Shown here: in pieces, positions 1 to 64,000 of the stretch
Numbering within the stretch: the first letter of the stretch is position 1
Layout of the letters: every line of letters begins with the position of its first letter
NCBI GenBank assembly: GCA_018262985.1
Contig: JADFDI010000001.1
Span: forward strand, 451,027 to 515,026
Source: Spirochaetota bacterium
Lineage (GTDB): Bacteria > Spirochaetota > Spirochaetia > Treponematales > UBA12059
DNA: 64,000 bases
Reading direction: 5' to 3'
Notes under the pieces: model-generated
Told to the model about the DNA's origin: nothing
Databases searched by the model: none
Seen by the model: the letters and a program-made list of their open reading frames with translations, nothing else
Made by a program: the position numbers and the translations under genes

Positions 1-43
1 AGGAAGCGGCGTATCTCCCCGAGGGGGAAATACGGCGCTTCCT
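1..43. repeat. Near-perfect 20-bp inverted repeat
   Basis: The two arms (1-20 and 24-43) pair over 18 of 20 positions around a 3-base centre. The palindrome lies inside the partial reading frame at the window edge, so it may be a coding coincidence or a binding or structural site. Confidence 0.6.
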
Positions 44-110
44 TCGAGAGGGCGGGGAGGCAGGCATCGCGGAGGAAGGTCTTTAGTTCGATCTGACTGG
101 CCTGCTTCAT
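1..110 (-). CDS. Hypothetical protein, N-terminal 36 residues only
   Basis: A reading frame opens on the minus strand with an ATG at 108-110 and runs off the left edge of the window. It is preceded by a strong Shine-Dalgarno run (GGAGGAGG) just before the ATG. The visible product starts MKQASQIELKTFLRD and contains PYFPLGEIRRF. It lies 71 bases downstream of hsdM in the same direction, so it is probably the last visible gene of the restriction operon. I do not recognise the family; accessory genes at this position in hsd operons are varied, so no function is claimed. Confidence rests on the ribosome binding site and context. Confidence 0.5.
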   Translation of the reverse strand, partial: MKQASQIELKTFLRDACLPALSKEAPYFPLGEIRRF

Positions 111-181
111 ACGCCTCCTCCTTCCCGTAAGTATCGCATTCCCGCGCAAGCTCTCCAGGCCGCGATGCGCGACTCCCAGGG

Positions 182-1846
182 CTATTTCTTCCGAGTCTTG
201 CCGCTGCCGCTCTCCGAGCCTGGCTTGCCATAGGGCAGCAGGGGCAGGCCAAGCTCCTTCAGGAACTCATTGTGCGCGCTCGTCGCCCTCGCTATCTCCG
301 CCTCGATATCCACGAGCTCCTTGTGCACGGCGGCAAGGTCGATCTCCTCCTCCGCGACCGCGGTGCTCACGTAGCGGGAAATGTTCAGGTTGTAGCCATT
401 GTCGACGATCTCTTTCATCGACACGCGCCGCGAGTAGCGGTCCCGCTTCTTCCGGAGTTGGTAGGTGGTGACGATGTCCTCGATATGCTTGTCAGTCAGC
501 TGGTTCTGGCGCTTGCCCTTCTCGAAGTGCTCGGCGGCGTTGATGAAGAGGACGTCGTCGGGCTTCTTGCACTTCTTGAGCACGAGGATGCAGACGGGAA
601 TGCCGGTCGAATAGAAGAGGTTCGCCGGGAGGCCGATCACCGTGTCGATGTGGCCGTCGTCGAGGAGCTTGCGGCGTATGCGCTCCTCGACGCCGCCGCG
701 GAAGAGGACGCCATGGGGCAGGATGATCGCCATCACGCCGTCGTCCTTGAGGTAGTGGAGCCCGTGGAGGAGGAAGGCGAAGTCGGCCGCGCTCTTGGGC
801 GCCACCCCGTGGTTCTTGAAGCGCGGGTCCTCGCCCATCGCCTCGCCCGGCTCCCAGCGATAGCTGAAAGGCGGATTGGCCACCACCGCGTCGAAGCGCG
901 GCATCTTGGCCGGGTTCGTCTCGCGCAGGAAGTCCCAGTCGTTGGTCAGGGTGTCGCCGTGGTAGATCTCGAACTCGCCGTCCTTGACTCCGTGGAGCAG
1001 CATGTTCATGCGCGCCAGGTTGTACGTGGTGATGTTCTTCTCCATACCGTAGATCTTGCCGATGGTACCGCCAGCCTCTTTCATGCGGTGGCGCACGTTG
1101 AGGAGGAGGGAGCCCGAGCCGCAGGCGAAGTCGAAGACGCTCTCCAACTTGTTCCGCTTTCCGGTCTTGGGTTCCTGTCCGTCCAGCGTGACGATGGCCG
1201 AGAGGATCGAGGAAATCTGCTGGGGCGTGTAGAACTCGCCGGCTTTCTTCCCCGAGCCCGCGGCGAACTGGCCGATGAGGTACTCGTAGGCGTCGCCCAG
1301 GGCGTCGGTGTCGCGCGAGAAAAGCGACATGCCCCGCGAAATCTCGGAAATGATGGAACAGAGCTTGGCGTTGCGGTCCGGGTATTTCCTCCCGAGCTTG
1401 TCCGAGCCCAGGTTGATCTCGGAGAAGAGGCCCTGGAAGTTGCTCTGGAAGGAGTCTTCCTCGATGTGCTTGAAACCCTTTTGGAGCGTATCGAGAAGCC
1501 TGTCGTCCTGTGTCTTCGCCAGGTGGACGATGTTGCCCCAGAGGTACTGCGGCTCGATGACGTAATGGAGCTTGCGGCGCATCAGCTTTTCGAAGTCGGG
1601 CACGTCCTTGGGGTTCTGCCGGTACCAGAGCGCCAGCGGCGGCTCCCCTTCACCGTTTTCCTGTTTCGGATAGTCCCTTCCCAGTTCCTTCTTCGCCGCC
1701 GCCTCGTAGTTGCTGGAGAGGTAGCGGAGGAAGAGGAAGGAGAGCATGTAGTCGCGGAAATCGTCGGCGTTCATCGCGCCACGGAGCTGGTCGGCGATGT
1801 TCCAGAGGGTCTTGCCGAGTTCTCGCTGGTTTAGGTCGGTCATCAT
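182..1846 (-). CDS. hsdM: Type I restriction-modification system, DNA methyltransferase subunit HsdM
   Basis: HsdM transfers a methyl group from S-adenosylmethionine to adenine N6 in the DNA site chosen by HsdS; the M2S complex is the methylase and R2M2S the full restriction enzyme. The 554-residue product has the helical HsdM N-terminal domain (about residues 5-150), a SAM-binding motif with FACGSGSLLL near 240 and the catalytic NPPF of amino-methyltransferases near 325. Length is normal for the family. Two ATGs are adjacent; the second, at 1841-1843, is better spaced from the AAAGGA ribosome site. It follows hsdS by 94 bases. The order R-S-M is less usual than R-M-S or M-S-R. Confidence 0.95.
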   Translation of the reverse strand: MMTDLNQRELGKTLWNIADQLRGAMNADDFRDYMLSFLFLRYLSSNYEAAAKKELGRDYPKQENGEGEPPLALWYRQNPKDVPDFEKLMRRKLHYVIEPQYLWGNIVHLAKTQDDRLLDTLQKGFKHIEEDSFQSNFQGLFSEINLGSDKLGRKYPDRNAKLCSIISEISRGMSLFSRDTDALGDAYEYLIGQFAAGSGKKAGEFYTPQQISSILSAIVTLDGQEPKTGKRNKLESVFDFACGSGSLLLNVRHRMKEAGGTIGKIYGMEKNITTYNLARMNMLLHGVKDGEFEIYHGDTLTNDWDFLRETNPAKMPRFDAVVANPPFSYRWEPGEAMGEDPRFKNHGVAPKSAADFAFLLHGLHYLKDDGVMAIILPHGVLFRGGVEERIRRKLLDDGHIDTVIGLPANLFYSTGIPVCILVLKKCKKPDDVLFINAAEHFEKGKRQNQLTDKHIEDIVTTYQLRKKRDRYSRRVSMKEIVDNGYNLNISRYVSTAVAEEEIDLAAVHKELVDIEAEIARATSAHNEFLKELGLPLLPYGKPGSESGSGKTRKK

Positions 1847-1940
1847 TGTTCCTTTTATCTAGCCCCGAAAAGCACGTAAAAACGAGGAGCGTTTGCAGCA
1901 ATTGGAGATGTGTTCCAATGCCTTCCGCGTCTTTCGTGGT

Positions 1941-3161
1941 TCACGAGATTTCTTCGGTAGCAGGAAATAGCCCCTGCATGAGCCCCTTCTTGTGGATCTT
2001 CAAAGTCTCGAGTATATCGGTTTCGGCGGCGATGAGGGAGTCGATGGAGGTGAGGCAGGAAGCGATGCGTTGCTGTTCCTTTTCTTGATTGGGTATCATT
2101 ACTGGCACTTTTTCGAGCACTTCAACAGACAAACCTGGTTGTGCTTGCCCTGTGGCGAATCTATTTAAATCAAGAAGGTCTATCACATAGTATAGCCAGC
2201 GCGCGGCAATTCCCTTTTTGGGCTGGACCACAACGGCATGCTCAGTTGCGTAGAAATCGCCCGTGCCGAGTCTCACATTTCCACAAAGCGCACCTTGCCG
2301 GCCAATCAGAGGGAATTCACCAGAATGTGTATAAGTTTCTGTATACCCGCGGAGTCCGTTTCCCCCGTAACAAGGGTATAGTCCTTCTTTATACTGTTCT
2401 TTTATTTGGGAAGCTGTAATGAATTTGCCAGCTTGCATATGACAAGCATCAATTAACGTTCTCCATTTCCACTCCGGCCCATCCCGAAACTCCGGAAACC
2501 GCAATCGTGGCGTAGTCTCCCCTTCGCGGGGAAAGAGCACCTGCATGAACCCCCGCTTGCGGGCCTTCAAGGCCTCCACCTTCCGCCCCTGGGCGACGAT
2601 CAACTCATCCAGGGAACCGAGGCAGTCGGCGATTTTTTGTTGTTCATCTAAATTGGGTACGGGAATTGTGAATATCTTTAATGCACTTCCCGAAAGTTCT
2701 TTAAAAGTGTTGCCAGCGCCAAGATCAACAAGGCGGGACTTCGCGTTCACAAGCGAATAGAATAGAAATCTGTATTTTAGTCCGGCCGCAGGGACAAGAC
2801 CTTTGCATCCTTGGTTAATCGCCATCGGGACGTAATTGATAACTACATGCCCAATCGGGGCTCTTGTGGACAAAACTACCGAAAAACTTGGCAACAATTC
2901 TGACGGGCAGTTTTCCAATCCGCGCTTACTGATCTTTCGCATTGTTGAATAAATAAATGGGTCATCAGTCTTCCCCATTTCAGCGGGAGTCAGCCAATCG
3001 ATCTCCGCAATCCAGTACTCTGGCTTAGCAGTGTCGGGAGTCCCCCCCTGAGTGATTCGATCGCATATCATAGAAAGGGGTTTCTCTACCCACCCCTCCT
3101 CTCCCCGAAACTCCGGAAACCTTAGCCTCGGAAGCGCCTTCGCTGCATCCTTCTTCGCCAT
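1941..3161 (-). CDS. hsdS: Type I restriction-modification system, specificity subunit HsdS
   Basis: HsdS reads the split target sequence and holds two HsdM and two HsdR subunits. The 406-residue protein shows the classical two-fold layout: each half opens with RLRFPEF (residues about 13 and 220), then a target recognition domain, then a conserved helical spacer (EQQKIADCLGSLDELI and EQQRIASCLTSIDSLI). The two recognition domains (about 2090-2460 and 2640-3090) are clearly AT-richer than the spacers, as is usual for segments exchanged between strains. The start lies 4 bases after the hsdR stop, so translation is probably coupled. The target sequence cannot be read from the protein by eye. Confidence 0.95.
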   Translation of the reverse strand: MAKKDAAKALPRLRFPEFRGEEGWVEKPLSMICDRITQGGTPDTAKPEYWIAEIDWLTPAEMGKTDDPFIYSTMRKISKRGLENCPSELLPSFSVVLSTRAPIGHVVINYVPMAINQGCKGLVPAAGLKYRFLFYSLVNAKSRLVDLGAGNTFKELSGSALKIFTIPVPNLDEQQKIADCLGSLDELIVAQGRKVEALKARKRGFMQVLFPREGETTPRLRFPEFRDGPEWKWRTLIDACHMQAGKFITASQIKEQYKEGLYPCYGGNGLRGYTETYTHSGEFPLIGRQGALCGNVRLGTGDFYATEHAVVVQPKKGIAARWLYYVIDLLDLNRFATGQAQPGLSVEVLEKVPVMIPNQEKEQQRIASCLTSIDSLIAAETDILETLKIHKKGLMQGLFPATEEIS

Positions 3162-3165
3162 TCGC

Positions 3166-6100
3166 CTAGTCCTCGTAGACCCGTAGGCCGGAAATGTCCC
3201 GTCCGTCCGAGCGTTTCTTCAGTAGCGGGACCAGGTCGCGCATGAGGGCCTCTTCCTTGCGCGCGCGTTCCTTCCAGCCGAGCTCCAGGGGCTCGAGGAG
3301 TTCGGTGAGCGCCTCGCCGTCGAATATCTTCCGGCCGAGGACGTCGTCGACGAAGGCCGCGAGCGCGGCCTCGGGTACGCCGTGCTTTCCGGCGAGCCCG
3401 GCGAGCTCGCGGGCGGCCTTCTCCGCCTTGAAAGCCTGGTAGCCAGAGCGGATGGCGGCCTCGTCGAGACCCTCGCCGGCCTTGAGGCCGCGGACGTACT
3501 CGGTGATGTCCTCGCGCTCGTCGAGGAATTTCGAGTCGGAGGCGATCAGGCCGATGAGCTCCTCGCGGCTCATGGTCGCCTTGCCGGGCTTCTTGGCGGA
3601 GAAGTCGGCGATGAGCTTCATTATGTAGTCGTAGTCTATGGTTGCCGAGGCGAAGAGGACGAACTCGAAATCGAGCTCCTTGAGCACCTCGCTCGTTTCC
3701 TCCCAGGGCCTGTCCTGCAAGGCCCTGAGGCGCTGGGCGGTCTCGAGGTAGACCCCGCGGAACGCGTAGAGTTCGTCCTTGGGAAGGATCGCCTCGATCT
3801 CCGCTTCCTCCCCGGAGCTGAGGTCGGTGTATTGGTCGAGCTGGGTCTGGAGCCGTTGCACTTCCTTGAAGCACTTGACGAAGGCGGTCTTCGCCTCGTC
3901 CCCCCTGAGGTTGTGGACCTGCTCGGGCGAGGCGTCGAGCCCCTGGCTTCTCATGAAGCTGTCGAGCTCGGCCTTGGCGGCCTTGAGCCGTTCGATGACC
4001 ACCGGGGCCCGGTCGACGAGCCAGATCGTGCGGGCCTGCTCGGCCTTGACCCCGGAGAAAAGCGCGATGGCCGCGTCCACGGCTTCCTGCTGGCCGCGGA
4101 AGTCGAGGATGTTGCCGTAGGGCTTGGTGTCGTTGAGCACGCGGTTGGTGCGGCTGAAGGCCTGGATGAGGCCGTGGTGCCTGAGGTTCTTGTCCACGTA
4201 GAGGGTGTTGAGGTACTTGGAGTCGAAACCGGTGAGGAGCATGTCGACCACGATGGTGATGTCGATCTTCTCCGCTCCCCGGAAGGGCAGGTCGGCGTCG
4301 GGGTATTGCTGGTCCTTGATGCGCTTCTGGACGTCCTGGTAGTAGAGGTCGAAGTCGGCCACGCGGTGGTTGGTGCGGAAGCGCTCGTTGTAGCCGGCGA
4401 TGATACGTTCCAGGGCCTTCTTCTTGCCGTCGGGGTCGTGTTTGTTGTCCTCCGCTTCCTGGGGGAGGTCCTCCTGGAGCTGGCGCACGTCGGGGCTCAC
4501 GTCGGCCGGCGGGGAGAATACGGCGGCGACGGCCAAGGGGACGAAGGGGACGCCCAACGCACGTCTCTCGGCCTGGACCTTCTCGAAGAGGTCGTAGTAC
4601 TCGATGGCGTCGTTGATGGAGGCCGTGGCGAAGAGGGCGTTGAACTTGCGTCCGCCCGTGGCGGCGACGTGCTTGCCGAGGATGGCCTCGACGACGGCCC
4701 GCTTGGCGACCGGTTCGCCGGGCCTGGGAAGGGTCGTGCCGTCGGCCTTGTAGTAATCGACGTGGAAGCGGAGCACGTTCCGGTCTTCGATGGCGTGGGT
4801 GATCGTGTACTCGTGCAGGGACTTCTGGAAGAGGTCGGCCGTGGTCGCGAGAGTCTTGGTCTCGCCCTCGATGCGCTTGTAGCTCGAGTTTTCCTCGAAG
4901 ATCGGCGTGCCGGTAAAACCGAAGAGCTGGGCCTTGGGAAAGAACTCCCGGATGGTCCGGTGGGTTTCGCCGAATTGCGAGCGGTGGCATTCGTCGAAGA
5001 TGAATACCAGGCGCTTGTCGCGCAGGGGCGCGAGCAAGTCGGAGAAGCTCTCGCGTCCGTTTTTCTCGCGACCTTTGTTGCGCGCGCCGTTCTCGTCGAG
5101 GGCAAGGCCGAGCTTCTGGATGGTGCAGACGATGACCTTGTCGGCCTTGTCGTCGGAGAGGAGGCGGCGGACGAGGGCGCCGGTATCGGTATTCTCCTCG
5201 ACGCAGCCCTCCTGGAAGCGGTTGAACTCCTCGCGGGTCTGGCGGTCGAGGTCCTTGCGGTCCACCACGAAGAGGCACTTCTCGATGCCCGGGTCAGCCT
5301 TGAGGAGGGTGGAAGCCTTGAAACTGGTGAGGGTCTTTCCCGAGCCGGTGGTGTGCCAGATATAGCCGTTGCCCAGGTTCTTCTCGATGCACTCGACGAT
5401 GTTCTTGACGGCGTAGATCTGGTAGGGCCGCATCATGAGGAGCTTCTGCTCGCTGGCCACGAGGACCATGTAGCGGCTGAGCGTCTGACCGAGCGTGCAC
5501 TTGGCGAGGAATGCGTCCGCGAAGCGGTCGAGGCCGTTGATCTTGGCGTTGTCGGGGGCGGCGTGCTGGTAGATCGGGAGGAAGCGCTCGTCGGCGTTGA
5601 AGCTGAAGTGCCGTGCGTTGTTGTTGGCGAAGTAGTAGGTGGAATCGCGGTTCGAGACGATGAAGAGCTGCACGAAGCACAGGAGGGTCCCCAGGTAGCC
5701 GTTGCCCGGGTCGTTCTTGTACTCGACGATCTGCTCGATCGCCCGGCGGGGATTGATGCCCAGGGTCTTGAGCTCGACCTGGACCGCGGGCACGCCGTTT
5801 ATCAGGATGAGTACGTCGTAGCGGTGGTGGCTGTAGTCGGTGTTTATCCTGAGCTGGCTCACCACCTCGAAACTGTTCTTGCACCAGTCGTCGATATTGA
5901 CCAGGGTGTAGTTGAGGGGCGTGCCATCGTCCCGGATGAAGGCGTTGCGGTTCCTGAGCGTGTAGGCGGCGGCGAATACGTCGGGGCTGATCATGTCCGC
6001 GAGCAGGCGCTCGAACTCGCCGTCGGTAAGCCTGACCCGGTTGAGCTCCTGAAACTTCTCGCGGAAGTTGCTCTCGAGCGTCAGGCGGTCATGGATGTCC

Positions 6101-6171
6101 GGGCGATGGGTGTACTTGAGGTCCACGAGCTTTTCGATGAACTCTTGCTCGATTTTCGCTTCCGTGGTCAT
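3166..6171 (-). CDS. hsdR: Type I restriction-modification system, endonuclease/translocase subunit HsdR
   Basis: HsdR pumps DNA with ATP and cuts it far from an unmethylated target. The 1001-residue product has an N-terminal PD-(D/E)xK nuclease segment (YDVLILING...QVELK, about residues 117-137), a Walker A motif TTGSGKT near 275, a DECH helicase box (FIFDECHRSQFGE) near 392, FTGTP near 420 and the second RecA lobe with LLTGFDSKYLNTLYVD near 640. All main motifs are intact, so the enzyme should be active. It is the first gene of the operon; the start has AAGAGGCG upstream. Nothing like a phage or plasmid gene lies beside it, but GC is lower than in the rest of the window. Confidence 0.95.
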   Translation of the reverse strand: MTTEAKIEQEFIEKLVDLKYTHRPDIHDRLTLESNFREKFQELNRVRLTDGEFERLLADMISPDVFAAAYTLRNRNAFIRDDGTPLNYTLVNIDDWCKNSFEVVSQLRINTDYSHHRYDVLILINGVPAVQVELKTLGINPRRAIEQIVEYKNDPGNGYLGTLLCFVQLFIVSNRDSTYYFANNNARHFSFNADERFLPIYQHAAPDNAKINGLDRFADAFLAKCTLGQTLSRYMVLVASEQKLLMMRPYQIYAVKNIVECIEKNLGNGYIWHTTGSGKTLTSFKASTLLKADPGIEKCLFVVDRKDLDRQTREEFNRFQEGCVEENTDTGALVRRLLSDDKADKVIVCTIQKLGLALDENGARNKGREKNGRESFSDLLAPLRDKRLVFIFDECHRSQFGETHRTIREFFPKAQLFGFTGTPIFEENSSYKRIEGETKTLATTADLFQKSLHEYTITHAIEDRNVLRFHVDYYKADGTTLPRPGEPVAKRAVVEAILGKHVAATGGRKFNALFATASINDAIEYYDLFEKVQAERRALGVPFVPLAVAAVFSPPADVSPDVRQLQEDLPQEAEDNKHDPDGKKKALERIIAGYNERFRTNHRVADFDLYYQDVQKRIKDQQYPDADLPFRGAEKIDITIVVDMLLTGFDSKYLNTLYVDKNLRHHGLIQAFSRTNRVLNDTKPYGNILDFRGQQEAVDAAIALFSGVKAEQARTIWLVDRAPVVIERLKAAKAELDSFMRSQGLDASPEQVHNLRGDEAKTAFVKCFKEVQRLQTQLDQYTDLSSGEEAEIEAILPKDELYAFRGVYLETAQRLRALQDRPWEETSEVLKELDFEFVLFASATIDYDYIMKLIADFSAKKPGKATMSREELIGLIASDSKFLDEREDITEYVRGLKAGEGLDEAAIRSGYQAFKAEKAARELAGLAGKHGVPEAALAAFVDDVLGRKIFDGEALTELLEPLELGWKERARKEEALMRDLVPLLKKRSDGRDISGLRVYED

Positions 6172-6549
6172 CTGCGGCGCCTCTTCAACGCTGTTTTCGG
6201 CTCTCCGTCCAAGGTGGTTCCGGGGATTCGGCCGGACGGATCGAGCGCTCCAGGGCGCCCGTTGGGCACAGAGTAGCGTCGCCCAATGGTGCCGTCAACG
6301 AGACGGTATTCGGCTTGTACGTCGCCCGTGAACGTGGGCGCCAGCGACAGGCAAAGAGGAGCGGGGGTGCCGGAGAAGACCGGAGCGCCGGGGGCATGGC
6401 CCCCGGCGCGAGGACTTCGGAGGCAGGGGGCACGCACGTCGCCGAAGGCGACGACGATGATCGATTCCCTGCAGCCTCGGTCCTCGACCGGAGCCGCGTC
6501 GGGAAGGGCGCGCGCAGCGCCGCACCCTCGACGGCGCGCCCCCTCATGA
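6172..6549. other. Gap between the hsd operon and the groEL-tail cassettes
   Basis: No gene is convincing here. Frames are open on the minus strand from about 6704 down to 6168, but there is no ribosome site or recognisable domain. The promoter of the hsd operon should lie in this stretch; I could not pick a clear one. Confidence 0.5.
6385..6409. repeat. Perfect 11-bp hairpin, 3-base loop
   Basis: Arms GCGCCGGGGGC (6385-6395) and GCCCCCGGCGC (6399-6409) pair completely around ATG. There is no U-run on either side, so it is not a standard terminator. It resembles repetitive extragenic palindromes. Confidence 0.6.
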
Positions 6550-6581
6550 AGAAAGGGCCGCCCCTTTCGGAGCGGCCCTTC
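6550..6581 (-). terminator. Terminator of groEL-tail cassette 3
   Basis: Read on the minus strand, a 12-bp stem (AAGGGCCGCTCC with GGGGCGGCCCTT, one G-U pair) with a GAAA loop is followed by a short T-rich run. It stands just after the third copy of the groEL 3' end. Confidence 0.7.
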
Positions 6582-6606
6582 GCATTCGGCGAAGCGGGAA
6601 TGGACC

Positions 6607-6630
6607 TTAGTAGTCCATTCCCCCCATTCC
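6607..6630 (-). repeat. groEL 3'-end copy 3 (codes GMGGMDY-stop)
   Basis: On the minus strand these 24 bases read Gly-Met-Gly-Gly-Met-Asp-Tyr-TAA, the end of GroEL. It is 152 bases downstream of copy 2 and is not attached to any groEL body. Two small perfect hairpins lie between it and the next upstream element (6631-6680). Confidence 0.8.
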
Positions 6631-6705
6631 TCGCGAATCGCTCCGCGATTCGCGGCGACGAGCTGCCGCTCGTCGATCTCACGTAACGGCATGGGCGGCA
6701 GCAAT

Positions 6706-6731
6706 GAAAAGCGCCCCTCGCGGGGCGCCTT
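6706..6731 (-). terminator. Terminator of groEL-tail cassette 2
   Basis: Minus-strand stem AGGCGCCCCGCGAGGGGCGCTT followed by TTC. It directly follows the second groEL-tail copy and is of the same type as the terminators behind the other two copies, although the stem sequence differs. Confidence 0.7.
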
Positions 6732-6758
6732 CCACGCGGCATTTAGCTTGCAGTCAGG

Positions 6759-6782
6759 TCAGTAATCCATTCCCCCCATGCC
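6759..6782 (-). repeat. groEL 3'-end copy 2 (codes GMGGMDY-stop)
   Basis: On the minus strand the bases read Gly-Met-Gly-Gly-Met-Asp-Tyr-TGA. Codons differ from the true gene end (GAT for Asp, TGA for stop), so this is not a recent exact copy. It lies 158 bases downstream of the real groEL stop. An inverted copy of the tail motif stands at 6840-6861. Confidence 0.8.
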
Positions 6783-6839
6783 GCGCGAAGGGCGGTTGCC
6801 ATTCGCGGCGCCGAACTTCGTTCGGCGATTTTCTGAGAC

Positions 6840-6861
6840 GGCATGGGAGGAATGGGAGGGC
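6840..6861 (+). repeat. Inverted copy of the groEL tail sequence
   Basis: The plus strand reads GGCATGGGAGGAATGGGAGG, which is the groEL tail sequence in opposite orientation. It could pair with the real tail at about 6926-6948 in the groEL transcript, enclosing the terminator. A shorter relative (GGCATGGGCGGC) is at 6688-6699, behind copy 2. Confidence 0.7.
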
Positions 6862-6864
6862 AAA

Positions 6865-6892
6865 TGAAAACCGCGCCCTCTCGGGCGCGGCA
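6865..6892 (-). terminator. groEL transcription terminator
   Basis: On the minus strand, CCGCGCCC-GAGA-GGGCGCGG is followed by TTTTCATTT, 25 bases after the groEL stop. This is a good intrinsic terminator. Confidence 0.85.
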
Positions 6893-6916
6893 GTGTGCGA
6901 ATCCAGCGGCAGGACT

Positions 6917-8747
<1,831 letters not shown>

Positions 8748-8752
8748 TCAAC

Positions 8753-9214
8753 ATGAGGGACGAAGGACCGCTGGCCATACTCGAATCAATGGAACGCGTC
8801 TCGGCGGCCTGGCGCCGCAAGGCCACGGAAGCCTTGCGCCCCTTCGGCATCACCCTGGCCCAGTACGAACTCATCCGCCACGCGCGCGTCTTCGGGGCCA
8901 TGTCTCCCTCCGCCATGGCGGACGCGCTCGACTGGGACCGGCCCACCCTTACCGTGGTCGCGCGCCCTTGCCTCGCCTCCGGGTGGCTCCGCAGGCGCGA
9001 TTCCGCGCGCGACCGCCGCTCGTTCCGGCTCGAGCTCGCGGGGCCCGGCGAGGAGCTCCTCGACCGCGTCGAAGCCGCGCGGCCCTTCGCGCCGGAACGC
9101 ATCGGCGACCCCTTCGACGTCATCGGCGCCGACGAGCGCGCGCAGATCGGGCGCCTCCTCGACCGCGCCGCCCGCCGCGCCCGCGACGTCTGGGCCCGCG
9201 ACATTCGCGCCTGA
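8753..9214 (+). CDS. MarR-family transcriptional regulator
   Basis: MarR proteins are dimeric winged-helix repressors that release DNA on binding a small ligand or on oxidation. The 153-residue product has the expected layout: helices with GITLAQYELIRHARV near 35, a winged helix with SPSAMADALDWDRPTLTVV near 55, and a wing DSARDRRSFRLELAG near 87. The reading frame is open far upstream, but the ATG at 8753 sits just after a promoter with a palindromic operator, so this start is preferred; the transcript is nearly leaderless. It is divergent from groEL and 47 bases before a secreted hydrolase, a possible target. The ligand is unknown. Confidence 0.85.
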   Translation: MRDEGPLAILESMERVSAAWRRKATEALRPFGITLAQYELIRHARVFGAMSPSAMADALDWDRPTLTVVARPCLASGWLRRRDSARDRRSFRLELAGPGEELLDRVEAARPFAPERIGDPFDVIGADERAQIGRLLDRAARRARDVWARDIRA

Positions 9215-9261
9215 AACGGCCTCGCGCGCGAGGCTGCTCCGCGCGTGCTATCTTCGAATCC

Positions 9262-10332
9262 ATGGCAGCCTTCCGGCGCGGATTGAAGCGCAGCGTCCTC
9301 GTCGCGGTACTGGTTCTCGTGCCCGTCCCGGCCCTCGTCCCCGCCGCCACGGCCCAGGCTCCCGGGGACCGGGCGCCCGGGGACTGGGCGCTCGTCCTCT
9401 CCGGCGCGCGCTTTCCCGGCGACGAAACCCCTCCCGAGGCCCTCGCCTCCGCCCTCGCCGCGGCGGACGCGCATTACGGCCTCCCGCCCGCCCCGGGCGG
9501 GGCCGCCTTCGAGCGCCTGGGCCCGGAAGGGCTCGAGTGCGCCGTCCACCTCCGCTTCCCCGCGGGCGAAAGCCGCGGAACCCTCGTCTTCGTCCACGGC
9601 TACCAGGAGCACGGCCTCTCCGCCCCCGCCATGGTCCGCGCCGCCCTCGACTCGGGCTGGACCTACGCCGGCCTCGACCTGCCGGGCCACGGCGCCTCGC
9701 CCGGCGAACGCGGCTGGGTGGACGACTTCTCCGAGTACGGGGCCGCGGTCGGCGCCCTGCTGGACGGCGGCCTCGTTCCCCGCGATCGTCCCGTCCTCGT
9801 CGTCGGCTTTTCCACCGGCGCGGCCGCCATCGCCGAATTCCTCTCGACCCTTCCGGCGGACGCCCCCGCGCGGACCGAGCGCTTCCTCTTCCTCTCGCCC
9901 CTCGTGCGCATCGTGGCCTGGTGGCCCTCGCGGCTCGGGCTCTTCCTCGCGGAATGGGCCATGCCGCGCCTGCCGGGCCGCACCGTCGGCATGACGCACG
10001 ACAAGGCGTGGAAGCAAAGCGCCGCCCGCGACCCGCTCCGCGTCGGCGACCCGCCGAGCGCCTGGATGCACGTCCTCGTGCGCTGGGAAGCCTCGCTCGA
10101 CGCCCGCGCGCCGCGGCCCGAAGCGATCCGCGTGCTCTGGGGCGGCTCCGACACGGTGGTGAACGCCGCGTACGGCCGGCGCTCGCTCGAGCGGCTCTTC
10201 CCCGCCTCGACGCACGAGGAAATCCGCGGCGCCTACCACGGCCTGCCCTTCGAGGGCGGCGCCTACCTCGAAGCCGTGCTGCGGATCCTGCGGGAGGAGC
10301 TGGCATCGGGCGAAACGCGCCCGGGCGGCTGA
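9262..10332 (+). CDS. Secreted alpha/beta hydrolase, monoacylglycerol-lipase-like
   Basis: The 356-residue product begins with a signal peptide (MAAFRRGLKRS then a hydrophobic run ending PAATAQ), so it is exported. The body is a Hydrolase_4 / lysophospholipase-type fold: LVFVHGYQEHGL (oxyanion loop) near 112, GLDLPGHGASPG near 136, the nucleophile elbow VVGFSTGAA near 180, Asp in WGGSDTVV near 295 and His in YHGLPFEG near 325. It probably cleaves an acyl ester such as a monoglyceride or lysophospholipid; the substrate is not shown by the sequence. The upstream frame is open, but the ATG with signal peptide decides the start. It follows the MarR gene by 47 bases. Confidence 0.8.
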   Translation: MAAFRRGLKRSVLVAVLVLVPVPALVPAATAQAPGDRAPGDWALVLSGARFPGDETPPEALASALAAADAHYGLPPAPGGAAFERLGPEGLECAVHLRFPAGESRGTLVFVHGYQEHGLSAPAMVRAALDSGWTYAGLDLPGHGASPGERGWVDDFSEYGAAVGALLDGGLVPRDRPVLVVGFSTGAAAIAEFLSTLPADAPARTERFLFLSPLVRIVAWWPSRLGLFLAEWAMPRLPGRTVGMTHDKAWKQSAARDPLRVGDPPSAWMHVLVRWEASLDARAPRPEAIRVLWGGSDTVVNAAYGRRSLERLFPASTHEEIRGAYHGLPFEGGAYLEAVLRILREELASGETRPGG

Positions 10333-10370
10333 ACCCCTCCCCCCGGGCGACGCGCGGCGTCCTTTCCCGC

Positions 10371-10376
10371 TATAAT
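10371..10376 (+). promoter_or_regulatory. -10 box TATAAT before the pseudouridine synthase gene
   Basis: A consensus TATAAT stands 9 bases before the ATG in an otherwise GC-rich gap. A transcript from here would be almost leaderless. No clear -35 box is seen. Confidence 0.45.
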
Positions 10377-10385
10377 GGCAGCCGC

Positions 10386-11105
10386 ATGAAAGCCACCATC
10401 CCCGTCCTCCTCGAGGACCCCGCCTTCCTCGTCGTCGACAAGCCCGCGGGCTTCCTCGTCATCCCCGACCGCTACGACGTCCTCGCGCCCGTCGTCTCGA
10501 CCCGCCTCGAGGACGCCTACGGCAAGCTCCTGACCGTGCACCGCCTCGACAAGGACACCTCGGGAGCCCTCATCTACGCGCGGAGCCCCGAGGCGCACGC
10601 GGCGCTCTCGAAGGCCTTCGAGGGCCGCGCCGTCGAAAAGGCCTACCGCGCCGTCGTCCTCGGCGAGCCCGAGTGGGACGAGACCGTCTGCGAAATCCCC
10701 CTCGCCCCCGACGCGGACCCCATGCACCGCACCGTCGCCGACAGCGCGAACGGCAAGCCGAGCCGCACGCGCTTCAAAGTGCTCGGCCGCTACGGAAAAT
10801 ACTCCCTCGTCGAAGCCCGCCCCGAGACCGGCCGCACCCACCAGATCCGCGTGCACCTCAAGGCCCTCGGCCACCCCGTCGCCTGCGACCGCCTCTACGG
10901 CGACGGCCGGCCCGTCAAGCTCTCCGCCTTCAAGCGCAAATGGCGCGGCGACGAGTTCGACGAAAAGCCCCTGCTTTCGCGCGTCGGCCTCCACGCCTGG
11001 TCGCTCGCCTTCCCGCACCCCGCCACGCTCGCGCGCGTCGAAGTCGAAGCCCCGTACCCCCGCGACCTCCGCGCCCTGAGCGCCCAGCTCGAAAAGCTCA
11101 AGTAA
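10386..11105 (+). CDS. RluA-family RNA pseudouridine synthase
   Basis: The enzyme isomerises uridine to pseudouridine in rRNA or tRNA. The 239-residue product has the RluA signature VHRLDKDTSGALIYA, whose Asp near residue 54 is the catalytic one, followed by EKAYRAVVLG near 80 and the ETGRTHQIRVHLKALGHPV motif near 148. It lacks an N-terminal S4 domain and begins directly with the catalytic fold, like RluA or TruC rather than RluC/RluD. The ATG is preceded by TATAAT. The exact RNA target cannot be told from the sequence. Confidence 0.9.
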   Translation: MKATIPVLLEDPAFLVVDKPAGFLVIPDRYDVLAPVVSTRLEDAYGKLLTVHRLDKDTSGALIYARSPEAHAALSKAFEGRAVEKAYRAVVLGEPEWDETVCEIPLAPDADPMHRTVADSANGKPSRTRFKVLGRYGKYSLVEARPETGRTHQIRVHLKALGHPVACDRLYGDGRPVKLSAFKRKWRGDEFDEKPLLSRVGLHAWSLAFPHPATLARVEVEAPYPRDLRALSAQLEKLK

Positions 11106-11447
11106 GGGTCCGGATTGCGGGCGCCCCGCCCGCGGTCCGCCTTCGCGCTCGCGGCGCCTATGGTTCGCGGGCGCGGACCGCGCGCGGCCGGGCTCTCCGC
11201 TCCAAGTCCTCGCGGCCGCGGCGGCTTGGTTCGCGGCGGCATGTCAGGTTCACATCGCCGCGTGCGGTATGTGGCGGCCGCTCCGGGCTTTCCGCTCCGA
11301 TCCCTGGCGCGGGCCACGGAAAGGCGGCGATGCGTTGGAGGAGCGCGGCGCCGGGGGGGATTCTTTCCGGGAGAACGGCTCCCTCAAATTTGCCCCATCC
11401 GCGAAAGCGCCTATACTCGAGGCTACATCCTATTCGCGGAGGATCCG
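11106..11447. other. 342-base gap, GC-rich, with a promoter at its right end
   Basis: No gene is seen. The left part is GC-rich low-complexity DNA with short repeats of TGGTTCGCGG. The promoter of the next gene lies at 11389-11417. Confidence 0.6.
11389..11417 (+). promoter_or_regulatory. Promoter of the 963-residue lipoprotein gene
   Basis: TTTGCC (11389-11394), 17 bases, TATACT (11412-11417). The -10 region is framed by an inverted pair CCGCGAA (11399-11405) and TTCGCGG (11433-11439). A GGAGGA ribosome site lies before the ATG at 11448. Confidence 0.6.
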
Positions 11448-14339
11448 ATGGCGCACACCCGCCTCGCCTTCGCGGCCGCCTTCGCGGCCGCGCTTCTTTT
11501 CATTTCCTGTCCCGGCGATGTGGACGGCGAGTATTCCTTCGACGCGCCCTTCGGGGACGCGCCCGAGGCCGCTCCCGGTTTCTGGCGTTCGGGCGGCGCG
11601 CCCGCGCTCGTCGAGGTCACGGCCGAAGCCTGGGCCTCCGGTCCCGCCGCGGGCGGTCCGGCCGGCGCGGTGGCGTTCCGCGACGAGTTCGACGCGTTCG
11701 ACCGCGCCTCCTGGTACGCCGTCGAGGAAAAGACCGGCGCCGACGCCATGGGCCGGCTCGCCGCATCGGGCGGCGCGCTCGTGATCTCCACCAAGGACGT
11801 GGACCGCAATCCCTTCGTCTACGGCAAGGCCTTCCCCATGCCCGCGTCGGGAACGGTGCGGGTCACGCGGCGCGCGCGGATCAGCTACGCCAACGACTAC
11901 TTCGCCGGCGGTTTCTTCCTCCAGCAGGCGGACGCCGAGATCCCGAAAGCGGGCGTCGCCGAACCCGCCCTGGTCGGCGTCCTCCACGTCAACTTCAGCT
12001 ACGATCCCGGGCGCTATCCCCTGACCAAGGGCTTCGTCGCCGTCACCGACGGCTTCAAGGCCCCGGGCACCTTCGCGACCATCGAGAACGCCCCCTTCGG
12101 ACAGTGGATCGAGGAAACCCTGGTCTACGAACCGGCCACCGGCAAGGCGGCCTACATCCTGGACGGCGTCGAGTACCCCATCGCCGCGGCGCCAGCCTCG
12201 AAGCCGTATTTCCGCGTCGCCATGAACGCGTACGGCTGGTACACGGGCCACAGGGCCGAGGTGGACTGGATCGGCGTGGAGACGCTCGCGCCCGCCGCGG
12301 CGGCCCCGGGCTTCGGCGCCGGCACCGAACTCGTCTCGCGCCGCCTCGAGCCTTCCGAGGACGCGATCGTGGTCGAGGCGCGCGACGTGAAGGTCACCCT
12401 GCCGCCGCTCGCCCTCGACTCGGCGCAGGACTTCCGCGTTACCGCGCTCGGCTCCGGTTCGGGAGCCCTGGCGGCCTGGGACGTCGACTGCGGAAGCGTC
12501 ACGAGCTTCGATTCCTTCCTCGAGATCGAGCTGCCGTATCCGGACGCCTCGGCCCTGCCGGGCGAAAAGCCCGCGGACAAGCTCATCGCGGTCACCTGGG
12601 ATCCTGAGTCCGGGGCGTGGCGCCAGGAGCTGGCCGAATTCCGCGACGACCGCGCCGTCGTCCGCATGGACCACCTGACCACCGTCGCCCTGGCCCCGCG
12701 AGGCGACGCGCCTTCGAGCGAGCTGGCCGAATTCGTCGCGGAGACCGCCGACGTCGGAGGCCTCTCGAAGGCCGACGTCCTCAATGACGCCTGGCAGTCG
12801 CTGGTGGAGGGCGCGGGCTGGGCCGGCACCGCGGGCGATTGGACGTCCATGCTCGCGGAACTTCCCGCCCTCGAAAAGCTGAACGGCGAGCTCGAGCGGA
12901 TCGGCGATGCGGCCGTTTACGTCGACATCCTCCAGAAGGTCATGGCGGGCGACACGGAAGCGCTCAAGCAAACCGCCATCGACATGGCCCTGTCCTGGGC
13001 GGGCGGCAAGATCACCGACGCCCTGGCCGCGACCGGCTACCAGATCGCCTCCATCGGCACCTTCGCCATCGACTATTCGCTCAACACCTTCGCCACGACC
13101 CTGCTCGACGCGGAATTCCGCGCCTACGAATGGGCCTACCAGGAGTTCTACCGCGAGTACGAGCGGACCCTGCCCGAGTGGTACGACCTGGTGACGCGCA
13201 TCCTCCAGCGCGCCGACAACCCGCAAAACGCGCGCGCCATGCTCTACGCCGAATTCGGCGCGCACGCGGAGAAGCTCTGGCTCTACCAGAGCTCCGACTA
13301 CGACAAGTGGACCGACTTCGACTCGATGGTCGCGGAGGCCAAGGACAGCCGCGTCGGCGTCACCCTCAGCCTGACGCCCGAAGTCAAGGAGAAGATCTCC
13401 GCCAACTACAAGGCCGTGCTGGCCCAGCGCCTGACCGCGGTCATCGCGCGCGCGGCGGAGAACGTGCGCACCAGGCTCGTCAAGTACCAGTACGGCTACC
13501 AGCGCGACGCCGAACGCTACCTCCGGAACGAGGCAACGATCCGCGTCGCCGTCACGGGCATGGGCGAGGGCCAGCGCGTCCGCGCCGCGCTCTACCGCGG
13601 CGACAAGAAGCTCGTGCAGTCTCCGGCCATCTTCGCGGACGGCGAGCTCGTCATCGCCGCCCCGCTCGAGTTCTTCCTCGAGAAGGGCGCGCCCGACCGC
13701 GTCGTCTACTGGGTGGGCACCGAGAAGGGCGGCAAGCGGAGCAGCGAGTATTTCTCGGAGGAATTCCGCATCGGGTCGCTCGTGTCGGAGCTCTCCTTCA
13801 GGCTCGGGAATCCGCCCGAGAAATTCGACCTCCCGAAAAAGGCGGACGACGACAAGGTTAAGCCGGAAGAAAAGTCCGCCGGCGCGGACGTGGCGGCGGA
13901 CAAGTCCGCCGCGGGCAAGGAGCTCGCCGTCGACAAGTCCGGCGGAACTTCCGACGCCCCGCCCGGGACCTCCGGCAAGGACGCGGTGACGACCGGCGGC
14001 TCCGACGCCCTTCGTTGGGAGCTCCGCGGCGAGGACCTTCTCATCACCCTGACCGAAACCACCACGGTCGACTCCGGCACCGATCACAGCTACTGGCTCG
14101 GCACCGATTTCAACGACGGAGAGAAGCGCTACGAGGGGGCTTCCTTCGCGGGCTACGCGCGCGTCAAGAAGGAGGCCGCCGGGCAGAACGCCTACGGCTA
14201 CGATCGCTGGCTCATCGTCGAGGAGATCAAATTCAAGGTCGCCCGACCGAAGGGCGACAGCGTGCGGCTTTTCCTCTGGGTGAAGTCCGCGCAGGGTTCG
14301 GTATGGGTGCACAAGACCACCGTGCGCCTCGATCCGTAA
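11448..14339 (+). CDS. Large surface lipoprotein of unknown function
   Basis: The 963-residue product starts with a signal peptide and lipobox (LLFISC, Cys about residue 24), so it should be lipid-anchored outside the inner membrane. Residues about 75-285 look like a concanavalin/LamG-type beta domain (FRDEFDAFDRASWY ... AEVDWIGVETL). A middle part is helical and acidic. A Lys/Ala/Asp-rich linker follows around 800-850 and a small beta domain ends the protein. No catalytic motif is recognised. The next gene carries a related beta domain and starts 6 bases after this stop, so the two probably act together. The GGAGGA site and promoter fix the start. Confidence 0.75.
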   Translation: MAHTRLAFAAAFAAALLFISCPGDVDGEYSFDAPFGDAPEAAPGFWRSGGAPALVEVTAEAWASGPAAGGPAGAVAFRDEFDAFDRASWYAVEEKTGADAMGRLAASGGALVISTKDVDRNPFVYGKAFPMPASGTVRVTRRARISYANDYFAGGFFLQQADAEIPKAGVAEPALVGVLHVNFSYDPGRYPLTKGFVAVTDGFKAPGTFATIENAPFGQWIEETLVYEPATGKAAYILDGVEYPIAAAPASKPYFRVAMNAYGWYTGHRAEVDWIGVETLAPAAAAPGFGAGTELVSRRLEPSEDAIVVEARDVKVTLPPLALDSAQDFRVTALGSGSGALAAWDVDCGSVTSFDSFLEIELPYPDASALPGEKPADKLIAVTWDPESGAWRQELAEFRDDRAVVRMDHLTTVALAPRGDAPSSELAEFVAETADVGGLSKADVLNDAWQSLVEGAGWAGTAGDWTSMLAELPALEKLNGELERIGDAAVYVDILQKVMAGDTEALKQTAIDMALSWAGGKITDALAATGYQIASIGTFAIDYSLNTFATTLLDAEFRAYEWAYQEFYREYERTLPEWYDLVTRILQRADNPQNARAMLYAEFGAHAEKLWLYQSSDYDKWTDFDSMVAEAKDSRVGVTLSLTPEVKEKISANYKAVLAQRLTAVIARAAENVRTRLVKYQYGYQRDAERYLRNEATIRVAVTGMGEGQRVRAALYRGDKKLVQSPAIFADGELVIAAPLEFFLEKGAPDRVVYWVGTEKGGKRSSEYFSEEFRIGSLVSELSFRLGNPPEKFDLPKKADDDKVKPEEKSAGADVAADKSAAGKELAVDKSGGTSDAPPGTSGKDAVTTGGSDALRWELRGEDLLITLTETTTVDSGTDHSYWLGTDFNDGEKRYEGASFAGYARVKKEAAGQNAYGYDRWLIVEEIKFKVARPKGDSVRLFLWVKSAQGSVWVHKTTVRLDP

Positions 14340-14345
14340 GGGGGG

Positions 14346-15992
14346 ATGACGATGGATGAAACCGGAGGCGCGCGGGCGCCCGAAGCGGTCGGAAGCCTCT
14401 TCGGCCATATCCTCCAGGACCTTGCCTTCCTGGCCTTGGTCTGGCTGGTCGGGGCCGCGGGAAGCGCCTTCGCGGACGTCTCGGGCGGCCTGCATCCCCT
14501 GCATTTCCTCCTGCTCTCCGGCCTGATGTCCTGGCTCGTCTGGCACTTCGTCGGGCGATTGACCTTCGAGTTCGAGGCCTACAAGCGGCCGGACGCGACG
14601 CGGGGCGAACGGGCCGCCCTCAAGACGCTCGAGGTCTTCCTGGTGTTCTACTCGCTCTTCTTCATCGGGCAGGGCTTCTTCGTCTTCCAGATCATCGAGC
14701 CTTTGCTCGCCGGCGCGGGCCTCGACTTCCCTTGGGCGCCGACGGCCTTCAAGGTCGCGTCCTTCCTGGTGCCCTCGCTCGCGGCGCTGGCCGGCTGGCT
14801 GTCGCGCGGCCGCCGGACCGAAACCCGCGATTCGCTCGATTGGGTATGGATCCTCGTGCTCGCGCTGACGCTGCCCTTCCTCTTTACGCCCCGCTCGCCG
14901 CTCGAAGCCCTGGGACTCTCCGGATCGGGCGGGGGCGGAATCCTCGGAACGGCGGGCGGCATCGCCGCGCGGATCGCGTTGGCGCTCGGCATCCCCCTCC
15001 TCGTCCGGATTCCGGTCCGGGCCCTCGCGCGCGCGAAGGGCACGGTCGCGGGCCGCTTCCTCGCGGCCTGGGACGGCTTCGCCTATCCCCTTTTCGTCTC
15101 TCTGACGCTGTACCTCTGGCTCCGCGCCATACTCGACCTCTACGTGCCGGCCTCGATGGCGAACGACATCAACTTCCGGCCCCAGGTAGCCATGCTCGGC
15201 CTGGCCCTCTTCGGACCCCTGCCGCTGCGCCTCGTGCTCGCGGCGCGCCCGCCGTTCAGGCTGCTCGGCGCCCTCGTCTCGATAGCGTTGGCGCTCTGGC
15301 TCGGCTGGGACGCGTACGCGCTGACCCGGGCGCGCTTCGGCGAGTGGCGGGCGGCGCCGCTCGACGCCGCGAGGCTCGAGGCGCTCGACGCGAACGCGCG
15401 GCGCGACGATTTCGACACGAGCGCGGACGGCTACTGGCGAACCTACGACGCCTCCTCGGAGACCTTTCTCGACGGGGAACCCGAGCTCGCGGAAGGGGCG
15501 CTCGTCCTCCGGGGCGAGGACGGGAAGTACCTGATCGGCCCCTGGCTGCTGATTCCGGCAAGCGGGACCATCCGCGTCGAGCGCCGCGTGCGCGTCCAGG
15601 ACCTGGACGCGGACCACTACGGCGAGCTCGAGCTCTACGTGGGCGAGAACGAGCGGACGCGCCCCCGCTTCGACGGCCTCGAACCCGCGCTCGTCCTCCG
15701 GCACGACCCCTTCAGCGCGGCGCTCGCGGGCGCGAAGGGAAAGGCGTTCGTTTGGGTCGAAGCGCCGGGCGCCGAGGTCGCCCTGGTGTCGCGCGCCCTG
15801 CCGCTCGGGGCCTGGGTCGTCGAGGCGCTCGAGTGGACGCCCGCGAGCGGGAAGGGGCGCTACGCCTTGAACGGCGCGTCCATCGCCTTCTCGACCGCCC
15901 CTTCCGAGGGATCCGTGTTCGCCGCGGGCCTGCGCGCGCGCGGTTCCTACTCGCGGCGGAGCTGGATCGACTGGATAGAGTTCGGGCGCTAG
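14346..15992 (+). CDS. Polytopic membrane protein with C-terminal beta domain
   Basis: The 548-residue product has about nine hydrophobic segments in residues 15-330 (for example FLALVWLVGAAGSAFA and LFVSLTLYLWL), then a soluble domain of some 200 residues. That domain (DDFDTSADGYWRTYD ... GTIRVERRVRVQ ... SRRSWIDWIEFGR) matches the order of the beta domain in the preceding lipoprotein (EFDAFDRASWY ... GTVRVTRRARIS ... AEVDWIGVE). A second in-frame ATG at 14352 is better spaced from the AAGGGGGG ribosome site. The gene follows its partner by 6 bases and is co-transcribed. Function unknown. Confidence 0.75.
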   Translation: MTMDETGGARAPEAVGSLFGHILQDLAFLALVWLVGAAGSAFADVSGGLHPLHFLLLSGLMSWLVWHFVGRLTFEFEAYKRPDATRGERAALKTLEVFLVFYSLFFIGQGFFVFQIIEPLLAGAGLDFPWAPTAFKVASFLVPSLAALAGWLSRGRRTETRDSLDWVWILVLALTLPFLFTPRSPLEALGLSGSGGGGILGTAGGIAARIALALGIPLLVRIPVRALARAKGTVAGRFLAAWDGFAYPLFVSLTLYLWLRAILDLYVPASMANDINFRPQVAMLGLALFGPLPLRLVLAARPPFRLLGALVSIALALWLGWDAYALTRARFGEWRAAPLDAARLEALDANARRDDFDTSADGYWRTYDASSETFLDGEPELAEGALVLRGEDGKYLIGPWLLIPASGTIRVERRVRVQDLDADHYGELELYVGENERTRPRFDGLEPALVLRHDPFSAALAGAKGKAFVWVEAPGAEVALVSRALPLGAWVVEALEWTPASGKGRYALNGASIAFSTAPSEGSVFAAGLRARGSYSRRSWIDWIEFGR

Positions 15993-16057
15993 CGAAGAAT
16001 CCCGTGCTTCGCGCCGCCCGGTGGCCCGAAGGCGCAGGGCGGCGCTATCATGTCGAC

Positions 16058-18460
16058 ATGGAACGGGTCGAAGGCTTCGTCGTGCACGCGTGGACCGAGT
16101 ACCGCTCGGGACGCGTGCTGCTGGCCGCGCGCCTCCTCGACGGACGCTCGGCGGCCGCGGCCTTCGACCGTTGGCAGCCTTTCGTCCACGTGCTCGAGCG
16201 CGACGCCGAGCGGGCCCTCGGCATCGCGCGCGAGGGCGGCGTCCGCGTCGAGGCCGAGCCCTGTCCCCTCGCGGCGCCGCGCGGCGAAAGCCTCGCGACG
16301 CTCCGCCTGGCCGACCGGGAGCGCAAGGGCTACGCCGAGCGGCTTTCCCGGGCGGGCGTCCCGAACTGGGGAGCGGCCGACCGGGCCGCCGACCTGTTCC
16401 TGCTCGAACACGGCATCCGCGCGGGTTTGAGCCTCGAGGGCGAGGCTCGGCCGGGTCGGCGCGTCGCGCTCGTGTTTCCCGAGCCCGTCCTCGCGCCCTC
16501 CGAAGCGGGCGAGGGCGCGGCGGTCCGCTGGCTCTCGCTCGACATCGAGACGACGCGCGAGGGACGGGTGAGCGCCTGCGGCCTCGTCCAGGGCGGGGAG
16601 CGGAGCGTTTTCGTCGTGGCGCCCGGGCCGGTGGAAGGCGCCGACGCGGTGGAGGACGAGCGCGCCCTCCTCGTCGCGATCCGCGACCGCATCGTGGAGC
16701 TGGATCCGGACGTGGTCACCGGCTGGAACGTGGTGGACTTCGACCTGCGCGTCCTAGGGGAGCGGGCGGCCGCCCTGGGCCTGCCCTTCGACGCGGGCCG
16801 CACGGAGGCGCCGCTCCGGATCGTGGAGAGCCCTGGGCAGCGGACCCTGGCCGTCATCGAGGGGCGGCGTTGCGTCGACGCCATGAAGGTGCTGCGCTCG
16901 GCGCCCGAGCGCTTCGAGGATCAACGCCTCGAGACCGTGGCGCGCGGCGTGCTCGGCGAGGGCAAGCTGGTGGCGTCGAGCGGGCCGGAGAAGCTCGACG
17001 AACTGGAGGCCCTGCGCGTCGCGGACCCAGCGCGCTACGCGGCCTACTGCCTGCGCGACGCGGAGCTGCCGCTCGCCATCCTCGGGAAGACCGGCATGGG
17101 CGAGTTGACCGCGCTCCGCGCGGCGCTGACCGGCCTCGAGCTCGAACGCGCCTGGACGAGCGTCCCGGCCTTCGAGCGGGTTTACGCGCGCGCGCTCAGG
17201 GAGCGGGGCATCGCGGCGGCCCCGCCCGAGGCGCCGGAAGTCGGGAACGCGGCGGGCGGGCTCATCCTCGAGCCGCGTCCCGGGCTCTTCGAGGGCGTCG
17301 TCGTCTTCGACTTCCGCTCGCTCTATCCTTCCATCATACGGACCTTCAACGTGGATCCCGTCGCGCGGCTCAGGGCCTCGGGAGGCGATGGCGACCTCGT
17401 GGCGCCGAACGGCGCGCGCTTTACGAGGGAGCGTGGCGTCCTGCCCGAGGTCGTGGACGGGTGGACGGCCCTGCGCGCCGCGGCGATCGAGGCGGGCGAC
17501 GACGCGCGCGCCTACGCGCTCAAGATCCTCCAGAACTCGTTCTACGGCGTGCTCGGCACGCCGAACTGCGTCTGGGCCCACGACGAGCTGGCCGGCGCCA
17601 TCACGGGCTACGGCCACGAGATACTCGGGGCGACGCGCGACTGGTTCCGCGCTCGCGGCCATGAGGTGCTCTACGGCGACACGGATTCGGTGTTCGTGCT
17701 CTTCGGCGCGGAAGCCGCGCGCGACCCGGCCGCCCTCCGCGCCCTGGCCGGGGAGCTGGCCGCCCGGGCGGTGGAGCACCTCGCGGGAATGGTACGCGGG
17801 CGCTGGGGCGTCGAAAGCCGGCTCGACCTGCGCTTCGACAAGCTTTACGCGCGCTTCCTGATACCCCGCATCCGGGGCGACCGCGCCGCGCGCGTCCGCG
17901 AGGAGCTCGAGCGCGCAGGGTCGCTCGACCTGCTCGACGGGGCGCCCGCCCCGCGCGGACGGGCCAAGGGCTACGCGGGCCTGCTCGTGGCCGCCGACGG
18001 AACGACGAAGGTGGACGTGAAGGGGCTCGAGGCCGCCCGCGGCGACTGGACCCCCCTCGCGCGGCGCTTCCAGGTGGAGCTGCTCGCGCTCGCGTTCGAC
18101 GCGTCGGGCGAAGGCGCGGCGAAGGAGTACGCTCGCGGCCTCGCGGCCGAGCTGCGCTCCGGACGGCTCGACGGCGAGCTCGCCTTCAGGCGCACGCTCC
18201 GCCGCGACCTCGAGCTCTACGCCGCCGATTCCCCCCACGTCAAAGCCGCCCGGCTCTCGGGCGCCTCGGCCCGCGGCGACACGGTCGAATACGTCCAGAC
18301 CCTCGCGGGCCCCGAACCCGTGGCGGCGCTCTCCTCGGGCATCGACCACCAGTGGTACCTCGAGCGTCAGCTCGCGCCCATCTGGGAGTCCATCGCCGAG
18401 GCCGCCGGGTGGGAGCCGGATCTGACGCGCGTGGCGGGGGAACAGGGCGAGCTCTTCTGA
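16058..18460 (+). CDS. polB: Family B DNA polymerase (Pol II-like)
   Basis: A DNA polymerase with proofreading. The 800-residue product has the 3'-5' exonuclease motifs (SLDIETTREG near 160, GWNVVDFDLRVL near 222, YCLRDAEL near 329) and the polymerase motifs A (DFRSLYPSII near 417), B (KILQNSFYG near 490) and C (YGDTDSVFV near 538). All catalytic carboxylates are present. Length is close to E. coli Pol II (783 residues), which serves in damage bypass and restart; this role is known for the family, not shown here. The long upstream open frame overlaps the previous gene and is rejected; the ATG at 16058 gives the family-like start MERVEGFVVHAW. Confidence 0.93.
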   Translation: MERVEGFVVHAWTEYRSGRVLLAARLLDGRSAAAAFDRWQPFVHVLERDAERALGIAREGGVRVEAEPCPLAAPRGESLATLRLADRERKGYAERLSRAGVPNWGAADRAADLFLLEHGIRAGLSLEGEARPGRRVALVFPEPVLAPSEAGEGAAVRWLSLDIETTREGRVSACGLVQGGERSVFVVAPGPVEGADAVEDERALLVAIRDRIVELDPDVVTGWNVVDFDLRVLGERAAALGLPFDAGRTEAPLRIVESPGQRTLAVIEGRRCVDAMKVLRSAPERFEDQRLETVARGVLGEGKLVASSGPEKLDELEALRVADPARYAAYCLRDAELPLAILGKTGMGELTALRAALTGLELERAWTSVPAFERVYARALRERGIAAAPPEAPEVGNAAGGLILEPRPGLFEGVVVFDFRSLYPSIIRTFNVDPVARLRASGGDGDLVAPNGARFTRERGVLPEVVDGWTALRAAAIEAGDDARAYALKILQNSFYGVLGTPNCVWAHDELAGAITGYGHEILGATRDWFRARGHEVLYGDTDSVFVLFGAEAARDPAALRALAGELAARAVEHLAGMVRGRWGVESRLDLRFDKLYARFLIPRIRGDRAARVREELERAGSLDLLDGAPAPRGRAKGYAGLLVAADGTTKVDVKGLEAARGDWTPLARRFQVELLALAFDASGEGAAKEYARGLAAELRSGRLDGELAFRRTLRRDLELYAADSPHVKAARLSGASARGDTVEYVQTLAGPEPVAALSSGIDHQWYLERQLAPIWESIAEAAGWEPDLTRVAGEQGELF

Positions 18461-18506
18461 GGGCGGGCCATGCGTGTGCGTGGCCTGTCCCTCCGCTGCG
18501 ACCGAT

Positions 18507-18599
18507 TTCCCGGGCGGGCCGCGCGCCGGGCTGGCAGGCCGCGAGGCCCGAAACGGGAGCGCGACGCCCGAGGCGAAGGCCGCGCGCGGCCCTCGCCCC
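18507..18599 (+). repeat. 93-bp extragenic element, copy 1
   Basis: Begins TTCCCGGGCGGGCC and ends GGCCCTCGCCCC. Its ends pair: GGGCG-GGCCGCGCG with CGCGCGGCCC-TCGCCC. It stands 46 bases after the polB stop. A copy of equal length is at 21278-21370. Confidence 0.75.
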
Positions 18600-18692
18600 G
18601 AATTCCCGTTCGTCCATTGCGTTCCGACGCGCGTGAACCTAACATTCCAGCCATCGTCGCACCCGCGGGCGTCCTGCGGGGACGGGGGTTGC

Positions 18693-19352
18693 ATGGTCAA
18701 GGTGCTCGTGATCGACGCGCAGGGCTTGATACTCGACCTGCTCGAGGGTGCCCTGGCCTCCGATCCGGAGCTCGAGTCGCTCGGCGGCGCGGGCGGACTC
18801 GCGGAGCTCGCCGCCCTCGGTTCGGGCGCGGCCCCCGACGCGGTGCTCGTGGACCTGCACGGAGCGCGACCCTCCGTGCCGGAGCTGCTCGCCGGCGTCA
18901 AGGCCGCCTGGCCCCGTGCCCGGGTGCTCGCGCTGGCCGACGACGCGGGGGCGCCCGAGGCCTTGGCCGCGCTGGAGGCCGGCGTGGAAGGGCTCATCCT
19001 CAAGGACGGGCGGCCGACCCTGCTCCTCATGGCCTTGAAGTGCGTGGCCTCGGGACTCCGCGTCATCCATCAGGAGGCGCACGACCGGTTCCGGAGCCTG
19101 CTCGAGTCGCGCCACGCCATCCACCCGAGCCTGGCCGCCGCCCGCGAGGACGGCCGGCCCCTGCCGCTCGACGAGATCGACCGCACCATCATCCGCCTGA
19201 TATCCGAAGGGAAGTGCAACAAGGAGATCGGCGAGGATATCCACTTCGCTGAAGGCAGCGTGAAGAACCGCATCTCGCGCATCCTCGCCTCCGCCGGGCT
19301 CAAGGACCGCACGCATATCGTCATGTACGCGGTGCGGCACGGGCTGATCTGA
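18693..19352 (+). CDS. LuxR/NarL-type response regulator with atypical receiver domain
   Basis: The 219-residue product has an N-terminal receiver-like domain (VKVLVIDAQG at the start, VLVDLHG with a candidate phospho-acceptor Asp near 54, LILKDG with the conserved Lys near 105) and a C-terminal LuxR helix-turn-helix (SEGKCNKEIGEDIHFAEGSV near 170, then RISRILASAGLKDRTHIV). Only one acidic residue is seen in the first strand where two are usual, so phosphorylation may be weak or absent. No sensor kinase is adjacent. The ATG follows GGGACGGGGG and gives the family-like start; the open frame upstream contains a repeat element and is not coding. Confidence 0.8.
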   Translation: MVKVLVIDAQGLILDLLEGALASDPELESLGGAGGLAELAALGSGAAPDAVLVDLHGARPSVPELLAGVKAAWPRARVLALADDAGAPEALAALEAGVEGLILKDGRPTLLLMALKCVASGLRVIHQEAHDRFRSLLESRHAIHPSLAAAREDGRPLPLDEIDRTIIRLISEGKCNKEIGEDIHFAEGSVKNRISRILASAGLKDRTHIVMYAVRHGLI

Positions 19353-19632
19353 ACCCGCGGGCGGGAAGGCGCGCCCTGGCATCCCGAGGCGAGCGGGGGC
19401 GGGACTCGGTGACTTCCGACACCCGGATTCAGTAACCCAGGTCATTCCCGCGCCGTGCGCGGGTGGCTCGCGGCGTCGCGGCGCGATGACCAAGTTCACC
19501 CGGTGCATACCGGAAATTCTATCTAGAATTCACGCCATGACGGACGGCGCGACTCGCGCGGTCCTGAGGGCCGCCCCGGGCCCGCTCAAGCCCGGGCTCG
19601 ACGCCGACGCCTCCGCCAAAAACGGAGGCTAC
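19353..19632. promoter_or_regulatory. 280-base gap with palindromic promoter and structured leader
   Basis: AATTCTA-TC-TAGAATT (19515-19530) is a palindrome that contains the likely -10 box TAGAAT (19524-19529). The leader that follows has two hairpins: CCCGGGC/GCCCGGG (19575-19596) and GCCTCCG/CGGAGGC (19609-19629, loop CCAAAAA). The second hairpin hides the GGAGG ribosome site of the next gene. An in-frame ATG at 19537 could also start the protein but would put a non-signal sequence ahead of the lipoprotein signal. Confidence 0.6.
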
Positions 19633-21210
19633 ATGCGCAGATCGTGGGTTTTGGCCGCGCCGATCGCGGCGCTGGTTCTCGTGATCGTCCTGGCTTCGTG
19701 TCCGAACCCGGCGGTGGATGACGACGACGGCACGCCCGAAACATTCAGCTACAAGATCTCGGTAGGAGATACCGGGCCCACGGACGGCGGTGTGACCGTG
19801 CTCGACCAACCGACCGTCACGTGGAATCCGGTCACCGGAGCCGTCGCCTACCAGCTGCGATGGAGCGTCGGAAGCGCCGGGCTCGCGGCCGCCACGGCGG
19901 TCGATACCGGTACGTCCACCTCGTACACCTTGCCCCCGGTCGACGACGACAGCAACGTCTACTGGCAGGTCAGGGCGCAGAACGCGGCGGGCGTCTGGGG
20001 CGTCTGGGACGATGCGTTCAGCTTCTGGCGCGAGACCGTACCAACCCGTTTCAGTTCGGACCCGCCGGACGCGAGCATGAGCTGGGTGCCCGGCGACGGG
20101 ACAGTCAGCTGGGGCGAGATCGACGGCGTCGAGGCATATGTCTTCGAGATCGCGCCGTACAACGATTTCAACCCGGCCGACACCGGCTACCAGCTGTCCG
20201 GCGAGCTCCTTGCGAACGAATTCGCCCCGAGCCTGCTGACGCCAGGTTCGCAGCGCTATTGGCGGATCAGGATCAAGACGGCTGGCGTCCTGGGGCCATG
20301 GCTCTCCGCGCGGCAGTTCTGGATCAGGTGGGACTATACGGTGACGCCGCTCGCTCCGGCGGACGAACTCATCACCTTCGACCGGACGCCGACCTTCTCG
20401 TGGTCCGCCATCGACGGAGCGCCGGGCGCTCTGGTGGAAGTCAGTACCGATGACCTATTCACTTCGCATACCGACGGGAACGCGACCGGCACCAGCTACA
20501 CCCCCAGCACGACCTCGCCGTTGTGTGACTTCGGGCAGACCCGCTATTGGCGCGTGACGCCGAAGAACGCCGAAGGCTTCCTCGGCTCCACCGAGGGTCC
20601 GGTCCGCTCGGTGTCATTCAGCGACGCGAACACCATCGCGCAGACCACGACCAACAGGCCCGACTTCAACGCGGAGCAGACCGTGAGCTGGACTCCGCTG
20701 GTCGGGGCGGTCAAGTACGATCTCGACTACTCCATCATCGAAGGCGCCGATCCAGACTTGAATCCGGACGCTCCGAACCTTGGCGCGAACAACTACAACT
20801 TCGGGCCGGTGCCCCGGGGCAGCCCGCGCCGCTGGGTCGTACGGGCGTACAACGATACGGCGGGTTCCCCTGACGTCACGCTGTGGTCGGAGGTCTTCGA
20901 GATCCGCGTGGCCTGGGACTACGCCGCGACGCCGACGAACGACGGCGCGTCCCGGCCTACCTTCACCTGGACGGCCACCGCCGACGGCACGGGCAACCCG
21001 ATCTGGTATCAGTACGCGTACGGCGTCGACGCCGCCGAACTCGCGGTCCGGAAAGAGTCGCCGACTTTCACCGCCGCCGCGGACACGCCATCGTTCCTCA
21101 GCCCGATTACGCAACTGGAGAACCAGACCTGTTACTACTCGTGGCGTGCGATGAATACGGAGGGCATCTTCGGCGACTGGTGCGATTTCCAGTACACCTA
21201 CACTAAATAG
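19633..21210 (+). CDS. Lipoprotein built of fibronectin-like repeats
   Basis: The 525-residue product begins MRRSWVLAAPIAALVLVIV and has a lipobox LASC, so it is a lipid-anchored surface protein. The rest is about five repeats of roughly 90 residues with a common pattern: a Pro-Thr-hydrophobic-Trp strand (PTVTWNPVTGAVAYQLRW, PTFSWSAIDGAPGALVEV, QTVSWTPLVGAVKYDLDY, PTFTWTATADG) and a closing strand with YWRI or YWRV and W. This resembles fibronectin type III or Ig-like beta modules used for binding. There is no catalytic motif. The gene is somewhat less GC-rich than its neighbours. The start is chosen for the signal peptide and GGAGG. Confidence 0.75.
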   Translation: MRRSWVLAAPIAALVLVIVLASCPNPAVDDDDGTPETFSYKISVGDTGPTDGGVTVLDQPTVTWNPVTGAVAYQLRWSVGSAGLAAATAVDTGTSTSYTLPPVDDDSNVYWQVRAQNAAGVWGVWDDAFSFWRETVPTRFSSDPPDASMSWVPGDGTVSWGEIDGVEAYVFEIAPYNDFNPADTGYQLSGELLANEFAPSLLTPGSQRYWRIRIKTAGVLGPWLSARQFWIRWDYTVTPLAPADELITFDRTPTFSWSAIDGAPGALVEVSTDDLFTSHTDGNATGTSYTPSTTSPLCDFGQTRYWRVTPKNAEGFLGSTEGPVRSVSFSDANTIAQTTTNRPDFNAEQTVSWTPLVGAVKYDLDYSIIEGADPDLNPDAPNLGANNYNFGPVPRGSPRRWVVRAYNDTAGSPDVTLWSEVFEIRVAWDYAATPTNDGASRPTFTWTATADGTGNPIWYQYAYGVDAAELAVRKESPTFTAAADTPSFLSPITQLENQTCYYSWRAMNTEGIFGDWCDFQYTYTK

Positions 21211-21277
21211 CGGTCGAGGCGAATCGGACCACTACGGCGCCGTCCCGTCAGGGAGCGGTGCCGTCTTTCAACGGCTC

Positions 21278-21370
21278 TTCCCGGGCGGGCCACGCGCCGA
21301 GCTGGCAGGCCCCGACGCCCGGGCCGTGTCGGCGACGCCCGCGGCGAGGGCCGCGCGTGGTCCTCGCCCC
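21278..21370 (+). repeat. 93-bp extragenic element, copy 2
   Basis: Same length, start (TTCCCGGGCGGGCC) and end (TCCTCGCCCC) as the copy at 18507-18599, and same orientation. The terminal stem reads GGCCACGCG against CGCGTGGTC, where copy 1 has GGCCGCGCG against CGCGCGGCC: one G-C pair became A-T on both sides. It lies 67 bases after the lipoprotein stop. Confidence 0.75.
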
Positions 21371-21383
21371 GCCCCCTTCCTTC

Positions 21384-21412
21384 TTGCCGTGATCGCGGAG
21401 TCGCGCTAAAAT
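21384..21412 (+). promoter_or_regulatory. Promoter in the gap before yjjI
   Basis: TTGCCG (21384-21389), exactly 17 bases, TAAAAT (21407-21412). The first gene downstream starts at 21703, so the transcript would have a leader of about 285 bases, or an unseen small RNA begins here. Confidence 0.6.
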
Positions 21413-21702
21413 CCAAGGCAACACCGCGCGTCGCGCGATAAAGAACCCGGGTCAGCACGCGCGCCTTTCCGCGGCGCGCAGGAATCGCGAGCGCCCCCCG
21501 CCCCCGCGGCGGTCGGCGTCAAGACCCGCACGGTTAACTCCCCGCCCCGTACGGGCGGTCATTTCGCCCCGCAGGACGACCCGCGGGATGGGTCGGCACG
21601 GACTGGAAATTCAAGAGCGCTCGGAAAGCCTTCCCTTTCCCGCTCTTCTCCCTCATGTCTCCGTGCCTCCCTGTCCCTGTGGTTCCTTCATGACGGGCGT
21701 CG
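21413..21702 (+). other. Long leader or unannotated RNA region
   Basis: About 290 bases between a good promoter and the yjjI start. It contains several GC-rich inverted pairs (for example GCGCGTCGCGCG near 21427, CCCGCCCCGTACGGGCGG near 21542) and, at 21651-21690, a stretch like CTCCGTGCCTCCCTGTCC that is related to the element after yjjW. No protein gene or tRNA is seen. Confidence 0.4.
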
Positions 21703-23208
21703 ATGGAGTTCGCCATGCGCGCAGCGCTCGACGCGGTCCGCGACCGCTCCCTCACCGTTTCCCAGAAATACATGGCCCTCGCCCGCGTGGCGGAGTCCAC
21801 CGTCAAGGCCCTGCCCGTCTCCGACGCCGTGCAGGCGTTGCGGGACTCGGGCGTCATCTGCGACCTCTACGAGGGCGCCGCGCCCTTCCGCCCGCGCTAC
21901 GTGGTGCCCGATTACGGACGCTTCGTGAAGCAGGGCTCGGCCTTCCTCGGCCTCGAGCCGCCTCGCGACCTCGACGAGGCGCTCGCCTCGCTCCTCGTGC
22001 TCTATCGCCACGTGCCCAGCATCACGGGCTTCCCCGTCTACGTGGGCGACCTCGACGCGCTGATCGAGCCCTTCCTCGACGGGGCGGACGAGGATGGCGC
22101 GCGGAAGGCCGTCCGGCTCTTCCTTTTGCAGATGGACCGCACCCTGACCGACAGCTTCGTGCACGGCGACCTCGGGCCGCGCGAGACGCGCGCGGGGCGC
22201 CTGATTATCGAGGAAAGCCGGAAGCTCAAGTGCGCCGTGCCGAACCTCTCGCTCAAGTACGACCCGGACCTGACCCCGGACGGCTTCGCCCTGCTGGCCG
22301 CCGAGTGCGCGCTCGACGTCGCGAAGCCCAGCTTCGCGAACCACCGGATCTTCTCGGAGGATTTCCGGCGCCTCGGCTTCGAGGATTACGCGGTGGTCTC
22401 GTGCTACAACGGCCTGCCGAAGGGCGGCGGCTCGTGCACGCTCGTGCGCCTTAATCTCGCGAAGCTCGCGCCGCTCGCGCGGGACCGCGCGGACCTGCTC
22501 GAGCGCGCCCTGCCCGAGGCTGTGCGGCTCCAGCTCGAGTACATGGACGCGCGCGTGCGCTTCCTCGTGGAGGAATCGGGCTTCTTCGAATCCGACTTCC
22601 TGGTCAAGGAAGGGCTCGTCAGCTTCGAGCGCTTCACGGCGATGTTCGGCCTCGTGGGCCTGGCCGAGTGCGTGGACGCGCATTCGGAGGGCAGGCTCTA
22701 CGGCAGGGACGACGAAGCTGACGCCTTCGGCCTCGAGATAGTGAGGCGCATTTCGGAGCAGGTGGCGGCCCACCGCGCGCCCTGCCTCGAGGCGGCGCTC
22801 GGGCGCTACCTGTTGCACGCGCAGGTGGGCATCGACGACGACAAGGGCGTGAGCCCCGGCTGCCGCATCCCCGTCGGCCGCGAGCCCGAGCTGACCGCGC
22901 ACATCCTCCGCTCCGCGCCCTTCCACAAGTACTTCCCGAGCGGCATCGGCGACGTGTTCGCCTTCGAGCCCACCGCGCGCCGAAATCCGCGGCACCTCCT
23001 CGACATCGCGAAGGGCGCCATGGCCTCGGGGCTCCGCTATTTTTCCGCCTACGCCGCGGACGCGGACGTGGTGCGCATCACCGGGTACCTGGTGAAGCGC
23101 TGCGACCTCGAACGCCGCGACCGGACGCCCGACCTCCAGAACTCCGCCGTGCTCGGCCGCAACGCCGTCAACAACCTGGGCGTCCTCGACCGCCGCGTAA
23201 GGCCGTGA
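21703..23208 (+). CDS. yjjI: YjjI-family glycyl-radical enzyme
   Basis: An oxygen-sensitive enzyme whose backbone glycine carries a radical made by its activase. The 501-residue product matches the YjjI family (E. coli 516 residues): KYDPDLTPDGF near 185, the cysteine region VVSCYNGLPKGGGSC near 230, and the C-terminal radical loop VVRITGYLVKRCDL near 465 with the radical Gly in RITGY, ending NNLGVLDRRVRP. The reaction of YjjI proteins was not firmly known to me. The activase gene overlaps its end by 4 bases. ATG 21703 or 21715 could both serve; no strong ribosome site decides. Confidence 0.9.
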   Translation: MEFAMRAALDAVRDRSLTVSQKYMALARVAESTVKALPVSDAVQALRDSGVICDLYEGAAPFRPRYVVPDYGRFVKQGSAFLGLEPPRDLDEALASLLVLYRHVPSITGFPVYVGDLDALIEPFLDGADEDGARKAVRLFLLQMDRTLTDSFVHGDLGPRETRAGRLIIEESRKLKCAVPNLSLKYDPDLTPDGFALLAAECALDVAKPSFANHRIFSEDFRRLGFEDYAVVSCYNGLPKGGGSCTLVRLNLAKLAPLARDRADLLERALPEAVRLQLEYMDARVRFLVEESGFFESDFLVKEGLVSFERFTAMFGLVGLAECVDAHSEGRLYGRDDEADAFGLEIVRRISEQVAAHRAPCLEAALGRYLLHAQVGIDDDKGVSPGCRIPVGREPELTAHILRSAPFHKYFPSGIGDVFAFEPTARRNPRHLLDIAKGAMASGLRYFSAYAADADVVRITGYLVKRCDLERRDRTPDLQNSAVLGRNAVNNLGVLDRRVRP

Positions 23209-24083
23209 TTGGGCAGCAGGCCGCCGAAGGGCTGGTGGCGAGGGTTTTGTATTCTTCGGCGGTGGACGGCCCGGGCAACCGGGCGGTGGTCTTCCTGCAG
23301 GGCTGCGACTTCGACTGCGCCTACTGCCACAATCCCGAGACGCGAAACCTGTGCGACCACTGCGGCGCCTGCGTCGGCGCGTGTCCCGCGGGCGCGCTTT
23401 CGATCGCGGAAGGCGGCGGCGAGGGCGGGGAGCGTCGCGTCGTCTGGGACGAAACCGTCTGCCGCGACTGCGGCGCCTGCGTCCGCGCCTGCCCCAAGGG
23501 CTCGTCGCCGAAGACTCGCCGCATGACGGCCGCGGAAATCCTCGCGCGCCTCGAACGGCGCAAACCCTTCCTGTCCGGCATCACGGTCTCCGGCGGCGAG
23601 TGCGGCCTGCAGGCCGCCTTCCTCGAGGATCTCGCCGTCGCCGCGCGCGCGGCGGGCCTTCCCGTCCTGGTCGACACGAACGGCTCGACCGATTATTCGG
23701 CGCGGCCGCGCCTCGTGGAGGCGGCCGAGGGCTTCATGCTCGACGTGAAGGCCTGGGACCAAGGCGTCCACCGCGCGCTCACGCTCGCGGGCAACGACGC
23801 GGTCAAGCGCAATCTCGGCTACCTCGCGGGCGCGGGAAAACTGGCCGAGGTCCGCGTGGTGGTGGCGCCGGGCCTCGTGGACGCCGAGGCCTGCGTCCGG
23901 GGCATCGCGGAGGTCCTGAGGACGGCGGGGGCCGCGGGCCGGACCGTCCTCAAGCTCATCGCGTTCCGCCGCGAGGGCGTCAGGCCCGCCCGGGTCGCGC
24001 TCCCCGGCCCGGGCCGGGAGGAGCTGGAGGCGCTCGCCGCCCTCGCGAGGTCCGAGGGCATGGGGAACGTCGTCATCGTCTGA
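23205..24083 (+). CDS. yjjW: YjjW-family glycyl-radical enzyme activase (radical SAM)
   Basis: It uses S-adenosylmethionine and a 4Fe-4S cluster to put the radical on YjjI. The 292-residue product has the radical SAM motif CDFDCAYC near 33 (CxxxCxxC), two ferredoxin-like clusters (CDHCGACVGACP near 49, CRDCGACVRACP near 85), the SAM-binding VSGGECGLQ near 127 and VDTNGST near 160. Both extra clusters are typical of activases. It starts with GTG inside the YjjI stop (GTGA), so translation is coupled. An inverted repeat element follows the gene. Confidence 0.93.
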   Translation: MIGQQAAEGLVARVLYSSAVDGPGNRAVVFLQGCDFDCAYCHNPETRNLCDHCGACVGACPAGALSIAEGGGEGGERRVVWDETVCRDCGACVRACPKGSSPKTRRMTAAEILARLERRKPFLSGITVSGGECGLQAAFLEDLAVAARAAGLPVLVDTNGSTDYSARPRLVEAAEGFMLDVKAWDQGVHRALTLAGNDAVKRNLGYLAGAGKLAEVRVVVAPGLVDAEACVRGIAEVLRTAGAAGRTVLKLIAFRREGVRPARVALPGPGREELEALAALARSEGMGNVVIV

Positions 24084-24098
24084 GACGATTAGGCAAGG

Positions 24099-24278
24099 AA
24101 ACCGCGGAGACGCGGACACACCGAGACCCCGAGAAGAGGAGCGGAGGGGGACGGAGGATAGTGGAAAACCACCACTGAGACACGGGGAGGCAGAAGGAGA
24201 AGGGTTCGGGAAACGGGTAATGAACCGATTCCTTTCTCCACCCTGTCCCCCCTCTGTGCTTCCGCGTCTCCGCGGTTT
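24099..24278. repeat. Extragenic element with perfect 18-bp inverted ends
   Basis: AAACCGCGGAGACGCGGA at 24099-24116 is exactly inverted at 24261-24278. The 144 bases between contain GACACGGGGAGGCAG and a TGTCCCCCCTCTGTGCTTCC run. The element fills the gap between the convergent yjjW and pdxR genes. Similar wording (TCTCCGTGCCTCC; GCGTCTTTCGTGGTTC) occurs at 21655 and 1926. Confidence 0.7.
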
Positions 24279-24288
24279 GGACTTCCGG

Positions 24289-25740
24289 CTAGCGTCTCGC
24301 GGGGAGGAGCGAGGCGAGCGTTTCGAGGCCTCTGTCGAGGGCGGCGCGGTCGACGGCGGCGAAGGAGAGTCGGAGGTGGCGGTCCGGGGCCGCGGGCGAG
24401 GGGCGGCGGAAGGAGCGTTCGGGGGAGACGAGGACGCCCGCCGCCTTGGCCCGCGCGGCGAGCGCGCTGGCGGGGCAGCCGGGCGGCAGCTCCACCCATA
24501 GGGACAGACCTCCGCCCGGCGGCGCGACCCGCACGCCCGCGCCGGCGAGCCGTCCGAGGCCTTCGAGCGCCGCGCGGTAGAGCGCGCCGTATTCGGCCTT
24601 GAGGCTCGCGAGGTGGGCGCGGTGGAGGCCGCGGCGAAGGTAGAGCTCGAGGGCGCGCTGGGCGAGGCCGCCCGTGCCGACGTCCGCGTCATGCTTGGCC
24701 CGGGCGAGCGCGGGGCGGAGCCGGGGCGGCGACACGAGCGCCGCGAGCCTGAGGCCCGGCATGAGGATTTTCGAAAAGCTCTTCACGTAGACCACGCGGT
24801 CGTCCCGGTCGAGCGCCTTGAGCGACGGGCCCGGCGCGCCCTGGTAGGCGAGGTCCGAGACGTGGTCGTCCTCGAGCACGAAGACGTCGCGGGCGGCGGC
24901 GAACTCGAGGAGGGCGCGCTTCCGTTCCGGGCTCCAGGAACAGGTCGTGGGGTTCTGGAAGCGCGGGATGCAGGAGACGAGGCGGAAGGGGCGCCGCTCG
25001 GCGACCCGGGCGAGGGCGTCGGCGTCGAGTCCCTCGCTTGCGAGCTCGAGGGCCTCGACCGACGCTCCGCGGGCGGCGAAGGCGGACGCCGCGCCGCGGT
25101 ACGCGGGATCCTCGACGAGGGCGCGGTCTCCGGGGGCGAGCAGGGCTCGGGCGCAGAGGTCCACGCCCTGTTGCGCGCCCGAAACGATGATGACGTCGCG
25201 CGGGTCGGGTCGGAAGCCCTGGGTTTCCGCGAGCCAGTCCGCCACGGCCTCGCGGAGCGGCGGCCAGCCCGCCGGATCCTGGTAGTCGAAGGCGAAGCCC
25301 CCGTCGCGGTCGAGCACCTCGGCCAGCAAGGCTTTGAACGCCTCCGTCGGGAAGCGCTCCGGAGAGGGCGAGGCCGTGGCGAGGTCGACGGGAAGGGTCC
25401 CCCGGGAATCGGGATCTGTCCCCGTCGGCCCGGCCCGGAGGGGGTCCGGCCCCGGCCGCGCGCCGAACTCCTCGTCGGCGGTCGCGGCGCCCGGTTCCGG
25501 GGCGACGTACATGCCGGACCCGGCGCGCGGCTCCACGAGGCCCTCGCGCTCGAGCACCCGGTACGCGGCCACCACGGTGGACGGATTGACCGCGTTCCAG
25601 GCCGCGAGCGAGCGCACGGACGGAAGCTTCGCGCCGGGCTCGAGCTCGCCCGACTCGATGCGACGCGCGATGGAGCGGGCGAGCCGCTCGTAAGCGGTGC
25701 CGGGGCCCTCGATGGAAGCCGTATCGGTACGGTAACTCAT
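24289..25740 (-). CDS. pdxR: PdxR-like MocR-type regulator (GntR DNA-binding plus aminotransferase domain)
   Basis: MocR proteins join a GntR winged helix to a fold-type I aminotransferase domain that senses pyridoxal phosphate. The 483-residue product has the GntR part (YERLARSIARRIESG, GAKLPSVRSLAAWN, STVVAAYRVLEREGLVE, residues 14-75) and the aminotransferase part with the PLP-lysine motif VVYVKSFSKILMPGLRLA near 320 and a C-terminal RLSFAAVDR. It is divergent from pdxS-pdxT, so PdxR, the regulator of PLP synthesis, is the likely identity; activation of pdxST and self-control are known for the family and inferred here. The open frame upstream is the antisense of pdxS and was cut at the ATG 25738-25740. 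Confidence 0.88.
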   Translation of the reverse strand: MSYRTDTASIEGPGTAYERLARSIARRIESGELEPGAKLPSVRSLAAWNAVNPSTVVAAYRVLEREGLVEPRAGSGMYVAPEPGAATADEEFGARPGPDPLRAGPTGTDPDSRGTLPVDLATASPSPERFPTEAFKALLAEVLDRDGGFAFDYQDPAGWPPLREAVADWLAETQGFRPDPRDVIIVSGAQQGVDLCARALLAPGDRALVEDPAYRGAASAFAARGASVEALELASEGLDADALARVAERRPFRLVSCIPRFQNPTTCSWSPERKRALLEFAAARDVFVLEDDHVSDLAYQGAPGPSLKALDRDDRVVYVKSFSKILMPGLRLAALVSPPRLRPALARAKHDADVGTGGLAQRALELYLRRGLHRAHLASLKAEYGALYRAALEGLGRLAGAGVRVAPPGGGLSLWVELPPGCPASALAARAKAAGVLVSPERSFRRPSPAAPDRHLRLSFAAVDRAALDRGLETLASLLPARR

Positions 25741-25788
25741 ACGGCGAACTGTATCGTGCTGACCGCCCGTACGCAAGCCGTGTAAGGT
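25741..25788 (+). promoter_or_regulatory. Divergent pdxR/pdxS control region
   Basis: CTGACC (25759-25764) and TAAGGT (25783-25788), 18 bases apart, form a possible pdxS promoter. The region around 25720-25775 has repeated TACGG and CCGTA words and an AT island next to the pdxR start, plausible PdxR sites. The remaining ~190 bases to pdxS carry only GC-rich sequence. Confidence 0.4.
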
Positions 25789-25975
25789 GGCCGCGGGGGA
25801 TGCGGCGGGATGAAGCCGCCCGCGCGAAGCGCTGGCGCTACCTTTCTTTCCGCTCCGAAAGCGGCCCATAGGGACGCAAGGCGGAGCCGAGCGTGCGGGT
25901 GCCGACGCCGGAGGCGCCCGCGCTCCGGCTTCGCTCCGTTCCGCGCCGGCCTGAAGGCGCCCGAGTCGCCTTTCC

Positions 25976-26007
25976 CCCGTCCCCGAATCCCGAATCCCGA
26001 ATCCCGC
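25976..26007. repeat. Heptamer repeat CGAATCC x3 before pdxS
   Basis: Three perfect tandem copies of CGAATCC lie about 30 bases before the pdxS start. Similar heptamer runs are known between genes in other bacteria; a role is not shown. Confidence 0.7.
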
Positions 26008-26025
26008 GCCGAAGAGGAGTGCACT

Positions 26026-26904
26026 ATGGAAGACAGGAAGCAGATCAACCGCGACCTCGCGAAGATGCTGAAGGGCGGCGTCATCATGGACGTGGTGAAC
26101 GTCGAGCAGGCGAGGATCGCCGAGGCGGCGGGCGCGTGCGCGGTGATGGCGCTCGAGCGCGTGCCGGCCGACATCCGCCGCGAGGGCGGCGTGGCGCGCA
26201 TGTCCGATCCGAAGATGATCAAGGAGATCAAGGCCGCGGTGTCCATCCCGGTCATGGCCAAGGTGCGCATCGGCCACTTCGTCGAGGCGCGCATCCTCGA
26301 GGCGATCGGCGTCGACTACATCGACGAATCCGAAGTGTTGACCCCCGCGGACGACCAGTTCCACGTGGACAAGAAGGCGTTCCGCGTCCCGTTCGTGTGC
26401 GGCGCGCGCGACCTGGGCGAGGCCCTGCGCCGCGTGGGCGAAGGCGCGACCATGCTCCGCACCAAGGGCGAGGCCGGCACGGGCGACGTGGTCGAGGCGG
26501 TCAGGCACCTTCGCATGGTGAACGCGCAGACGCGCAGGCTCGCGGGCCTGCCCGAGGACGAGCTCATGAGCGCGGCCAAGGAGCTCGGGGCGCCGTACGA
26601 CCTCGTGCTCGAGGTGGCGAAGACCGGGAAGCTGCCTGTGGTGAATTTCGCGGCCGGCGGCGTAGCCACCCCGGCGGACGCGGCCCTCATGATGGCGCTC
26701 GGCGCCGACGGCGTGTTCGTGGGCTCGGGCATCTTCAAGTCCGGCGATCCGGCCAGGCGCGCGGCAGCGATCGTCAAGGCGGTGACCTTCTGGAACGATC
26801 CGAAGGTGCTCGCGGAGATCTCCGAGGATCTCGGCGAGGCGATGAGCGGCGTCTCGGCGCGCTCGTTGCCGGAATCCGAACTGCTCGCGAAGCGCGGATG
26901 GTAG
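26026..26904 (+). CDS. pdxS: Pyridoxal 5'-phosphate synthase subunit PdxS
   Basis: PdxS makes PLP from ribose 5-phosphate, glyceraldehyde 3-phosphate and ammonia supplied by PdxT, in a 12-subunit ring. The 292-residue product is full length and highly conserved: [17 protein letters not shown] near 25, the catalytic Lys in [10 protein letters not shown] near 80, [12 protein letters not shown] near 100, the second Lys in [10 protein letters not shown] near 148 and [17 protein letters not shown] near 212. The ATG follows GAAGAGGAG. It overlaps pdxT by 7 bases. PdxR lies divergent upstream. Confidence 0.98.
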
Positions 26905-27551
26905 GCGCGGCGACGGGCGCTCTGGCGGCCGGGCCGCGGCCGGTCGTCGGGGTGCTGGCCCTGCAGGGCTCGTTCGCCGAGCACGTCGAGGCGCTCGCCG
27001 CGCTCGGCGTCGGGACCCGGCTTGTGCGGCGACCCGCGGATCTCGAGGGCCTCGGGGCCATCATCCTGCCCGGCGGGGAGTCGACCGCGATGGGGCGGCT
27101 GCTCTCCGACTTCGCCCTGCTCGAACCCCTGCGCGCGGCCGTCGCGGGAGGGCTGCCCGCGTGGGGCACCTGCGCCGGGGCCATACTCCTCGCTCGGTCG
27201 ATCTCGAACGATTCGAGGCGGCACCTCGCGCTCATGGACCTCGAGGTGGAGCGGAACGCCTACGGCGCCCAGCTCGAAAGCTTCCGGGCGGCGGCGCCGA
27301 TCGCGGGCCTCGAGGGCGGGGACTTTCCGCTCGTGTTCATCCGGGCGCCGGCCTTCGTCGGGCTCGGACCCGGGGTCGAGCCGCTCGCGAGCTCGGGCGG
27401 GAAGGTGGTGGCGTGCCGGCAGGGGACCATGGTCGCCACGGCGTTCCACCCAGAGCTCTCGGGCGACCGGCGCTTCCACCGCTGGTTCCTCGAGCAGGTG
27501 GCGGGACTGTCCCTCCCGGCGGCGGGAAGCGGGGACGGGCAGGCGGCCTGA
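26898..27551 (+). CDS. pdxT: Pyridoxal 5'-phosphate synthase glutaminase subunit PdxT
   Basis: PdxT splits glutamine and channels ammonia to PdxS. The 217-residue product has the class I amidotransferase triad: Cys in [10 protein letters not shown] near 91, and His-x-Glu in FHPELSGD near 187, with the family motifs [13 protein letters not shown] near 16 and [10 protein letters not shown] near 56. The ATG at 26898 lies inside the end of pdxS, so translation is coupled. The C-terminal tail is slightly longer than usual. Confidence 0.96.
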
Positions 27552-27574
27552 GGGGCGGTGCCTCGGGGCTTGTC

Positions 27575-27612
27575 CCGAAGCTTCATGACGCCCGGAAGCT
27601 TCGTGACAGCCA
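27575..27612. repeat. Two tandem GAAGCTTC-(A/G)TGAC words
   Basis: GAAGCTTCATGACGCCCG is followed at once by GAAGCTTCGTGACAGCC, a 19-base near-tandem repeat with a palindromic core, just after pdxT. Confidence 0.55.
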
Positions 27613-27618
27613 GACGCT

Positions 27619-27662
27619 CCACGGACGCGCCGCCCGGGTTTGCCCGCGCGGCGCGTCCGTGG
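27619..27662. repeat. Perfect 15-bp hairpin between pdxT and the nitroreductase gene
   Basis: CCACGGACGCGCCGC (27619-27633) pairs fully with 27648-27662; an inner CGGG/CCCG stem closes the loop. No U-run follows on the plus strand, so it is at best a Rho-type or processing signal after pdxT. Confidence 0.7.
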
Positions 27663-27687
27663 CTACCTTCGGAACGCGGAGGCAGCC

Positions 27688-28266
27688 ATGGAACTGATGA
27701 AGGAAATCGAGGGGAGACGCGCGTACCGCGCCGTCGGCCCGGAGTCGCTCGACCGCGCGACGCTTTCGCGCCTCGCGGAAGCCGCCCACTTGGCGCCTTC
27801 GAGCATGAACAAGCAGCCCTGGCGCATGGTCACCGTGACCGATCCGGAACGGCTCGCGGCCCTGCGCGCCACGCTCAGCTCTGGGAACTACTGGGCGCTC
27901 AAGGCGCCCGCGGTGACCGCCTTCGTGACGTCCGCGGACTGGGGCCTCCGCATGCCGGACGGCCGCGAGCTCGCATGGTTCGAGCTCGGCATGGCGGCCA
28001 TGGCCTACCAGCTCGAGGCCGTGCACGAGGGCCTCGTGGCGCACCCCATCGTCGGCTTCGACGCGAAGGCGGCGGCCGCCGCGCTCGCCCTGCCGCCGGA
28101 GGCGACGTTGGTCATCCTCGTGGTGGTCGGGAAGCCGGGCGACGCCGCCGGGCTCTCGGAAAAGCACCTGGAGAGCGAGAACGGGCCGCGCATCCGGAAG
28201 CCGCTCGACGAGGTGGCCGCCTTCGACGCCTGGAACGACCGGCTGCTGCCTCCGGCGAAGGGCTGA
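27688..28266 (+). CDS. Nitroreductase-family flavoprotein
   Basis: These FMN enzymes reduce nitro groups, quinones or similar compounds with NAD(P)H. The 192-residue product has the family N-terminus (MELMKEIEGRRAYRAV), the FMN loop LAPSSMNKQPWRMV near 35, a central LGMAAMAYQLEAVHEGL near 100 and a C-terminal RKPLDEVAAFDAW. GGAGG is 6 bases before the ATG. It stands alone between a hairpin and the promoter of the next operon. The substrate is unknown. Confidence 0.88.
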   Translation: MELMKEIEGRRAYRAVGPESLDRATLSRLAEAAHLAPSSMNKQPWRMVTVTDPERLAALRATLSSGNYWALKAPAVTAFVTSADWGLRMPDGRELAWFELGMAAMAYQLEAVHEGLVAHPIVGFDAKAAAAALALPPEATLVILVVVGKPGDAAGLSEKHLESENGPRIRKPLDEVAAFDAWNDRLLPPAKG

Positions 28267-28305
28267 GCCGCGCGCTCGAACTTGCGGCCTTCCGCGCGCG
28301 GCGGC

Positions 28306-28311
28306 TATACT
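28306..28311 (+). promoter_or_regulatory. -10 box TATACT of the nine-gene operon
   Basis: TATACT lies 25 bases before the peptidase E start, the same layout as other promoters in this window. No clear -35 box was found 16-18 bases upstream. Confidence 0.5.
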
Positions 28312-28336
28312 CGCCCGCGCGCGGGAGGGCGGAACC

Positions 28337-29122
28337 ATGGCGGACGGGCGCGGGGCCATCGTGGCGATAGGCGGCGGGGAACTCGGGCTCGGCGAGACGG
28401 AGAGCATCGACCGCGCCATAGTCGACCTGCGCGGCCGCGCCGGCCCTCGGCACCTGTTCATCCCCACCGCGAGCGGGGAACCGGAGCCCTATATCGAAAA
28501 CGTCGCGAGGGCCTACGGCGCGCTCGGCTGCGCGTGCTTCGCGCTCCGCCTGAAAGCCGAACCGTCGGCCGCGGAAATCGAGGACGCGGTGCTCGGGGCG
28601 GACATCGTGTACGTGGGCGGCGGCGACACCGCGACCATGCTGCGCGAATGGCGCCGCTTCGGGGTGGACCGCCTGCTCGACCGGGCGTGGCGGAACGGGA
28701 CCATCCTGTCGGGACTCTCGGCCGGTTCGATCTGCTGGTTCGAGCGCGGCCTTTCCGACTCCGCCTCGTTCGGCGAAGGAGCGGACGACTGGGACTACGC
28801 CACGGTCGAGGCGCTCGGTTTCCTTCCCGGCGCGCATTGCCCCCACTACGACGAGCGCGCGCGCGAAGGCAAGTTCCGCGCCTGGCTCGGACGGACCGAC
28901 ATCGACTTCATCGGCATCGAAAACCTGGCCGCGCTGGTCGTGGAGGACGGGCGCTTCCGGACCCTCGCCGCCGGGCGTCGCGAGGGACGGACGCCGCGCT
29001 CGCTCGCGGTATCGAGCCGCGGCGGAACGGTTCGCGAGGCCGAGCTGCCGAGGGAAGGGACGCTCGCGGAGCTCGCCGCCCTTTCCGGCGTCTCCGGCGA
29101 GGGAAAGGCGGGCGCGCGGTGA
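28337..29122 (+). CDS. Peptidase E-like serine peptidase (family S51)
   Basis: S51 enzymes cut dipeptides with N-terminal Asp or related substrates. The 261-residue product has the S51 pattern: IVAIGGGELG near 10, LFIPTASGEPEPY near 38, VYVGGGDTATMLR near 95, and the nucleophile GLSAGSICWFE near 131, then GAHCPHYDER near 172. It begins a chain of genes with overlapping starts and stops: its TGA overlaps the next GTG. A TATACT box stands upstream. Role in the operon unknown. Confidence 0.87.
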   Translation: MADGRGAIVAIGGGELGLGETESIDRAIVDLRGRAGPRHLFIPTASGEPEPYIENVARAYGALGCACFALRLKAEPSAAEIEDAVLGADIVYVGGGDTATMLREWRRFGVDRLLDRAWRNGTILSGLSAGSICWFERGLSDSASFGEGADDWDYATVEALGFLPGAHCPHYDERAREGKFRAWLGRTDIDFIGIENLAALVVEDGRFRTLAAGRREGRTPRSLAVSSRGGTVREAELPREGTLAELAALSGVSGEGKAGAR

Positions 29123-29889
29123 GGGTCGACACCCACGTCCACTCGAGCTTCTCCATCGACGGCCGGGCGACGCTCGACGCGATGGCCGAGGCCGCCATCG
29201 CGAAGGGCTTCGACGCGGTCTGTTTCACCGAGCATTTCGACCTGAACCCGCTCGACTCGGGCACTGGCTTCTTCGACTACGACGCGTTTTCGCGGGCCGT
29301 CGACGAGGCGCGCGGGCGCTGCGCGGGCCGCATCGAAATCTTGAAGGGCCTCGAGTTCTCGGAGCCGCACCGCTACCCGGCCGCGCTCGAGCGTTTCAAC
29401 CGGATGGACTTCGACTTCATCCTCGGCAGCGTCCACTGGATCGGGGACGACTGGATCGGCGACCCGGACTACGTGCGGCGCACGGCGCTCGAGGACATCT
29501 ACGCGCGGCACTACGAGGAGACGCTCGCGGCCTGCGAGTCGGGCGGCTTCGACTCGCTCGCGCACGCCGACTTCCCCAAGCGCTACCTGGAGGGCAAGGT
29601 CGAGCCGCGCGCGGATCTGCTGGCGGAGCTCATGGCGGCGCTCGCCTCGAAGGGCATCGCGCTCGAGCTCAACTCCTCGCCGCTCCGGAAAGGCCGCGCC
29701 GAGCGCTACCCGAGCGACCTGATACTCGGGGCCTACCTGGCCGCGGGCGGAAGGGCCGTGACCTTCGGGTCGGACGCGCACCGGACGGAGGACCTCGGCG
29801 CGGACTTCGACCGGCTCGACCCGCCCACCGCCTGCGAGCCGTGTTTCTTCCGCGCGCGGAAGCGCGTCGCGATCGGGGCTCCGGCGTGA
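29119..29889 (+). CDS. PHP-domain phosphoesterase, histidinol-phosphatase-like
   Basis: PHP enzymes use a three-metal site to split phosphate esters. The 256-residue product has the metal ligands expected for the HisK group: DTHVHSSFSIDG near 4, FTEHFD near 38, LEFSEPH near 78, GSVHWIGDD near 103, SLAHADFPKRY near 147 and FGSDAHRTEDLG near 218. Other histidine genes are absent nearby, so the true substrate may be another sugar phosphate or nucleotide. The start GTG lies inside the previous stop (GTGA). The end overlaps the following GTG in the same way. Confidence 0.88.
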   Translation: MRVDTHVHSSFSIDGRATLDAMAEAAIAKGFDAVCFTEHFDLNPLDSGTGFFDYDAFSRAVDEARGRCAGRIEILKGLEFSEPHRYPAALERFNRMDFDFILGSVHWIGDDWIGDPDYVRRTALEDIYARHYEETLAACESGGFDSLAHADFPKRYLEGKVEPRADLLAELMAALASKGIALELNSSPLRKGRAERYPSDLILGAYLAAGGRAVTFGSDAHRTEDLGADFDRLDPPTACEPCFFRARKRVAIGAPA

Positions 29890-30755
29890 ATCGACGCGGA
29901 CTAGAGACGAAACGGTGCCGGCTCCTTCCGCTCGGCGCCGGGGATCGCGCGCTCGTCGTCGCGCTCCGCACCGATCCGCGGGTGAGGGAATTCCTGGGAG
30001 GTCCCCTCGAGCCAGCCGCCGCGGAGGCAGCTTTCGACCGGATGGTCGCGGACGATCCGATTTCACACTTCGCGATACGTTCGCGCGAAGGCGGCGAGCC
30101 GATCGGCGTCGCCTCCATCGGGCCGTGGCACGACGGCGCGCATCGGGAGCTGTCGTACGAGTTGGCGCCCGCGTCCTGGGGCAAGGGTTATGCCCGCGAG
30201 GCGCTCGGCCGGCTCCTCGCGCACGCCCGCGACGTGATGGGACTGCGGACGATCGTGGCGGAGACGCAGGAGCGGAACGCGCAGTCGCGGAAACTGCTCG
30301 AGCGCCTCGGTTTCGAGCCTTGGCGGGAACTCGAGCGATTCGGCGAGCGGCAGATCGTGTACCGCATGGAGTTCGCGAAGCCGGAAGCGTCCGGCCGCCC
30401 GAGCCGCGTGGCGCGCGAGGTGCGCACGGTGCGCTTCATGATCCGCGCGCATTGCCGGGCGAAACACGGGGCGGCGAAGACCGGCGCCGCGGCGGGACTC
30501 TGCACCGACTGCGTGGCGCTCACCGCCTATGCCGAAGCCCGGCTCGCGGCGTGCCGCTACGGCGAACGGAAACCCGCGTGCGGCGCGTGCCCGACCCGCT
30601 GTTACCGGAGCGACATGCGAGAGCGCATCCGCCTTGTCATGCGCTGGGCCGGGCCGCGGATGCTCTGGCTCGCGCCGTTCGAGTTTTTCCGGCACCTACA
30701 GGACGGCCTCCCGCGCGCGCCACGCGGCGCGATCGCGAAAGGGAGAGGTATATGA
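29886..30755 (+). CDS. Fusion of GNAT acetyltransferase and YgbA (nitrous-oxide-stimulated promoter) domain
   Basis: One 289-residue frame joins two families. Residues about 8-165 are a RimJ/RimL-type GNAT: LRTDPRVREFLGG, SYELAPASWGKGYAREALG (acetyl-CoA loop), ERNAQSRKLLERLGF. Residues about 178-270 match YgbA/PF11756: TVRFMIRAHCRAKHG, GLCTDCVALTAYAEARLAAC, CGACPTRCYRSDMRERI, VMRWAGPRMLW. The four-cysteine pattern of YgbA is kept (C-x2-C ... C-x2-C-x3-C). E. coli YgbA is a separate small protein linked to nitric oxide or nitrosative stress. No stop or frame shift separates the halves. GTG start inside GTGA of the PHP gene; the alternative of a downstream start is possible. Confidence 0.82.
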   Translation: MNRRGLETKRCRLLPLGAGDRALVVALRTDPRVREFLGGPLEPAAAEAAFDRMVADDPISHFAIRSREGGEPIGVASIGPWHDGAHRELSYELAPASWGKGYAREALGRLLAHARDVMGLRTIVAETQERNAQSRKLLERLGFEPWRELERFGERQIVYRMEFAKPEASGRPSRVAREVRTVRFMIRAHCRAKHGAAKTGAAAGLCTDCVALTAYAEARLAACRYGERKPACGACPTRCYRSDMRERIRLVMRWAGPRMLWLAPFEFFRHLQDGLPRAPRGAIAKGRGI

Positions 30756-31189
30756 ATGTATTCATCGAAGGCGAAGCCGGCTCGAAGATCCGGTACCGCT
30801 ACGACGAGCGCACGCTCGCGCCGGAAGGGTCGCGAGAGCTGCGCGCCGAGAGGCCCTACGCCTACGGCTTCGTGCCGGGCACGGCGACGGCAAGGGATGA
30901 CGCCCTCGACGTCTGGGTGGTGCCGGGGACGGGGCTCGCGCACGGAACATCCGCGGAGTGCCGGATTCTCGACGTCTTCATGTTCCGCGAAGGCGACGAG
31001 CTCGAGGCGAAGCTGGTGGCGACCGAGCTGGCGGAAATGGGCGGCGTCGGCGAGGATGCGCGGAAGCGCATCGAGGCGTACCTGGTCGAGGTGTTCAAGG
31101 AATGGCCGGAGCTCCGCGTCGCGGCCGGACCGCTCGAGGGGAAGGAGCGCGCGATCGCGATTTTGCGGGAACGGGGGATCGATGGCTGA
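30752..31189 (+). CDS. Divergent soluble inorganic pyrophosphatase-like protein
   Basis: The 145-residue product follows the family I pyrophosphatase order: IEGEAGSKIRYRYDERT near 5, YAYGFVPGTATARDDALDVWVV near 38 (split here: YAYGFVPGT then DDALDVWVV), and FMFREGDELEAKLVA near 75. Compared with the usual DGDPLDV motif, the first Asp is replaced by Arg, and the usual DEGxxDDK stretch reads REGDELEAK, so several metal ligands are changed. It is also shorter than the usual ~175 residues. It may be a weak or altered phosphohydrolase, or a non-catalytic relative. GGGAGAGG precedes the ATG, which overlaps the previous stop (ATGA). Confidence 0.75.
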   Translation: MNVFIEGEAGSKIRYRYDERTLAPEGSRELRAERPYAYGFVPGTATARDDALDVWVVPGTGLAHGTSAECRILDVFMFREGDELEAKLVATELAEMGGVGEDARKRIEAYLVEVFKEWPELRVAAGPLEGKERAIAILRERGIDG

Positions 31190-31664
31190 CCTTTTCGCCG
31201 AACCGGTGCGCATCTTCCTCGAGAAGGGCCTCGAAGCGCTCGAGCGGAGCTCGAAATTCGGCGACCTGAAGCGCTCGGTGGCCGAGCGGGTGCGGCGCGA
31301 GGCGGCCTTCGACCGCGAGGTGCTGCAGGCGCTCGTCGCGGCCGGGAAGGACCGGGTTCGGGCCGGCGCGCTGTCCGCGACGCTCGAGGACGCGGAGTTC
31401 CGCGCCGCCTGCGGCAGCCCAATACCGCTCGCGCGGCTCCTGCCGCGGAAGCTCGACCGCGACGCGTGGCCGGCGCGCTTCCGCTCCGGGCGCTTCGCCG
31501 CGCGCACCGCCGCGGACCGCACGGAGGCCGACCTTGCGGAACGGGCGTTCCGCAGGATAAAGCTGATGCGGACCCCGGCGCTCGCGGACGGCGCGAAGTT
31601 CGACTACGCCTACGCGCGCGACCTCATGGCCGCGCTCGAGCTGGAACTTGGACGGAAACGTTGA
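31182..31664 (+). CDS. Hypothetical protein in the nine-gene operon
   Basis: The 160-residue, charged, soluble product starts MADLFAEPVRIFLEKGLE and contains SVAERVRREAAFDREVLQ and ERAFRRIKLMRTPALADG. It is rich in Arg, Ala and Leu and mostly helical in appearance. No signal peptide or membrane segment. I do not recognise the family. The ATG lies within the last codons of the previous gene (8-base overlap), so it is co-translated. The next gene follows after 44 bases with its own strong ribosome site. Confidence 0.7.
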   Translation: MADLFAEPVRIFLEKGLEALERSSKFGDLKRSVAERVRREAAFDREVLQALVAAGKDRVRAGALSATLEDAEFRAACGSPIPLARLLPRKLDRDAWPARFRSGRFAARTAADRTEADLAERAFRRIKLMRTPALADGAKFDYAYARDLMAALELELGRKR

Positions 31665-31708
31665 CGGCCGATCGGCGGCCCCCCGTGACGGAATCATAAG
31701 GAGGGATC

Positions 31709-32224
31709 ATGAAGGAAGTCTTCGAACGCTTCGCGGACTACAACGCGCAGGCGAACGCGGCGATGCTCGGCATCCTCGACGCCCTGCCCGAGGGCAAGGT
31801 CGACGAGAACGCGGGCCTGTACTTCGGCGGCCTGCACGGCACGGTGGCGCACCTGGCCTGGGCGGGCGCGCTCTGGCTCAAGCGCTTCTCGACCTTCGGC
31901 GACTGGGCCGCGTGCCGGGCCTGGGCCGACGCCGATCTCGCCGCGCTCAAGGACGGGGCCAAGGCCGACTGGGGCAAGGCGCGCTCCCTGCTCGCCGGGA
32001 CGGGCGAAGGGCTCAAGGAGCTGGCCGCCCAGATCGCGCCGGCCGACTACCCGCGGCGCGTGCGCTACACGACCACGGACGGGCAGGAGCTCGAGCGGAC
32101 GCTCTGGCACCTGATCATGCAGGTGCTGAACCACGGCACGCACCACCGCGGCGAGATTTCCGCGACGCTCGACCGCATGGGCGTCGAGAACGACTTCAAC
32201 AGCTTCGTGTCGTACGTCCCGTGA
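31709..32224 (+). CDS. DinB-family protein (four-helix metal-binding fold)
   Basis: DinB/YfiT-like proteins are four-helix bundles with a three-histidine metal site; many are thiol transferases (bacillithiol or mycothiol type) or damage-induced proteins. The 171-residue product has MKEVFERFADYNAQANAAML at the start, the first His in LHGTVAHLAWAGALWL near 50 and the pair in VLNHGTHHRGEI near 148. The metal ligands are intact. AAGGAGG is well placed before the ATG. It overlaps the following NUDIX gene (GTGA). Substrate unknown. Confidence 0.88.
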   Translation: MKEVFERFADYNAQANAAMLGILDALPEGKVDENAGLYFGGLHGTVAHLAWAGALWLKRFSTFGDWAACRAWADADLAALKDGAKADWGKARSLLAGTGEGLKELAAQIAPADYPRRVRYTTTDGQELERTLWHLIMQVLNHGTHHRGEISATLDRMGVENDFNSFVSYVP

Positions 32225-32808
32225 CGGAATCCGAACCGCGCGCGGAGCTGCTCCGCGCGCTCGAGCGCTACGCCGCGCGCCACCCCGTCGAGGCGGGGAC
32301 GGCGGCGCGCTTCGCCGCGTTCGTCTCCTCGCGCGCGGACTGCTTCTCGCGCTCGTGCGGGGTCGGCCACGTGACGGGCTCGGCCTTCATCCACGATCCG
32401 GAGGGCGCTCGGGCGCTCTTCGTCCACCACGCGAAGCTCGACCTCTGGCTCCAGCCCGGCGGGCACTGCGAGCCGGGCGAGACCGCGCTCGAGGCGGCCC
32501 TGCGCGAGGCGGAGGAGGAGACCGGGCTCCGCTGCGCGCCCGAGTCGGCGGAGATCTTCGACCTCGACGACCACGTCTTTCCGGCGCGGGGCCCGACGCC
32601 CGCGCACGTGCACTGGGACGTGCGCTACCTCCTCCGGCCCGAGTCGGGCGAGCTCCGGGGCAGCGCCGAGTCGCGCGCGGTCGAATGGCTCGCGTACGAC
32701 GAGGCCGCTCGGAGGACCCCGGGCGAATCGATCCGCAGGCCGATCGCGAAGCTCCGCAAGATCGCGAAGCTCCGCGAGACCGCGTCCGAGGCGCGGGATC
32801 CGTCATGA
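32221..32808 (+). CDS. NUDIX hydrolase (first of two)
   Basis: NUDIX enzymes split a nucleoside diphosphate linked to another group. The 195-residue product has a complete NUDIX box GHCEPGETALEAALREAEEE (with the following TGL) near 80-105, preceded by LWLQPGG. An N-terminal helical extension of about 55 residues (LLRALERYAARHP) is of the type seen in phosphohydrolases with a small added domain. GTG start within the DinB stop. The C-terminus has an Arg/Lys-rich tail (RRPIAKLRKIAKLRE). Confidence 0.9.
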   Translation: MTESEPRAELLRALERYAARHPVEAGTAARFAAFVSSRADCFSRSCGVGHVTGSAFIHDPEGARALFVHHAKLDLWLQPGGHCEPGETALEAALREAEEETGLRCAPESAEIFDLDDHVFPARGPTPAHVHWDVRYLLRPESGELRGSAESRAVEWLAYDEAARRTPGESIRRPIAKLRKIAKLRETASEARDPS

Positions 32809-33509
32809 AAGGAACCGGAAGCATGGAAACCAGAACCGGTACGGGGATGGGAGCCGGAATCGCCCGACCGGCCGCCCACGCGCTCGTCGCCGCCGTCGCG
32901 CTCGCGGGCGTCTTCATCCTGGTGGGCAAGCCCTTCGCGGGGCAGGGCTCCTGGGGAATGCTCCGCTACTTCACCATCCAGAGCAACCTGCTCGTGGCCG
33001 CGCTCGCGCTCGCGGAGTTCGCCCTGGTGGCCCTCGGGCGCAAACCGGGTCGGCGCTTCGCGGTGGCGCGCGGCTTCGGCCTCGTGGCCATCTCGTTGAC
33101 CGGCGCGGCCTACGCGCTCTTCCTGGCCCGGGCCTGGCACCCGACGGGCATGACGGCCGTGGGCGACCGCCTCGCGCACTACCTCTCGCCCCTCCTCGCG
33201 CTCCTGACCTGGGCGGGCTTCTCGGAGAACGGACTGCTCAGGCTCCGCGACGCGGCGCTCTGGCTCGCGTATCCCGGCGCCTACCTGGCCTGGTCGCAAA
33301 TCAACGGGGCGCTCACAGGATTCTATCCGTACTGGTTCGTCAACCCGAAGCCGGCGCCCGAGGGACTCGGCTCCGCGTGGGGAGTGCTCGCCTTCGCCGC
33401 GGCGACCTGCGCCGCGCTCTGGCTGCTCGGCGCCGCGCTCGTCGGCCTCGACCGCCTGCTGGCGCGAAGCGGGGAACGTCGGGACGGCTCCACGGGGGCG
33501 GCGCGATGA
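32805..33509 (+). CDS. Pr6Pr-family membrane protein
   Basis: The 234-residue product has about six membrane segments (ALVAAVALAGVFILVG, LLVAALALAEFALVAL, LVAISLTGAAYALFLA, LSPLLALLTWAGF, LWLAYPGAYLAW, LAFAAATCAALWLLGAAL). It carries the family hallmark RYFTIQSNLLVA near 55 and GFYPYWFVNP near 175. Function is unknown to me; relatives include FAR-17a/AIG1-type proteins, some of which hydrolyse fatty-acid esters. ATG 32805 overlaps the previous stop (ATGA); a second in-frame ATG at 32823 has a GGAACCGGAAG site. Confidence 0.82.
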   Translation: MKGTGSMETRTGTGMGAGIARPAAHALVAAVALAGVFILVGKPFAGQGSWGMLRYFTIQSNLLVAALALAEFALVALGRKPGRRFAVARGFGLVAISLTGAAYALFLARAWHPTGMTAVGDRLAHYLSPLLALLTWAGFSENGLLRLRDAALWLAYPGAYLAWSQINGALTGFYPYWFVNPKPAPEGLGSAWGVLAFAAATCAALWLLGAALVGLDRLLARSGERRDGSTGAAR

Positions 33510-34084
33510 GGGATTCAAGCGGCGCGGGCGCGATGCCTTTCCGCATCGAGCTCGTGCGCGACGAGGGCCTCGACCTCTCGTCGGCGAGCCGCGTGACGCG
33601 CCGCGCCGCGCGCGCGGTGGCGGAGCGCGACGGGCTCTACTTGATGATCCGCTCGGAGAAGCCCGGCGAGGGCGACCTGAAATTCCCGGGCGGCGGCATC
33701 GAGGCGGGCGAGACCGAGGAAGAGGCCGTCGCGCGCGAGCTCGAGGAGGAGACCGGCTACCGCGCCGCGCGCGTCGGGCCGCTCCTCGGCCGGGCGACCG
33801 AGTTCCGGACGCCGAAGGAGGCGGGCTTCGCTCTCTTCGTCATGGAGTCGAGCTACTGGCGCGTCGAGCTCGCCGCGGAACCGGGCGAGCGCCGGCTCGA
33901 CCCCTACGAGGAGGAGCTCGACTACCGGCCGCGCTGGGTGCGCCTCGACGAGGCGATCGCGGCGAACCGCGCGCTCATGGACTCGCCCTCAGGCGCGCGC
34001 ATGCCGTGGATCCGCCGCGAGACGTTGGTGATGGAACTGCTTCTGGCCGCGGACTTGGGCGGCGCGACCGCTGGCTCCGCCTGA
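33506..34084 (+). CDS. NUDIX hydrolase (second of two)
   Basis: The 192-residue product has a full NUDIX box GGGIEAGETEEEAVARELEE (with ETGY) near 57-80, preceded by GDLKFPGG, and the flanking LYLMIRSEKPGEGD. It differs from the other NUDIX gene in the operon, so the two are not a recent duplicate. ATG overlaps the Pr6Pr stop (ATGA); an in-frame ATG at 33533 is an alternative. It closes the nine-gene chain. Confidence 0.88.
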   Translation: MRDSSGAGAMPFRIELVRDEGLDLSSASRVTRRAARAVAERDGLYLMIRSEKPGEGDLKFPGGGIEAGETEEEAVARELEEETGYRAARVGPLLGRATEFRTPKEAGFALFVMESSYWRVELAAEPGERRLDPYEEELDYRPRWVRLDEAIAANRALMDSPSGARMPWIRRETLVMELLLAADLGGATAGSA

Positions 34085-34183
34085 AGGCGCGAGTCCGTCG
34101 CCTGACCGACGACGGACTTCCGCCCACCCATACCGCGCCGGACCGGAACTCCGGCCCGGTGCGGCGTGGAACCCGCCGGGTTC

Positions 34184-36274
34184 TCAGCGGCCCGGCAGGA
34201 GGGCCGAGACGTCGAAGACGAGCAGCGAGAGGATGCCGGAAGAAGGGGCGAGGTAGAGCAGGTCGCCCTCGAATATCGGGACTCTGGTTCCGGGGACCTT
34301 GATGGTATCGGCCAGGCGCCAGGCGCCGTCTCCGCTCCGGGCGAAGAAGTACAGCTTCGGAACCGCGCTGGCCTGGCCCGGGCCGCTGGCGACGAGGAGC
34401 GTGCCGGAGGGGTGGCCGGCGAGTGGCTTGTAGCCTTCCGGCAAGGGATTCGCGACCGCGATCTTGCCGTCCTTCACGCCGGCGAGGCCGATGCCGGGGA
34501 TGACGGCCTCGTGGCCGTCCATGGGGTAGACGTAGGTGAGCCTCTCCGGGAGCTTCTGCTCGTCGAGCAGCCTGAAGCCGCGCTCGGGCCCGATTTCCCA
34601 GAGCGTGAGCTTTCCGGTGTAATCGGCGTCCAGGACGTATTTGTCGTCGAGCGCCACCGCCTTGTTGTCGGTGATCTTCATGGCCATCTTGGCCCATTCG
34701 ACCGGCTTGGCCGGATCGGAGACGTCCCAGATCCGTAGGTAGCTTGCGGCGCTGAGCAGGTATTTGCCGCCGAAGGGCTCCATGCTGCGGATGTGCTCGT
34801 TCGGGTCCGCGAAGGGGAGGTCGCGCAGGAGCGACAGGGCGCCGCCCTCGGTCGAGAGGACGAGGAGGCTGCCCTGGGCTGACGCGTAGACCAGGCCGCC
34901 GATACGGGCGGCGGCGAAGGCCTGGAAGGCCTGGACGACGGGTTTCCGCGACTCGGCTTCGCCGAAGACGCTCGACGCGCCGCCGCGCGAGTCGACGTGG
35001 AGGTACTTCACGTCTCCCAGGATGACCCTGCCGTCCCAGGCCTCGAGGACATCCGGGGATCCGAACGTCGGGAAAACAGCCCGAGCGACGAGTTTCCCGG
35101 ACGCGCCGTCGAAGACGACCGGCTCGTTCCATGTCGGGAAGACGCCGAACCTGCCCGCGTCGCCGGGGAAGATCCTGCAATATCCCGAGAAGGTCTGGTA
35201 GAGCTCGGGAGGAACGGGCATCGTCGAGAGGAGCTTGAAGGTGGCCGAGTCGAAGCTGGCGATCCGGAGCTTCGGAGGATGGTATACGGGCGTTTTCCCG
35301 ACGTAGGTGGTGGGCACGTCCTCGGAGAGGAGCGTGATGACCGCGTTCCCCGAGAGCGCGAAGCGGTTCAGGAGGTTCCCCTCCGCGATCCGTTTCGCGG
35401 ACGCCGGGAAGGCCTCGGCCGGACTCGCGAAGAGCCCGGCCTGGCGTCCGATCCGGCCCTGGAAAAAGACCGTGCCGAGGCGGACCTGCGCCTGTTCGAC
35501 GGCGCCGTCGAATGAAGCGTGGACCTTGAGGTCCGGCTTTCCGTCGGCGCCGCGTTCCAGGGTGAAGCGGAAGGTTTTCAGGTCGTAGTCCTCGCCGAAG
35601 CCGTGGAGAACTCCGTCGGCCTCCACGAGGACCTTGATCGAGCCGGGAAGCTTGTAGGCGCCCAGGGAAGCGGGCTTCCGGGGATCCGAAATGTCATAGG
35701 CCGTGTACGCCCCATCGCCATAGGAGGAGAAGAAGAGGTAGCGATCCGAGGCGATCAATTTCGAATGCCAGAGCACGTACAACGCTCCGGGCGCCGAGCC
35801 GGCGCGCTTTCCGGCCTCGTCGTACACCTCTATGCCCGACTTCGTGGCGACGAACCAGAATGCGCCCTGCCTGACGACAGGCCCGCTCGCGCGGAAGCTC
35901 GCGACGCGAGCGAGGGCGCGGCCGTCCCAGCGGTAGACGTCCGCGATGCCGTCCCGGTAGTAGACGACCTCCTCGCCGCTTTCCGGCGCCGCCATGGGCT
36001 CGCCCTGGGTGAAGGGTTCGTTGGTCGCGACGGCCGCGAGCGTCACCGCGGCGCCGACCTTGACGGGGAGCTTGGCGCGGGCGAGGGCGGCGAAGTCGAC
36101 CGGCGCGAAGGCGCCGGAGGGTTCGAGGTAGGCAGCGTAATCGAAGCCCGCGGCGGCGGACGCTTTCGGGGCGGTCGCGGCGCGGGATTCCGGGGCCGCG
36201 GCGATCGAGCCGCAGGAGGCGAGGAGGACGGCGAGGCTGGCGGAGGCCGCGATGAGCATGGAGGATCTGCGCAT
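34184..36274 (-). CDS. Beta-propeller-like lipoprotein
   Basis: The 696-residue product has a signal peptide and lipobox (LAVLLASC, Cys about residue 21). The body consists of repeated short beta units with phrases such as GAFWFVATKSGIEVYD, YLFFSSYGDGAYTAYDISD, KYLLSAASYLRIWDVSD and KYVLDADYTGKLTLWEI, which look like LVIVD/WD-type propeller blades, probably one or two propellers. It should sit on the outer face of a membrane and bind a partner. No enzyme motif is seen. It has its own promoter upstream and stands opposite the NUDIX gene, 99 bases from its stop. Confidence 0.78.
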   Translation of the reverse strand: MRRSSMLIAASASLAVLLASCGSIAAAPESRAATAPKASAAAGFDYAAYLEPSGAFAPVDFAALARAKLPVKVGAAVTLAAVATNEPFTQGEPMAAPESGEEVVYYRDGIADVYRWDGRALARVASFRASGPVVRQGAFWFVATKSGIEVYDEAGKRAGSAPGALYVLWHSKLIASDRYLFFSSYGDGAYTAYDISDPRKPASLGAYKLPGSIKVLVEADGVLHGFGEDYDLKTFRFTLERGADGKPDLKVHASFDGAVEQAQVRLGTVFFQGRIGRQAGLFASPAEAFPASAKRIAEGNLLNRFALSGNAVITLLSEDVPTTYVGKTPVYHPPKLRIASFDSATFKLLSTMPVPPELYQTFSGYCRIFPGDAGRFGVFPTWNEPVVFDGASGKLVARAVFPTFGSPDVLEAWDGRVILGDVKYLHVDSRGGASSVFGEAESRKPVVQAFQAFAAARIGGLVYASAQGSLLVLSTEGGALSLLRDLPFADPNEHIRSMEPFGGKYLLSAASYLRIWDVSDPAKPVEWAKMAMKITDNKAVALDDKYVLDADYTGKLTLWEIGPERGFRLLDEQKLPERLTYVYPMDGHEAVIPGIGLAGVKDGKIAVANPLPEGYKPLAGHPSGTLLVASGPGQASAVPKLYFFARSGDGAWRLADTIKVPGTRVPIFEGDLLYLAPSSGILSLLVFDVSALLPGR

Positions 36275-36315
36275 TCTGATCTTCCTTTTTAGGGGCGTTT
36301 TCGGCGATCGCGGGG

Positions 36316-36344
36316 AGTATCCGACGGAAGGGCGCCACCGTCAA
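36316..36344 (-). promoter_or_regulatory. Promoter of the propeller lipoprotein gene
   Basis: Minus strand: TTGACG (36339-36344), exactly 17 bases, GATACT (36316-36321). The start codon is 42 bases downstream of the -10 box. Confidence 0.7.
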
Positions 36345-36561
36345 ACCTTTTTTCCGATCGCCGCGACCTCCTGTCGTGACCCGCCGTCGCCGCCCGAGGA
36401 GGCGCGGGCGCCGCCCTCCGGGAGTAGCGCCAGGGACAGGAAGGGGTACCCCGCAGCGCAGCGAGGAGTACCCCGGATGGCCCGACCCCGGGCCGGGCGC
36501 GCGGGAGCGGGGCGCCGCCCCGCCGGACTTCCCCGGCCCGGGGTGGCGCCCCGATGCCCGG
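36345..36561. other. GC-rich gap downstream of the TIGR03987 gene
   Basis: Contains GGGGTAC...GTACCCC-like words (36446-36475) and an inverted pair GGGGCGCC/GGCGCCCC (about 36510-36552) that may end the transcript coming from the minus strand. No gene is seen. Confidence 0.45.
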
Positions 36562-36939
36562 TCAGGACCCGAACGCGCCCGAGCCGAGGACGACGCCGCT
36601 CAGGTAGGGGACGAGCCAGATGGCCCATACGACGATCGAGAGCTTGTGGAAGCCGCGCGCGGCGCGCTCGTCGCGGCGGGCGAGGACGAGCGTGGCCCAG
36701 AGGGCGTGCGCGCCCATGAGGACGATGGCGAGGAGCCCGGTGACGCCGTGGAGGTCGAGGCGGAAGGCGCCTCCCGCGATGCGGCCCATGGCGGCGGTGC
36801 CCGTGGTGTCGAGGACGAGGCCGAGCCAGAAGAAGGCGAGCCAGTGGGGCTTGAGGCCTCCGGAGAGCTTTTCCCCCCAGACTCCGACCGTGTAGAGGAC
36901 GAGGGCTCCGGTGATGGCGACGATGGCGATGGCGAGCAT
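36562..36939 (-). CDS. TIGR03987-type (HsmA-like) small membrane protein
   Basis: The 125-residue product has four membrane segments and matches the TIGR03987 family: LYTVGVWGEKLSGGLKPHW near 16, FFWLGLVLDTTGTAAMGRI near 37, DLHGVTGLLAIVLMGAHALW near 63 and HKLSIVVWAIWLVPYLSG near 97. The family has no proven function that I can name with certainty. It lies 37 bases behind a MarR gene in the same direction, so the MarR protein probably controls it. Confidence 0.85.
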   Translation of the reverse strand: MLAIAIVAITGALVLYTVGVWGEKLSGGLKPHWLAFFWLGLVLDTTGTAAMGRIAGGAFRLDLHGVTGLLAIVLMGAHALWATLVLARRDERAARGFHKLSIVVWAIWLVPYLSGVVLGSGAFGS

Positions 36940-36976
36940 GGCGTTTCCTTGTGTCGGCGCTTTCGCGGCGCCGGCT

Positions 36977-37441
36977 TCAATCGAGTATGGCTTCGAGCGT
37001 GCGCTCGAGCGCGGCGAGGGATTCGGGGGAGACGCCCGCGAAGGCGGCGGCGAAGGCGGCGTCGACGAGGGAGCGGATCTCGCGGATCCGCGGCGCGGCG
37101 GCCGGGGCGAAGGCGACGAGGACCTCGCGGCGGTCTTCGGCCGAGCGCCGGCGCTCGAGGAGTCCCTGGGCCTCCAGGCGGTCGACGATGCCGACGACGG
37201 TGCTCTTGGTGGCGGAGATGGAGCGCGCCAGCGCGCTGACGGTGAGGGGGCCCGCGTGCGCGACGGCCTTGACGGCCATGATCTGCGGCAGGGTGAGGCC
37301 CGTGGCCTCGAGGCTGGCTGCGACGCGCGAGTGGACGCGCGACTCGAGCTCGCGGAGGAGGAGGGCGACGCGGAAGGCTGATTCGCCGGGCCGGGAGTCC
37401 GCGGCCGCGTCCTTTATGGTTCGTGTAGTAACCGTACGCAT
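36977..37441 (-). CDS. MarR-family transcriptional regulator (second)
   Basis: The 154-residue product is a typical MarR winged helix: LTLPQIMAVKAVAHAGPL near 49, TVSALARSISATKSTVVG near 66, IVDRLEAQGLLERRRSAED near 84 with the wing RSAEDRREVLVAF. It differs from the MarR at 8753. The ATG 37439-37441 lies at an AT island (ATACGAACAATATACGG) and within a near-palindrome CGTACGCATACG (37433-37444) that may be its operator. It leads the TIGR03987 gene and is divergent from the toroid-fold gene. Confidence 0.85.
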   Translation of the reverse strand: MRTVTTRTIKDAAADSRPGESAFRVALLLRELESRVHSRVAASLEATGLTLPQIMAVKAVAHAGPLTVSALARSISATKSTVVGIVDRLEAQGLLERRRSAEDRREVLVAFAPAAAPRIREIRSLVDAAFAAAFAGVSPESLAALERTLEAILD

Positions 37442-37457
37442 ACGAACAATATACGGA
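37433..37457 (-). promoter_or_regulatory. Promoter/operator of the second MarR gene
   Basis: On the minus strand CCGTATATTGTTCG contains a TATATT -10-like box; CCGTA and TACGG frame the region 37433-37457, and the near-palindrome CGTACGCATACG covers the start codon. A repressor bound here could block both transcription and start. Inference from layout. Confidence 0.45.
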
Positions 37458-37513
37458 TGGCGCGCGAGCGCGTCAAGCGGGCCGGAGGGATGTACGGCGG
37501 CGCGGAGCGGGGC

Positions 37514-37596
37514 TAGAATTCGCGCGATGGCGCGATGGCGCGCCGCCGCGTCGTGGCGCGGAGGGGGCGAGCCGCGGAGGCGTCGTGGCGCGGAGG
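37514..37596 (+). promoter_or_regulatory. -10 box TAGAAT and a 16-base direct repeat
   Basis: TAGAAT at 37514-37519 may serve the gene at 37604. Between them CGTCGTGGCGCGGAGG occurs twice, at 37549-37564 and 37581-37596, 32 bases apart; the second copy is next to the ribosome site. Confidence 0.4.
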
Positions 37597-37603
37597 CGCG
37601 AAA

Positions 37604-38608
37604 ATGGGCGAGACGTTTGACGGAGCCGGGCGGGGGACAGTGGACTGGCTGCTCGAGCCGGACGAGCCGGGCGTGCGCGCGCGGACGCTCACGGCCTTGC
37701 TCGGGGCGGCGGCGGACGATCCGGAGGTGGCGGCCGCACGGCGCGACGCCATGAAAAAGGGGCCCGTGCCGCGCATCCTCGAGTTCGCGCGGGACGGCGC
37801 GTGGGGCGAACCCGCCGCGTTCTATACGGACAAGTACGGCGGGACGGCCTGGCAGCTCCTGATGCTGGCGGAGCTCGGCGCGGACGGCGCCGACCCGCGC
37901 GTCGGGGCGGCGTGCGAGTTCATCCTGGCGGCTTCGCAGGAGCGCGAGTCGGGCGGCTTTTCCATCGAGGCTTCGAAGCGCGGGCTCGGGGGGCTCCGGG
38001 GCAAGGTGATTCCCTGCCTGGGCGGCAACATGGTCTTCGCGCTCCGGCGGCTCGGGCGCGCGGGCGACGGGCGCGTGGCCAAGGCGCTCGAGTGGATCGC
38101 CGCGACGCAGCGCTTCGACGACGGCGACGGGAATCCGCCGGGCGAGTGGCCCTGGGCGGGCTTCGAGGTCTGCTACGGCCGCCACACGTGCCACATGGGC
38201 GCGGCCAAGGCGCTCAAGGCCTTCGCGGAGGTGCCGGAGGACGAGCGGTCGCCCGCGGTCCGCGCGGCGGTCGCGGCCGGGGTCGAGTACTTCCTCGCGC
38301 ACCGGGTGTTCAGGCGGAGCCACGACCTGTCCGCCGTCGCCAAGCCGGGCTGGCTCAAGTTCGGCTTTCCGCTCATGTACGGCACGGACGCGCTCGAGCT
38401 CGCCTGGGTCCTCGCCCGGCTCGGCTGCCGCGACGGGCGGCTCGGCGAGGCGATCGACCTGGTGCGGTCGAAGCGCGGGTCGGACGGGCGCTGGCGGCTC
38501 GAGAATACCTTCAACGGGAAATATCCCGTACCCGTCGGCGAGAAGGGAAAGCCGTCGAAGTGGGTGACGCTGAGGGCGCTCGAGACCCTGGCCGCCTTCA
38601 GGAGCTGA
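37604..38608 (+). CDS. Uncharacterised alpha/alpha-toroid (prenyltransferase/squalene-cyclase fold) protein
   Basis: The 334-residue soluble product is made of helical repeats with signs of a terpenoid-cyclase-type toroid: KYGGTAWQLLMLAELGADG near 75, RESGGFSIEASKRG near 118, NMVFALRRLGRAGDGRVAKA near 140, a Trp/Cys/His-rich loop WPWAGFEVCYGRHTCHMGAA near 180, and YGTDALELAWVLARLGCRDG near 255. No DxDD or DDxxD cyclase motif is seen, so it is probably not a terpene cyclase. The conserved Cys-His loop could bind metal. ATG 37604 follows CGGAGG and is preferred over ATG 37535, which precedes a direct repeat. Confidence 0.7.
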   Translation: MGETFDGAGRGTVDWLLEPDEPGVRARTLTALLGAAADDPEVAAARRDAMKKGPVPRILEFARDGAWGEPAAFYTDKYGGTAWQLLMLAELGADGADPRVGAACEFILAASQERESGGFSIEASKRGLGGLRGKVIPCLGGNMVFALRRLGRAGDGRVAKALEWIAATQRFDDGDGNPPGEWPWAGFEVCYGRHTCHMGAAKALKAFAEVPEDERSPAVRAAVAAGVEYFLAHRVFRRSHDLSAVAKPGWLKFGFPLMYGTDALELAWVLARLGCRDGRLGEAIDLVRSKRGSDGRWRLENTFNGKYPVPVGEKGKPSKWVTLRALETLAAFRS

Positions 38609-38657
38609 TCCGCCGCCCGACGGGCTTCCCGGCCGGGTGGCCGGGGCGGCCCGAGGC

Positions 38658-38687
38658 TTGTCGCGCGGCCGGGACGGCGCGCATACT
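38658..38687 (+). promoter_or_regulatory. Candidate promoter of the MFS transporter gene
   Basis: TTGTCG (38658-38663), 18 bases, CATACT (38682-38687), 25 bases before the GTG start with GGAGG between. Confidence 0.5.
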
Positions 38688-38712
38688 GCCCGGGCGAACG
38701 GAGGTTCCTGTC

Positions 38713-39897
38713 GTGGTCGCTCCCTGGCTCATCGTTGCGGTGGTGTACGCCGCCTTCGTCTCCCTGGGCTTGCCCGACGGCGCGACCGGCGTGGCCTGGC
38801 CCGCCATGCGCTCGACGCTCGGGCAGCCGCTCGAGGCGCTCGGCCTCGTGTCCCTGATCGGGACCATCGGTTCGGCCCTCTCGGGCTTCGCCTCGGGGCG
38901 CGTGCTCGCGCGGCTCGGCACGCCGCGGGTGGTGCTGATCTCGGGGCTGCTCACGGGCTTCGCGCTCGCGGGCTACGGCCTCGCGCCGGGCTACCTCTTC
39001 GTGGCCGCCATGGCCTTGCCGCTCGGCTTCGGGGCGGGCTCGGTGGACGCGGGGCTCAACCACTACGCGGCCGAACGCTGGTCGAGCCGGCGCATGAACT
39101 GGCTGCACGCCTCGTGGGGCATCGGCGCGACGCTCGGGCCTCTGGTCATGACGGCCGCCATCGCGGGAGGCTCAGGCGGCGAGGGCTGGCGGACGGGCTA
39201 CCTCGCCATCGGCGCGGCGCAGCTCGCGCTCGCGTTCGTGTTCCTGCTCACGCTCGGGCTCTGGGACAAGGCGCCGGCGCTCGCGCGCGAAGGCGAGGGC
39301 GGCGGCGGCCCCGGCGCGGCGCGGCGCTTCAGGCCGGGCACCCGCGGGGGGCGCTGGGCGCTCTTCCTCTCGCCGGCGAGCTACGCGCTCTACGCGGGCT
39401 GCGAGTTCGGCGTCGGGAGCTGGGCGGCCAGCGTCATGAGGGACGGCCGCGGCTTCGACGCGACCGTCGCGGGTTCCATCGTGGCGCTATACTACGGCGC
39501 CATCACGGCGGGGCGCGTGGTTTCCGGCATTTTCGCCGACCGACTGGGCAACCGGCGCATGGTGCGGCTAGGGCTCGGGACGGCGGCCGTCGGCGTGGCG
39601 CTTTTCGCGCTGCCGCTGGGGCCGATCGCGGCCGCGGCGGGGCTCGCCCTGGCGGGACTCGGGTACGCGCCGGTCTACCCCTGCCTGATGCACGAGACGC
39701 CCCGCCGCTTCGATCCGGAGACGACCCGCAAGGTGGTGGGGCGCCAGGTCGCCAGCGCCTACCTGGGCGGCATGGTGCTGCCGCCCGCGCTCGGGCTCGC
39801 GGCGGCCTGGCTCGGGACGGGCGCGGTCGGACCCGGCGTGCTCCTCTACATCGCGCTCATGTCCGTGGCGGTGCTCGCCCTCGATCGGCTGACCTGA
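38713..39897 (+). CDS. Major facilitator superfamily transporter
   Basis: The 394-residue product has about twelve membrane helices in two halves with a central loop (KAPALAREGEGGGGPGAA, residues 190-215). The family loop between helices 2 and 3 is seen in GRVLARLGTPRVVL near 62 and again in GIFADRLGNRRMVR near 278. The N-terminus (VYAAFVSLGLPDGATGVAWP) resembles the FucP/sugar-like group of MFS proteins; the substrate is unknown. The GTG start with GGAGG 8 bases upstream is chosen because the frame upstream overlaps the previous gene. Confidence 0.88.
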   Translation: MVAPWLIVAVVYAAFVSLGLPDGATGVAWPAMRSTLGQPLEALGLVSLIGTIGSALSGFASGRVLARLGTPRVVLISGLLTGFALAGYGLAPGYLFVAAMALPLGFGAGSVDAGLNHYAAERWSSRRMNWLHASWGIGATLGPLVMTAAIAGGSGGEGWRTGYLAIGAAQLALAFVFLLTLGLWDKAPALAREGEGGGGPGAARRFRPGTRGGRWALFLSPASYALYAGCEFGVGSWAASVMRDGRGFDATVAGSIVALYYGAITAGRVVSGIFADRLGNRRMVRLGLGTAAVGVALFALPLGPIAAAAGLALAGLGYAPVYPCLMHETPRRFDPETTRKVVGRQVASAYLGGMVLPPALGLAAAWLGTGAVGPGVLLYIALMSVAVLALDRLT

Positions 39898-39944
39898 AAG
39901 CGATGCGGGCGGCTCCCTCGGGCCGCCGCGCCAAGGAGCGTCCG

Positions 39945-40631
39945 ATGCCTTCCATGTACGACATCTACGAAAACCACGCGGTCGAGTACGACGAGCTCGT
40001 CGACCGCGAGGACTGCCGCGGCGAGCTCGCGGCCTTCATGCGCGGCTTCGTCGGCCGCGGCGAGCGGGTCCTCGAGGCGGGGACTGGCACGGGGCGGGTG
40101 ACCGCGCTCTACGCCGCGCGGGCCGCGAGCGTCCTCTGCTGCGACCGTTCGGCGCACATGCTGGAACGGGCGCGCTCGCGTCTCGCCGCGCACGGCGACA
40201 GGATAGCCTTCCGCGTCCTCGACAACCTGGCCCTCGCCGGGGCGGCGGATTCGGGTCCCTTCGACCTCGTCGTCGAGGGCTGGTCCTTCGGGCACACCGT
40301 CTCGGACTTCCCGGGCCGCGAGGACGAAACGACCGACGCCCTCGTCGCCGCGTGCCGCGCCTGCCTCGCGCCGGGGGGGCGCCTGCTCTTCCTCGAGACG
40401 CTCGGGACGAACACGAGCGGGCCCGTCGCGCCGGCTCCCTTCCTCGACGCCTTCTACCGTCGGCTCGAGGACGAGCACGGCTTCAGGCGGACCGTGCTCC
40501 GCACCGACTACCGCTTCCCCTCGCTCGCGGAAGCGCGCCGCGTCACGGGCTTCTTCTTCGGCGATAGAATGGCCGCCTCCATCGAGGCGGCCGAAGTGCC
40601 GGAATGGACGGGGGCCTGGACCCTCGCCTGA
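39945..40631 (+). CDS. SAM-dependent methyltransferase (class I)
   Basis: The 228-residue product has motif I VLEAGTGTGRVTALYA near 45, CCDRSAHMLERARSRL near 66 (motif II region), FDLVVEGWSFGHTVSD near 105 and LAPGGRLLFLETLGT near 142. It belongs to the ubiE/Methyltransf_25-type group; the substrate is not indicated. AAGGAG is 7 bases before the ATG. It follows the MFS gene by 47 bases and ends convergent to a secreted hydrolase. Confidence 0.88.
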   Translation: MPSMYDIYENHAVEYDELVDREDCRGELAAFMRGFVGRGERVLEAGTGTGRVTALYAARAASVLCCDRSAHMLERARSRLAAHGDRIAFRVLDNLALAGAADSGPFDLVVEGWSFGHTVSDFPGREDETTDALVAACRACLAPGGRLLFLETLGTNTSGPVAPAPFLDAFYRRLEDEHGFRRTVLRTDYRFPSLAEARRVTGFFFGDRMAASIEAAEVPEWTGAWTLA

Positions 40632-40703
40632 GTCGCGACGCGCAGTCCAGGCGCGGCGAGGGAGGCGGCGCGCTCCCGCCGCCCCCCCGCCGGGAGCTTA
40701 TGG

Positions 40704-42050
40704 CTATCTGCCCGCCTTGAGGGCGAAGTCCGCGATCGCCTTGACGACGCCCGGGTCGACGTGGCCGGCGACCGAGTATTCCGCCGGCGAGGGCGTCCCC
40801 GTGCCCGCCATGAACAGGTGGTTGAGCGCGGGGAAGGTCCTCAGCGTCGCCGTTTTCAGCGAGCCGACGCCGGATTTCCAGAGCGCGGCGTCCGCGGCCG
40901 GCACCTGGTAGTCGCGGCCGCCGTGCAGCACGAGCATGGGTAGTCCCGTCGCCTTGGCCGCGGCCACCGGATCGTAGCCGGCGAGCGAGAGCCAGTAGGC
41001 CGCCGGGATGCCGAGCGGCAGTTCAGCCGCCTCGTACTTCGCGCCTTTCGCGAGCTCCTTGACGCGGGCGACCGCCTTCTCGAGCTCGGCCAGGACGCCC
41101 TTCCGTTCCTCGGTCAGCTTCGGCTCGAGGCTCGCGAGGTAGCGCGACTGCTCCAGCACGAGATCCTCCATGGGCCGCCCGGGCGGGGCCAGCAGGACGA
41201 GGGCGGCCGGGCCGGGGAGCCCCAGCCTGGCCGAATCGAGCGCGATCATGGGCGCGAGCTGGGCGCCGAGCGAGTGGCCGAGCAGGGTGAGGCGCTTCGC
41301 GTCGATCCGCGCGTCGCGCGCGAGCAGGGCGAGGGCGGCGAGGGCGTCCTCCACGACCTCCTCGCGGACGCCGAAGTCGTCGACGAGGGGACCGAGCCGG
41401 AGCGCGTGGACCTTGGTGCGCTTCTCGTAGCGCAGCACCGCGACGCCGCGCGAGGCGAGGCCCCAGGCGAGGTCCTTGAAGACCTTGTTCGGGCCGATGG
41501 TCTCGTCGCGGTCGTTGGGGCCGGAGCCGTGCACGAGTACGACGGCGGGGAAGGGGCCCGTGCCCTTCGGGAGCGCGAGCGTCGCGGGCAGCGGCCAGCC
41601 GCCCGAGTCGACGGTGAGTTCCTCCTCCGTGAATTTCGCCGCGTCCGCGTAGGAGGGCGCGAGCCAGGCGGCGGTCGGGAGCCGCGGGTTCTGGGCGAAG
41701 AAGCCCGCCACCTTGCCCGCGCCGTCGAACACGACGCGGAAGTCGAACTCGAGCCGTTCGTAGGCGCCGACGGTGATGACCACCAGGTAGGGTCCCTGCT
41801 CCTCGACGCGGGCGGCGCCGAAGGCCGCGAAATTCCCGCCGGCGGCGACGAGCTGGTCGGCGGTCGCGGCGGCCTGCGCGGGCGTGAAGGCTTTGGCCAT
41901 GGCCGCGTCGAAGCGGTCGGCGAGGCGCGGGTCCTTGGCCAGGAACAGCTCGAGGAAGGCTCTGGCCTCGGCGACCGGATCGGCGGGAAAGCCCTGGGCC
42001 GCGGCCTCGGCGGCGGCGAGCAGTACGAGCGCGAGGGCGATGGTGCGCAT
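40704..42050 (-). CDS. Secreted alpha/beta hydrolase with N-terminal DUF3887-like domain
   Basis: The 448-residue product has a signal peptide (MRTIALALVLLAAAEAAAQG). Residues about 25-120 resemble the DUF3887 beta-helix module found before peptidase-like hydrolases (FDAAMAKAFTPAQAAATADQ, LEFDFRVVFDGAGKVAGFF). The catalytic part has AVVLVHGSGPNDRDET near 175, the nucleophile LLGHSLGAQLAP near 258, Asp in LVLHGGRDYQVPA near 388 and His in FPALNHLFMAG near 415. It is likely an exported esterase or peptidase; substrate unknown. The downstream GCTCCCG/CGGGAGC pair (40671-40696) may end both this and the methyltransferase transcript. Confidence 0.85.
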   Translation of the reverse strand: MRTIALALVLLAAAEAAAQGFPADPVAEARAFLELFLAKDPRLADRFDAAMAKAFTPAQAAATADQLVAAGGNFAAFGAARVEEQGPYLVVITVGAYERLEFDFRVVFDGAGKVAGFFAQNPRLPTAAWLAPSYADAAKFTEEELTVDSGGWPLPATLALPKGTGPFPAVVLVHGSGPNDRDETIGPNKVFKDLAWGLASRGVAVLRYEKRTKVHALRLGPLVDDFGVREEVVEDALAALALLARDARIDAKRLTLLGHSLGAQLAPMIALDSARLGLPGPAALVLLAPPGRPMEDLVLEQSRYLASLEPKLTEERKGVLAELEKAVARVKELAKGAKYEAAELPLGIPAAYWLSLAGYDPVAAAKATGLPMLVLHGGRDYQVPAADAALWKSGVGSLKTATLRTFPALNHLFMAGTGTPSPAEYSVAGHVDPGVVKAIADFALKAGR

Positions 42051-42195
42051 GGAAGACTCCTTTTCGACGTGCCCGCGCAGGCGGCGCGCGTCGGCGAATC
42101 GCGGCGGCGGCCCCCTCGGGGCGCCTCGGCCGGCGCTCCCGATTGTAGTCCCGCCAGGGCCGATCGGCTACACTGGGCGAGGAGGAACGATCCGG

Positions 42196-43158
42196 ATGTT
42201 CGCCCCGACCGAAGTCATTTTCGCGCCCACCTCGCGTTGCAACCTCTTCTGCGCCCACTGCCGCGTCCGTCGCGGCCCCGAGGAGCTCGAGCCGGGCGCC
42301 GCCGTACGATTCCTCGAAGGCTGCGCCGAGGCGGGCGTCGAACGCGTCGGGTTCTCGGGCGGCGAACCGTTCCTCCGCCCCGACTTCCTCGAGGCCGTCA
42401 TCCGGGCCGCCGTGGAAAAAGGCCTGCTCTTCGACCGCCTCATGACGAACGGGACCTGGGCGCGCGACGGCGCGGAGCTCCGCTCGACGCTCGGGCGGAT
42501 CTTCGACGCGGGCTTCGACGGTCGCGTCGGGCTTTCGTGGGACCTCTGGCACGGGCAGGGGGCGGGCGAGGCGGCGGCCTTCGTCCGCGCGTGTCACGAA
42601 GCTTCCGGGCGGCGCGACTCGGTCGAGCTCGCCTGGTCGCGCTCGAAGGGGGACGGCGACCTTGCCGCGCGCTTCCGCGTTCTCGCCGACGCGCTCGGCG
42701 GCGCCCTGACGCTCGAGGGCGGGGAGCCGGCGGCCATCGTCGATTCGCCCGGAGCCGGCCCCGGTCCGGACGCGGCGGACGGAGAGGCGCTCCTCGTCCC
42801 GATCGTCCTCACCCCCTATTCCGCCGGCGCGGACGAGGACGCCTGGGGCGGGGCCGAGTGGTTCGTCGACGACTTCTGCGAAGGTCCCGGCCAGGTCCTC
42901 TACGTCCACCCCGACGGGTCAGTCGCGCCCTGCTGCGGCTTCGCGAACGAGAACCCCGAGCTGATCCTCGGACGCATTGAGGAGGGGGCGACGGCGCTCA
43001 TCGCGCGGGCGGCGGAAAAGCCCCGCGTGGCGACCTGCTACGGAAAGGGCCTCGGGCGCCAGCGGGAGGAAATGGAGGCGGCCGGCTTCCGCTTCCCGGG
43101 GAAGACGGCCGACCAGTGCTTCTTCTGCGACTGGCTCTGCGCGCGCGAGCGAGGCTGA
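42196..43158 (+). CDS. Radical SAM protein with C-terminal cysteine-rich (SPASM-like) region
   Basis: The 320-residue product has the radical SAM motif SRCNLFCAHCRV near 14 (CxxxCxxC), the SAM-binding GFSGGEPFLRPDF near 53 and MTNGTWARDG near 85. The last third has more cysteines in pairs (SVAPCCGFANE near 245, CFFCDWLC near 309), as in SPASM or twitch domains that hold a second iron-sulphur cluster. Such enzymes modify peptides or other enzymes. No small precursor peptide gene is obvious beside it. A GGAGGA ribosome site precedes the ATG. Substrate unknown. Confidence 0.85.
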   Translation: MFAPTEVIFAPTSRCNLFCAHCRVRRGPEELEPGAAVRFLEGCAEAGVERVGFSGGEPFLRPDFLEAVIRAAVEKGLLFDRLMTNGTWARDGAELRSTLGRIFDAGFDGRVGLSWDLWHGQGAGEAAAFVRACHEASGRRDSVELAWSRSKGDGDLAARFRVLADALGGALTLEGGEPAAIVDSPGAGPGPDAADGEALLVPIVLTPYSAGADEDAWGGAEWFVDDFCEGPGQVLYVHPDGSVAPCCGFANENPELILGRIEEGATALIARAAEKPRVATCYGKGLGRQREEMEAAGFRFPGKTADQCFFCDWLCARERG

Positions 43159-43182
43159 GGGTGGAGCCGGGGAAGGAAGGGG

Positions 43183-43213
43183 CCGGGAGGGAAACCGCGG
43201 GTTTCTCTCCCGG
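43183..43213. terminator. Two-way terminator between convergent genes
   Basis: CCGGGAGGGAAACC (43183-43196) pairs with GGTTTCTCTCCCGG (43200-43213), 13 of 14 positions, with a 3-base loop. It lies between the radical SAM and flavin reductase stops; U-runs are poor. Confidence 0.65.
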
Positions 43214-43239
43214 ATTGGGCCCGGGCGACGCCGAGCCCG

Positions 43240-43827
43240 CTAGTCCTCGATGAAGGCCTCGACCTGGCCGACGTAGAGCCGGTGCCAGTCCTTGTCGTAA
43301 TGCCCGTGGATAGCGGGATCGAGGAAGCCCGCCGGGTCGAGGTCCTGACGGTGGAGCGTCCGGCAGACCAGGACGAGCGAGTAGCCCTCGAGCGCGACCG
43401 CGCCGGGGGCCGGCTCGAAGGCGTCGAGCCCCGACTCGGCGGCCTTGTCCGTGTCGCGGCCGGAATTCGCGCCGCAGAGGGCCAGGGCCTTGCGCCGCGA
43501 CGCGGGGTAGAACGAAGCGGCGAAGCGCGGCGAGGCGTTCATGAAGCCGAAGCTGTGGCGCGTGGGCCGGACGAAGGCGAATACGACGGGCCGGTTCCAG
43601 AGCACGCCGAGGCCGCCCCAGCTCGCGGTCATGAGGTTCCAGTCGCGGCCGCAGGTGCCGGGCGCGAAGGGGTCGCGGAGCTCGCCGTCGGCGCCCGGGA
43701 CGGAGGCGCCGACGAGCATCCAGCGCTCGCCGATGGCGTCGAAGGTGTCGGCGAGGCCGGCGCGCGCGAGCGCGGCCCCGAGCGGGGCGGTCCTGGCGGG
43801 ATCGACGGGAACCAGGGGCCGGCTCAT
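43240..43827 (-). CDS. Flavin-reductase-like / flavoredoxin protein
   Basis: The 195-residue product has the flavin reductase-like split-barrel features: NLMTASWGGLGVLWNRPVV near 65, AFVRPTRHSFGFMNASPRF near 86 and FEPAPGAVALEGYSLVLVC near 140. These proteins bind FMN and pass electrons, or act as flavoredoxins in anaerobes. The ATG overlaps the last 4 bases of the GH13 gene, which is unusual company for a flavin protein. No partner oxygenase is nearby. Confidence 0.82.
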   Translation of the reverse strand: MSRPLVPVDPARTAPLGAALARAGLADTFDAIGERWMLVGASVPGADGELRDPFAPGTCGRDWNLMTASWGGLGVLWNRPVVFAFVRPTRHSFGFMNASPRFAASFYPASRRKALALCGANSGRDTDKAAESGLDAFEPAPGAVALEGYSLVLVCRTLHRQDLDPAGFLDPAIHGHYDKDWHRLYVGQVEAFIED

Positions 43828-46800
43828 GGCGTTCTCTCCGTCGGGCCGGACTTCGACGCGGGCTTTCCGCCCGAGCGGGCCGCGCCGCGGAGCTTCGCGG
43901 GAGCGGCCGTCGGTGGCCGCGAAGCGGGTTCGGCCGCGCGGGCCGACGTCTCGAGGAAGGCCTCGAGCGCGTCGAGGCGGTAGCCGGAGGCCGCGGCCGC
44001 GGCCAGGCTGAAATCGAGCACCGAGCCGACGCGTTCGATCGCGTCGCGTGGCGGGGCGGCCTTGGGCCCGATGCCGCCGAGCGCGTCGACCGCCGCCGCG
44101 AAGGCGGCGACGCCGCAGAGCTGTTCGAAGCGTTCCTTGTTGAACCACACCACGCCCTCGAAGACGTTCACGAGCGCGATCCGGCGGAGCTCCTCGCTCG
44201 AGGCGGCGCGCGCGAAGAGATCGCGGGCGCGCGCGGGTATCGAGGCGGAGGCGCGCTCCTCGCGGGCGGCCGCGAGCCGTCCGGTCGCGGCGGCTTCGGG
44301 TCCGTCGAGCGCGGGCAGGAGCGCCTTGGCCGCCGCGACCGCGCGCCAGGCGGCGTCGCCGCTCACGCCCGCGGCCTGCATGGCCTCGCGTATTTTGCGG
44401 TCGAGGCCCCAGTGCTCGACGAGGCGCCTGCCTGAGTCGCGGTCGGAATCGGGGCCGAGCGCCGCTCGGACGCCGTCGAGCATGCAGAACGCCACCGCCG
44501 CCCGCCTGGCTTCCTCGGCCCCGGGCCCGGCCAGCGCGGAGAGCGCGCGGGATAACGCCGGGTCGCGGGCTTCGCGGCCGAGGCGCAGGGCGGCGCCGAG
44601 GGTGTCGAGCCATTCGCGCGCGGCGAGCGAGGCGGCCGCTTCGTCTTCCTCCGCCGGGAACGACTCCGGGAAGGCCGCCCATCCGGACGAGCCGCGGAGC
44701 AGGGCGCGGGCCAACGCGAAGAAGCGCCGCGCGTACGGCTCGAGGTCCGCGAGGAAGGCGCGGTCCGACTTGGCCGCTTCGGAGGCCGTCCTGGCGCCGA
44801 GCTTCGCGGCGGCCTCGGGCGGCGCTTTCGAACCGGCCTTCGCTCCGGGCGCGGCCGGGAGGTCCGTCGCCGAACCCGCACCGTCGAGCCGTTCGCAGAG
44901 CCGGCGCGCCAGGGCCGGACCGGCCGCCTCCGCGAACGCCGCGTAGAGGTCGGCGAGGAAGATGTCCTGGATGGCGGCCGCGACGTCGGGAGCGCCGGTC
45001 CCGCCGAGGCTGTCGTGGAGAACCCGGTAATGGCCGTACGCGTCGTCGGCGATCTCGTGCGCGTCGAGGAAGACCTGGCAGCCGAAGCCCTCGAGGTGGA
45101 CGCGGAGCCCCGAGCGCGCGATCTCGTCGGAGCGGCGGATGTACCAGAGCTTGGTCCGCTCCTCGCGGAAGAGCAGGTAGCGGCCCTCGCCCGCTCGCAG
45201 GCCGAGCGCCCACGCGAGATCCCGCGTCTCGAGCCGCTTGCCGCCGGAGTCCTTGACGGCGAAGGGGCAGGAAACGCGGATGGCGCCGTCGGCGCGGGCG
45301 TAGGCGTTGTTGTAGAGCACGAGGGCGCGTTCGCCCGCGGTGCCGTTGGAGTAGGCGAAGACGTTCTCGTTGACCGAGCCGTCCGGGGCCACGAAATCGT
45401 AGAGCAGGAAGCGCTCGACGTCGGCGAAGAGGTAGCGCTTCTTGAGGAGGGGGAAGATTTCGCGCCCGTGGCGCTCGACCAGCTCCGCGTCCGGCGCCTC
45501 GTCGCGGTAGGGACGGCGGTATTCCATGCCGTACTTCTCCTCGAAGCCCTCCACCTGGCCGTGGCCGAACATGGGCAGGCCCGGCATGGTGGCCATCATG
45601 GTCGCGACGCCGAAGTACTTGTCGCCTTTGCCGAACTGCGCGACCGCCGTCTCCTCGTCGGGATTGTTCATGAAGTTGACGAAGCGCTTCAAGATGTCCC
45701 GGTCGAACTCGAGGGTATTGCGGATGGTGGCGCGGTAGCTCGCGTTCTCCTCCTTCTTGAGCATGTTCATGAAGGCGGAGTTGTAGACGCGGTGCATGCC
45801 GAGCGTGCGGACGAAGTAGCCCTCGAGCATCCAGAACGCCTCGGCGAGCAGCAGGGTGTCGGGCGCCTCGCGCGCGCAGCGGTCCACCACCTCGCGCCAG
45901 AATTCCTCGGGCATGGCGCGGGCGAAGTCCTCGTCGGAAAGGGCGCGCTCCGAGCGGCTCGCGATGTCGCCGCCCTGTCCCGGCGCCGGGTACCAGAGGC
46001 GGCGGACGTGCTTGCGCGCCAGCACCATGGCCGCGTCGAAGCGGATGACGGGGAACTGCCGCGCCACCTTGAGGATCTCGCCGATGACGGCTTCGCGCGC
46101 CTCCGGGTTGAGGAAGTCGATCTGGGCCGTGTCGTTCCAGGGCATGCTGGTGCCGTCGTTGCCGTGGTAGACGTAGCGCGTGTCGCCGGTCCGCCGGTCC
46201 ACGCGGCGGAAGACGACGGCGGCGTCCGTGCGGTCGTAGTAGTGGTCCTCGAGCTTGAGCTCGATCGAGGGATCGCCGGAGAGGTCCCCGGAATCGAAGC
46301 GGTAGGACGGGAAGGGGCAGTGGCTGAGCTGCATGAACAGCTCGGGACGCTCGCGCATCCACTTCGAGTCTATGCCCGTGTGGTTCGGCACCATGTCCGC
46401 CGCCAGGCGGATGCCGCGCCAGGCGCAGCGCGAGCGCAGGTTCTCGAGCGCGGCGTTCCCGCCGAGCTCCCGGGCTATCTCGTTGTCGTAGAGCGAGTAG
46501 GCGCTCGGGGCGGCCTCGGGGTTGCCGCAGCGCCGCTTGATCTCGGCGCTGGCCGGGCTGCGCTCCCAGAGGCCGATCAGCCAGAGCGCGTTGAAGCCGC
46601 TCGAGGCCAGGCGGTCCAGCTCCTCGTCCGGGATGGCGTCGAGGGTGCGGATCTCGCGCCCGTACCATTTCGAGAGCTGGGACAACCAGACCAGGGTGCT
46701 CTTGGCCATCATGACGACCTTGGGCATCCAGTCCCGGTCGGGGCTGAAGCGCTCGTACTCGTGCTCGAGGCCGTCGTAGGCGTAGACGCGGCTCGGTCCG

Positions 46801-47654
46801 GGGCCGGGGAAGCGGGGCTTTTCCTCCTCGCGGATCAGGTCCAGGCCTCCGAGCAGGCGGAGCAGGTAGGAGCCGAGGAAGAGGCCCCAGCGCGAGCGGA
46901 TCCATTCGAGCTGCCCCGGCAGGCTGTAGGGTTCGGCGCGCATCGGCGCGCGCAGCATGTCGAGCAGGTTCTGGTTGTCGGGGCCGAAGGGCGGCAGGGC
47001 GTCGAAGTGCTCGCGGAGGAGGGTCACGACCGTCCCGTAGGCCGAGCCCGCCTTGAGCGCGGCGTCGTCGAAGAGGAAGCGGAAGCCCTCCATGGCCGGG
47101 TTCTCGTTGGCCAGGGATAGCATGAGCATTTCCTCGAGGGCGAGCTCGCGGTGCGAGAGCCCGCCGGACTCGCCCTGGAGCCAGGTCGCGGGCGAAACCT
47201 TGCCCGCGTGCACCGCCTGCGGCGGGAATTCGGAGACGAAGGCGAGCAGGGTCCGGTCGAGATCCTTCCGGCCGATGCGCGATTCCAGGAACGAGAGCGC
47301 GAGCGCGAAGGCGTCGGCGCGCGCCGTCTCGCGGTAGAGCGAGCAGACGCGGTGGAGTATCTCGTCGATCAGGGCCATGGCGTTGAGGCGGCCGGCGGTG
47401 ATCGCGAGCTCGGGTCGGACCGCGGCGCCGCGCTTCTCGTCGAGCCGCTGGGCCAGGACGCGCGTCGCGCCGAAGTTGGGCAGGATGACGTTGCCCGTGC
47501 TGGCCATGAGGGGCGCTTCGATGCCGAAGGCTTCGCGCGCCTTCTTCGAGACGTGGAACTCCATCAGGGCCGCGCCGGGCCGGGCCTCGGGGAGGCCGGG
47601 ACCTTCGATGGCCCGGAGCCTGATCGCGAGCGCGCCGAACGTCGTGTGGACCAT
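43824..47654 (-). CDS. Very large GH13 (alpha-amylase family)-like protein
   Basis: The 1276-residue, apparently cytoplasmic product has a GH13 barrel in its middle (about residues 330-760): WLIGLWERSPAS near 390, DMVPNHTGID near 428, the catalytic Asp in VIRFDAAMVLARKH near 537, the acid/base Glu in LLLAEAFWMLEG near 600, and NFMNNPDEETAVAQ near 661 where the third acid normally lies. About 330 residues precede and 500 follow the barrel without known domains; the C-terminal 60 residues are Ala/Pro/Lys-rich. It is probably involved in storage polysaccharide use. ATG 47652-47654 is chosen; the upstream open frame is antisense. Confidence 0.82.
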   Translation of the reverse strand: MVHTTFGALAIRLRAIEGPGLPEARPGAALMEFHVSKKAREAFGIEAPLMASTGNVILPNFGATRVLAQRLDEKRGAAVRPELAITAGRLNAMALIDEILHRVCSLYRETARADAFALALSFLESRIGRKDLDRTLLAFVSEFPPQAVHAGKVSPATWLQGESGGLSHRELALEEMLMLSLANENPAMEGFRFLFDDAALKAGSAYGTVVTLLREHFDALPPFGPDNQNLLDMLRAPMRAEPYSLPGQLEWIRSRWGLFLGSYLLRLLGGLDLIREEEKPRFPGPGPSRVYAYDGLEHEYERFSPDRDWMPKVVMMAKSTLVWLSQLSKWYGREIRTLDAIPDEELDRLASSGFNALWLIGLWERSPASAEIKRRCGNPEAAPSAYSLYDNEIARELGGNAALENLRSRCAWRGIRLAADMVPNHTGIDSKWMRERPELFMQLSHCPFPSYRFDSGDLSGDPSIELKLEDHYYDRTDAAVVFRRVDRRTGDTRYVYHGNDGTSMPWNDTAQIDFLNPEAREAVIGEILKVARQFPVIRFDAAMVLARKHVRRLWYPAPGQGGDIASRSERALSDEDFARAMPEEFWREVVDRCAREAPDTLLLAEAFWMLEGYFVRTLGMHRVYNSAFMNMLKKEENASYRATIRNTLEFDRDILKRFVNFMNNPDEETAVAQFGKGDKYFGVATMMATMPGLPMFGHGQVEGFEEKYGMEYRRPYRDEAPDAELVERHGREIFPLLKKRYLFADVERFLLYDFVAPDGSVNENVFAYSNGTAGERALVLYNNAYARADGAIRVSCPFAVKDSGGKRLETRDLAWALGLRAGEGRYLLFREERTKLWYIRRSDEIARSGLRVHLEGFGCQVFLDAHEIADDAYGHYRVLHDSLGGTGAPDVAAAIQDIFLADLYAAFAEAAGPALARRLCERLDGAGSATDLPAAPGAKAGSKAPPEAAAKLGARTASEAAKSDRAFLADLEPYARRFFALARALLRGSSGWAAFPESFPAEEDEAAASLAAREWLDTLGAALRLGREARDPALSRALSALAGPGAEEARRAAVAFCMLDGVRAALGPDSDRDSGRRLVEHWGLDRKIREAMQAAGVSGDAAWRAVAAAKALLPALDGPEAAATGRLAAAREERASASIPARARDLFARAASSEELRRIALVNVFEGVVWFNKERFEQLCGVAAFAAAVDALGGIGPKAAPPRDAIERVGSVLDFSLAAAAASGYRLDALEAFLETSARAAEPASRPPTAAPAKLRGAARSGGKPASKSGPTERTP

Positions 47655-47804
47655 GCCTGCCTCCGCCTCGAAGCGATGTTTCCCTTCGATAGTAGCTTGA
47701 AGCGTCGCGCGCCCGCAAGCTCGGGGCTTGCGGCGCGGGTCGGCCGGGAGCAGGACCGCGGGACGCGCTGGCGGACGCGACTCCGAAGCTGCATACTGTC
47801 GGCC

Positions 47805-48809
47805 ATGAGCGCAGCTCCTTCGCCGAGCCTCGGCCGCGCCTCCGCGCGCCTTCCCGTCATCACGCTGCTGGCCGCCCTCGCCGCCGCCGCCTGCTCCTCG
47901 GCGCCTCCGGGCGCCCTCGAGGAAGCGCTCCGGTCTTACCCGCCAGGCAGGCCGTATCCGGACTCGGTGTTCGTCGAGCTGCCGCTGGCCACGGTGCATT
48001 GCCGCGTGTCGGAGCCGGAGGGCGATTCGGCGGGAAGGGTCCTGCTGGTCCACGGCCTCGCGGGCTCGACCTACTCGTGGCGGAAGCAGTACGAGTCGCT
48101 GTCGGAAGCGGGATACCGGGTGGTCGCGGTCGACGTGCCGCCCTTCGGCTTTTCGACGCGCTCCGACGGCTACCCGGCCGACGCCGCCGGCCGAGCCCGC
48201 CTGCTCTGGGACCTGCTCGACGCGCTCGGTCCGCCGGACGGGTCGTGGATCCTGGCCGGGCATTCGCTCGGGGGGCGCTACGCCGCGGAAATGGCCCTCG
48301 AGCGCCCCGCTCGCGCCAAGGCCCTCGTGCTGGCAGCCGCGGCGGTCGAAGTCCCCGGAGGAGCGGCGCTCCTGCCCCGCGGGGCGCCCTGGTACTTCCG
48401 CGTGCCCGGCGTCCGCGCCCTCGCGCGCGCCTGGATCCGCTCGCGGCTCTCGGATCCGCGCAGGTTCGCGGCCATGCAGGCGGAGGCTTACGGCCGCGAG
48501 CCCGACGCCGAGGAATTCCTCGGGTACTGGGCGCCGCTTTCGTCTCCCGACGCGAGCGAGGCCCTCGTCGCCTGGGCCTGGCGCGGCGCGTTCGGTCCGG
48601 GACCCGATCCGCGCGCGCTGGCGCTACCGACCCTGCTCCTCTGGGGCTCGAAGGACGCCTGGGTGCCGCTCGCGAACGGGGAAGCCCTCGCCGCGGCCAT
48701 TCCGGGCGCCCGCTTCGAGGTGATCGAGGGCGAGGGGCATTGCGTGGTCGAGACCGCCGGCGCCGCGGTGGACGCCCTGCTCCTGCCCTGGCTCGAAGTC
48801 CTCGACTAG
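47805..48809 (+). CDS. Lipoprotein alpha/beta hydrolase
   Basis: The 334-residue product has a signal peptide with lipobox (LAAAACSS, Cys about residue 28). The hydrolase part has VLLVHGLAGSTYSWR near 80, DVPPFGFSTRSDGYP near 108, the nucleophile LAGHSLGGRYAAEM near 151, Asp in LLWGSKDAWVPL near 283 and His in EGEGHCVVETA near 311. All catalytic residues are in place. Such proteins are esterases, epoxide hydrolases or haloperoxidase-like enzymes. A CATACTG word lies just upstream. It ends with a 4-base convergent overlap with a histidine kinase gene. Confidence 0.86.
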   Translation: MSAAPSPSLGRASARLPVITLLAALAAAACSSAPPGALEEALRSYPPGRPYPDSVFVELPLATVHCRVSEPEGDSAGRVLLVHGLAGSTYSWRKQYESLSEAGYRVVAVDVPPFGFSTRSDGYPADAAGRARLLWDLLDALGPPDGSWILAGHSLGGRYAAEMALERPARAKALVLAAAAVEVPGGAALLPRGAPWYFRVPGVRALARAWIRSRLSDPRRFAAMQAEAYGREPDAEEFLGYWAPLSSPDASEALVAWAWRGAFGPGPDPRALALPTLLLWGSKDAWVPLANGEALAAAIPGARFEVIEGEGHCVVETAGAAVDALLLPWLEVLD

Positions 48810-50023
48810 GCGCGGAGCAGGGGCAGCTCGACCGTGAAACGGGTTCCGGTTCCCTCCTCCGTTGCGAAGGAAACCCGTCCGCCGAGGTAGCGCTCGGCGA
48901 TCAGGCGCATGCCGTAGGTACCGAAGCCGCGACCCTTGCCCTTGGTCGAGAAGGCGCGCTCGAACACGCGTTCCCTCGCCGCCCCCTCGATGGCGGCGCG
49001 GTTGATCGTCCAGAAGAAGCCGCTCGGGTCCTGCCCCGGGCCCGGAACCGGGCGCGACGGCGCGACGGGGGCCGCGCCCGCGATCCCGTCCGATCCCGGA
49101 TCTCCGTCGAAGGGGGGCAGGCGGGTTCCGTAGCCGACCAGCACGCGGTCGCCCCGCGTCGAGGCTTCGATCGCGTTCTTGACCATGTTGGCCAGCACGC
49201 GCCTCAAGAGCGAACGGTCCACCAGGAGCACGAAGGGCGCGGAGGCCGGATCCACCTCGAGCGCGATGCCCTTTCCCTCCAGCGGGAAGCGGAAGAATTC
49301 GATCATGGACCTCACGAGCCCGTCGGCTTCGACCGGCACGGGCTCCACGGTCAGGCTGCGGTCCTCCGCGGCCTGCATGGCGCGCTGCGACTCGATCTCC
49401 TCGACCAGGTGCTCTGCCGCCGAACGGGCCAGCTCGACTCGACGCCCCTCCCCGTCGCCGCCCGAGAGCGTGGACAAGAGTCCGCGGAGACCGTGTGCCG
49501 TGTTGAGGATATCGTGGTAGAAGACCCGCTCGAGGGTGTCGCGGCGGCGGATCGCCGAGATGTCGCGAATGGTCAGGACGGCGAAGCGTTCGTCCGATAG
49601 GGAGAAGGGCTTGGACCAGATCGAGAGGTCGAGCGACTCGGCCTTTCCGGTACCGTCGCGCACGACGAGGTAATCCTCCTCGTGGAGCTCGCCGTGGAGG
49701 GCGTGCGCCAGGCCGTGGGCGGCGCCGCAGATGGCGCAGTGGGCGGCGGTGCCGCAGCCGTCGGGGGCGCCGCGGGCGTGGACGCAGGCGAAGGCTTCGC
49801 CGACCCGGAGGCCCCAGGGTTCGGAACCGGCGGGCAGCTCGAACAGCTCCAGCGCGGCGCGATTCGCCCACACGAGCTGGCGCGCCTCGTTCACGAACGC
49901 GACCGGGGTCGGGAAGTCTTCCAGCACGAGGACCGACGGAGCCTGGAGCAGCAAGGCCCGCTCCGACTCGATCCTCGGCGCCTCGTGGCGTTGTTCGGGC
50001 GGTGCCTGGTAATCGACGCTCAC
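48806..50023 (-). CDS. Cytoplasmic sensor histidine kinase with cysteine-bearing PAS domain
   Basis: The 405-residue product has no membrane segment. Residues about 28-160 are a PAS domain with a Cys/His cluster (AFACVHARGAPDGCG then AHCAICG), suggesting a metal or redox cofactor. The phosphorylation site is FYHDILNTAHGLRGLL near 168; the ATP domain has NMVKNAIEAS near 281 and FSTKGKGRGFGTYGMRLI near 357. The usual DxGxG or NPG box is replaced by TINRAAIEG, though this may still bind ATP as in near relatives. No response regulator is adjacent. It is divergent from the TetR-lipA operon. Confidence 0.85.
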   Translation of the reverse strand: MSVDYQAPPEQRHEAPRIESERALLLQAPSVLVLEDFPTPVAFVNEARQLVWANRAALELFELPAGSEPWGLRVGEAFACVHARGAPDGCGTAAHCAICGAAHGLAHALHGELHEEDYLVVRDGTGKAESLDLSIWSKPFSLSDERFAVLTIRDISAIRRRDTLERVFYHDILNTAHGLRGLLSTLSGGDGEGRRVELARSAAEHLVEEIESQRAMQAAEDRSLTVEPVPVEADGLVRSMIEFFRFPLEGKGIALEVDPASAPFVLLVDRSLLRRVLANMVKNAIEASTRGDRVLVGYGTRLPPFDGDPGSDGIAGAAPVAPSRPVPGPGQDPSGFFWTINRAAIEGAARERVFERAFSTKGKGRGFGTYGMRLIAERYLGGRVSFATEEGTGTRFTVELPLLRA

Positions 50024-50086
50024 ATGGAATCCCGCAGGCCGCCCTGATTCGCCCCGCCCCGGCGCCGCGGGACGCCGTCGGGCCGT

Positions 50087-50114
50087 TTACGCTCGCGGCC
50101 GGTTCCTCTATACT
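50087..50114 (+). promoter_or_regulatory. Promoter of the TetR-lipoate operon
   Basis: TTTACG (50087-50092), 16 bases, TATACT (50109-50114), then GGAGG and a TTG start. It lies in the 111 bases between the kinase and TetR genes. Confidence 0.65.
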
Positions 50115-50134
50115 AACAGACACGGAGGCCCGCT

Positions 50135-50728
50135 TTGTCAATCGTCGTCGAGCACGACAAGCGCAAGAAGGACATCCTCGACAAGGCGCTCGACGTCTTC
50201 ATCGAGGACGGCTACGAGGACGCGACGTTCCGCAAGATCTCCGAGCGCTGCGGCATCACGCGCACCATCCTCTACCTGTACTTCAAGAACAAGCGCGAGA
50301 TCTTCGCCTTTTCGATCAAGCAGTTCCTCGGCGGCCTCGAGGCCTCCATCCTCGAGGCGGTGACGGTGGAGGGGCTTGGCGCGGCCGAACGCATCCGCGC
50401 GGTCTGCTCCCTCGTGTTCCGCGCCTGCGCCGGGCAGCGCCGCCTGCTCCAGGTCATCCTCGATTACCTCGACGGCGCGCGGAAGGCCGGCTCGGACGTC
50501 GAGGAGCGGGTGCGCCGCCGGACCATACGCATGCGCCACATCCTGGCGGGCCTCGTCATCGAGGGCATGCGCTCGGGCGAGTTCGGGAAAGCCTCGGTGC
50601 GAGACGTCAACGACGCCCTTTACGCCCTGATCGAGGCGGGCATCTTCCGCACCGTCGTGCTCGGCCGGCCCGAGATCGACGAGCTCGACAAGGCCGTGGA
50701 GCGCGTGCTGGCGGGCATCCGCCCGTGA
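50135..50728 (+). CDS. TetR-family transcriptional regulator
   Basis: The 197-residue product has the TetR helix-turn-helix: KDILDKALDVFIEDGYEDAT near 12, FRKISERCGITRTILYLYF near 33, KNKREIFAFSI near 52. The ligand domain is unspecific. It starts with TTG, 6 bases after GGAGG; no ATG is available near the expected start. The stop overlaps the lipA GTG, so it is co-translated with lipoate genes and may sense a fatty acid or lipoate-related ligand (inference). Confidence 0.87.
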   Translation: MSIVVEHDKRKKDILDKALDVFIEDGYEDATFRKISERCGITRTILYLYFKNKREIFAFSIKQFLGGLEASILEAVTVEGLGAAERIRAVCSLVFRACAGQRRLLQVILDYLDGARKAGSDVEERVRRRTIRMRHILAGLVIEGMRSGEFGKASVRDVNDALYALIEAGIFRTVVLGRPEIDELDKAVERVLAGIRP

Positions 50729-51600
50729 GCGCCGAACGCAAGCCCGAATGGCTCCGGGTGCCGCTCCCGACGGGCGAGAAGTGGCGCCGCCTCTCCGGCC
50801 TCGTGGAGCGCCGCGGCCTCCACACCGTCTGCGACTCGGCGCGCTGCCCGAACAAGGCCGAGTGCTGGGGAGGCGGCACCGCCACCTTCATGATCCTGGG
50901 CGGCAGCTGCACCCGCAACTGCCGCTTCTGCGCCGTCCCGACCTCCCGCTCCGGCGATCCGGTGAATCCGGACGAGCCTTGGCAGCTGGCCGAGGCGGTG
51001 TCCGAGCTCGGCCTCCGCTTCGCGGTGCTGACCAGCGTCGACCGCGACGAGCTCCCCGACCGCGGCGCCGGTCATTTCGCCGCCTGCGTCCGCGCCATCA
51101 AGTCGCGCAACCCCGGCGTCGGCGTCGAGGTCCTCTGCCCCGATTTCCGCGAGGGCGAGATCGAGGTCGTGCTCGACTCGGGCGTCGAGGTGTTCGCGCA
51201 CAACGTCGAAACCGTCCCGCGCCTCCAGAGGATCCGCGACGTTCGCGCCTCCTGGGCGGCCAGCCTGCGCACCCTGTCCCTGGCCGCCGACGACGGCCGC
51301 GCCCTCGTCAAGACGAGCCTGCTCCTGGGGCTCGGCGAGAGGGAGGACGAGGTCGCCGCCGCCATGGACGAGCTCCGCGCCGTCGGCGTGCGCTCGCTCG
51401 TCATGGGCCAGTACCTCCGCCCGACGCCCGCCCAGCTCGACGTGGTCGAGTACCTCGCGCCGGAGGCGTTCGCGCGCTACGCGGAGCTCGCGCGCGCGAA
51501 GGGCTTCACGGCGGTCGCTTCCGCTCCGCTCGCGAGGACCAGCTGGCACGCGCGCGAAGGCTTCGCGCAAAGCCGCGAGGGCGCGGAGGCCGCGCGGTGA
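50725..51600 (+). CDS. lipA: Lipoyl synthase LipA (radical SAM)
   Basis: LipA inserts two sulphurs into octanoyl groups on lipoyl domains. The 291-residue product has both cluster motifs: the auxiliary CDSARCPNKAECWGGGTATF near 31 (C-x4-C-x5-C) and the radical SAM CTRNCRFCAVPTSRSG near 58 (CxxxCxxC). Further family motifs are LTSVDRDELPDRGAGHFA near 96, EVFAHNVETVPRLQ near 155 and MGQYLRPTPAQLDVVEY near 225. The GTG start lies within the TetR stop. Its presence implies lipoyl-dependent enzymes (pyruvate or glycine complexes) elsewhere in the genome. Confidence 0.97.
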   Translation: MSAERKPEWLRVPLPTGEKWRRLSGLVERRGLHTVCDSARCPNKAECWGGGTATFMILGGSCTRNCRFCAVPTSRSGDPVNPDEPWQLAEAVSELGLRFAVLTSVDRDELPDRGAGHFAACVRAIKSRNPGVGVEVLCPDFREGEIEVVLDSGVEVFAHNVETVPRLQRIRDVRASWAASLRTLSLAADDGRALVKTSLLLGLGEREDEVAAAMDELRAVGVRSLVMGQYLRPTPAQLDVVEYLAPEAFARYAELARAKGFTAVASAPLARTSWHAREGFAQSREGAEAAR

Positions 51601-51902
51601 CGGCGCGCCCGGATGGAACGGGCCGCTTCGTCGGCAAGATACCCGGCGGCAAGCTCCTCAAGCTCGACGCGGAATACGCAGGCGGCCGCTTGGCGCGGGT
51701 GCGCATACGGGGCGACTTCTTCGCCCATCCGGAGGAAGCCTTCGACCGCGTCGAAGCCGCGCTCCAGGGAGTCGACCCGGCCGATTTTGCCAGGCTGCTC
51801 CGCGAGGCCGTGGCGCGCGAGGGCGTCATCATCTACGGAGTCGGCGTCGACGACATGGTCGACGCCTTCGAGAGGGCGAGCGATGCGATTCAGGTTCCTT
51901 GA
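51597..51902 (+). CDS. lplB: Lipoate-protein ligase accessory (C-terminal) subunit, LplB-like
   Basis: The 101-residue product matches the small C-terminal domain of lipoate-protein ligase A, here as a free subunit: VGKIPGGKLLKLDAEYAGG near 12, ARVRIRGDFFAHPEEAFDRV near 33. In Thermoplasma and others this domain is a separate protein needed for lipoate activation together with the catalytic half. GTG start within the lipA stop. It overlaps the catalytic-half gene by 20 bases. Confidence 0.87.
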   Translation: MTARPDGTGRFVGKIPGGKLLKLDAEYAGGRLARVRIRGDFFAHPEEAFDRVEAALQGVDPADFARLLREAVAREGVIIYGVGVDDMVDAFERASDAIQVP

Positions 51903-52641
51903 AACCGGCGCGGGTACGGCCGCGTTCAACATGGGCCTCGACGAGGCCGTGCTCGAGTCGGTCGCCGCGGGAGCCGCGCCTCCCACCCTGCGCTTCTACC
52001 GCTGGGAGCCGCGCGCAGTCTCAGTGGGCTACTTCCAGGGCCTCGAGGAGGAGGTGGACCTCGAGGCCTGCGCGCGCGCGGGCGTCGACGTGATCCGGCG
52101 CGCCACGGGAGGCGGCGCCGTGTATCACGCGGCCGAGCTGACCTACTCGATCGTCGTCCCGGAGGACCACCCGCTCGTCCCTCGCGACGTCCTCGAGTCC
52201 TACTGGATACTGTGCCGGGGCGTCATCGAGGGGCTCGGGCGGCTCGGCGTAAAGGCTGACTTCGCGCCGCTGAACGACGTGATAACGGGCGGGCGCAAGG
52301 TGTCGGGGAACGCGCAGACCCGCAAGCTGGGCTGCGTGCTCCAGCACGGCACCGTGCTCCTCGAGGTCGACGTGGACGAGATGTTCGGCCTGCTGAAAGT
52401 GCCGCAGGAGAAGCTGCGCGGCAAGCTGATCGAGGACGTCAAGCAGCGGGTCACCAGCGTCTCGCGCGAGCTGGGGCGGACGATCGGCTACGCGGAGTCG
52501 CTCGACGCGTTCAAGGAAGGCTTCGCGGTCGCCCTCGCGGCCGAGCTCGAGCCGGCGGCGCCGACGGAGCGGGAACTCGCGCGCGCCGCGGAAATCGCCG
52601 CGGAAAAGTACGCCAACCCCGCCTGGAACCGCAAGCGCTGA
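51883..52641 (+). CDS. lplA: Lipoate-protein ligase catalytic subunit
   Basis: It attaches lipoate (or octanoate) to lipoyl domains. The 252-residue product has the cofactor transferase motifs: FNMGLDEAVLESV near 14, VIRRATGGGAVYHAAELTYS near 68, NDVITGGRKVSGNAQ near 127 with the catalytic Lys, and KLGCVLQHGTVLLE near 144. It lacks the C-terminal accessory domain, which is encoded by the gene just upstream, so the active ligase is a two-part enzyme. Together with LipA this gives both synthesis and salvage. No lipB is in the window. A repeat array begins right after its stop. Confidence 0.93.
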   Translation: MRFRFLETGAGTAAFNMGLDEAVLESVAAGAAPPTLRFYRWEPRAVSVGYFQGLEEEVDLEACARAGVDVIRRATGGGAVYHAAELTYSIVVPEDHPLVPRDVLESYWILCRGVIEGLGRLGVKADFAPLNDVITGGRKVSGNAQTRKLGCVLQHGTVLLEVDVDEMFGLLKVPQEKLRGKLIEDVKQRVTSVSRELGRTIGYAESLDAFKEGFAVALAAELEPAAPTERELARAAEIAAEKYANPAWNRKR

Positions 52642-52657
52642 TATCCGTCGGAACCTT

Positions 52658-53014
52658 CGTCAACGGCGCGGAGCGTCCTCCACAGGAGATCGACGAACCG
52701 ACGGTTCGTCGCCGTCAACGGCGCGCAGCGTCCTCCACAACAGATCGACGAACCGACGGTTCGTCGCCGTCAATGGCGCGGAGCGTCCTCCACAGGAGAT
52801 CGACGAACCATCGGTTCGTCGCCGTCAACGGCGCGCAGCGTCCTCCACAGAAGATCGACGAACCATCGGTTCGTCGCCGTCAACGGCGCGGCGCGTCCTC
52901 CACGGAGGATCGACGAACCATCGGTTCGTCGCCGTCAACGGCGCGCAGCGTCCTCCACAACAGATCGACGAACCAACGGTTCGTCGCCGTCAACGGCGCG
53001 CAGCGCCGTTGACG
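52658..53014. repeat. Tandem array of 55-bp palindromic units (6 full copies and a partial)
   Basis: Copies start at 52658, 52713, 52768, 52823, 52878 and 52933; a seventh, broken copy starts at 52988. Each unit has a variable-free frame CGTCAACGGCGCG...GCGTCCTCCAC and a 21-base palindrome CGACGAACC-nnn-GGTTCGTCG. Centres differ (GAC, ATC, AAC). Odd copies carry GCGGAG or GCGGCG and a small CTCC/GGAG hairpin; even copies carry GCGCAG and mostly CAACAG. The array ends with a perfect 12-bp hairpin (52988-52999 with 53003-53014), one base before the next gene's stop codon. The 55-base period is not a multiple of three. Confidence 0.95.
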
Positions 53015-53015
53015 C

Positions 53016-53825
53016 CTAGTCCGCGGCGACGCCCGGGTCCGCGCGGAGCAGGGCGGCCAGCAGGGGTCGCGCGCCGCCCGCGTACCGCTCCGCCGCCGCT
53101 TCCGCTTCGGCCGCCTTCGCGAAAGCCTCCTCGGCGATCACCCGCACTTCGAACAGGTCCTCGAGGTCGTCGCGCCAGCGGATGATCCGCGCGGCGTAGT
53201 CGAGCGTGCTCCGGGGCGTGCCGCCCTTGCCGACGCGGGTCAGGCCCGCGTTGTAGATGGCCAGCGCCGCCACCTCGTTCTTCCCCTGGTCGAGGCTGAA
53301 GTCCAGGTGCGCCACGCCGAGCCGGATATTGGTGGGGATGTCGTAGAAATCGGCGATCGCGAGCTTCGGGAAGCTCTTCGAATTGAGCTGGAAGAGGCCC
53401 CGATCCACCGAGTCCGCGTTGCGGTTCAAGGCCCGCGGGTTGAAGCGGCTCTCCTCCCAGGCCACGGCGAACGCCAGCGCCGGCGGCACGTCCCGCTTCG
53501 CCGCCTCCTCCAGGATCAGGCTGGCGATCTGCGGCGACCCGGTCAGTTCGGCGAAGAAGCCGATCACGATCGGCCGGGTGGCCTCGTCCGCGTGGAAGGC
53601 GGCGATGCGGTCTCCCGTTTCGCGCTTGCCGAGCTTCTCGGCCATGCCGCGAGCGGGCAGGCCGGCATAGCGCTCGTAGATGGCCGGCAACCAGGGCTCG
53701 GCTTCCTCGGTCGCGCCGGAATTCCCGCGGTACGCGAAGATCAGCGCTATCAGCATCGCCGCCGCCGCGATGGGCGCGATCGGCGCGGGGTGGTGCAGCT
53801 TGGGCGGCTTGTTGTCCGTGGGCAT
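53016..53825 (-). CDS. Membrane-anchored lytic transglycosylase (SLT domain)
   Basis: The enzyme cleaves peptidoglycan glycan strands in the periplasm. The 269-residue product has an N-terminal anchor (IAPIAAAAMLIALIFAY, residues 15-32) and an SLT/lysozyme-like domain: FAVAWEESRFNPRALNRN near 118 with the catalytic Glu, DRGLFQLNSKSFPKL near 140, IRLGVAHLDFSL near 165 and ALAIYNAGLTRVGKGG near 186. An Ala/Glu-rich helical tail follows. Its promoter lies upstream at 53907-53934. The stop codon touches the 55-bp repeat array. Confidence 0.9.
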   Translation of the reverse strand: MPTDNKPPKLHHPAPIAPIAAAAMLIALIFAYRGNSGATEEAEPWLPAIYERYAGLPARGMAEKLGKRETGDRIAAFHADEATRPIVIGFFAELTGSPQIASLILEEAAKRDVPPALAFAVAWEESRFNPRALNRNADSVDRGLFQLNSKSFPKLAIADFYDIPTNIRLGVAHLDFSLDQGKNEVAALAIYNAGLTRVGKGGTPRSTLDYAARIIRWRDDLEDLFEVRVIAEEAFAKAAEAEAAAERYAGGARPLLAALLRADPGVAAD

Positions 53826-53906
53826 GCGGTGGGTACTCCTGATGAGGGGGCTTGATCGGATCGCGGCGCGCCGCGGAAGTCTTTAAATTACGAAAACGCT
53901 ATCGCA

Positions 53907-53934
53907 ATTTTATCCATTCCGTCCATATGGTCAA
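53907..53934 (-). promoter_or_regulatory. Promoter of the lytic transglycosylase gene
   Basis: Minus strand: TTGACC (53929-53934), 16 bases, TAAAAT (53907-53912), in the only AT-rich stretch of the gap. Confidence 0.7.
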
Positions 53935-54241
53935 GCCCCCCGCGCCGCGGTCCCGCAATCGCCCGGGAAGGGCGCCCCTCCGGGAAAGCGGCGTGAAGCA
54001 GACCCGATGCGGTGAGCCGAGCCGCGAAGCGCCTGACGCTGCGGGCTGTCTCTCGCCCGGGAAGGGCGCCCCTCCGATAAATCGGCGTGATGGCGCTCAC
54101 CCGGCGCAGCGCCTCGAGGAACCAGGCGGGGCGGCGGGTGACGCGCGACAACGCGGCCCCGAACACAAGCGAGGGGTTGTGTTGTCGCGCGTCAGGACCC
54201 GCCCTGATAGGTTTTGATGACGCCCTCCGCCGCGCCTGGGC
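53935..54241. repeat. Repeat-rich gap with duplicated motif and long hairpin
   Basis: TCGCCCGGGAAGGGCGCCCC TCCG occurs at 53959 and again at 54053, each followed by a degenerate ATAAA/GAAA and CGGCGTGA. A hairpin with perfect 14-bp arms TGACGCGCGACAAC (54139-54152) and GTTGTCGCGCGTCA (54181-54194) follows; outer GGCGGG/CCCGCC extends it with a bulge. The gap lies between divergent genes, so this is not a terminator for either. Confidence 0.65.
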
Positions 54242-54247
54242 TATACT
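54242..54247 (+). promoter_or_regulatory. -10 box TATACT of the HD-domain gene
   Basis: TATACT 27 bases before the ATG, with GGGGAGG between, same layout as other genes here. No clear -35 at normal spacing. Confidence 0.5.
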
Positions 54248-54274
54248 CCCTCGATTTCCCTGGGGAGGTACGTC

Positions 54275-54847
54275 ATGAAGGAACGTGATCGGGACGCCGC
54301 CATCGCCCTGTGGCGCGAGCACAACGACGACGAATCGCTCTTCCGCCACGCCCTTTCGGTGGAGGCCTGCATGCGGCACATCGCCCGGAAGGCCGGCGAG
54401 GACGAGGATTTCTGGGGCTGCGTCGGCCTGCTGCACGACGTCGACTACGGGCGCCATCCGGAGGAGCACCTCAAGGTGGCTCCCGGTCTGCTGGAGGCCG
54501 CCGGCTACGGTCCGGACTTCGTGCGCGCGGTCCTGGCGCACGGCTGGGGGCTATGCGCGGACGTGGAACCGGTGGCCTACATGGAAAAGGTCCTCTACGC
54601 GGTGGACGAGCTCACGGGCTTCGTGGCCGCCTGCTGCTACGTCCGGCCCTCGCGCAGCGTGCTCGACCTCGAGGTGTCCTCGGTGAAGAAGAAGTGGAAG
54701 ACGGCCGCCTTCGCCGCGGGCGTCAACCGCGAGGTGGTCGCGAAGGGCGCCGCGCTGCTCGGCATGGAGCTCGACGCGCTCGTCGCCGAGGTCATCGCGG
54801 CGCTGAGGCCGGTCGCCGCGGAAACGGGTCTCAAGGGAACCTTGTAG
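54275..54847 (+). CDS. HD-domain protein (predicted metal-dependent phosphohydrolase)
   Basis: The 190-residue product has the HD ligands: His in FRHALSVEACMRHIA near 25, the HD pair in GLLHDVDYGRHPEEH near 54, and Asp in YAVDELTGFVAACCYVRP near 108. It belongs to the group often called hydrolase or HDIG-type proteins; the substrate (a nucleotide or phospho-compound) is unknown. The end overlaps the diguanylate cyclase gene by 17 bases on the opposite strand. A strong GGGGAGG site precedes the ATG. Confidence 0.87.
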   Translation: MKERDRDAAIALWREHNDDESLFRHALSVEACMRHIARKAGEDEDFWGCVGLLHDVDYGRHPEEHLKVAPGLLEAAGYGPDFVRAVLAHGWGLCADVEPVAYMEKVLYAVDELTGFVAACCYVRPSRSVLDLEVSSVKKKWKTAAFAAGVNREVVAKGAALLGMELDALVAEVIAALRPVAAETGLKGTL

Positions 54848-56267
54848 TCCGCCGCTTCCGGGTTTCCGAGGTGGACACCACCCGGTTCCGACCCGATTCC
54901 TTGGCCCGGTAGAGCGCCTCGTCCGCTTCCCGGAGGAAGCGCGCCAGTTCGGCCTCCGGAGCCGAGCGGTCGACGGGACCGGAATAGGCGCCGACGCTGA
55001 CGGTGAAGCGCAAATCCGGTCTGCCCGGGAACTCGCAGAGCTCCGAGGCCTTCCGGATGCGCTCGGCGGCCTCCGCGGCGGCCTTTGCCGAGGCCGCCGG
55101 CATCAACGCGACCAGCTCCTCGCCGCCGTAACGCGCCACGAGGTCGCCTTCGCGCAACGAGCTCCTGCAAATGGCGCCGAGCGCGGTCAGCACGGTATCG
55201 CCCGCGGCGTGCCCGAAGCTGTCGTTGACCTGCTTGAAGCGGTCGATGTCGATCATGAGGAGGGAAGCGCCGCGGGAGCAGCGTTCGTCGGCCATGATCG
55301 CCTTGCCGCGCTCCTCGAAGCGGCGTCGCGTGCCGAGCCCGGTCAGCCAGTCCGTCATGGCTTCGCGCTCGGTGGCGCCGAAGCGGAGCGCGTTCGCCAA
55401 GGCCACCGCGGCGGTCTCGCCGAAGCTCATGGCCCGCCTGAGCGAGGCGCCGTCGAAGGCTCCTTCGTCGAGCGAGAGGAATTCCAGCGCGCCCACCACC
55501 TTGTCCCTCAGGATGAGCGGCACGCAGAGCCTCGAGCGGGCGGGAAAGCGGCAGGCCGCCTCGCCGCCGCGCACGATGAGGCTCCGGCGGGTCCTGATGG
55601 CTTCGAGCGTGGTCTCGTGGGGCGCCTCGGAGCAGCGCTCGTCGATGCCGAGGGATCCGACGCAGGCGGGTTCGGCGCCTTCGTTGGACCAGGCCAGGGC
55701 CGCGTCGAAGCGGATGATGGACCGGGCCTGGGCGAGCACGCGGTCCGCGGCTTCCACGGTGTCGAGGGCGCTCGAGGCCACGGCGCTCGCGGACCTGAGC
55801 AGCTCGGCCTCCATGAGGCGCCCTTCCGCTTCGATCCGGCGCGCCTTCTCGATCTCGAGGGCATCGGCCAGCTCGGTGATGTCGTCGTCCACGCCCACGG
55901 TCAGGGTCGGCACGCCGCGCCCGTCACGCTCGAGCACGAGTGTGCGGTGGCGGATGCGGTGCCATTCGCCCTTCGAGTCCGATATGCGGTACTCGCCGTT
56001 CCAGGCGTCGGCCTCGCCGCGGTAGACGCGCTCCCACGAGCCGAGCACCCGGTCGCGGTCGTCCGGGTGGAGGATGCGGCGCCAGAGGTCGTTGCGGAGC
56101 TCGTCGGCGCCGTAGCCGAGGTCGGTCCACAGGGTGTTCGGCAGGCTGGCCCCGCTCGCGTAGTCCTTGAGGAAGACGCCGAGCCCGCGGAGGATGGCGG
56201 GCAACTTGCCCGTCGAGATGAGACGGTTGACCAGCGTTTCCTCGTCCCTGTCGCCGCGTTTCGGCAT
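54831..56267 (-). CDS. Diguanylate cyclase with PAS and GAF sensor domains
   Basis: It makes cyclic di-GMP from two GTP. The 478-residue soluble product has a PAS/PAC region (NTLWTDLGYGADELRNDLW near 44, GEYRISDSKGEWHRIRH near 90), a GAF domain (residues about 165-300, SRLCVPLILRDKVVGALEFL) and a GGDEF domain (MTDWLTGLGTRRRFEERG near 310, LLMIDIDRFKQVNDSFGHAA near 341, RYGGEELVALMP near 380). An RxxD product-inhibition site (REGD) sits five residues before GGEEL. No membrane segment or EAL domain. Convergent overlap with the HD gene. Confidence 0.93.
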   Translation of the reverse strand: MPKRGDRDEETLVNRLISTGKLPAILRGLGVFLKDYASGASLPNTLWTDLGYGADELRNDLWRRILHPDDRDRVLGSWERVYRGEADAWNGEYRISDSKGEWHRIRHRTLVLERDGRGVPTLTVGVDDDITELADALEIEKARRIEAEGRLMEAELLRSASAVASSALDTVEAADRVLAQARSIIRFDAALAWSNEGAEPACVGSLGIDERCSEAPHETTLEAIRTRRSLIVRGGEAACRFPARSRLCVPLILRDKVVGALEFLSLDEGAFDGASLRRAMSFGETAAVALANALRFGATEREAMTDWLTGLGTRRRFEERGKAIMADERCSRGASLLMIDIDRFKQVNDSFGHAAGDTVLTALGAICRSSLREGDLVARYGGEELVALMPAASAKAAAEAAERIRKASELCEFPGRPDLRFTVSVGAYSGPVDRSAPEAELARFLREADEALYRAKESGRNRVVSTSETRKRRTTRFP

Positions 56268-56410
56268 CGAGGCCCCTCGTGCGGGATGCCCGCTTCAGGA
56301 GCGGCGCGCCCGGTTCGAGCATAATGGAGGTAACGCCCCGTGGTCAAAGGCGGGAGCCGTGAACGCGGGGAGGCCGCGGCCGGCCGTTGACCCCGACGCC
56401 GTCGGACGGG

Positions 56411-56416
56411 CATAAT
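56411..56416 (+). promoter_or_regulatory. -10-like box CATAAT before ffh
   Basis: GGCATAATCGG, about 55 bases before the ffh start, is the only AT word in the gap from 56350. Weak evidence. Confidence 0.35.
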
Positions 56417-56469
56417 CGGCGCATCCACGCGCCGCTTCCGGAGCGCGTCATCCCAGGCGGAAACACGGC

Positions 56470-57816
56470 ATGCTCGAGAACCTCAGCCGGGCCTTCGGCG
56501 ATATCGTACGCACCGTTTCAGGCAAGGCCTCCATCACCGAGAAGAACATCGAGGAGGCGGTCGAGGCCATCAAGCTCGCCCTGCTCGAGGCCGACGTCAA
56601 CCTGCGCGTCGTCCGGCGCTTCGTCAACGCCACCATCGAGGAGGCGAAGGGCGAGAAGGTCCTCCGCGCGGTCCAGCCGGGACAGCAGTTCGTCAAGATC
56701 GTCCACGACCGCCTCGTGGCCTTGCTCGGCGAGGGCGAGTCGGAGCTCCGGCTGAAGGGCCCGGACGTGGCGTCGGTCATCCTGCTCGTCGGCCTCCAGG
56801 GCTCGGGCAAGACCACGACGGCGGCCAAGCTCGCGCACCTGCTCAAAGGGAAGGGACGCCGCGTCCTCCTCGCCGCCTGCGACCTCGTGAGGCCGGCGGC
56901 CGTCGACCAGCTCGTCGTCATGGGCGGCAAGGCCGGCGTCCCCGTGCACGCCGTGCCCGGCGCCTCGGATCCGGTCGCGGTGGCGAAGTCGGCGCTCGCC
57001 CGCGCGAAGAAGGAACAGCACGACGTCCTCATAGTCGACACCGCGGGCCGCCTCCAGGTCGACGAGGCCCTCATGGCCGAGCTCGTCCGGGTGCGCGACG
57101 CCGTTTCCCCCGTCGAGACCCTGCTCGTCGCGGACGCCATGACCGGCCAGGCCGCGGTCGACATCGCCAAGGCCTTCGACGAACGCGTGGACCTCTCGGG
57201 CGTGGTGCTGACCAAGTTCGACTCCGACGCCCGGGGCGGCGCCGCCCTTTCGCTCAAGAGCGTGGTCGGCAAGCCCATCAAGTTCGCCGGCGTCTCCGAG
57301 AAGCTGGACGGCCTCGAGCCCTTCCGCCCGGAGCGCGTCGCCTCGCGCATCCTCGGCATGGGCGACGTGGTGAGCCTCGTCGAGAAAGCCCGGGAGACCG
57401 TCACCGAGGAGGAGGCCCGCGAGCTCGAGCGCAAGGTCATGGACGGCAACATGACGCTCGAGGACTGGCTGGCGCAGATCCGCCGGGCCCGCAAGATGGG
57501 GCCGCTCAAGGGCCTCGTCGACATGCTGCCCGGCATGGCCGGCCAGGTCGACGAGGACGCCATCGACGAGGGCGCGGTCGTCCGGGAGGAGGCCATCATC
57601 CTCTCGATGACGCTCAAGGAGAGGCGGAACCACCTGATAATCGGCCCCTCGCGCAGGGCGCGCATCGCGCGCGGCTCGGGCACCTCCGTGGGCGAGGTGG
57701 GGCGCCTCATCAAGAAGTTCGAGAAGACGCGCCTCATGATGAAGCAGATGGCGAAGGGCAAGGGGCGCTACGCGCAGGCGGCCGCCCGGATGATGGGCGG
57801 CCCCGGGCGTCCCTGA
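56470..57816 (+). CDS. ffh: Signal recognition particle protein Ffh
   Basis: Ffh binds 4.5S RNA and signal sequences and delivers ribosomes to FtsY at the membrane, using GTP. The 448-residue product is full length: N domain (LENLSRAFGDIVRTVSGK), G1 GLQGSGKTTTAAKLA near 105, DTAGRLQVDEAL near 188, TKFDSDARGGAALS near 245, and the Met-rich M domain (MGPLKGLVDMLPGMAG near 343, RLMMKQMAKGKGRY near 425). The rpmB gene follows after a separate promoter. Confidence 0.98.
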   Translation: MLENLSRAFGDIVRTVSGKASITEKNIEEAVEAIKLALLEADVNLRVVRRFVNATIEEAKGEKVLRAVQPGQQFVKIVHDRLVALLGEGESELRLKGPDVASVILLVGLQGSGKTTTAAKLAHLLKGKGRRVLLAACDLVRPAAVDQLVVMGGKAGVPVHAVPGASDPVAVAKSALARAKKEQHDVLIVDTAGRLQVDEALMAELVRVRDAVSPVETLLVADAMTGQAAVDIAKAFDERVDLSGVVLTKFDSDARGGAALSLKSVVGKPIKFAGVSEKLDGLEPFRPERVASRILGMGDVVSLVEKARETVTEEEARELERKVMDGNMTLEDWLAQIRRARKMGPLKGLVDMLPGMAGQVDEDAIDEGAVVREEAIILSMTLKERRNHLIIGPSRRARIARGSGTSVGEVGRLIKKFEKTRLMMKQMAKGKGRYAQAAARMMGGPGRP

Positions 57817-57850
57817 ACCGCCGCTTCCGGCGCCCGGCCGGCCGGGGGCC

Positions 57851-57880
57851 TTTACACGATGCCGCGCGGCGCGCTATAGT
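57851..57880 (+). promoter_or_regulatory. rpmB promoter
   Basis: TTTACA (57851-57856), 18 bases, TATAGT (57875-57880), 43 bases before the rpmB start. Confidence 0.7.
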
Positions 57881-57923
57881 CGCGCGACCACCGGAATCCA
57901 CCACCGTTTACGGGAGTATCGAT

Positions 57924-58115
57924 ATGGCTCGCAAATGCGATCTCTGCGGCAAGGGCACCGCGTTCGGCAACAACGTTTCGCATGCCAAGAACCACACCCG
58001 CCGCAACTGGAAGCCGAACCTCATCGGCATGAAGACGATGATCGGCGGCACCGTCCTGACCGTCAAGCTCTGCGCCCGCTGCCTCAAGTCGGGCAAGCTG
58101 CCGAAGGTCCTCTAG
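57924..58115 (+). CDS. rpmB: 50S ribosomal protein L28
   Basis: The 63-residue product is a whole L28: MARKCDLCGKGTAFGNNVSH at the start, TRRNWKPNLIG in the middle and VKLCARCLKSGKL at the end. It keeps both cysteine pairs (CDLC, CARC), the zinc-binding form of L28. It has its own promoter and terminator and is not joined to rpmG here. Confidence 0.97.
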   Translation: MARKCDLCGKGTAFGNNVSHAKNHTRRNWKPNLIGMKTMIGGTVLTVKLCARCLKSGKLPKVL

Positions 58116-58168
58116 GCCTCGCGCGACGGCGGCCCGCGGGGCCCGCCGATCCCGCCTCTCCGAGCGGA

Positions 58169-58198
58169 GCCGCCCACGACGGGCGGCTTTCCGTTTTT
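58169..58198 (+). terminator. rpmB terminator
   Basis: GCCGCCC (58169-58175), loop ACGAC, GGGCGGC (58181-58187), then TTTCCGTTTTT. A good intrinsic terminator 53 bases after the rpmB stop. Confidence 0.85.
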
Positions 58199-58253
58199 CG
58201 CGGCGCGCCGCCCGGCCCGGGGGAAGGCTCCCCGGGCCCGCGGCCAAGCGGGT

Positions 58254-58282
58254 TTGACGGAGCGGACGCCTCGTGCTATACA
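58254..58282 (+). promoter_or_regulatory. Promoter of the CorC/HlyC-type gene
   Basis: TTGACG (58254-58259), exactly 17 bases, TATACA (58277-58282). The strongest sigma-70 match in the window. The expected transcript start is near 58289, about 114 bases before the GTG of the main gene. Confidence 0.75.
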
Positions 58283-58293
58283 CGATGGAACCT

Positions 58294-58413
58294 ATGAACC
58301 CGGATACCGACAGCTCAAACTCGAACGAACGCGACTCCGGCCCCGACGCCGGAGAGTACCCGAGTAGCGACCACCCTCCTTCGCGCCGAGCGGAGACCCG
58401 CCGTGGCGCTTGA
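58294..58413 (+). CDS. Small upstream ORF (39 residues) overlapping the CorC-type start
   Basis: An ATG at 58294 (and an in-frame ATG at 58285) opens a 39- to 42-codon frame, MNPDTDSSNSNERDSGPDAG and on, ending with TGA at 58411-58413, 11 bases inside the CorC-type gene in another frame. The peptide is very hydrophilic (Ser, Asp, Asn, Arg). It would be read almost leaderless from the strong promoter just upstream. It may be a coupling or leader peptide; I have no homologue for it. Confidence 0.4.
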   Translation: MNPDTDSSNSNERDSGPDAGEYPSSDHPPSRRAETRRGA

Positions 58414-59710
58414 AATCCTCGTCATACTCGCGCTCATCCTCGTCAACGGCTTCTTCTCCCTCTCGGAGATGGCCGTCGTCTCGTCGCGCAAGGCCCGGCT
58501 CAGGCAGCGGGCCGAGGAAGGCCACAAGGGCGCCCGCATGGCCCTCGAGACCGCCCAGAACCCCGGGCGTTTCCTCTCGACCATACAGATCGTCATCACC
58601 ATGGTCGGAGTCATGGCCGGCGCCTTCGGCGGCGCCACGGTGGCCGAGGAACTCCGCGACTCCTTCCTCGCCGCCGGCCTGCGCGCGGACTTCGCCGAGC
58701 CCCTGTCCATGGGCATCGTGGTGGTCGCCACCACCTTCCTCTCGGTCGTGTTCGGCGAGCTCGTGCCCAAGAACCTCGCCCTCGGCCGCCCCGAGCTCAT
58801 CGCCGGCTTCGTCGCCTGGCCCATGCGCGTTTTCTCCGTCCTCTTCGCCCCGGTGGTCAAGGTGCTCTCCGCGACGACCGACCTCGTCATGCTGCTGCTC
58901 CGCGCTCGGGGGGCCGAGGAGCCTCCCGTGACCGAGGAGGAGGTAAAGGTCCTGATCGCCCAGGGTACCGAGACCGGCATCTTCGACGCGCGGGAGAAGG
59001 AGATGTTCGAAGGCGTGCTCTACCTGGGCGACCGCCGCGTCACCACCTTCATGACTCCGCGCACGGACATCGCCTACCTGGAAAAGGGCGAGGGCGCGGA
59101 GGAGCTGGCCGCGGCCATCCTCGAGCACGCCCGCTACGCCAACCTGCCCCTCGTCGACGGCGACCTCGACCACGTGGTCGGCATGGTGTCGGTGAAGTCG
59201 GTGCTGGCGTCGATCGCGCGCGGCGAGTTCCGGGGCGTCGAACCCTTCGTCGAGACGCCGCTCTTCGTGCCGGAGACCCTCGGCGCGCTCGACCTGTTCT
59301 CCCGGCTCAAGGAGCACCGCTGCAAGAGCGCCGTCATCATCGACGAGTACGGCGGCGTGGCGGGCATGGTCACGTTCTCCGACCTGGCGGAGGCCATACT
59401 CGGGGAGGTCGCCGAGGCCGAGGTCCAGGACGAGCCCGACGTGGTCAAGCGCGATGACGGCAGCTACCTGGTGGACGGCGGCCTTTCCATCGACGACTTC
59501 GCGGAGTATTTCGGCTTCGAGGAGGACGAGTTCGGCGGCGACTACGAAACGGTCGCCGGCCTCGTGCTCGAGGGGCTCGGCTGCATTCCCAAGGTGGGCG
59601 ACCGCTTCGCCTGGAAGAGCGTCGGCATCGAGGTGATGGACATGGACGGCAATCGCGTCGACAAGGTGCTGGTCACGCCCGCGCCGGAGCCGGAAGGCGC
59701 CGCCCTCTAG
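58403..59710 (+). CDS. CNNM/CorC/HlyC-type membrane protein with CBS domains
   Basis: These proteins act in magnesium (or cobalt) transport or resistance. The 435-residue product has a DUF21/CNNM membrane domain (residues about 3-185: LEILVILALILVNGFFSLSE, IQIVITMVGVMAGAFGGA, FGELVPKNLALGRPE), two CBS domains (FMTPRTDIAYLEKGEG near 213, VIIDEYGGVAGMVTFSD near 310) and the C-terminal CorC_HlyC domain (YLVDGGLSIDDFAEYFGFEE, VAGLVLEGLGCIPKVGDRF). All parts are present. It starts with GTG at 58403; the small upstream frame overlaps it. It often gets the name hemolysin, which is not meaningful. Confidence 0.92.
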   Translation: MALEILVILALILVNGFFSLSEMAVVSSRKARLRQRAEEGHKGARMALETAQNPGRFLSTIQIVITMVGVMAGAFGGATVAEELRDSFLAAGLRADFAEPLSMGIVVVATTFLSVVFGELVPKNLALGRPELIAGFVAWPMRVFSVLFAPVVKVLSATTDLVMLLLRARGAEEPPVTEEEVKVLIAQGTETGIFDAREKEMFEGVLYLGDRRVTTFMTPRTDIAYLEKGEGAEELAAAILEHARYANLPLVDGDLDHVVGMVSVKSVLASIARGEFRGVEPFVETPLFVPETLGALDLFSRLKEHRCKSAVIIDEYGGVAGMVTFSDLAEAILGEVAEAEVQDEPDVVKRDDGSYLVDGGLSIDDFAEYFGFEEDEFGGDYETVAGLVLEGLGCIPKVGDRFAWKSVGIEVMDMDGNRVDKVLVTPAPEPEGAAL

Positions 59711-59772
59711 CCGCCGCCCGCCGTCCCCGGCCGCCCTCTAGCCGCCGCCCGCCGTCCCCGGCCGCCCTCTAG
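59699..59772. repeat. 31-bp tandem repeat with CTAG stop codons at the convergent junction
   Basis: GCCGCCCTCTAG occurs at 59699-59710, 59730-59741 and 59761-59772, separated by two identical 19-base pieces (CCGCCGCCCGCCGTCCCCG). The TAG of the first copy ends the CorC-type gene; the CTAG of the third copy, read from the other strand, ends the znuB-like gene. Confidence 0.9.
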
Positions 59773-60623
59773 CCCCGGCCGCCGCGGGTGCGGGCGGCGC
59801 GCGCGGCCTGCGTGGCCAGGAACACGCCTCCGGAAAGCACCACCACCACCGCGCCCGCCGGCAGGTCGAGCTCCCAGGCCAGCGCGAGGCCGCCGGTCGA
59901 AAACGCCGCGGCCAGCAGGGTCGACAGGAGCATCATGCGCTTCAGGTTGCGCGATCCGCCCGAGGCGGTGCCGGCGGGCAGGGTCAGCATGGCGATGACC
60001 AGCACGATGCCCACGAAGGTCGAGAGCAGCACCACCGAAACCGCCACCGCGCCGAGTATCCCGAGGAACACGGCGTCCGTGTTCACGCCGCGGGTGCGCG
60101 CGAACTCCTCGTCGAACGAGGCGGCCTCGACCTGCGCGTAGAAGCGCCAGGCGAGGGCGACCATGACGAGGTCGAGGACGGCCACCATGGCCAGGTCGCC
60201 CGAACCCACGAGCAGGATATTGCCGAACAGGTAAGCCATCGGATCCGCGTAACCGGGCGTCCGCGCCAGGAAGAGGACGCCGATGGACATGCCGATGGCC
60301 CAGATGGCGTTGATGACGGTGTCCTCGCGAGCCTTGGCCTTGAGCGAGACGACCCCGACCAGCGCGGCCGCGAGCAGGGCGAAGGCGAGGGCCCCGACCC
60401 GGGGCGTGAGCCAGGGCGCGATTCCCGAGGCTTTGAGGAAGAGCGCCAGGCCGACGCCGCCGAGGACCGCGTGGCTGATGGCCCCCGCGAGTCCCGCGAT
60501 GCGGCGGACCGTGACCACGGACCCCACCACGCCGAACAGCACCGACGAGAGCAGCCCCATGGCGAGCGCGTTGCGCACGAAGGGCAGGGACGGATCGAAC
60601 AGCGCCTCGATGAAGCCCGTCAC
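59769..60623 (-). CDS. znuB: ABC metal importer, membrane subunit (ZnuB/TroC-like)
   Basis: The permease of a zinc or manganese importer (ABC-3 family). The 284-residue product has about eight membrane helices and the family motifs: NALAMGLLSSVLFGVVGSVV near 17, GAISHAVLGGVGLALFL near 48, AYLFGNILLVGSGD near 130 and FVGIVLVIAMLTLPAGTA near 201 (residue numbers from the GTG). The GTG at 60621-60623 overlaps the znuC stop, so translation is coupled; an upstream in-frame ATG exists within znuC. Metal choice between Zn and Mn is not decided by the sequence. Confidence 0.9.
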   Translation of the reverse strand: MTGFIEALFDPSLPFVRNALAMGLLSSVLFGVVGSVVTVRRIAGLAGAISHAVLGGVGLALFLKASGIAPWLTPRVGALAFALLAAALVGVVSLKAKAREDTVINAIWAIGMSIGVLFLARTPGYADPMAYLFGNILLVGSGDLAMVAVLDLVMVALAWRFYAQVEAASFDEEFARTRGVNTDAVFLGILGAVAVSVVLLSTFVGIVLVIAMLTLPAGTASGGSRNLKRMMLLSTLLAAAFSTGGLALAWELDLPAGAVVVVLSGGVFLATQAARAARTRGGRG

Positions 60624-61435
60624 GCCTTCGCTCCTTCGCGGCCGTCGCCGCAATGCTCGCAATGCCCGCAGTCGTGGTCCCGGCCGTCGTGGATGACGCG
60701 GAGTGGACGCGGGCCGTAGATGGCGGGGAACCTGCCGCCCTCGGCCGCGGGAACCGCCGCGTGCCTGAGCACGCCGAGCGGTCGGCCGTCGGGGCCGCGC
60801 TCGCCGGCGCAGAGCACCGCGTCCACGAGCTCGCTCACGAACGTGGTGTCGTGGGTGACGATGAGCACAGTCGTTCTGTCCTTGAGGCCTTCGAGCGTGC
60901 GGTAGAGCCGCTCCTCGCTGGCGGCGTCGACGCCGGCGGTCGGCTCGTCCAGCACCAGCATGCGGGGTTCCGAGGCCAGCGCCCGCGCTATGAGCACGCG
61001 GCGCCGCTGTCCGCCGGAAAGGGCGGGGTAGGGGCGGTCCGCGAGATCGGCTATGCCGACCGCGTCGAGCGCCGCCATGGCGGCCTCGCGATCCGCGGCC
61101 CGGTAGCCGCCCAGGTTCCCGCGGAGGCGGCCCATGGCCGCCACCTCGCGCACCGCGACGGGAAAGGCCCGGTCGAAGGACAGGCTCTGCGGCACGTAGC
61201 CGATGGCGTCGCGTTCGACGCCGGGAGCCTTTCCGAAAACCCGTATCGTCCCCGCGCGCGGGGTCCTGAGTCCGAGCAGTAGCCTGAGTATCGTCGTCTT
61301 GCCGGATCCGTTCGGCCCGACCAGGCAGGCGAACTCGCCCGAGTGGACGTGGAAGCTCGCGTCCTCGAGAACCGGGAGCTTTTCGTACGCGAAGCTTACC
61401 CGGTCGAATTCGACCGCCGCGGGACGCTCGTGCAT
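60620..61435 (-). CDS. znuC: ABC metal importer, ATP-binding subunit (ZnuC/TroB-like)
   Basis: It powers metal uptake with ATP. The 271-residue product has Walker A LVGPNGSGKTTILRLLLG near 38, Q-loop GYVPQSLSFDR near 82, the signature ALSGGQRRRVLIARALA near 137, Walker B MLVLDEPTAGVD near 158 and the switch His in IVTHDTTF near 192. A C-terminal tail rich in His and Cys (HDGRDHDCGHCEHCG) probably binds zinc, as in several ZnuC proteins. The ATG at 61433-61435 has GGAGG five bases upstream; an in-frame ATG at 61457-61459 would overlap the znuA stop (ATGA) and add 8 residues. Confidence 0.93.
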   Translation of the reverse strand: MHERPAAVEFDRVSFAYEKLPVLEDASFHVHSGEFACLVGPNGSGKTTILRLLLGLRTPRAGTIRVFGKAPGVERDAIGYVPQSLSFDRAFPVAVREVAAMGRLRGNLGGYRAADREAAMAALDAVGIADLADRPYPALSGGQRRRVLIARALASEPRMLVLDEPTAGVDAASEERLYRTLEGLKDRTTVLIVTHDTTFVSELVDAVLCAGERGPDGRPLGVLRHAAVPAAEGGRFPAIYGPRPLRVIHDGRDHDCGHCEHCGDGREGAKA

Positions 61436-61455
61436 GGTCGCCTCCGCTCTCGCCG

Positions 61456-62370
61456 TCATCGAACGGCGCCGAGCGCGGCCGCGATCCTCTCGAGGTTCGC
61501 GAGCCAATCCTCCGCCAGATCCTCGACGGGAACCACGGCGGCGCCGACCGCCTTCGCCACCGTTTCCGCGGCGGCGGTGGAGAACTGGGCCTGCACCAGG
61601 ACGACCCGGGCGCCTTCCTTCCTCGCCCGCTCGACCAGGGCCGCGAGCGCTTTCTGCGTCGGCTCCTTGCCGCCCGTTTCTACCGCGACCTGCTCGAGGC
61701 CGAAATGGTCGAGGAAGTAGCCGAAGGCCGGGTGGTAGACGAAGACCGGGCGGCCGCGGAGCGGCTCGAGCAGGATCCCGATGGCAGCGAACGCCTCCCG
61801 GGCATCATGCTCGAAGGCCGCGCGGTTGGCCTCGAAGACTGCGGCGCCTTCCGGGTCGAGCTCCGAGAGGACGCGCGCCATGGTCGCCGCCTGCGCGAGG
61901 GCCCCGTCGAGGCCGAGCCAGGTGTGCGGGTCCGCCGCCCCTTCCTCCCCGTCCACGGCGCGTTCGTCCCCGTCCTCGTCGCCGTGCTCGTCGAGCGGGC
62001 GAAGAGGCGCCCCTTCGTTGGCGTCGACGAGGCGGAGCGCGGGATTCAATGCCACGATGCGCGGGGCGAGCGAACGCTCCGCCTCGAGGCCTTGCAGGAA
62101 CCAGACCGAGGCTCGGGAGAGCTCCGCGACCTGGCGCGGGCTCGGCTCGAAGGTGTGCGGATCGGAGCCGGGCGGCACCACGGTCAGGATTTCGGCGCGC
62201 TCGCCCGCGACGCGGCGGGCGAAGTAGGCCTGCGGCGGCACCGTGACGGCGACGGAAAGGCCCGCGCCGCCCGGGGCGTCGCGTCCGGGGGAGCTTCCGC
62301 TCGAGGGCGAGCACGAACCCGCCAGGATCACAAGGAAGGCGGCCCCGAGGGCCGCCTGAAGGGCTTTCAT
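61456..62370 (-). CDS. znuA: ABC metal importer, substrate-binding lipoprotein (ZnuA/TroA-like)
   Basis: It catches the metal outside the membrane. The 304-residue product has a lipoprotein signal (VILAGSC, Cys about residue 20) and the cluster A-I ligands: His in GSDPHTFEPSPRQV near 72, His in ADPHTWLGLDG near 147, His in FVYHPAFGYFLDHF near 212, and a C-terminal acidic ligand region. Between the first two lies an acidic/His loop (DEHGDEDGDERAVDGEEG), a feature of zinc-type proteins. It leads the operon, and a palindromic operator lies just upstream. Confidence 0.93.
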   Translation of the reverse strand: MKALQAALGAAFLVILAGSCSPSSGSSPGRDAPGGAGLSVAVTVPPQAYFARRVAGERAEILTVVPPGSDPHTFEPSPRQVAELSRASVWFLQGLEAERSLAPRIVALNPALRLVDANEGAPLRPLDEHGDEDGDERAVDGEEGAADPHTWLGLDGALAQAATMARVLSELDPEGAAVFEANRAAFEHDAREAFAAIGILLEPLRGRPVFVYHPAFGYFLDHFGLEQVAVETGGKEPTQKALAALVERARKEGARVVLVQAQFSTAAAETVAKAVGAAVVPVEDLAEDWLANLERIAAALGAVR

Positions 62371-62379
62371 GCGGAGAAA

Positions 62380-62398
62380 GGTATTACTAAGTTATACC
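62380..62398 (-). promoter_or_regulatory. 19-bp palindromic operator before the metal importer operon
   Basis: GGTATTACTAAGTTATACC is symmetric except for its centre and one T-T pair in each arm. It starts 10 bases before the znuA ATG, where a Zur or DtxR/TroR-type repressor would act. A TTGACC box on the minus strand (62401-62406) abuts it, within the end of the chemoreceptor gene. Confidence 0.7.
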
Positions 62399-62402
62399 AA
62401 GG

Positions 62403-64000
62403 TCAAGCGGGGTCGCGCTTGACCTGGATTTCCGTGGTCTGCGGGGGCTGCGCCGCTCGCGGCTCGCCCGCACCGTCCAAGCCCGCTCCGCCTTCCTTCG
62501 GCTCCGGTTCGGCGGATGACTCGAGGAAGTCGGGTTCCTCGATCGACGCCCGTTCCGGGGCCGCCGCGTTTCCCGCGCCTGCAGGGGACCCGGCGCCGAC
62601 CGCGGAGACTCCGCCCCCCGCGCGAACGGGCCTTGGCGCCGAGGACTCCCCGGACGAGCCGAGGGGCTGGGCATCCCGGGCCGCGGCTCCCGGCGTGCGG
62701 AACCGGTCGACCGAGGCGAGGATGTTCGCCGCCGTATCGGCGTTCTCGCGGGAAAGGTCCGTCAGCTTGGCCGCCGAATCGTCGATCTCGCGGATGCCGA
62801 GGGCGATCTCGTCCGCGGCGTTGCGGTTCTCCGCCGAGAGCCTGCGCACGTCCTCCACCGCCCGGGCGATGGCTTCCGAGCCGCGCCCGAGCTCGGCCCC
62901 GGCTCCTTCGAGCCGGCCGGCCGTGGAGTTGAGCCGCTCCAGGGCGCCGCGGGCTTCCCGTCCGCGCGAGACCGAGGAGCCGAGGGCGACCGAGGTCTGC
63001 TCGAGCTCCCGCGCGATCTCGGCCAGGCCGTCGACGACCGATCCGATGCCCGCGCCGGTCTCGTCGGAGCCGGCGGCCGCGGCGTGGATCGCGTCGGCCG
63101 TCTCCTTTATCGTGGCGCCGATGCCTTGCGCGTTCTCGGCCACGCTCTCCGAGAGCTTCCGGATTTCCTCCGCGACGACGGCGAAGCCGCGGCCGGCCTC
63201 GCCCGCGTGGGCCGCTTCGATGGCGGCGTTCATGGCCAGCAGGCGGGTCTGCTCGGCGATGCCGTCGATGATGCCGACCAGCTCGAGCGTCTTGGCGGCG
63301 CTCTCCTCCATGCGCCGCATGGAGCTGGATTCGTTCTCGATGCGGTCGCGGCTTTCGGCGCCGAGGGAGCCCACCTTGGCGGCTATCTCGCGCTGCTCGT
63401 CGGCGCGGACCGACAGCCGGTCGAGCTCGGCGACGATGCCCTCGATGACCGCGCCGACCCCTCCCACCGCCGACTCGAGCTCGCGCACGGCGTCGAGCAC
63501 GGTGGTCGAGACCCCGGCGATCGCGTTCTTCGCGCCTTCGGCCTCCCCCGCGGCTCCGTCGAGCCGTTCGGTCTGGTTCCGCATCGAACCGATCGAGGCG
63601 CTCATCTGGGTTATGGTGGCGGCGGTCTCGGCGGCGTGCGCCGCCAGCGATTCGCTGCTCGCGCTCGAGGTCTCCGCTGACCGCCGGATGGCGTCGACGC
63701 TGCCGGTCAGCCGCGCCACGAGCTCCCTGAGCGAGTACTGGATGCCGCCGATCTCCGTGACGCTCGTCACGGGCACTTCGACGGTCAGGTCGCCCGCGCC
63801 GACGCGCTCCATGTCGCGATTGACCGCGCCGACGCCCCGGGTGACGGAGCGAACCACGAAAAGTATGACGGCGATGCCGAGGGCGAAGGCCAGGGCGGCC
63901 ACGACGATCGAGGCCACGAGGCCGCGGACGAAGGTGGACATGGAAGCGGCGAGCGGCACGTAGACGATGATGGTCCAGTCGAGGCCGTGCGCGTCGCCGA
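62403..64000 (-). CDS. Methyl-accepting chemotaxis protein, N-terminus beyond the window
   Basis: A chemoreceptor that signals to CheA/CheW. The visible part (532 codons) opens within the end of a periplasmic sensor domain ([16 protein letters not shown], like the close of a Cache domain), a membrane helix ([20 protein letters not shown]), a HAMP domain ([15 protein letters not shown]) and a long coiled-coil signalling domain with the tip [20 protein letters not shown] and [16 protein letters not shown]. The C-terminal 100 residues are a Pro/Ala/Glu-rich tail without a CheR-binding pentapeptide. The frame remains open to base 64000, so the start lies outside. Confidence 0.92.

Follow-up and report, generated by a model that had tools for sequence, protein, structure and literature searches.

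A 55-bp tandem array between convergent genes of a Spirochaetota bacterium is probably an amplified copy of a dispersed double-hairpin repeat

The window analyzed here is a 64,000-nucleotide stretch of contig JADFDI010000001.1 (positions 451,027 to 515,026 of the forward strand) from a Spirochaetota bacterium (GCA_018262985.1). Within it, a lipoate-protein ligase gene (LplA/LipB; 51883–52641, plus strand, stop TGA; PF21948, E 1.7e-52) and a lytic transglycosylase gene (53016–53825, minus strand, stop TAG; PF01464, E 1.5e-16) converge on a tandem array at 52658–53014 (minus strand), which was delimited from the sequence, inverted repeats, Tandem Repeats Finder and a covariance model. The array takes up nearly all of the 374-bp intergenic gap (52642–53015), with 16 bp free to its left and 1 bp to its right, as a first-pass annotation made from the letters alone had proposed. 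Tandem Repeats Finder places 6.3 copies of a 55-bp period at 52658–53005 (92% matches, score 570), the highest score among tandem arrays of the window. A 21-bp palindrome, CGACGAACC-N3-GGTTCGTCG, occurs six times in the array at a spacing of 55 bp, and no mismatch-free occurrence was found outside the array in the 3.44-Mb genome. An unrelated second tandem array, with a 31-bp unit in 2.8 copies and 96% matches, lies at 59699–59784.

Read on the minus strand, the array has the form L [L' - hairpin B - spacer]n L', where n is 6. The TAG stop codon of the lytic transglycosylase gene is abutted by the element and followed by hairpin A with a stem of 12 bp, hairpin B with one of 9 bp, GATC, and a spacer, after which the array repeats starting at the right arm of hairpin A. 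Unit 1 (52963–53017; 71.5 bits, E 2.8e-12) comprises the TAG, hairpin A, a CGGCG link, hairpin B and CGATC. It holds the complete hairpin A at 52988–53014 (inverted repeat I22), a perfect 12-bp stem with a 3-nt loop, one base from the minus-strand stop codon at 53016, exactly as had been described. The remaining units were recovered with the covariance model on the same strand at 52908–52962 (unit 2, 52.1 bits), 52853–52907 (unit 3, 51.1 bits), 52798–52852 (unit 4, 51.9 bits), 52743–52797 (unit 5, 50.4 bits) and 52688–52742 (unit 6, 53.1 bits), and the last spacer and closing L' arm form the far end of the array at 52658–52687.

Units of the array differ among themselves. The alternation of GCGG and GCGC noted in the first-pass annotation holds for units 1–6 but not for the partial seventh unit, which carries GCGC like unit 6. 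The suggestion drawn from it, that the ancestral unit of doubling measured 110 bp, finds no support in sequence identity, which is 90.7% at a lag of 55 and 91.5% at a lag of 110. The first-pass annotation was right that the array is neither coding nor a CRISPR, for the whole 55-bp unit repeats and the unique spacers that separate constant CRISPR repeats are missing. Folded as single-stranded RNA, the array region is far more stable than its dinucleotide shuffles (z -8.7). No promoters were found within the array gap, and a search of Rfam returned no match in the window, the array giving far sub-threshold matches only.

BLAST searches of the array against its own genome and relatives returned diverged sister arrays and single copies. 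In each repeated unit two different hairpins follow one another head to tail; in an alignment of 16 copies, hairpin A precedes hairpin B, and the CGGCG link, the CGATC tail and the foot of hairpin B are invariant. Stem letters vary among loci with pairing kept, and 89% of alignment cells are paired, a percentage biased upward because the 16 copies were chosen as hairpins. Stem covariation reached 0.263 compared with 0.108 in shuffled alignments; none of 500 shuffles was as high, and slid controls did not exceed 0.082. Orthologous copies provide support for pairing that is independent of how the 16 copies were chosen, since at three pairs of loci (L116/L164, L112/L163 and L115/L167) the element is present in both species and its stems differ by compensatory changes on both arms. 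The letters after the TAG likewise vary (CGTC, CGTG, CGCC, CGCG) and form base pairs within hairpin A. Dispersed units with compensating stem changes imply that what is conserved is the pairing and not a single operator sequence. The window holds a further member of the family at 6631–6678 (plus strand; 49.1 bits, E 2e-7) and a weaker one beside it at 6781–6830 (plus strand; 35.6 bits, E 1.5e-4), both from the covariance model. These two copies occupy a gap between tandem genes and have related flanks (CCATTCC... / ...GGCATGGG).

The covariance model matched the window genome at 87 places and two congeners at 48 and 26; a second genus of the same family contributed 46, 62 and 27 matches from three species, and there the core is the same and is followed at some sites by an inverted B-like hairpin. 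Each of 33 other relatives has 0–3 matches, and most genomes of the same spirochaete family lack the double-hairpin repeat. A phylum-wide search of 247 genomes under stricter filters matched the window's own genome only. Candidates outside Spirochaetota, from a pattern scan of contigs, were rejected; among the matches listed, most belong to one conserved coding motif and the rest are scattered singles that do not have the A+B build. We found no account of the repeat in the open literature that was searched; a 2025 survey lists REPs for three named spirochaetes.

Comparison of copy number among sister genomes, which the first-pass annotation had proposed, revealed filled and empty versions of the window locus: six units in the window genome, one in G001 (Spirochaetales bacterium Zod_Metabat.547) and none in G002 (Spirochaetes bacterium RA.bin126). 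These and all other unit numbers derive from metagenome assemblies (G001, G002) or a draft of 22 contigs (the window genome), in which assembly may have gone wrong at arrays of identical units, although those of the window array are not identical to one another; a regular-expression count that gives five rather than six units for the window array was disregarded there. In G002 the empty site consists of a single CTAG that provides the stop codons of both genes, one on each strand (GGACTAGCGC), and in G001 the single unit is bordered by CTAG and TTAG, so that no clear target-site duplication can be recognized. Unit numbers also differ at other orthologous loci, with five and one units at L110 and L160, seven, one and two at L113, L162 and L180, four to five, one and one at L115, L167 and L181, and two and one at L118 and L159. 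At L113 (~5300–5730) and L162 (~14000–14215) the 3' end of a gene has been duplicated in tandem together with a terminator-like hairpin, and the duplicated gene ends in G001 hold the double hairpin as well.

Among the three species, the element at L114 and L124 is present in the window genome alone. The last sense codon at both loci is identical in all three, followed by TAG where the site is filled and by TGA or TAA where it is empty, and neither locus has an evident target-site duplication. The six-unit array at L121 and the copy at L207 are likewise absent from both sisters. At one orthologous convergent site (L119/L178) the element has opposite orientations in two species, through either inversion or independent insertion. 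These differences show gain or loss, amplification, and turnover of the repeat. The empty sites are most simply read as evidence of insertion; in a comparison of three species, precise loss may be the alternative at single sites.

Placement relative to genes was analyzed with a simple codon-based gene caller in 1.3 Mb from the three congeners. The first-pass annotation had regarded scatter of the unit through many genes as evidence against a binding site; the unit is indeed scattered through the genome, but none of 85 repeat clusters lies inside a gene. Clusters favor gaps between convergent genes (45 convergent, 31 tandem and 5 divergent, compared with 64, 262 and 144 among 470 element-free gaps; convergent 45/81 vs 64/470, p 3e-15). 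TAG is the stop codon in 37 of 59 genes that end within 60 bases of an element and in 219 of 930 genes elsewhere (p 8e-10). Thirty-eight clusters abut a stop codon by their hairpin-A side in sense orientation, and at all larger distances together an upstream sense gene was recorded for just 17 more. Copies away from stop codons have mixed orientation (26 antisense, 17 sense). TAG directly precedes hairpin A in 31/38 copies that abut a stop codon and in 1/54 others, and the tetranucleotide before hairpin A is GTAG in 3/32 copies. The covariance model itself contains the TAG letters, which gives stop-abutting copies an advantage of a few bits; 60 of 92 listed copies have no TAG, so these letters do not explain the peak at distance zero. 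The borders of copies away from stop codons define one subfamily with a short common upstream stretch and otherwise only the A+B core, and thus no full-length parent element emerged. A separate dispersed repeat of the approximate form GGCGGCGTG...CGAACCCGGC...GGCCGATCCGCG often lies beside such copies (L176, L191, L194, L200, L201 and L204).

The repeat is dispersed yet absent from coding DNA, conserves its pairing, abuts stop codons, and differs among species in presence and unit number. In our judgment, the array probably arose by amplification of one copy of a mobile extragenic palindromic repeat belonging to the broad REP/BIME class. At the window locus, a single copy would have landed at the CTAG that holds the stop codons of both converging genes, without altering either protein. 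Slippage or unequal recombination between the repeated L' arms would then have raised the number of units to six, which we infer as the simplest account of tandem growth.

We file the double-hairpin repeat as a composite repeat of REP/BIME kind with head-to-tail arrays. In the broad sense of that class it is a short, dispersed, extragenic palindrome (87 matches, no cluster in a gene) that lies near 3' ends in convergent and unidirectional gaps; it falls outside the GTAG and CGTC super-families as defined in PMC3733652, whose tags it does not carry. As described in PMC3733652 and PMC8266576, GTAG-REPs and BIMEs of E. coli, Pseudomonas and Stenotrophomonas likewise number tens of extragenic palindromes per genome, lie downstream of genes with a preference for convergent gaps, often supply a TAG stop, and form clustered copies that are patchy among related species. 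Unlike them, the double-hairpin repeat has no conserved unpaired GTAG tag and no linked RAYT gene, consists of two different hairpins in fixed order, and forms head-to-tail arrays, whereas GTAG families have few or no head-to-tail dimers. CGTC-REPs of Alphaproteobacteria (PMC3733652) resemble it in being extragenic palindromes mostly near gene 3' ends that have no dedicated transposase, and CGTC repeats were reported in Spirochaetes in that 2013 paper. They have an unpaired CGTC end, 8–9 bp stems and CCA tails and form mostly head-to-head dimers, whereas here the CGTC-like letters are variable and paired in hairpin A, the tail is CGATC, and the invariant parts are CGGCG and CGATC. MITEs of the Correia/NEMIS, ERIC or RUP type are similar to the single-copy form, whose end arms L and L' are inverted and which has an empty-site counterpart, but we found here no fixed terminal repeat sequence, parent insertion sequence or clear target-site duplication.

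A more specific version, in which a resident Y1 transposase (RAYT-type, HUH) mobilizes the repeat as a REP and the TAG is a degenerate GTAG tag, appears unlikely. Such enzymes act on single-strand hairpins as substrate (PMC8266576), six Y1_Tnp genes are present in the window genome, the placement of the repeat is REP-like, and TAG stands directly 5' of hairpin A in most stop-abutting copies. Against this, the TAG is nearly confined to those copies and the tetranucleotide is GTAG in just 3/32. Of 34 Y1 loci, none has a confident element within 1.5 kb and one has a weak 25-bit match nearby, and several Y1 genes carry GGGACAGA repeats of their own. G017 has 27 elements and no Y1 gene that we could find, whereas G008 has six Y1 genes and two weak elements, and in a weakly resolved tree the Y1 genes from genomes that have the element do not group as a single clade. 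Neither Y1 counts, flanks nor the tree linked a transposase to the double-hairpin repeat. Repeats of the form GGGACAGAGCT, several in a row, adjoin Y1_Tnp genes at L025 (1210–1400), L026, L028, L144 and L145, and this separate family may be the real partner of the adjoining transposases.

Less probable still is that the repeat is not mobile and is instead a host RNA element under selection at gene ends, either a (bidirectional) transcription terminator or a 3'-end stabilizer. Sense copies right after stop codons, the preference for convergent gaps, strong conservation of pairing, and a weakly T-rich stretch after hairpin B at three units speak for such an element. However, an intrinsic terminator has a GC-rich hairpin followed by a T run, and the usual T run is missing from the element. 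At L114, L124 and L129, terminator-like hairpins, mostly with T-rich tails, stand downstream of the element and also occur in relatives that have no intact element, indicating that the element is an addition between stop codon and terminator rather than the terminator itself. Furthermore, the repeat is missing from most genomes of the same family, orthologous sites such as the window site in G002 are empty with no replacement of any kind, and copies away from stop codons have mixed orientation. The remaining proposal, that of the first-pass annotation, of a locus-specific operator array for a dimeric DNA-binding protein, a roadblock or a chromosome-organizing site, is highly improbable, for although six near-identical palindromes stand at even 55-bp spacing in a form unique to this locus and the invariant foot of hairpin B could be a candidate binding motif, the unit is dispersed in the genome, the sister species have one unit or none, and sister arrays and orthologous single copies carry other palindrome letters with pairing kept, which makes a fixed-sequence operator unlikely.

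Situated between stop codon and terminator, the element probably forms a structured 3' UTR in the transcript, and by analogy with REPs it may influence how stable the mRNA is or how translation terminates. In E. coli, ribosome stalling has been reported for REPs located within 15 bases of a stop codon (work cited in PMC12306157), and stalling by hairpin A, which starts 0–1 base past the stop, is plausible by the same analogy. The ends of published REPs often supply TAG stops (PMC3733652). Tentatively, and with the odds leaning against it, the double-hairpin repeat could make up a super-family of its own among mobile palindromic repeats, one that inserts exactly at a stop codon, supplies a TAG that leaves the protein unchanged and then grows in tandem, moved by an enzyme not so far known to act on repeats of this kind. 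How CGTC repeats spread with no dedicated transposase is stated as an open question in PMC3733652. The empty, single-copy and multi-copy versions found here, together with the stop-codon junctions and a two-hairpin substrate, make target choice and amplification directly testable. In sister species, the double-hairpin repeat has rewritten the 3' ends of dozens of genes.
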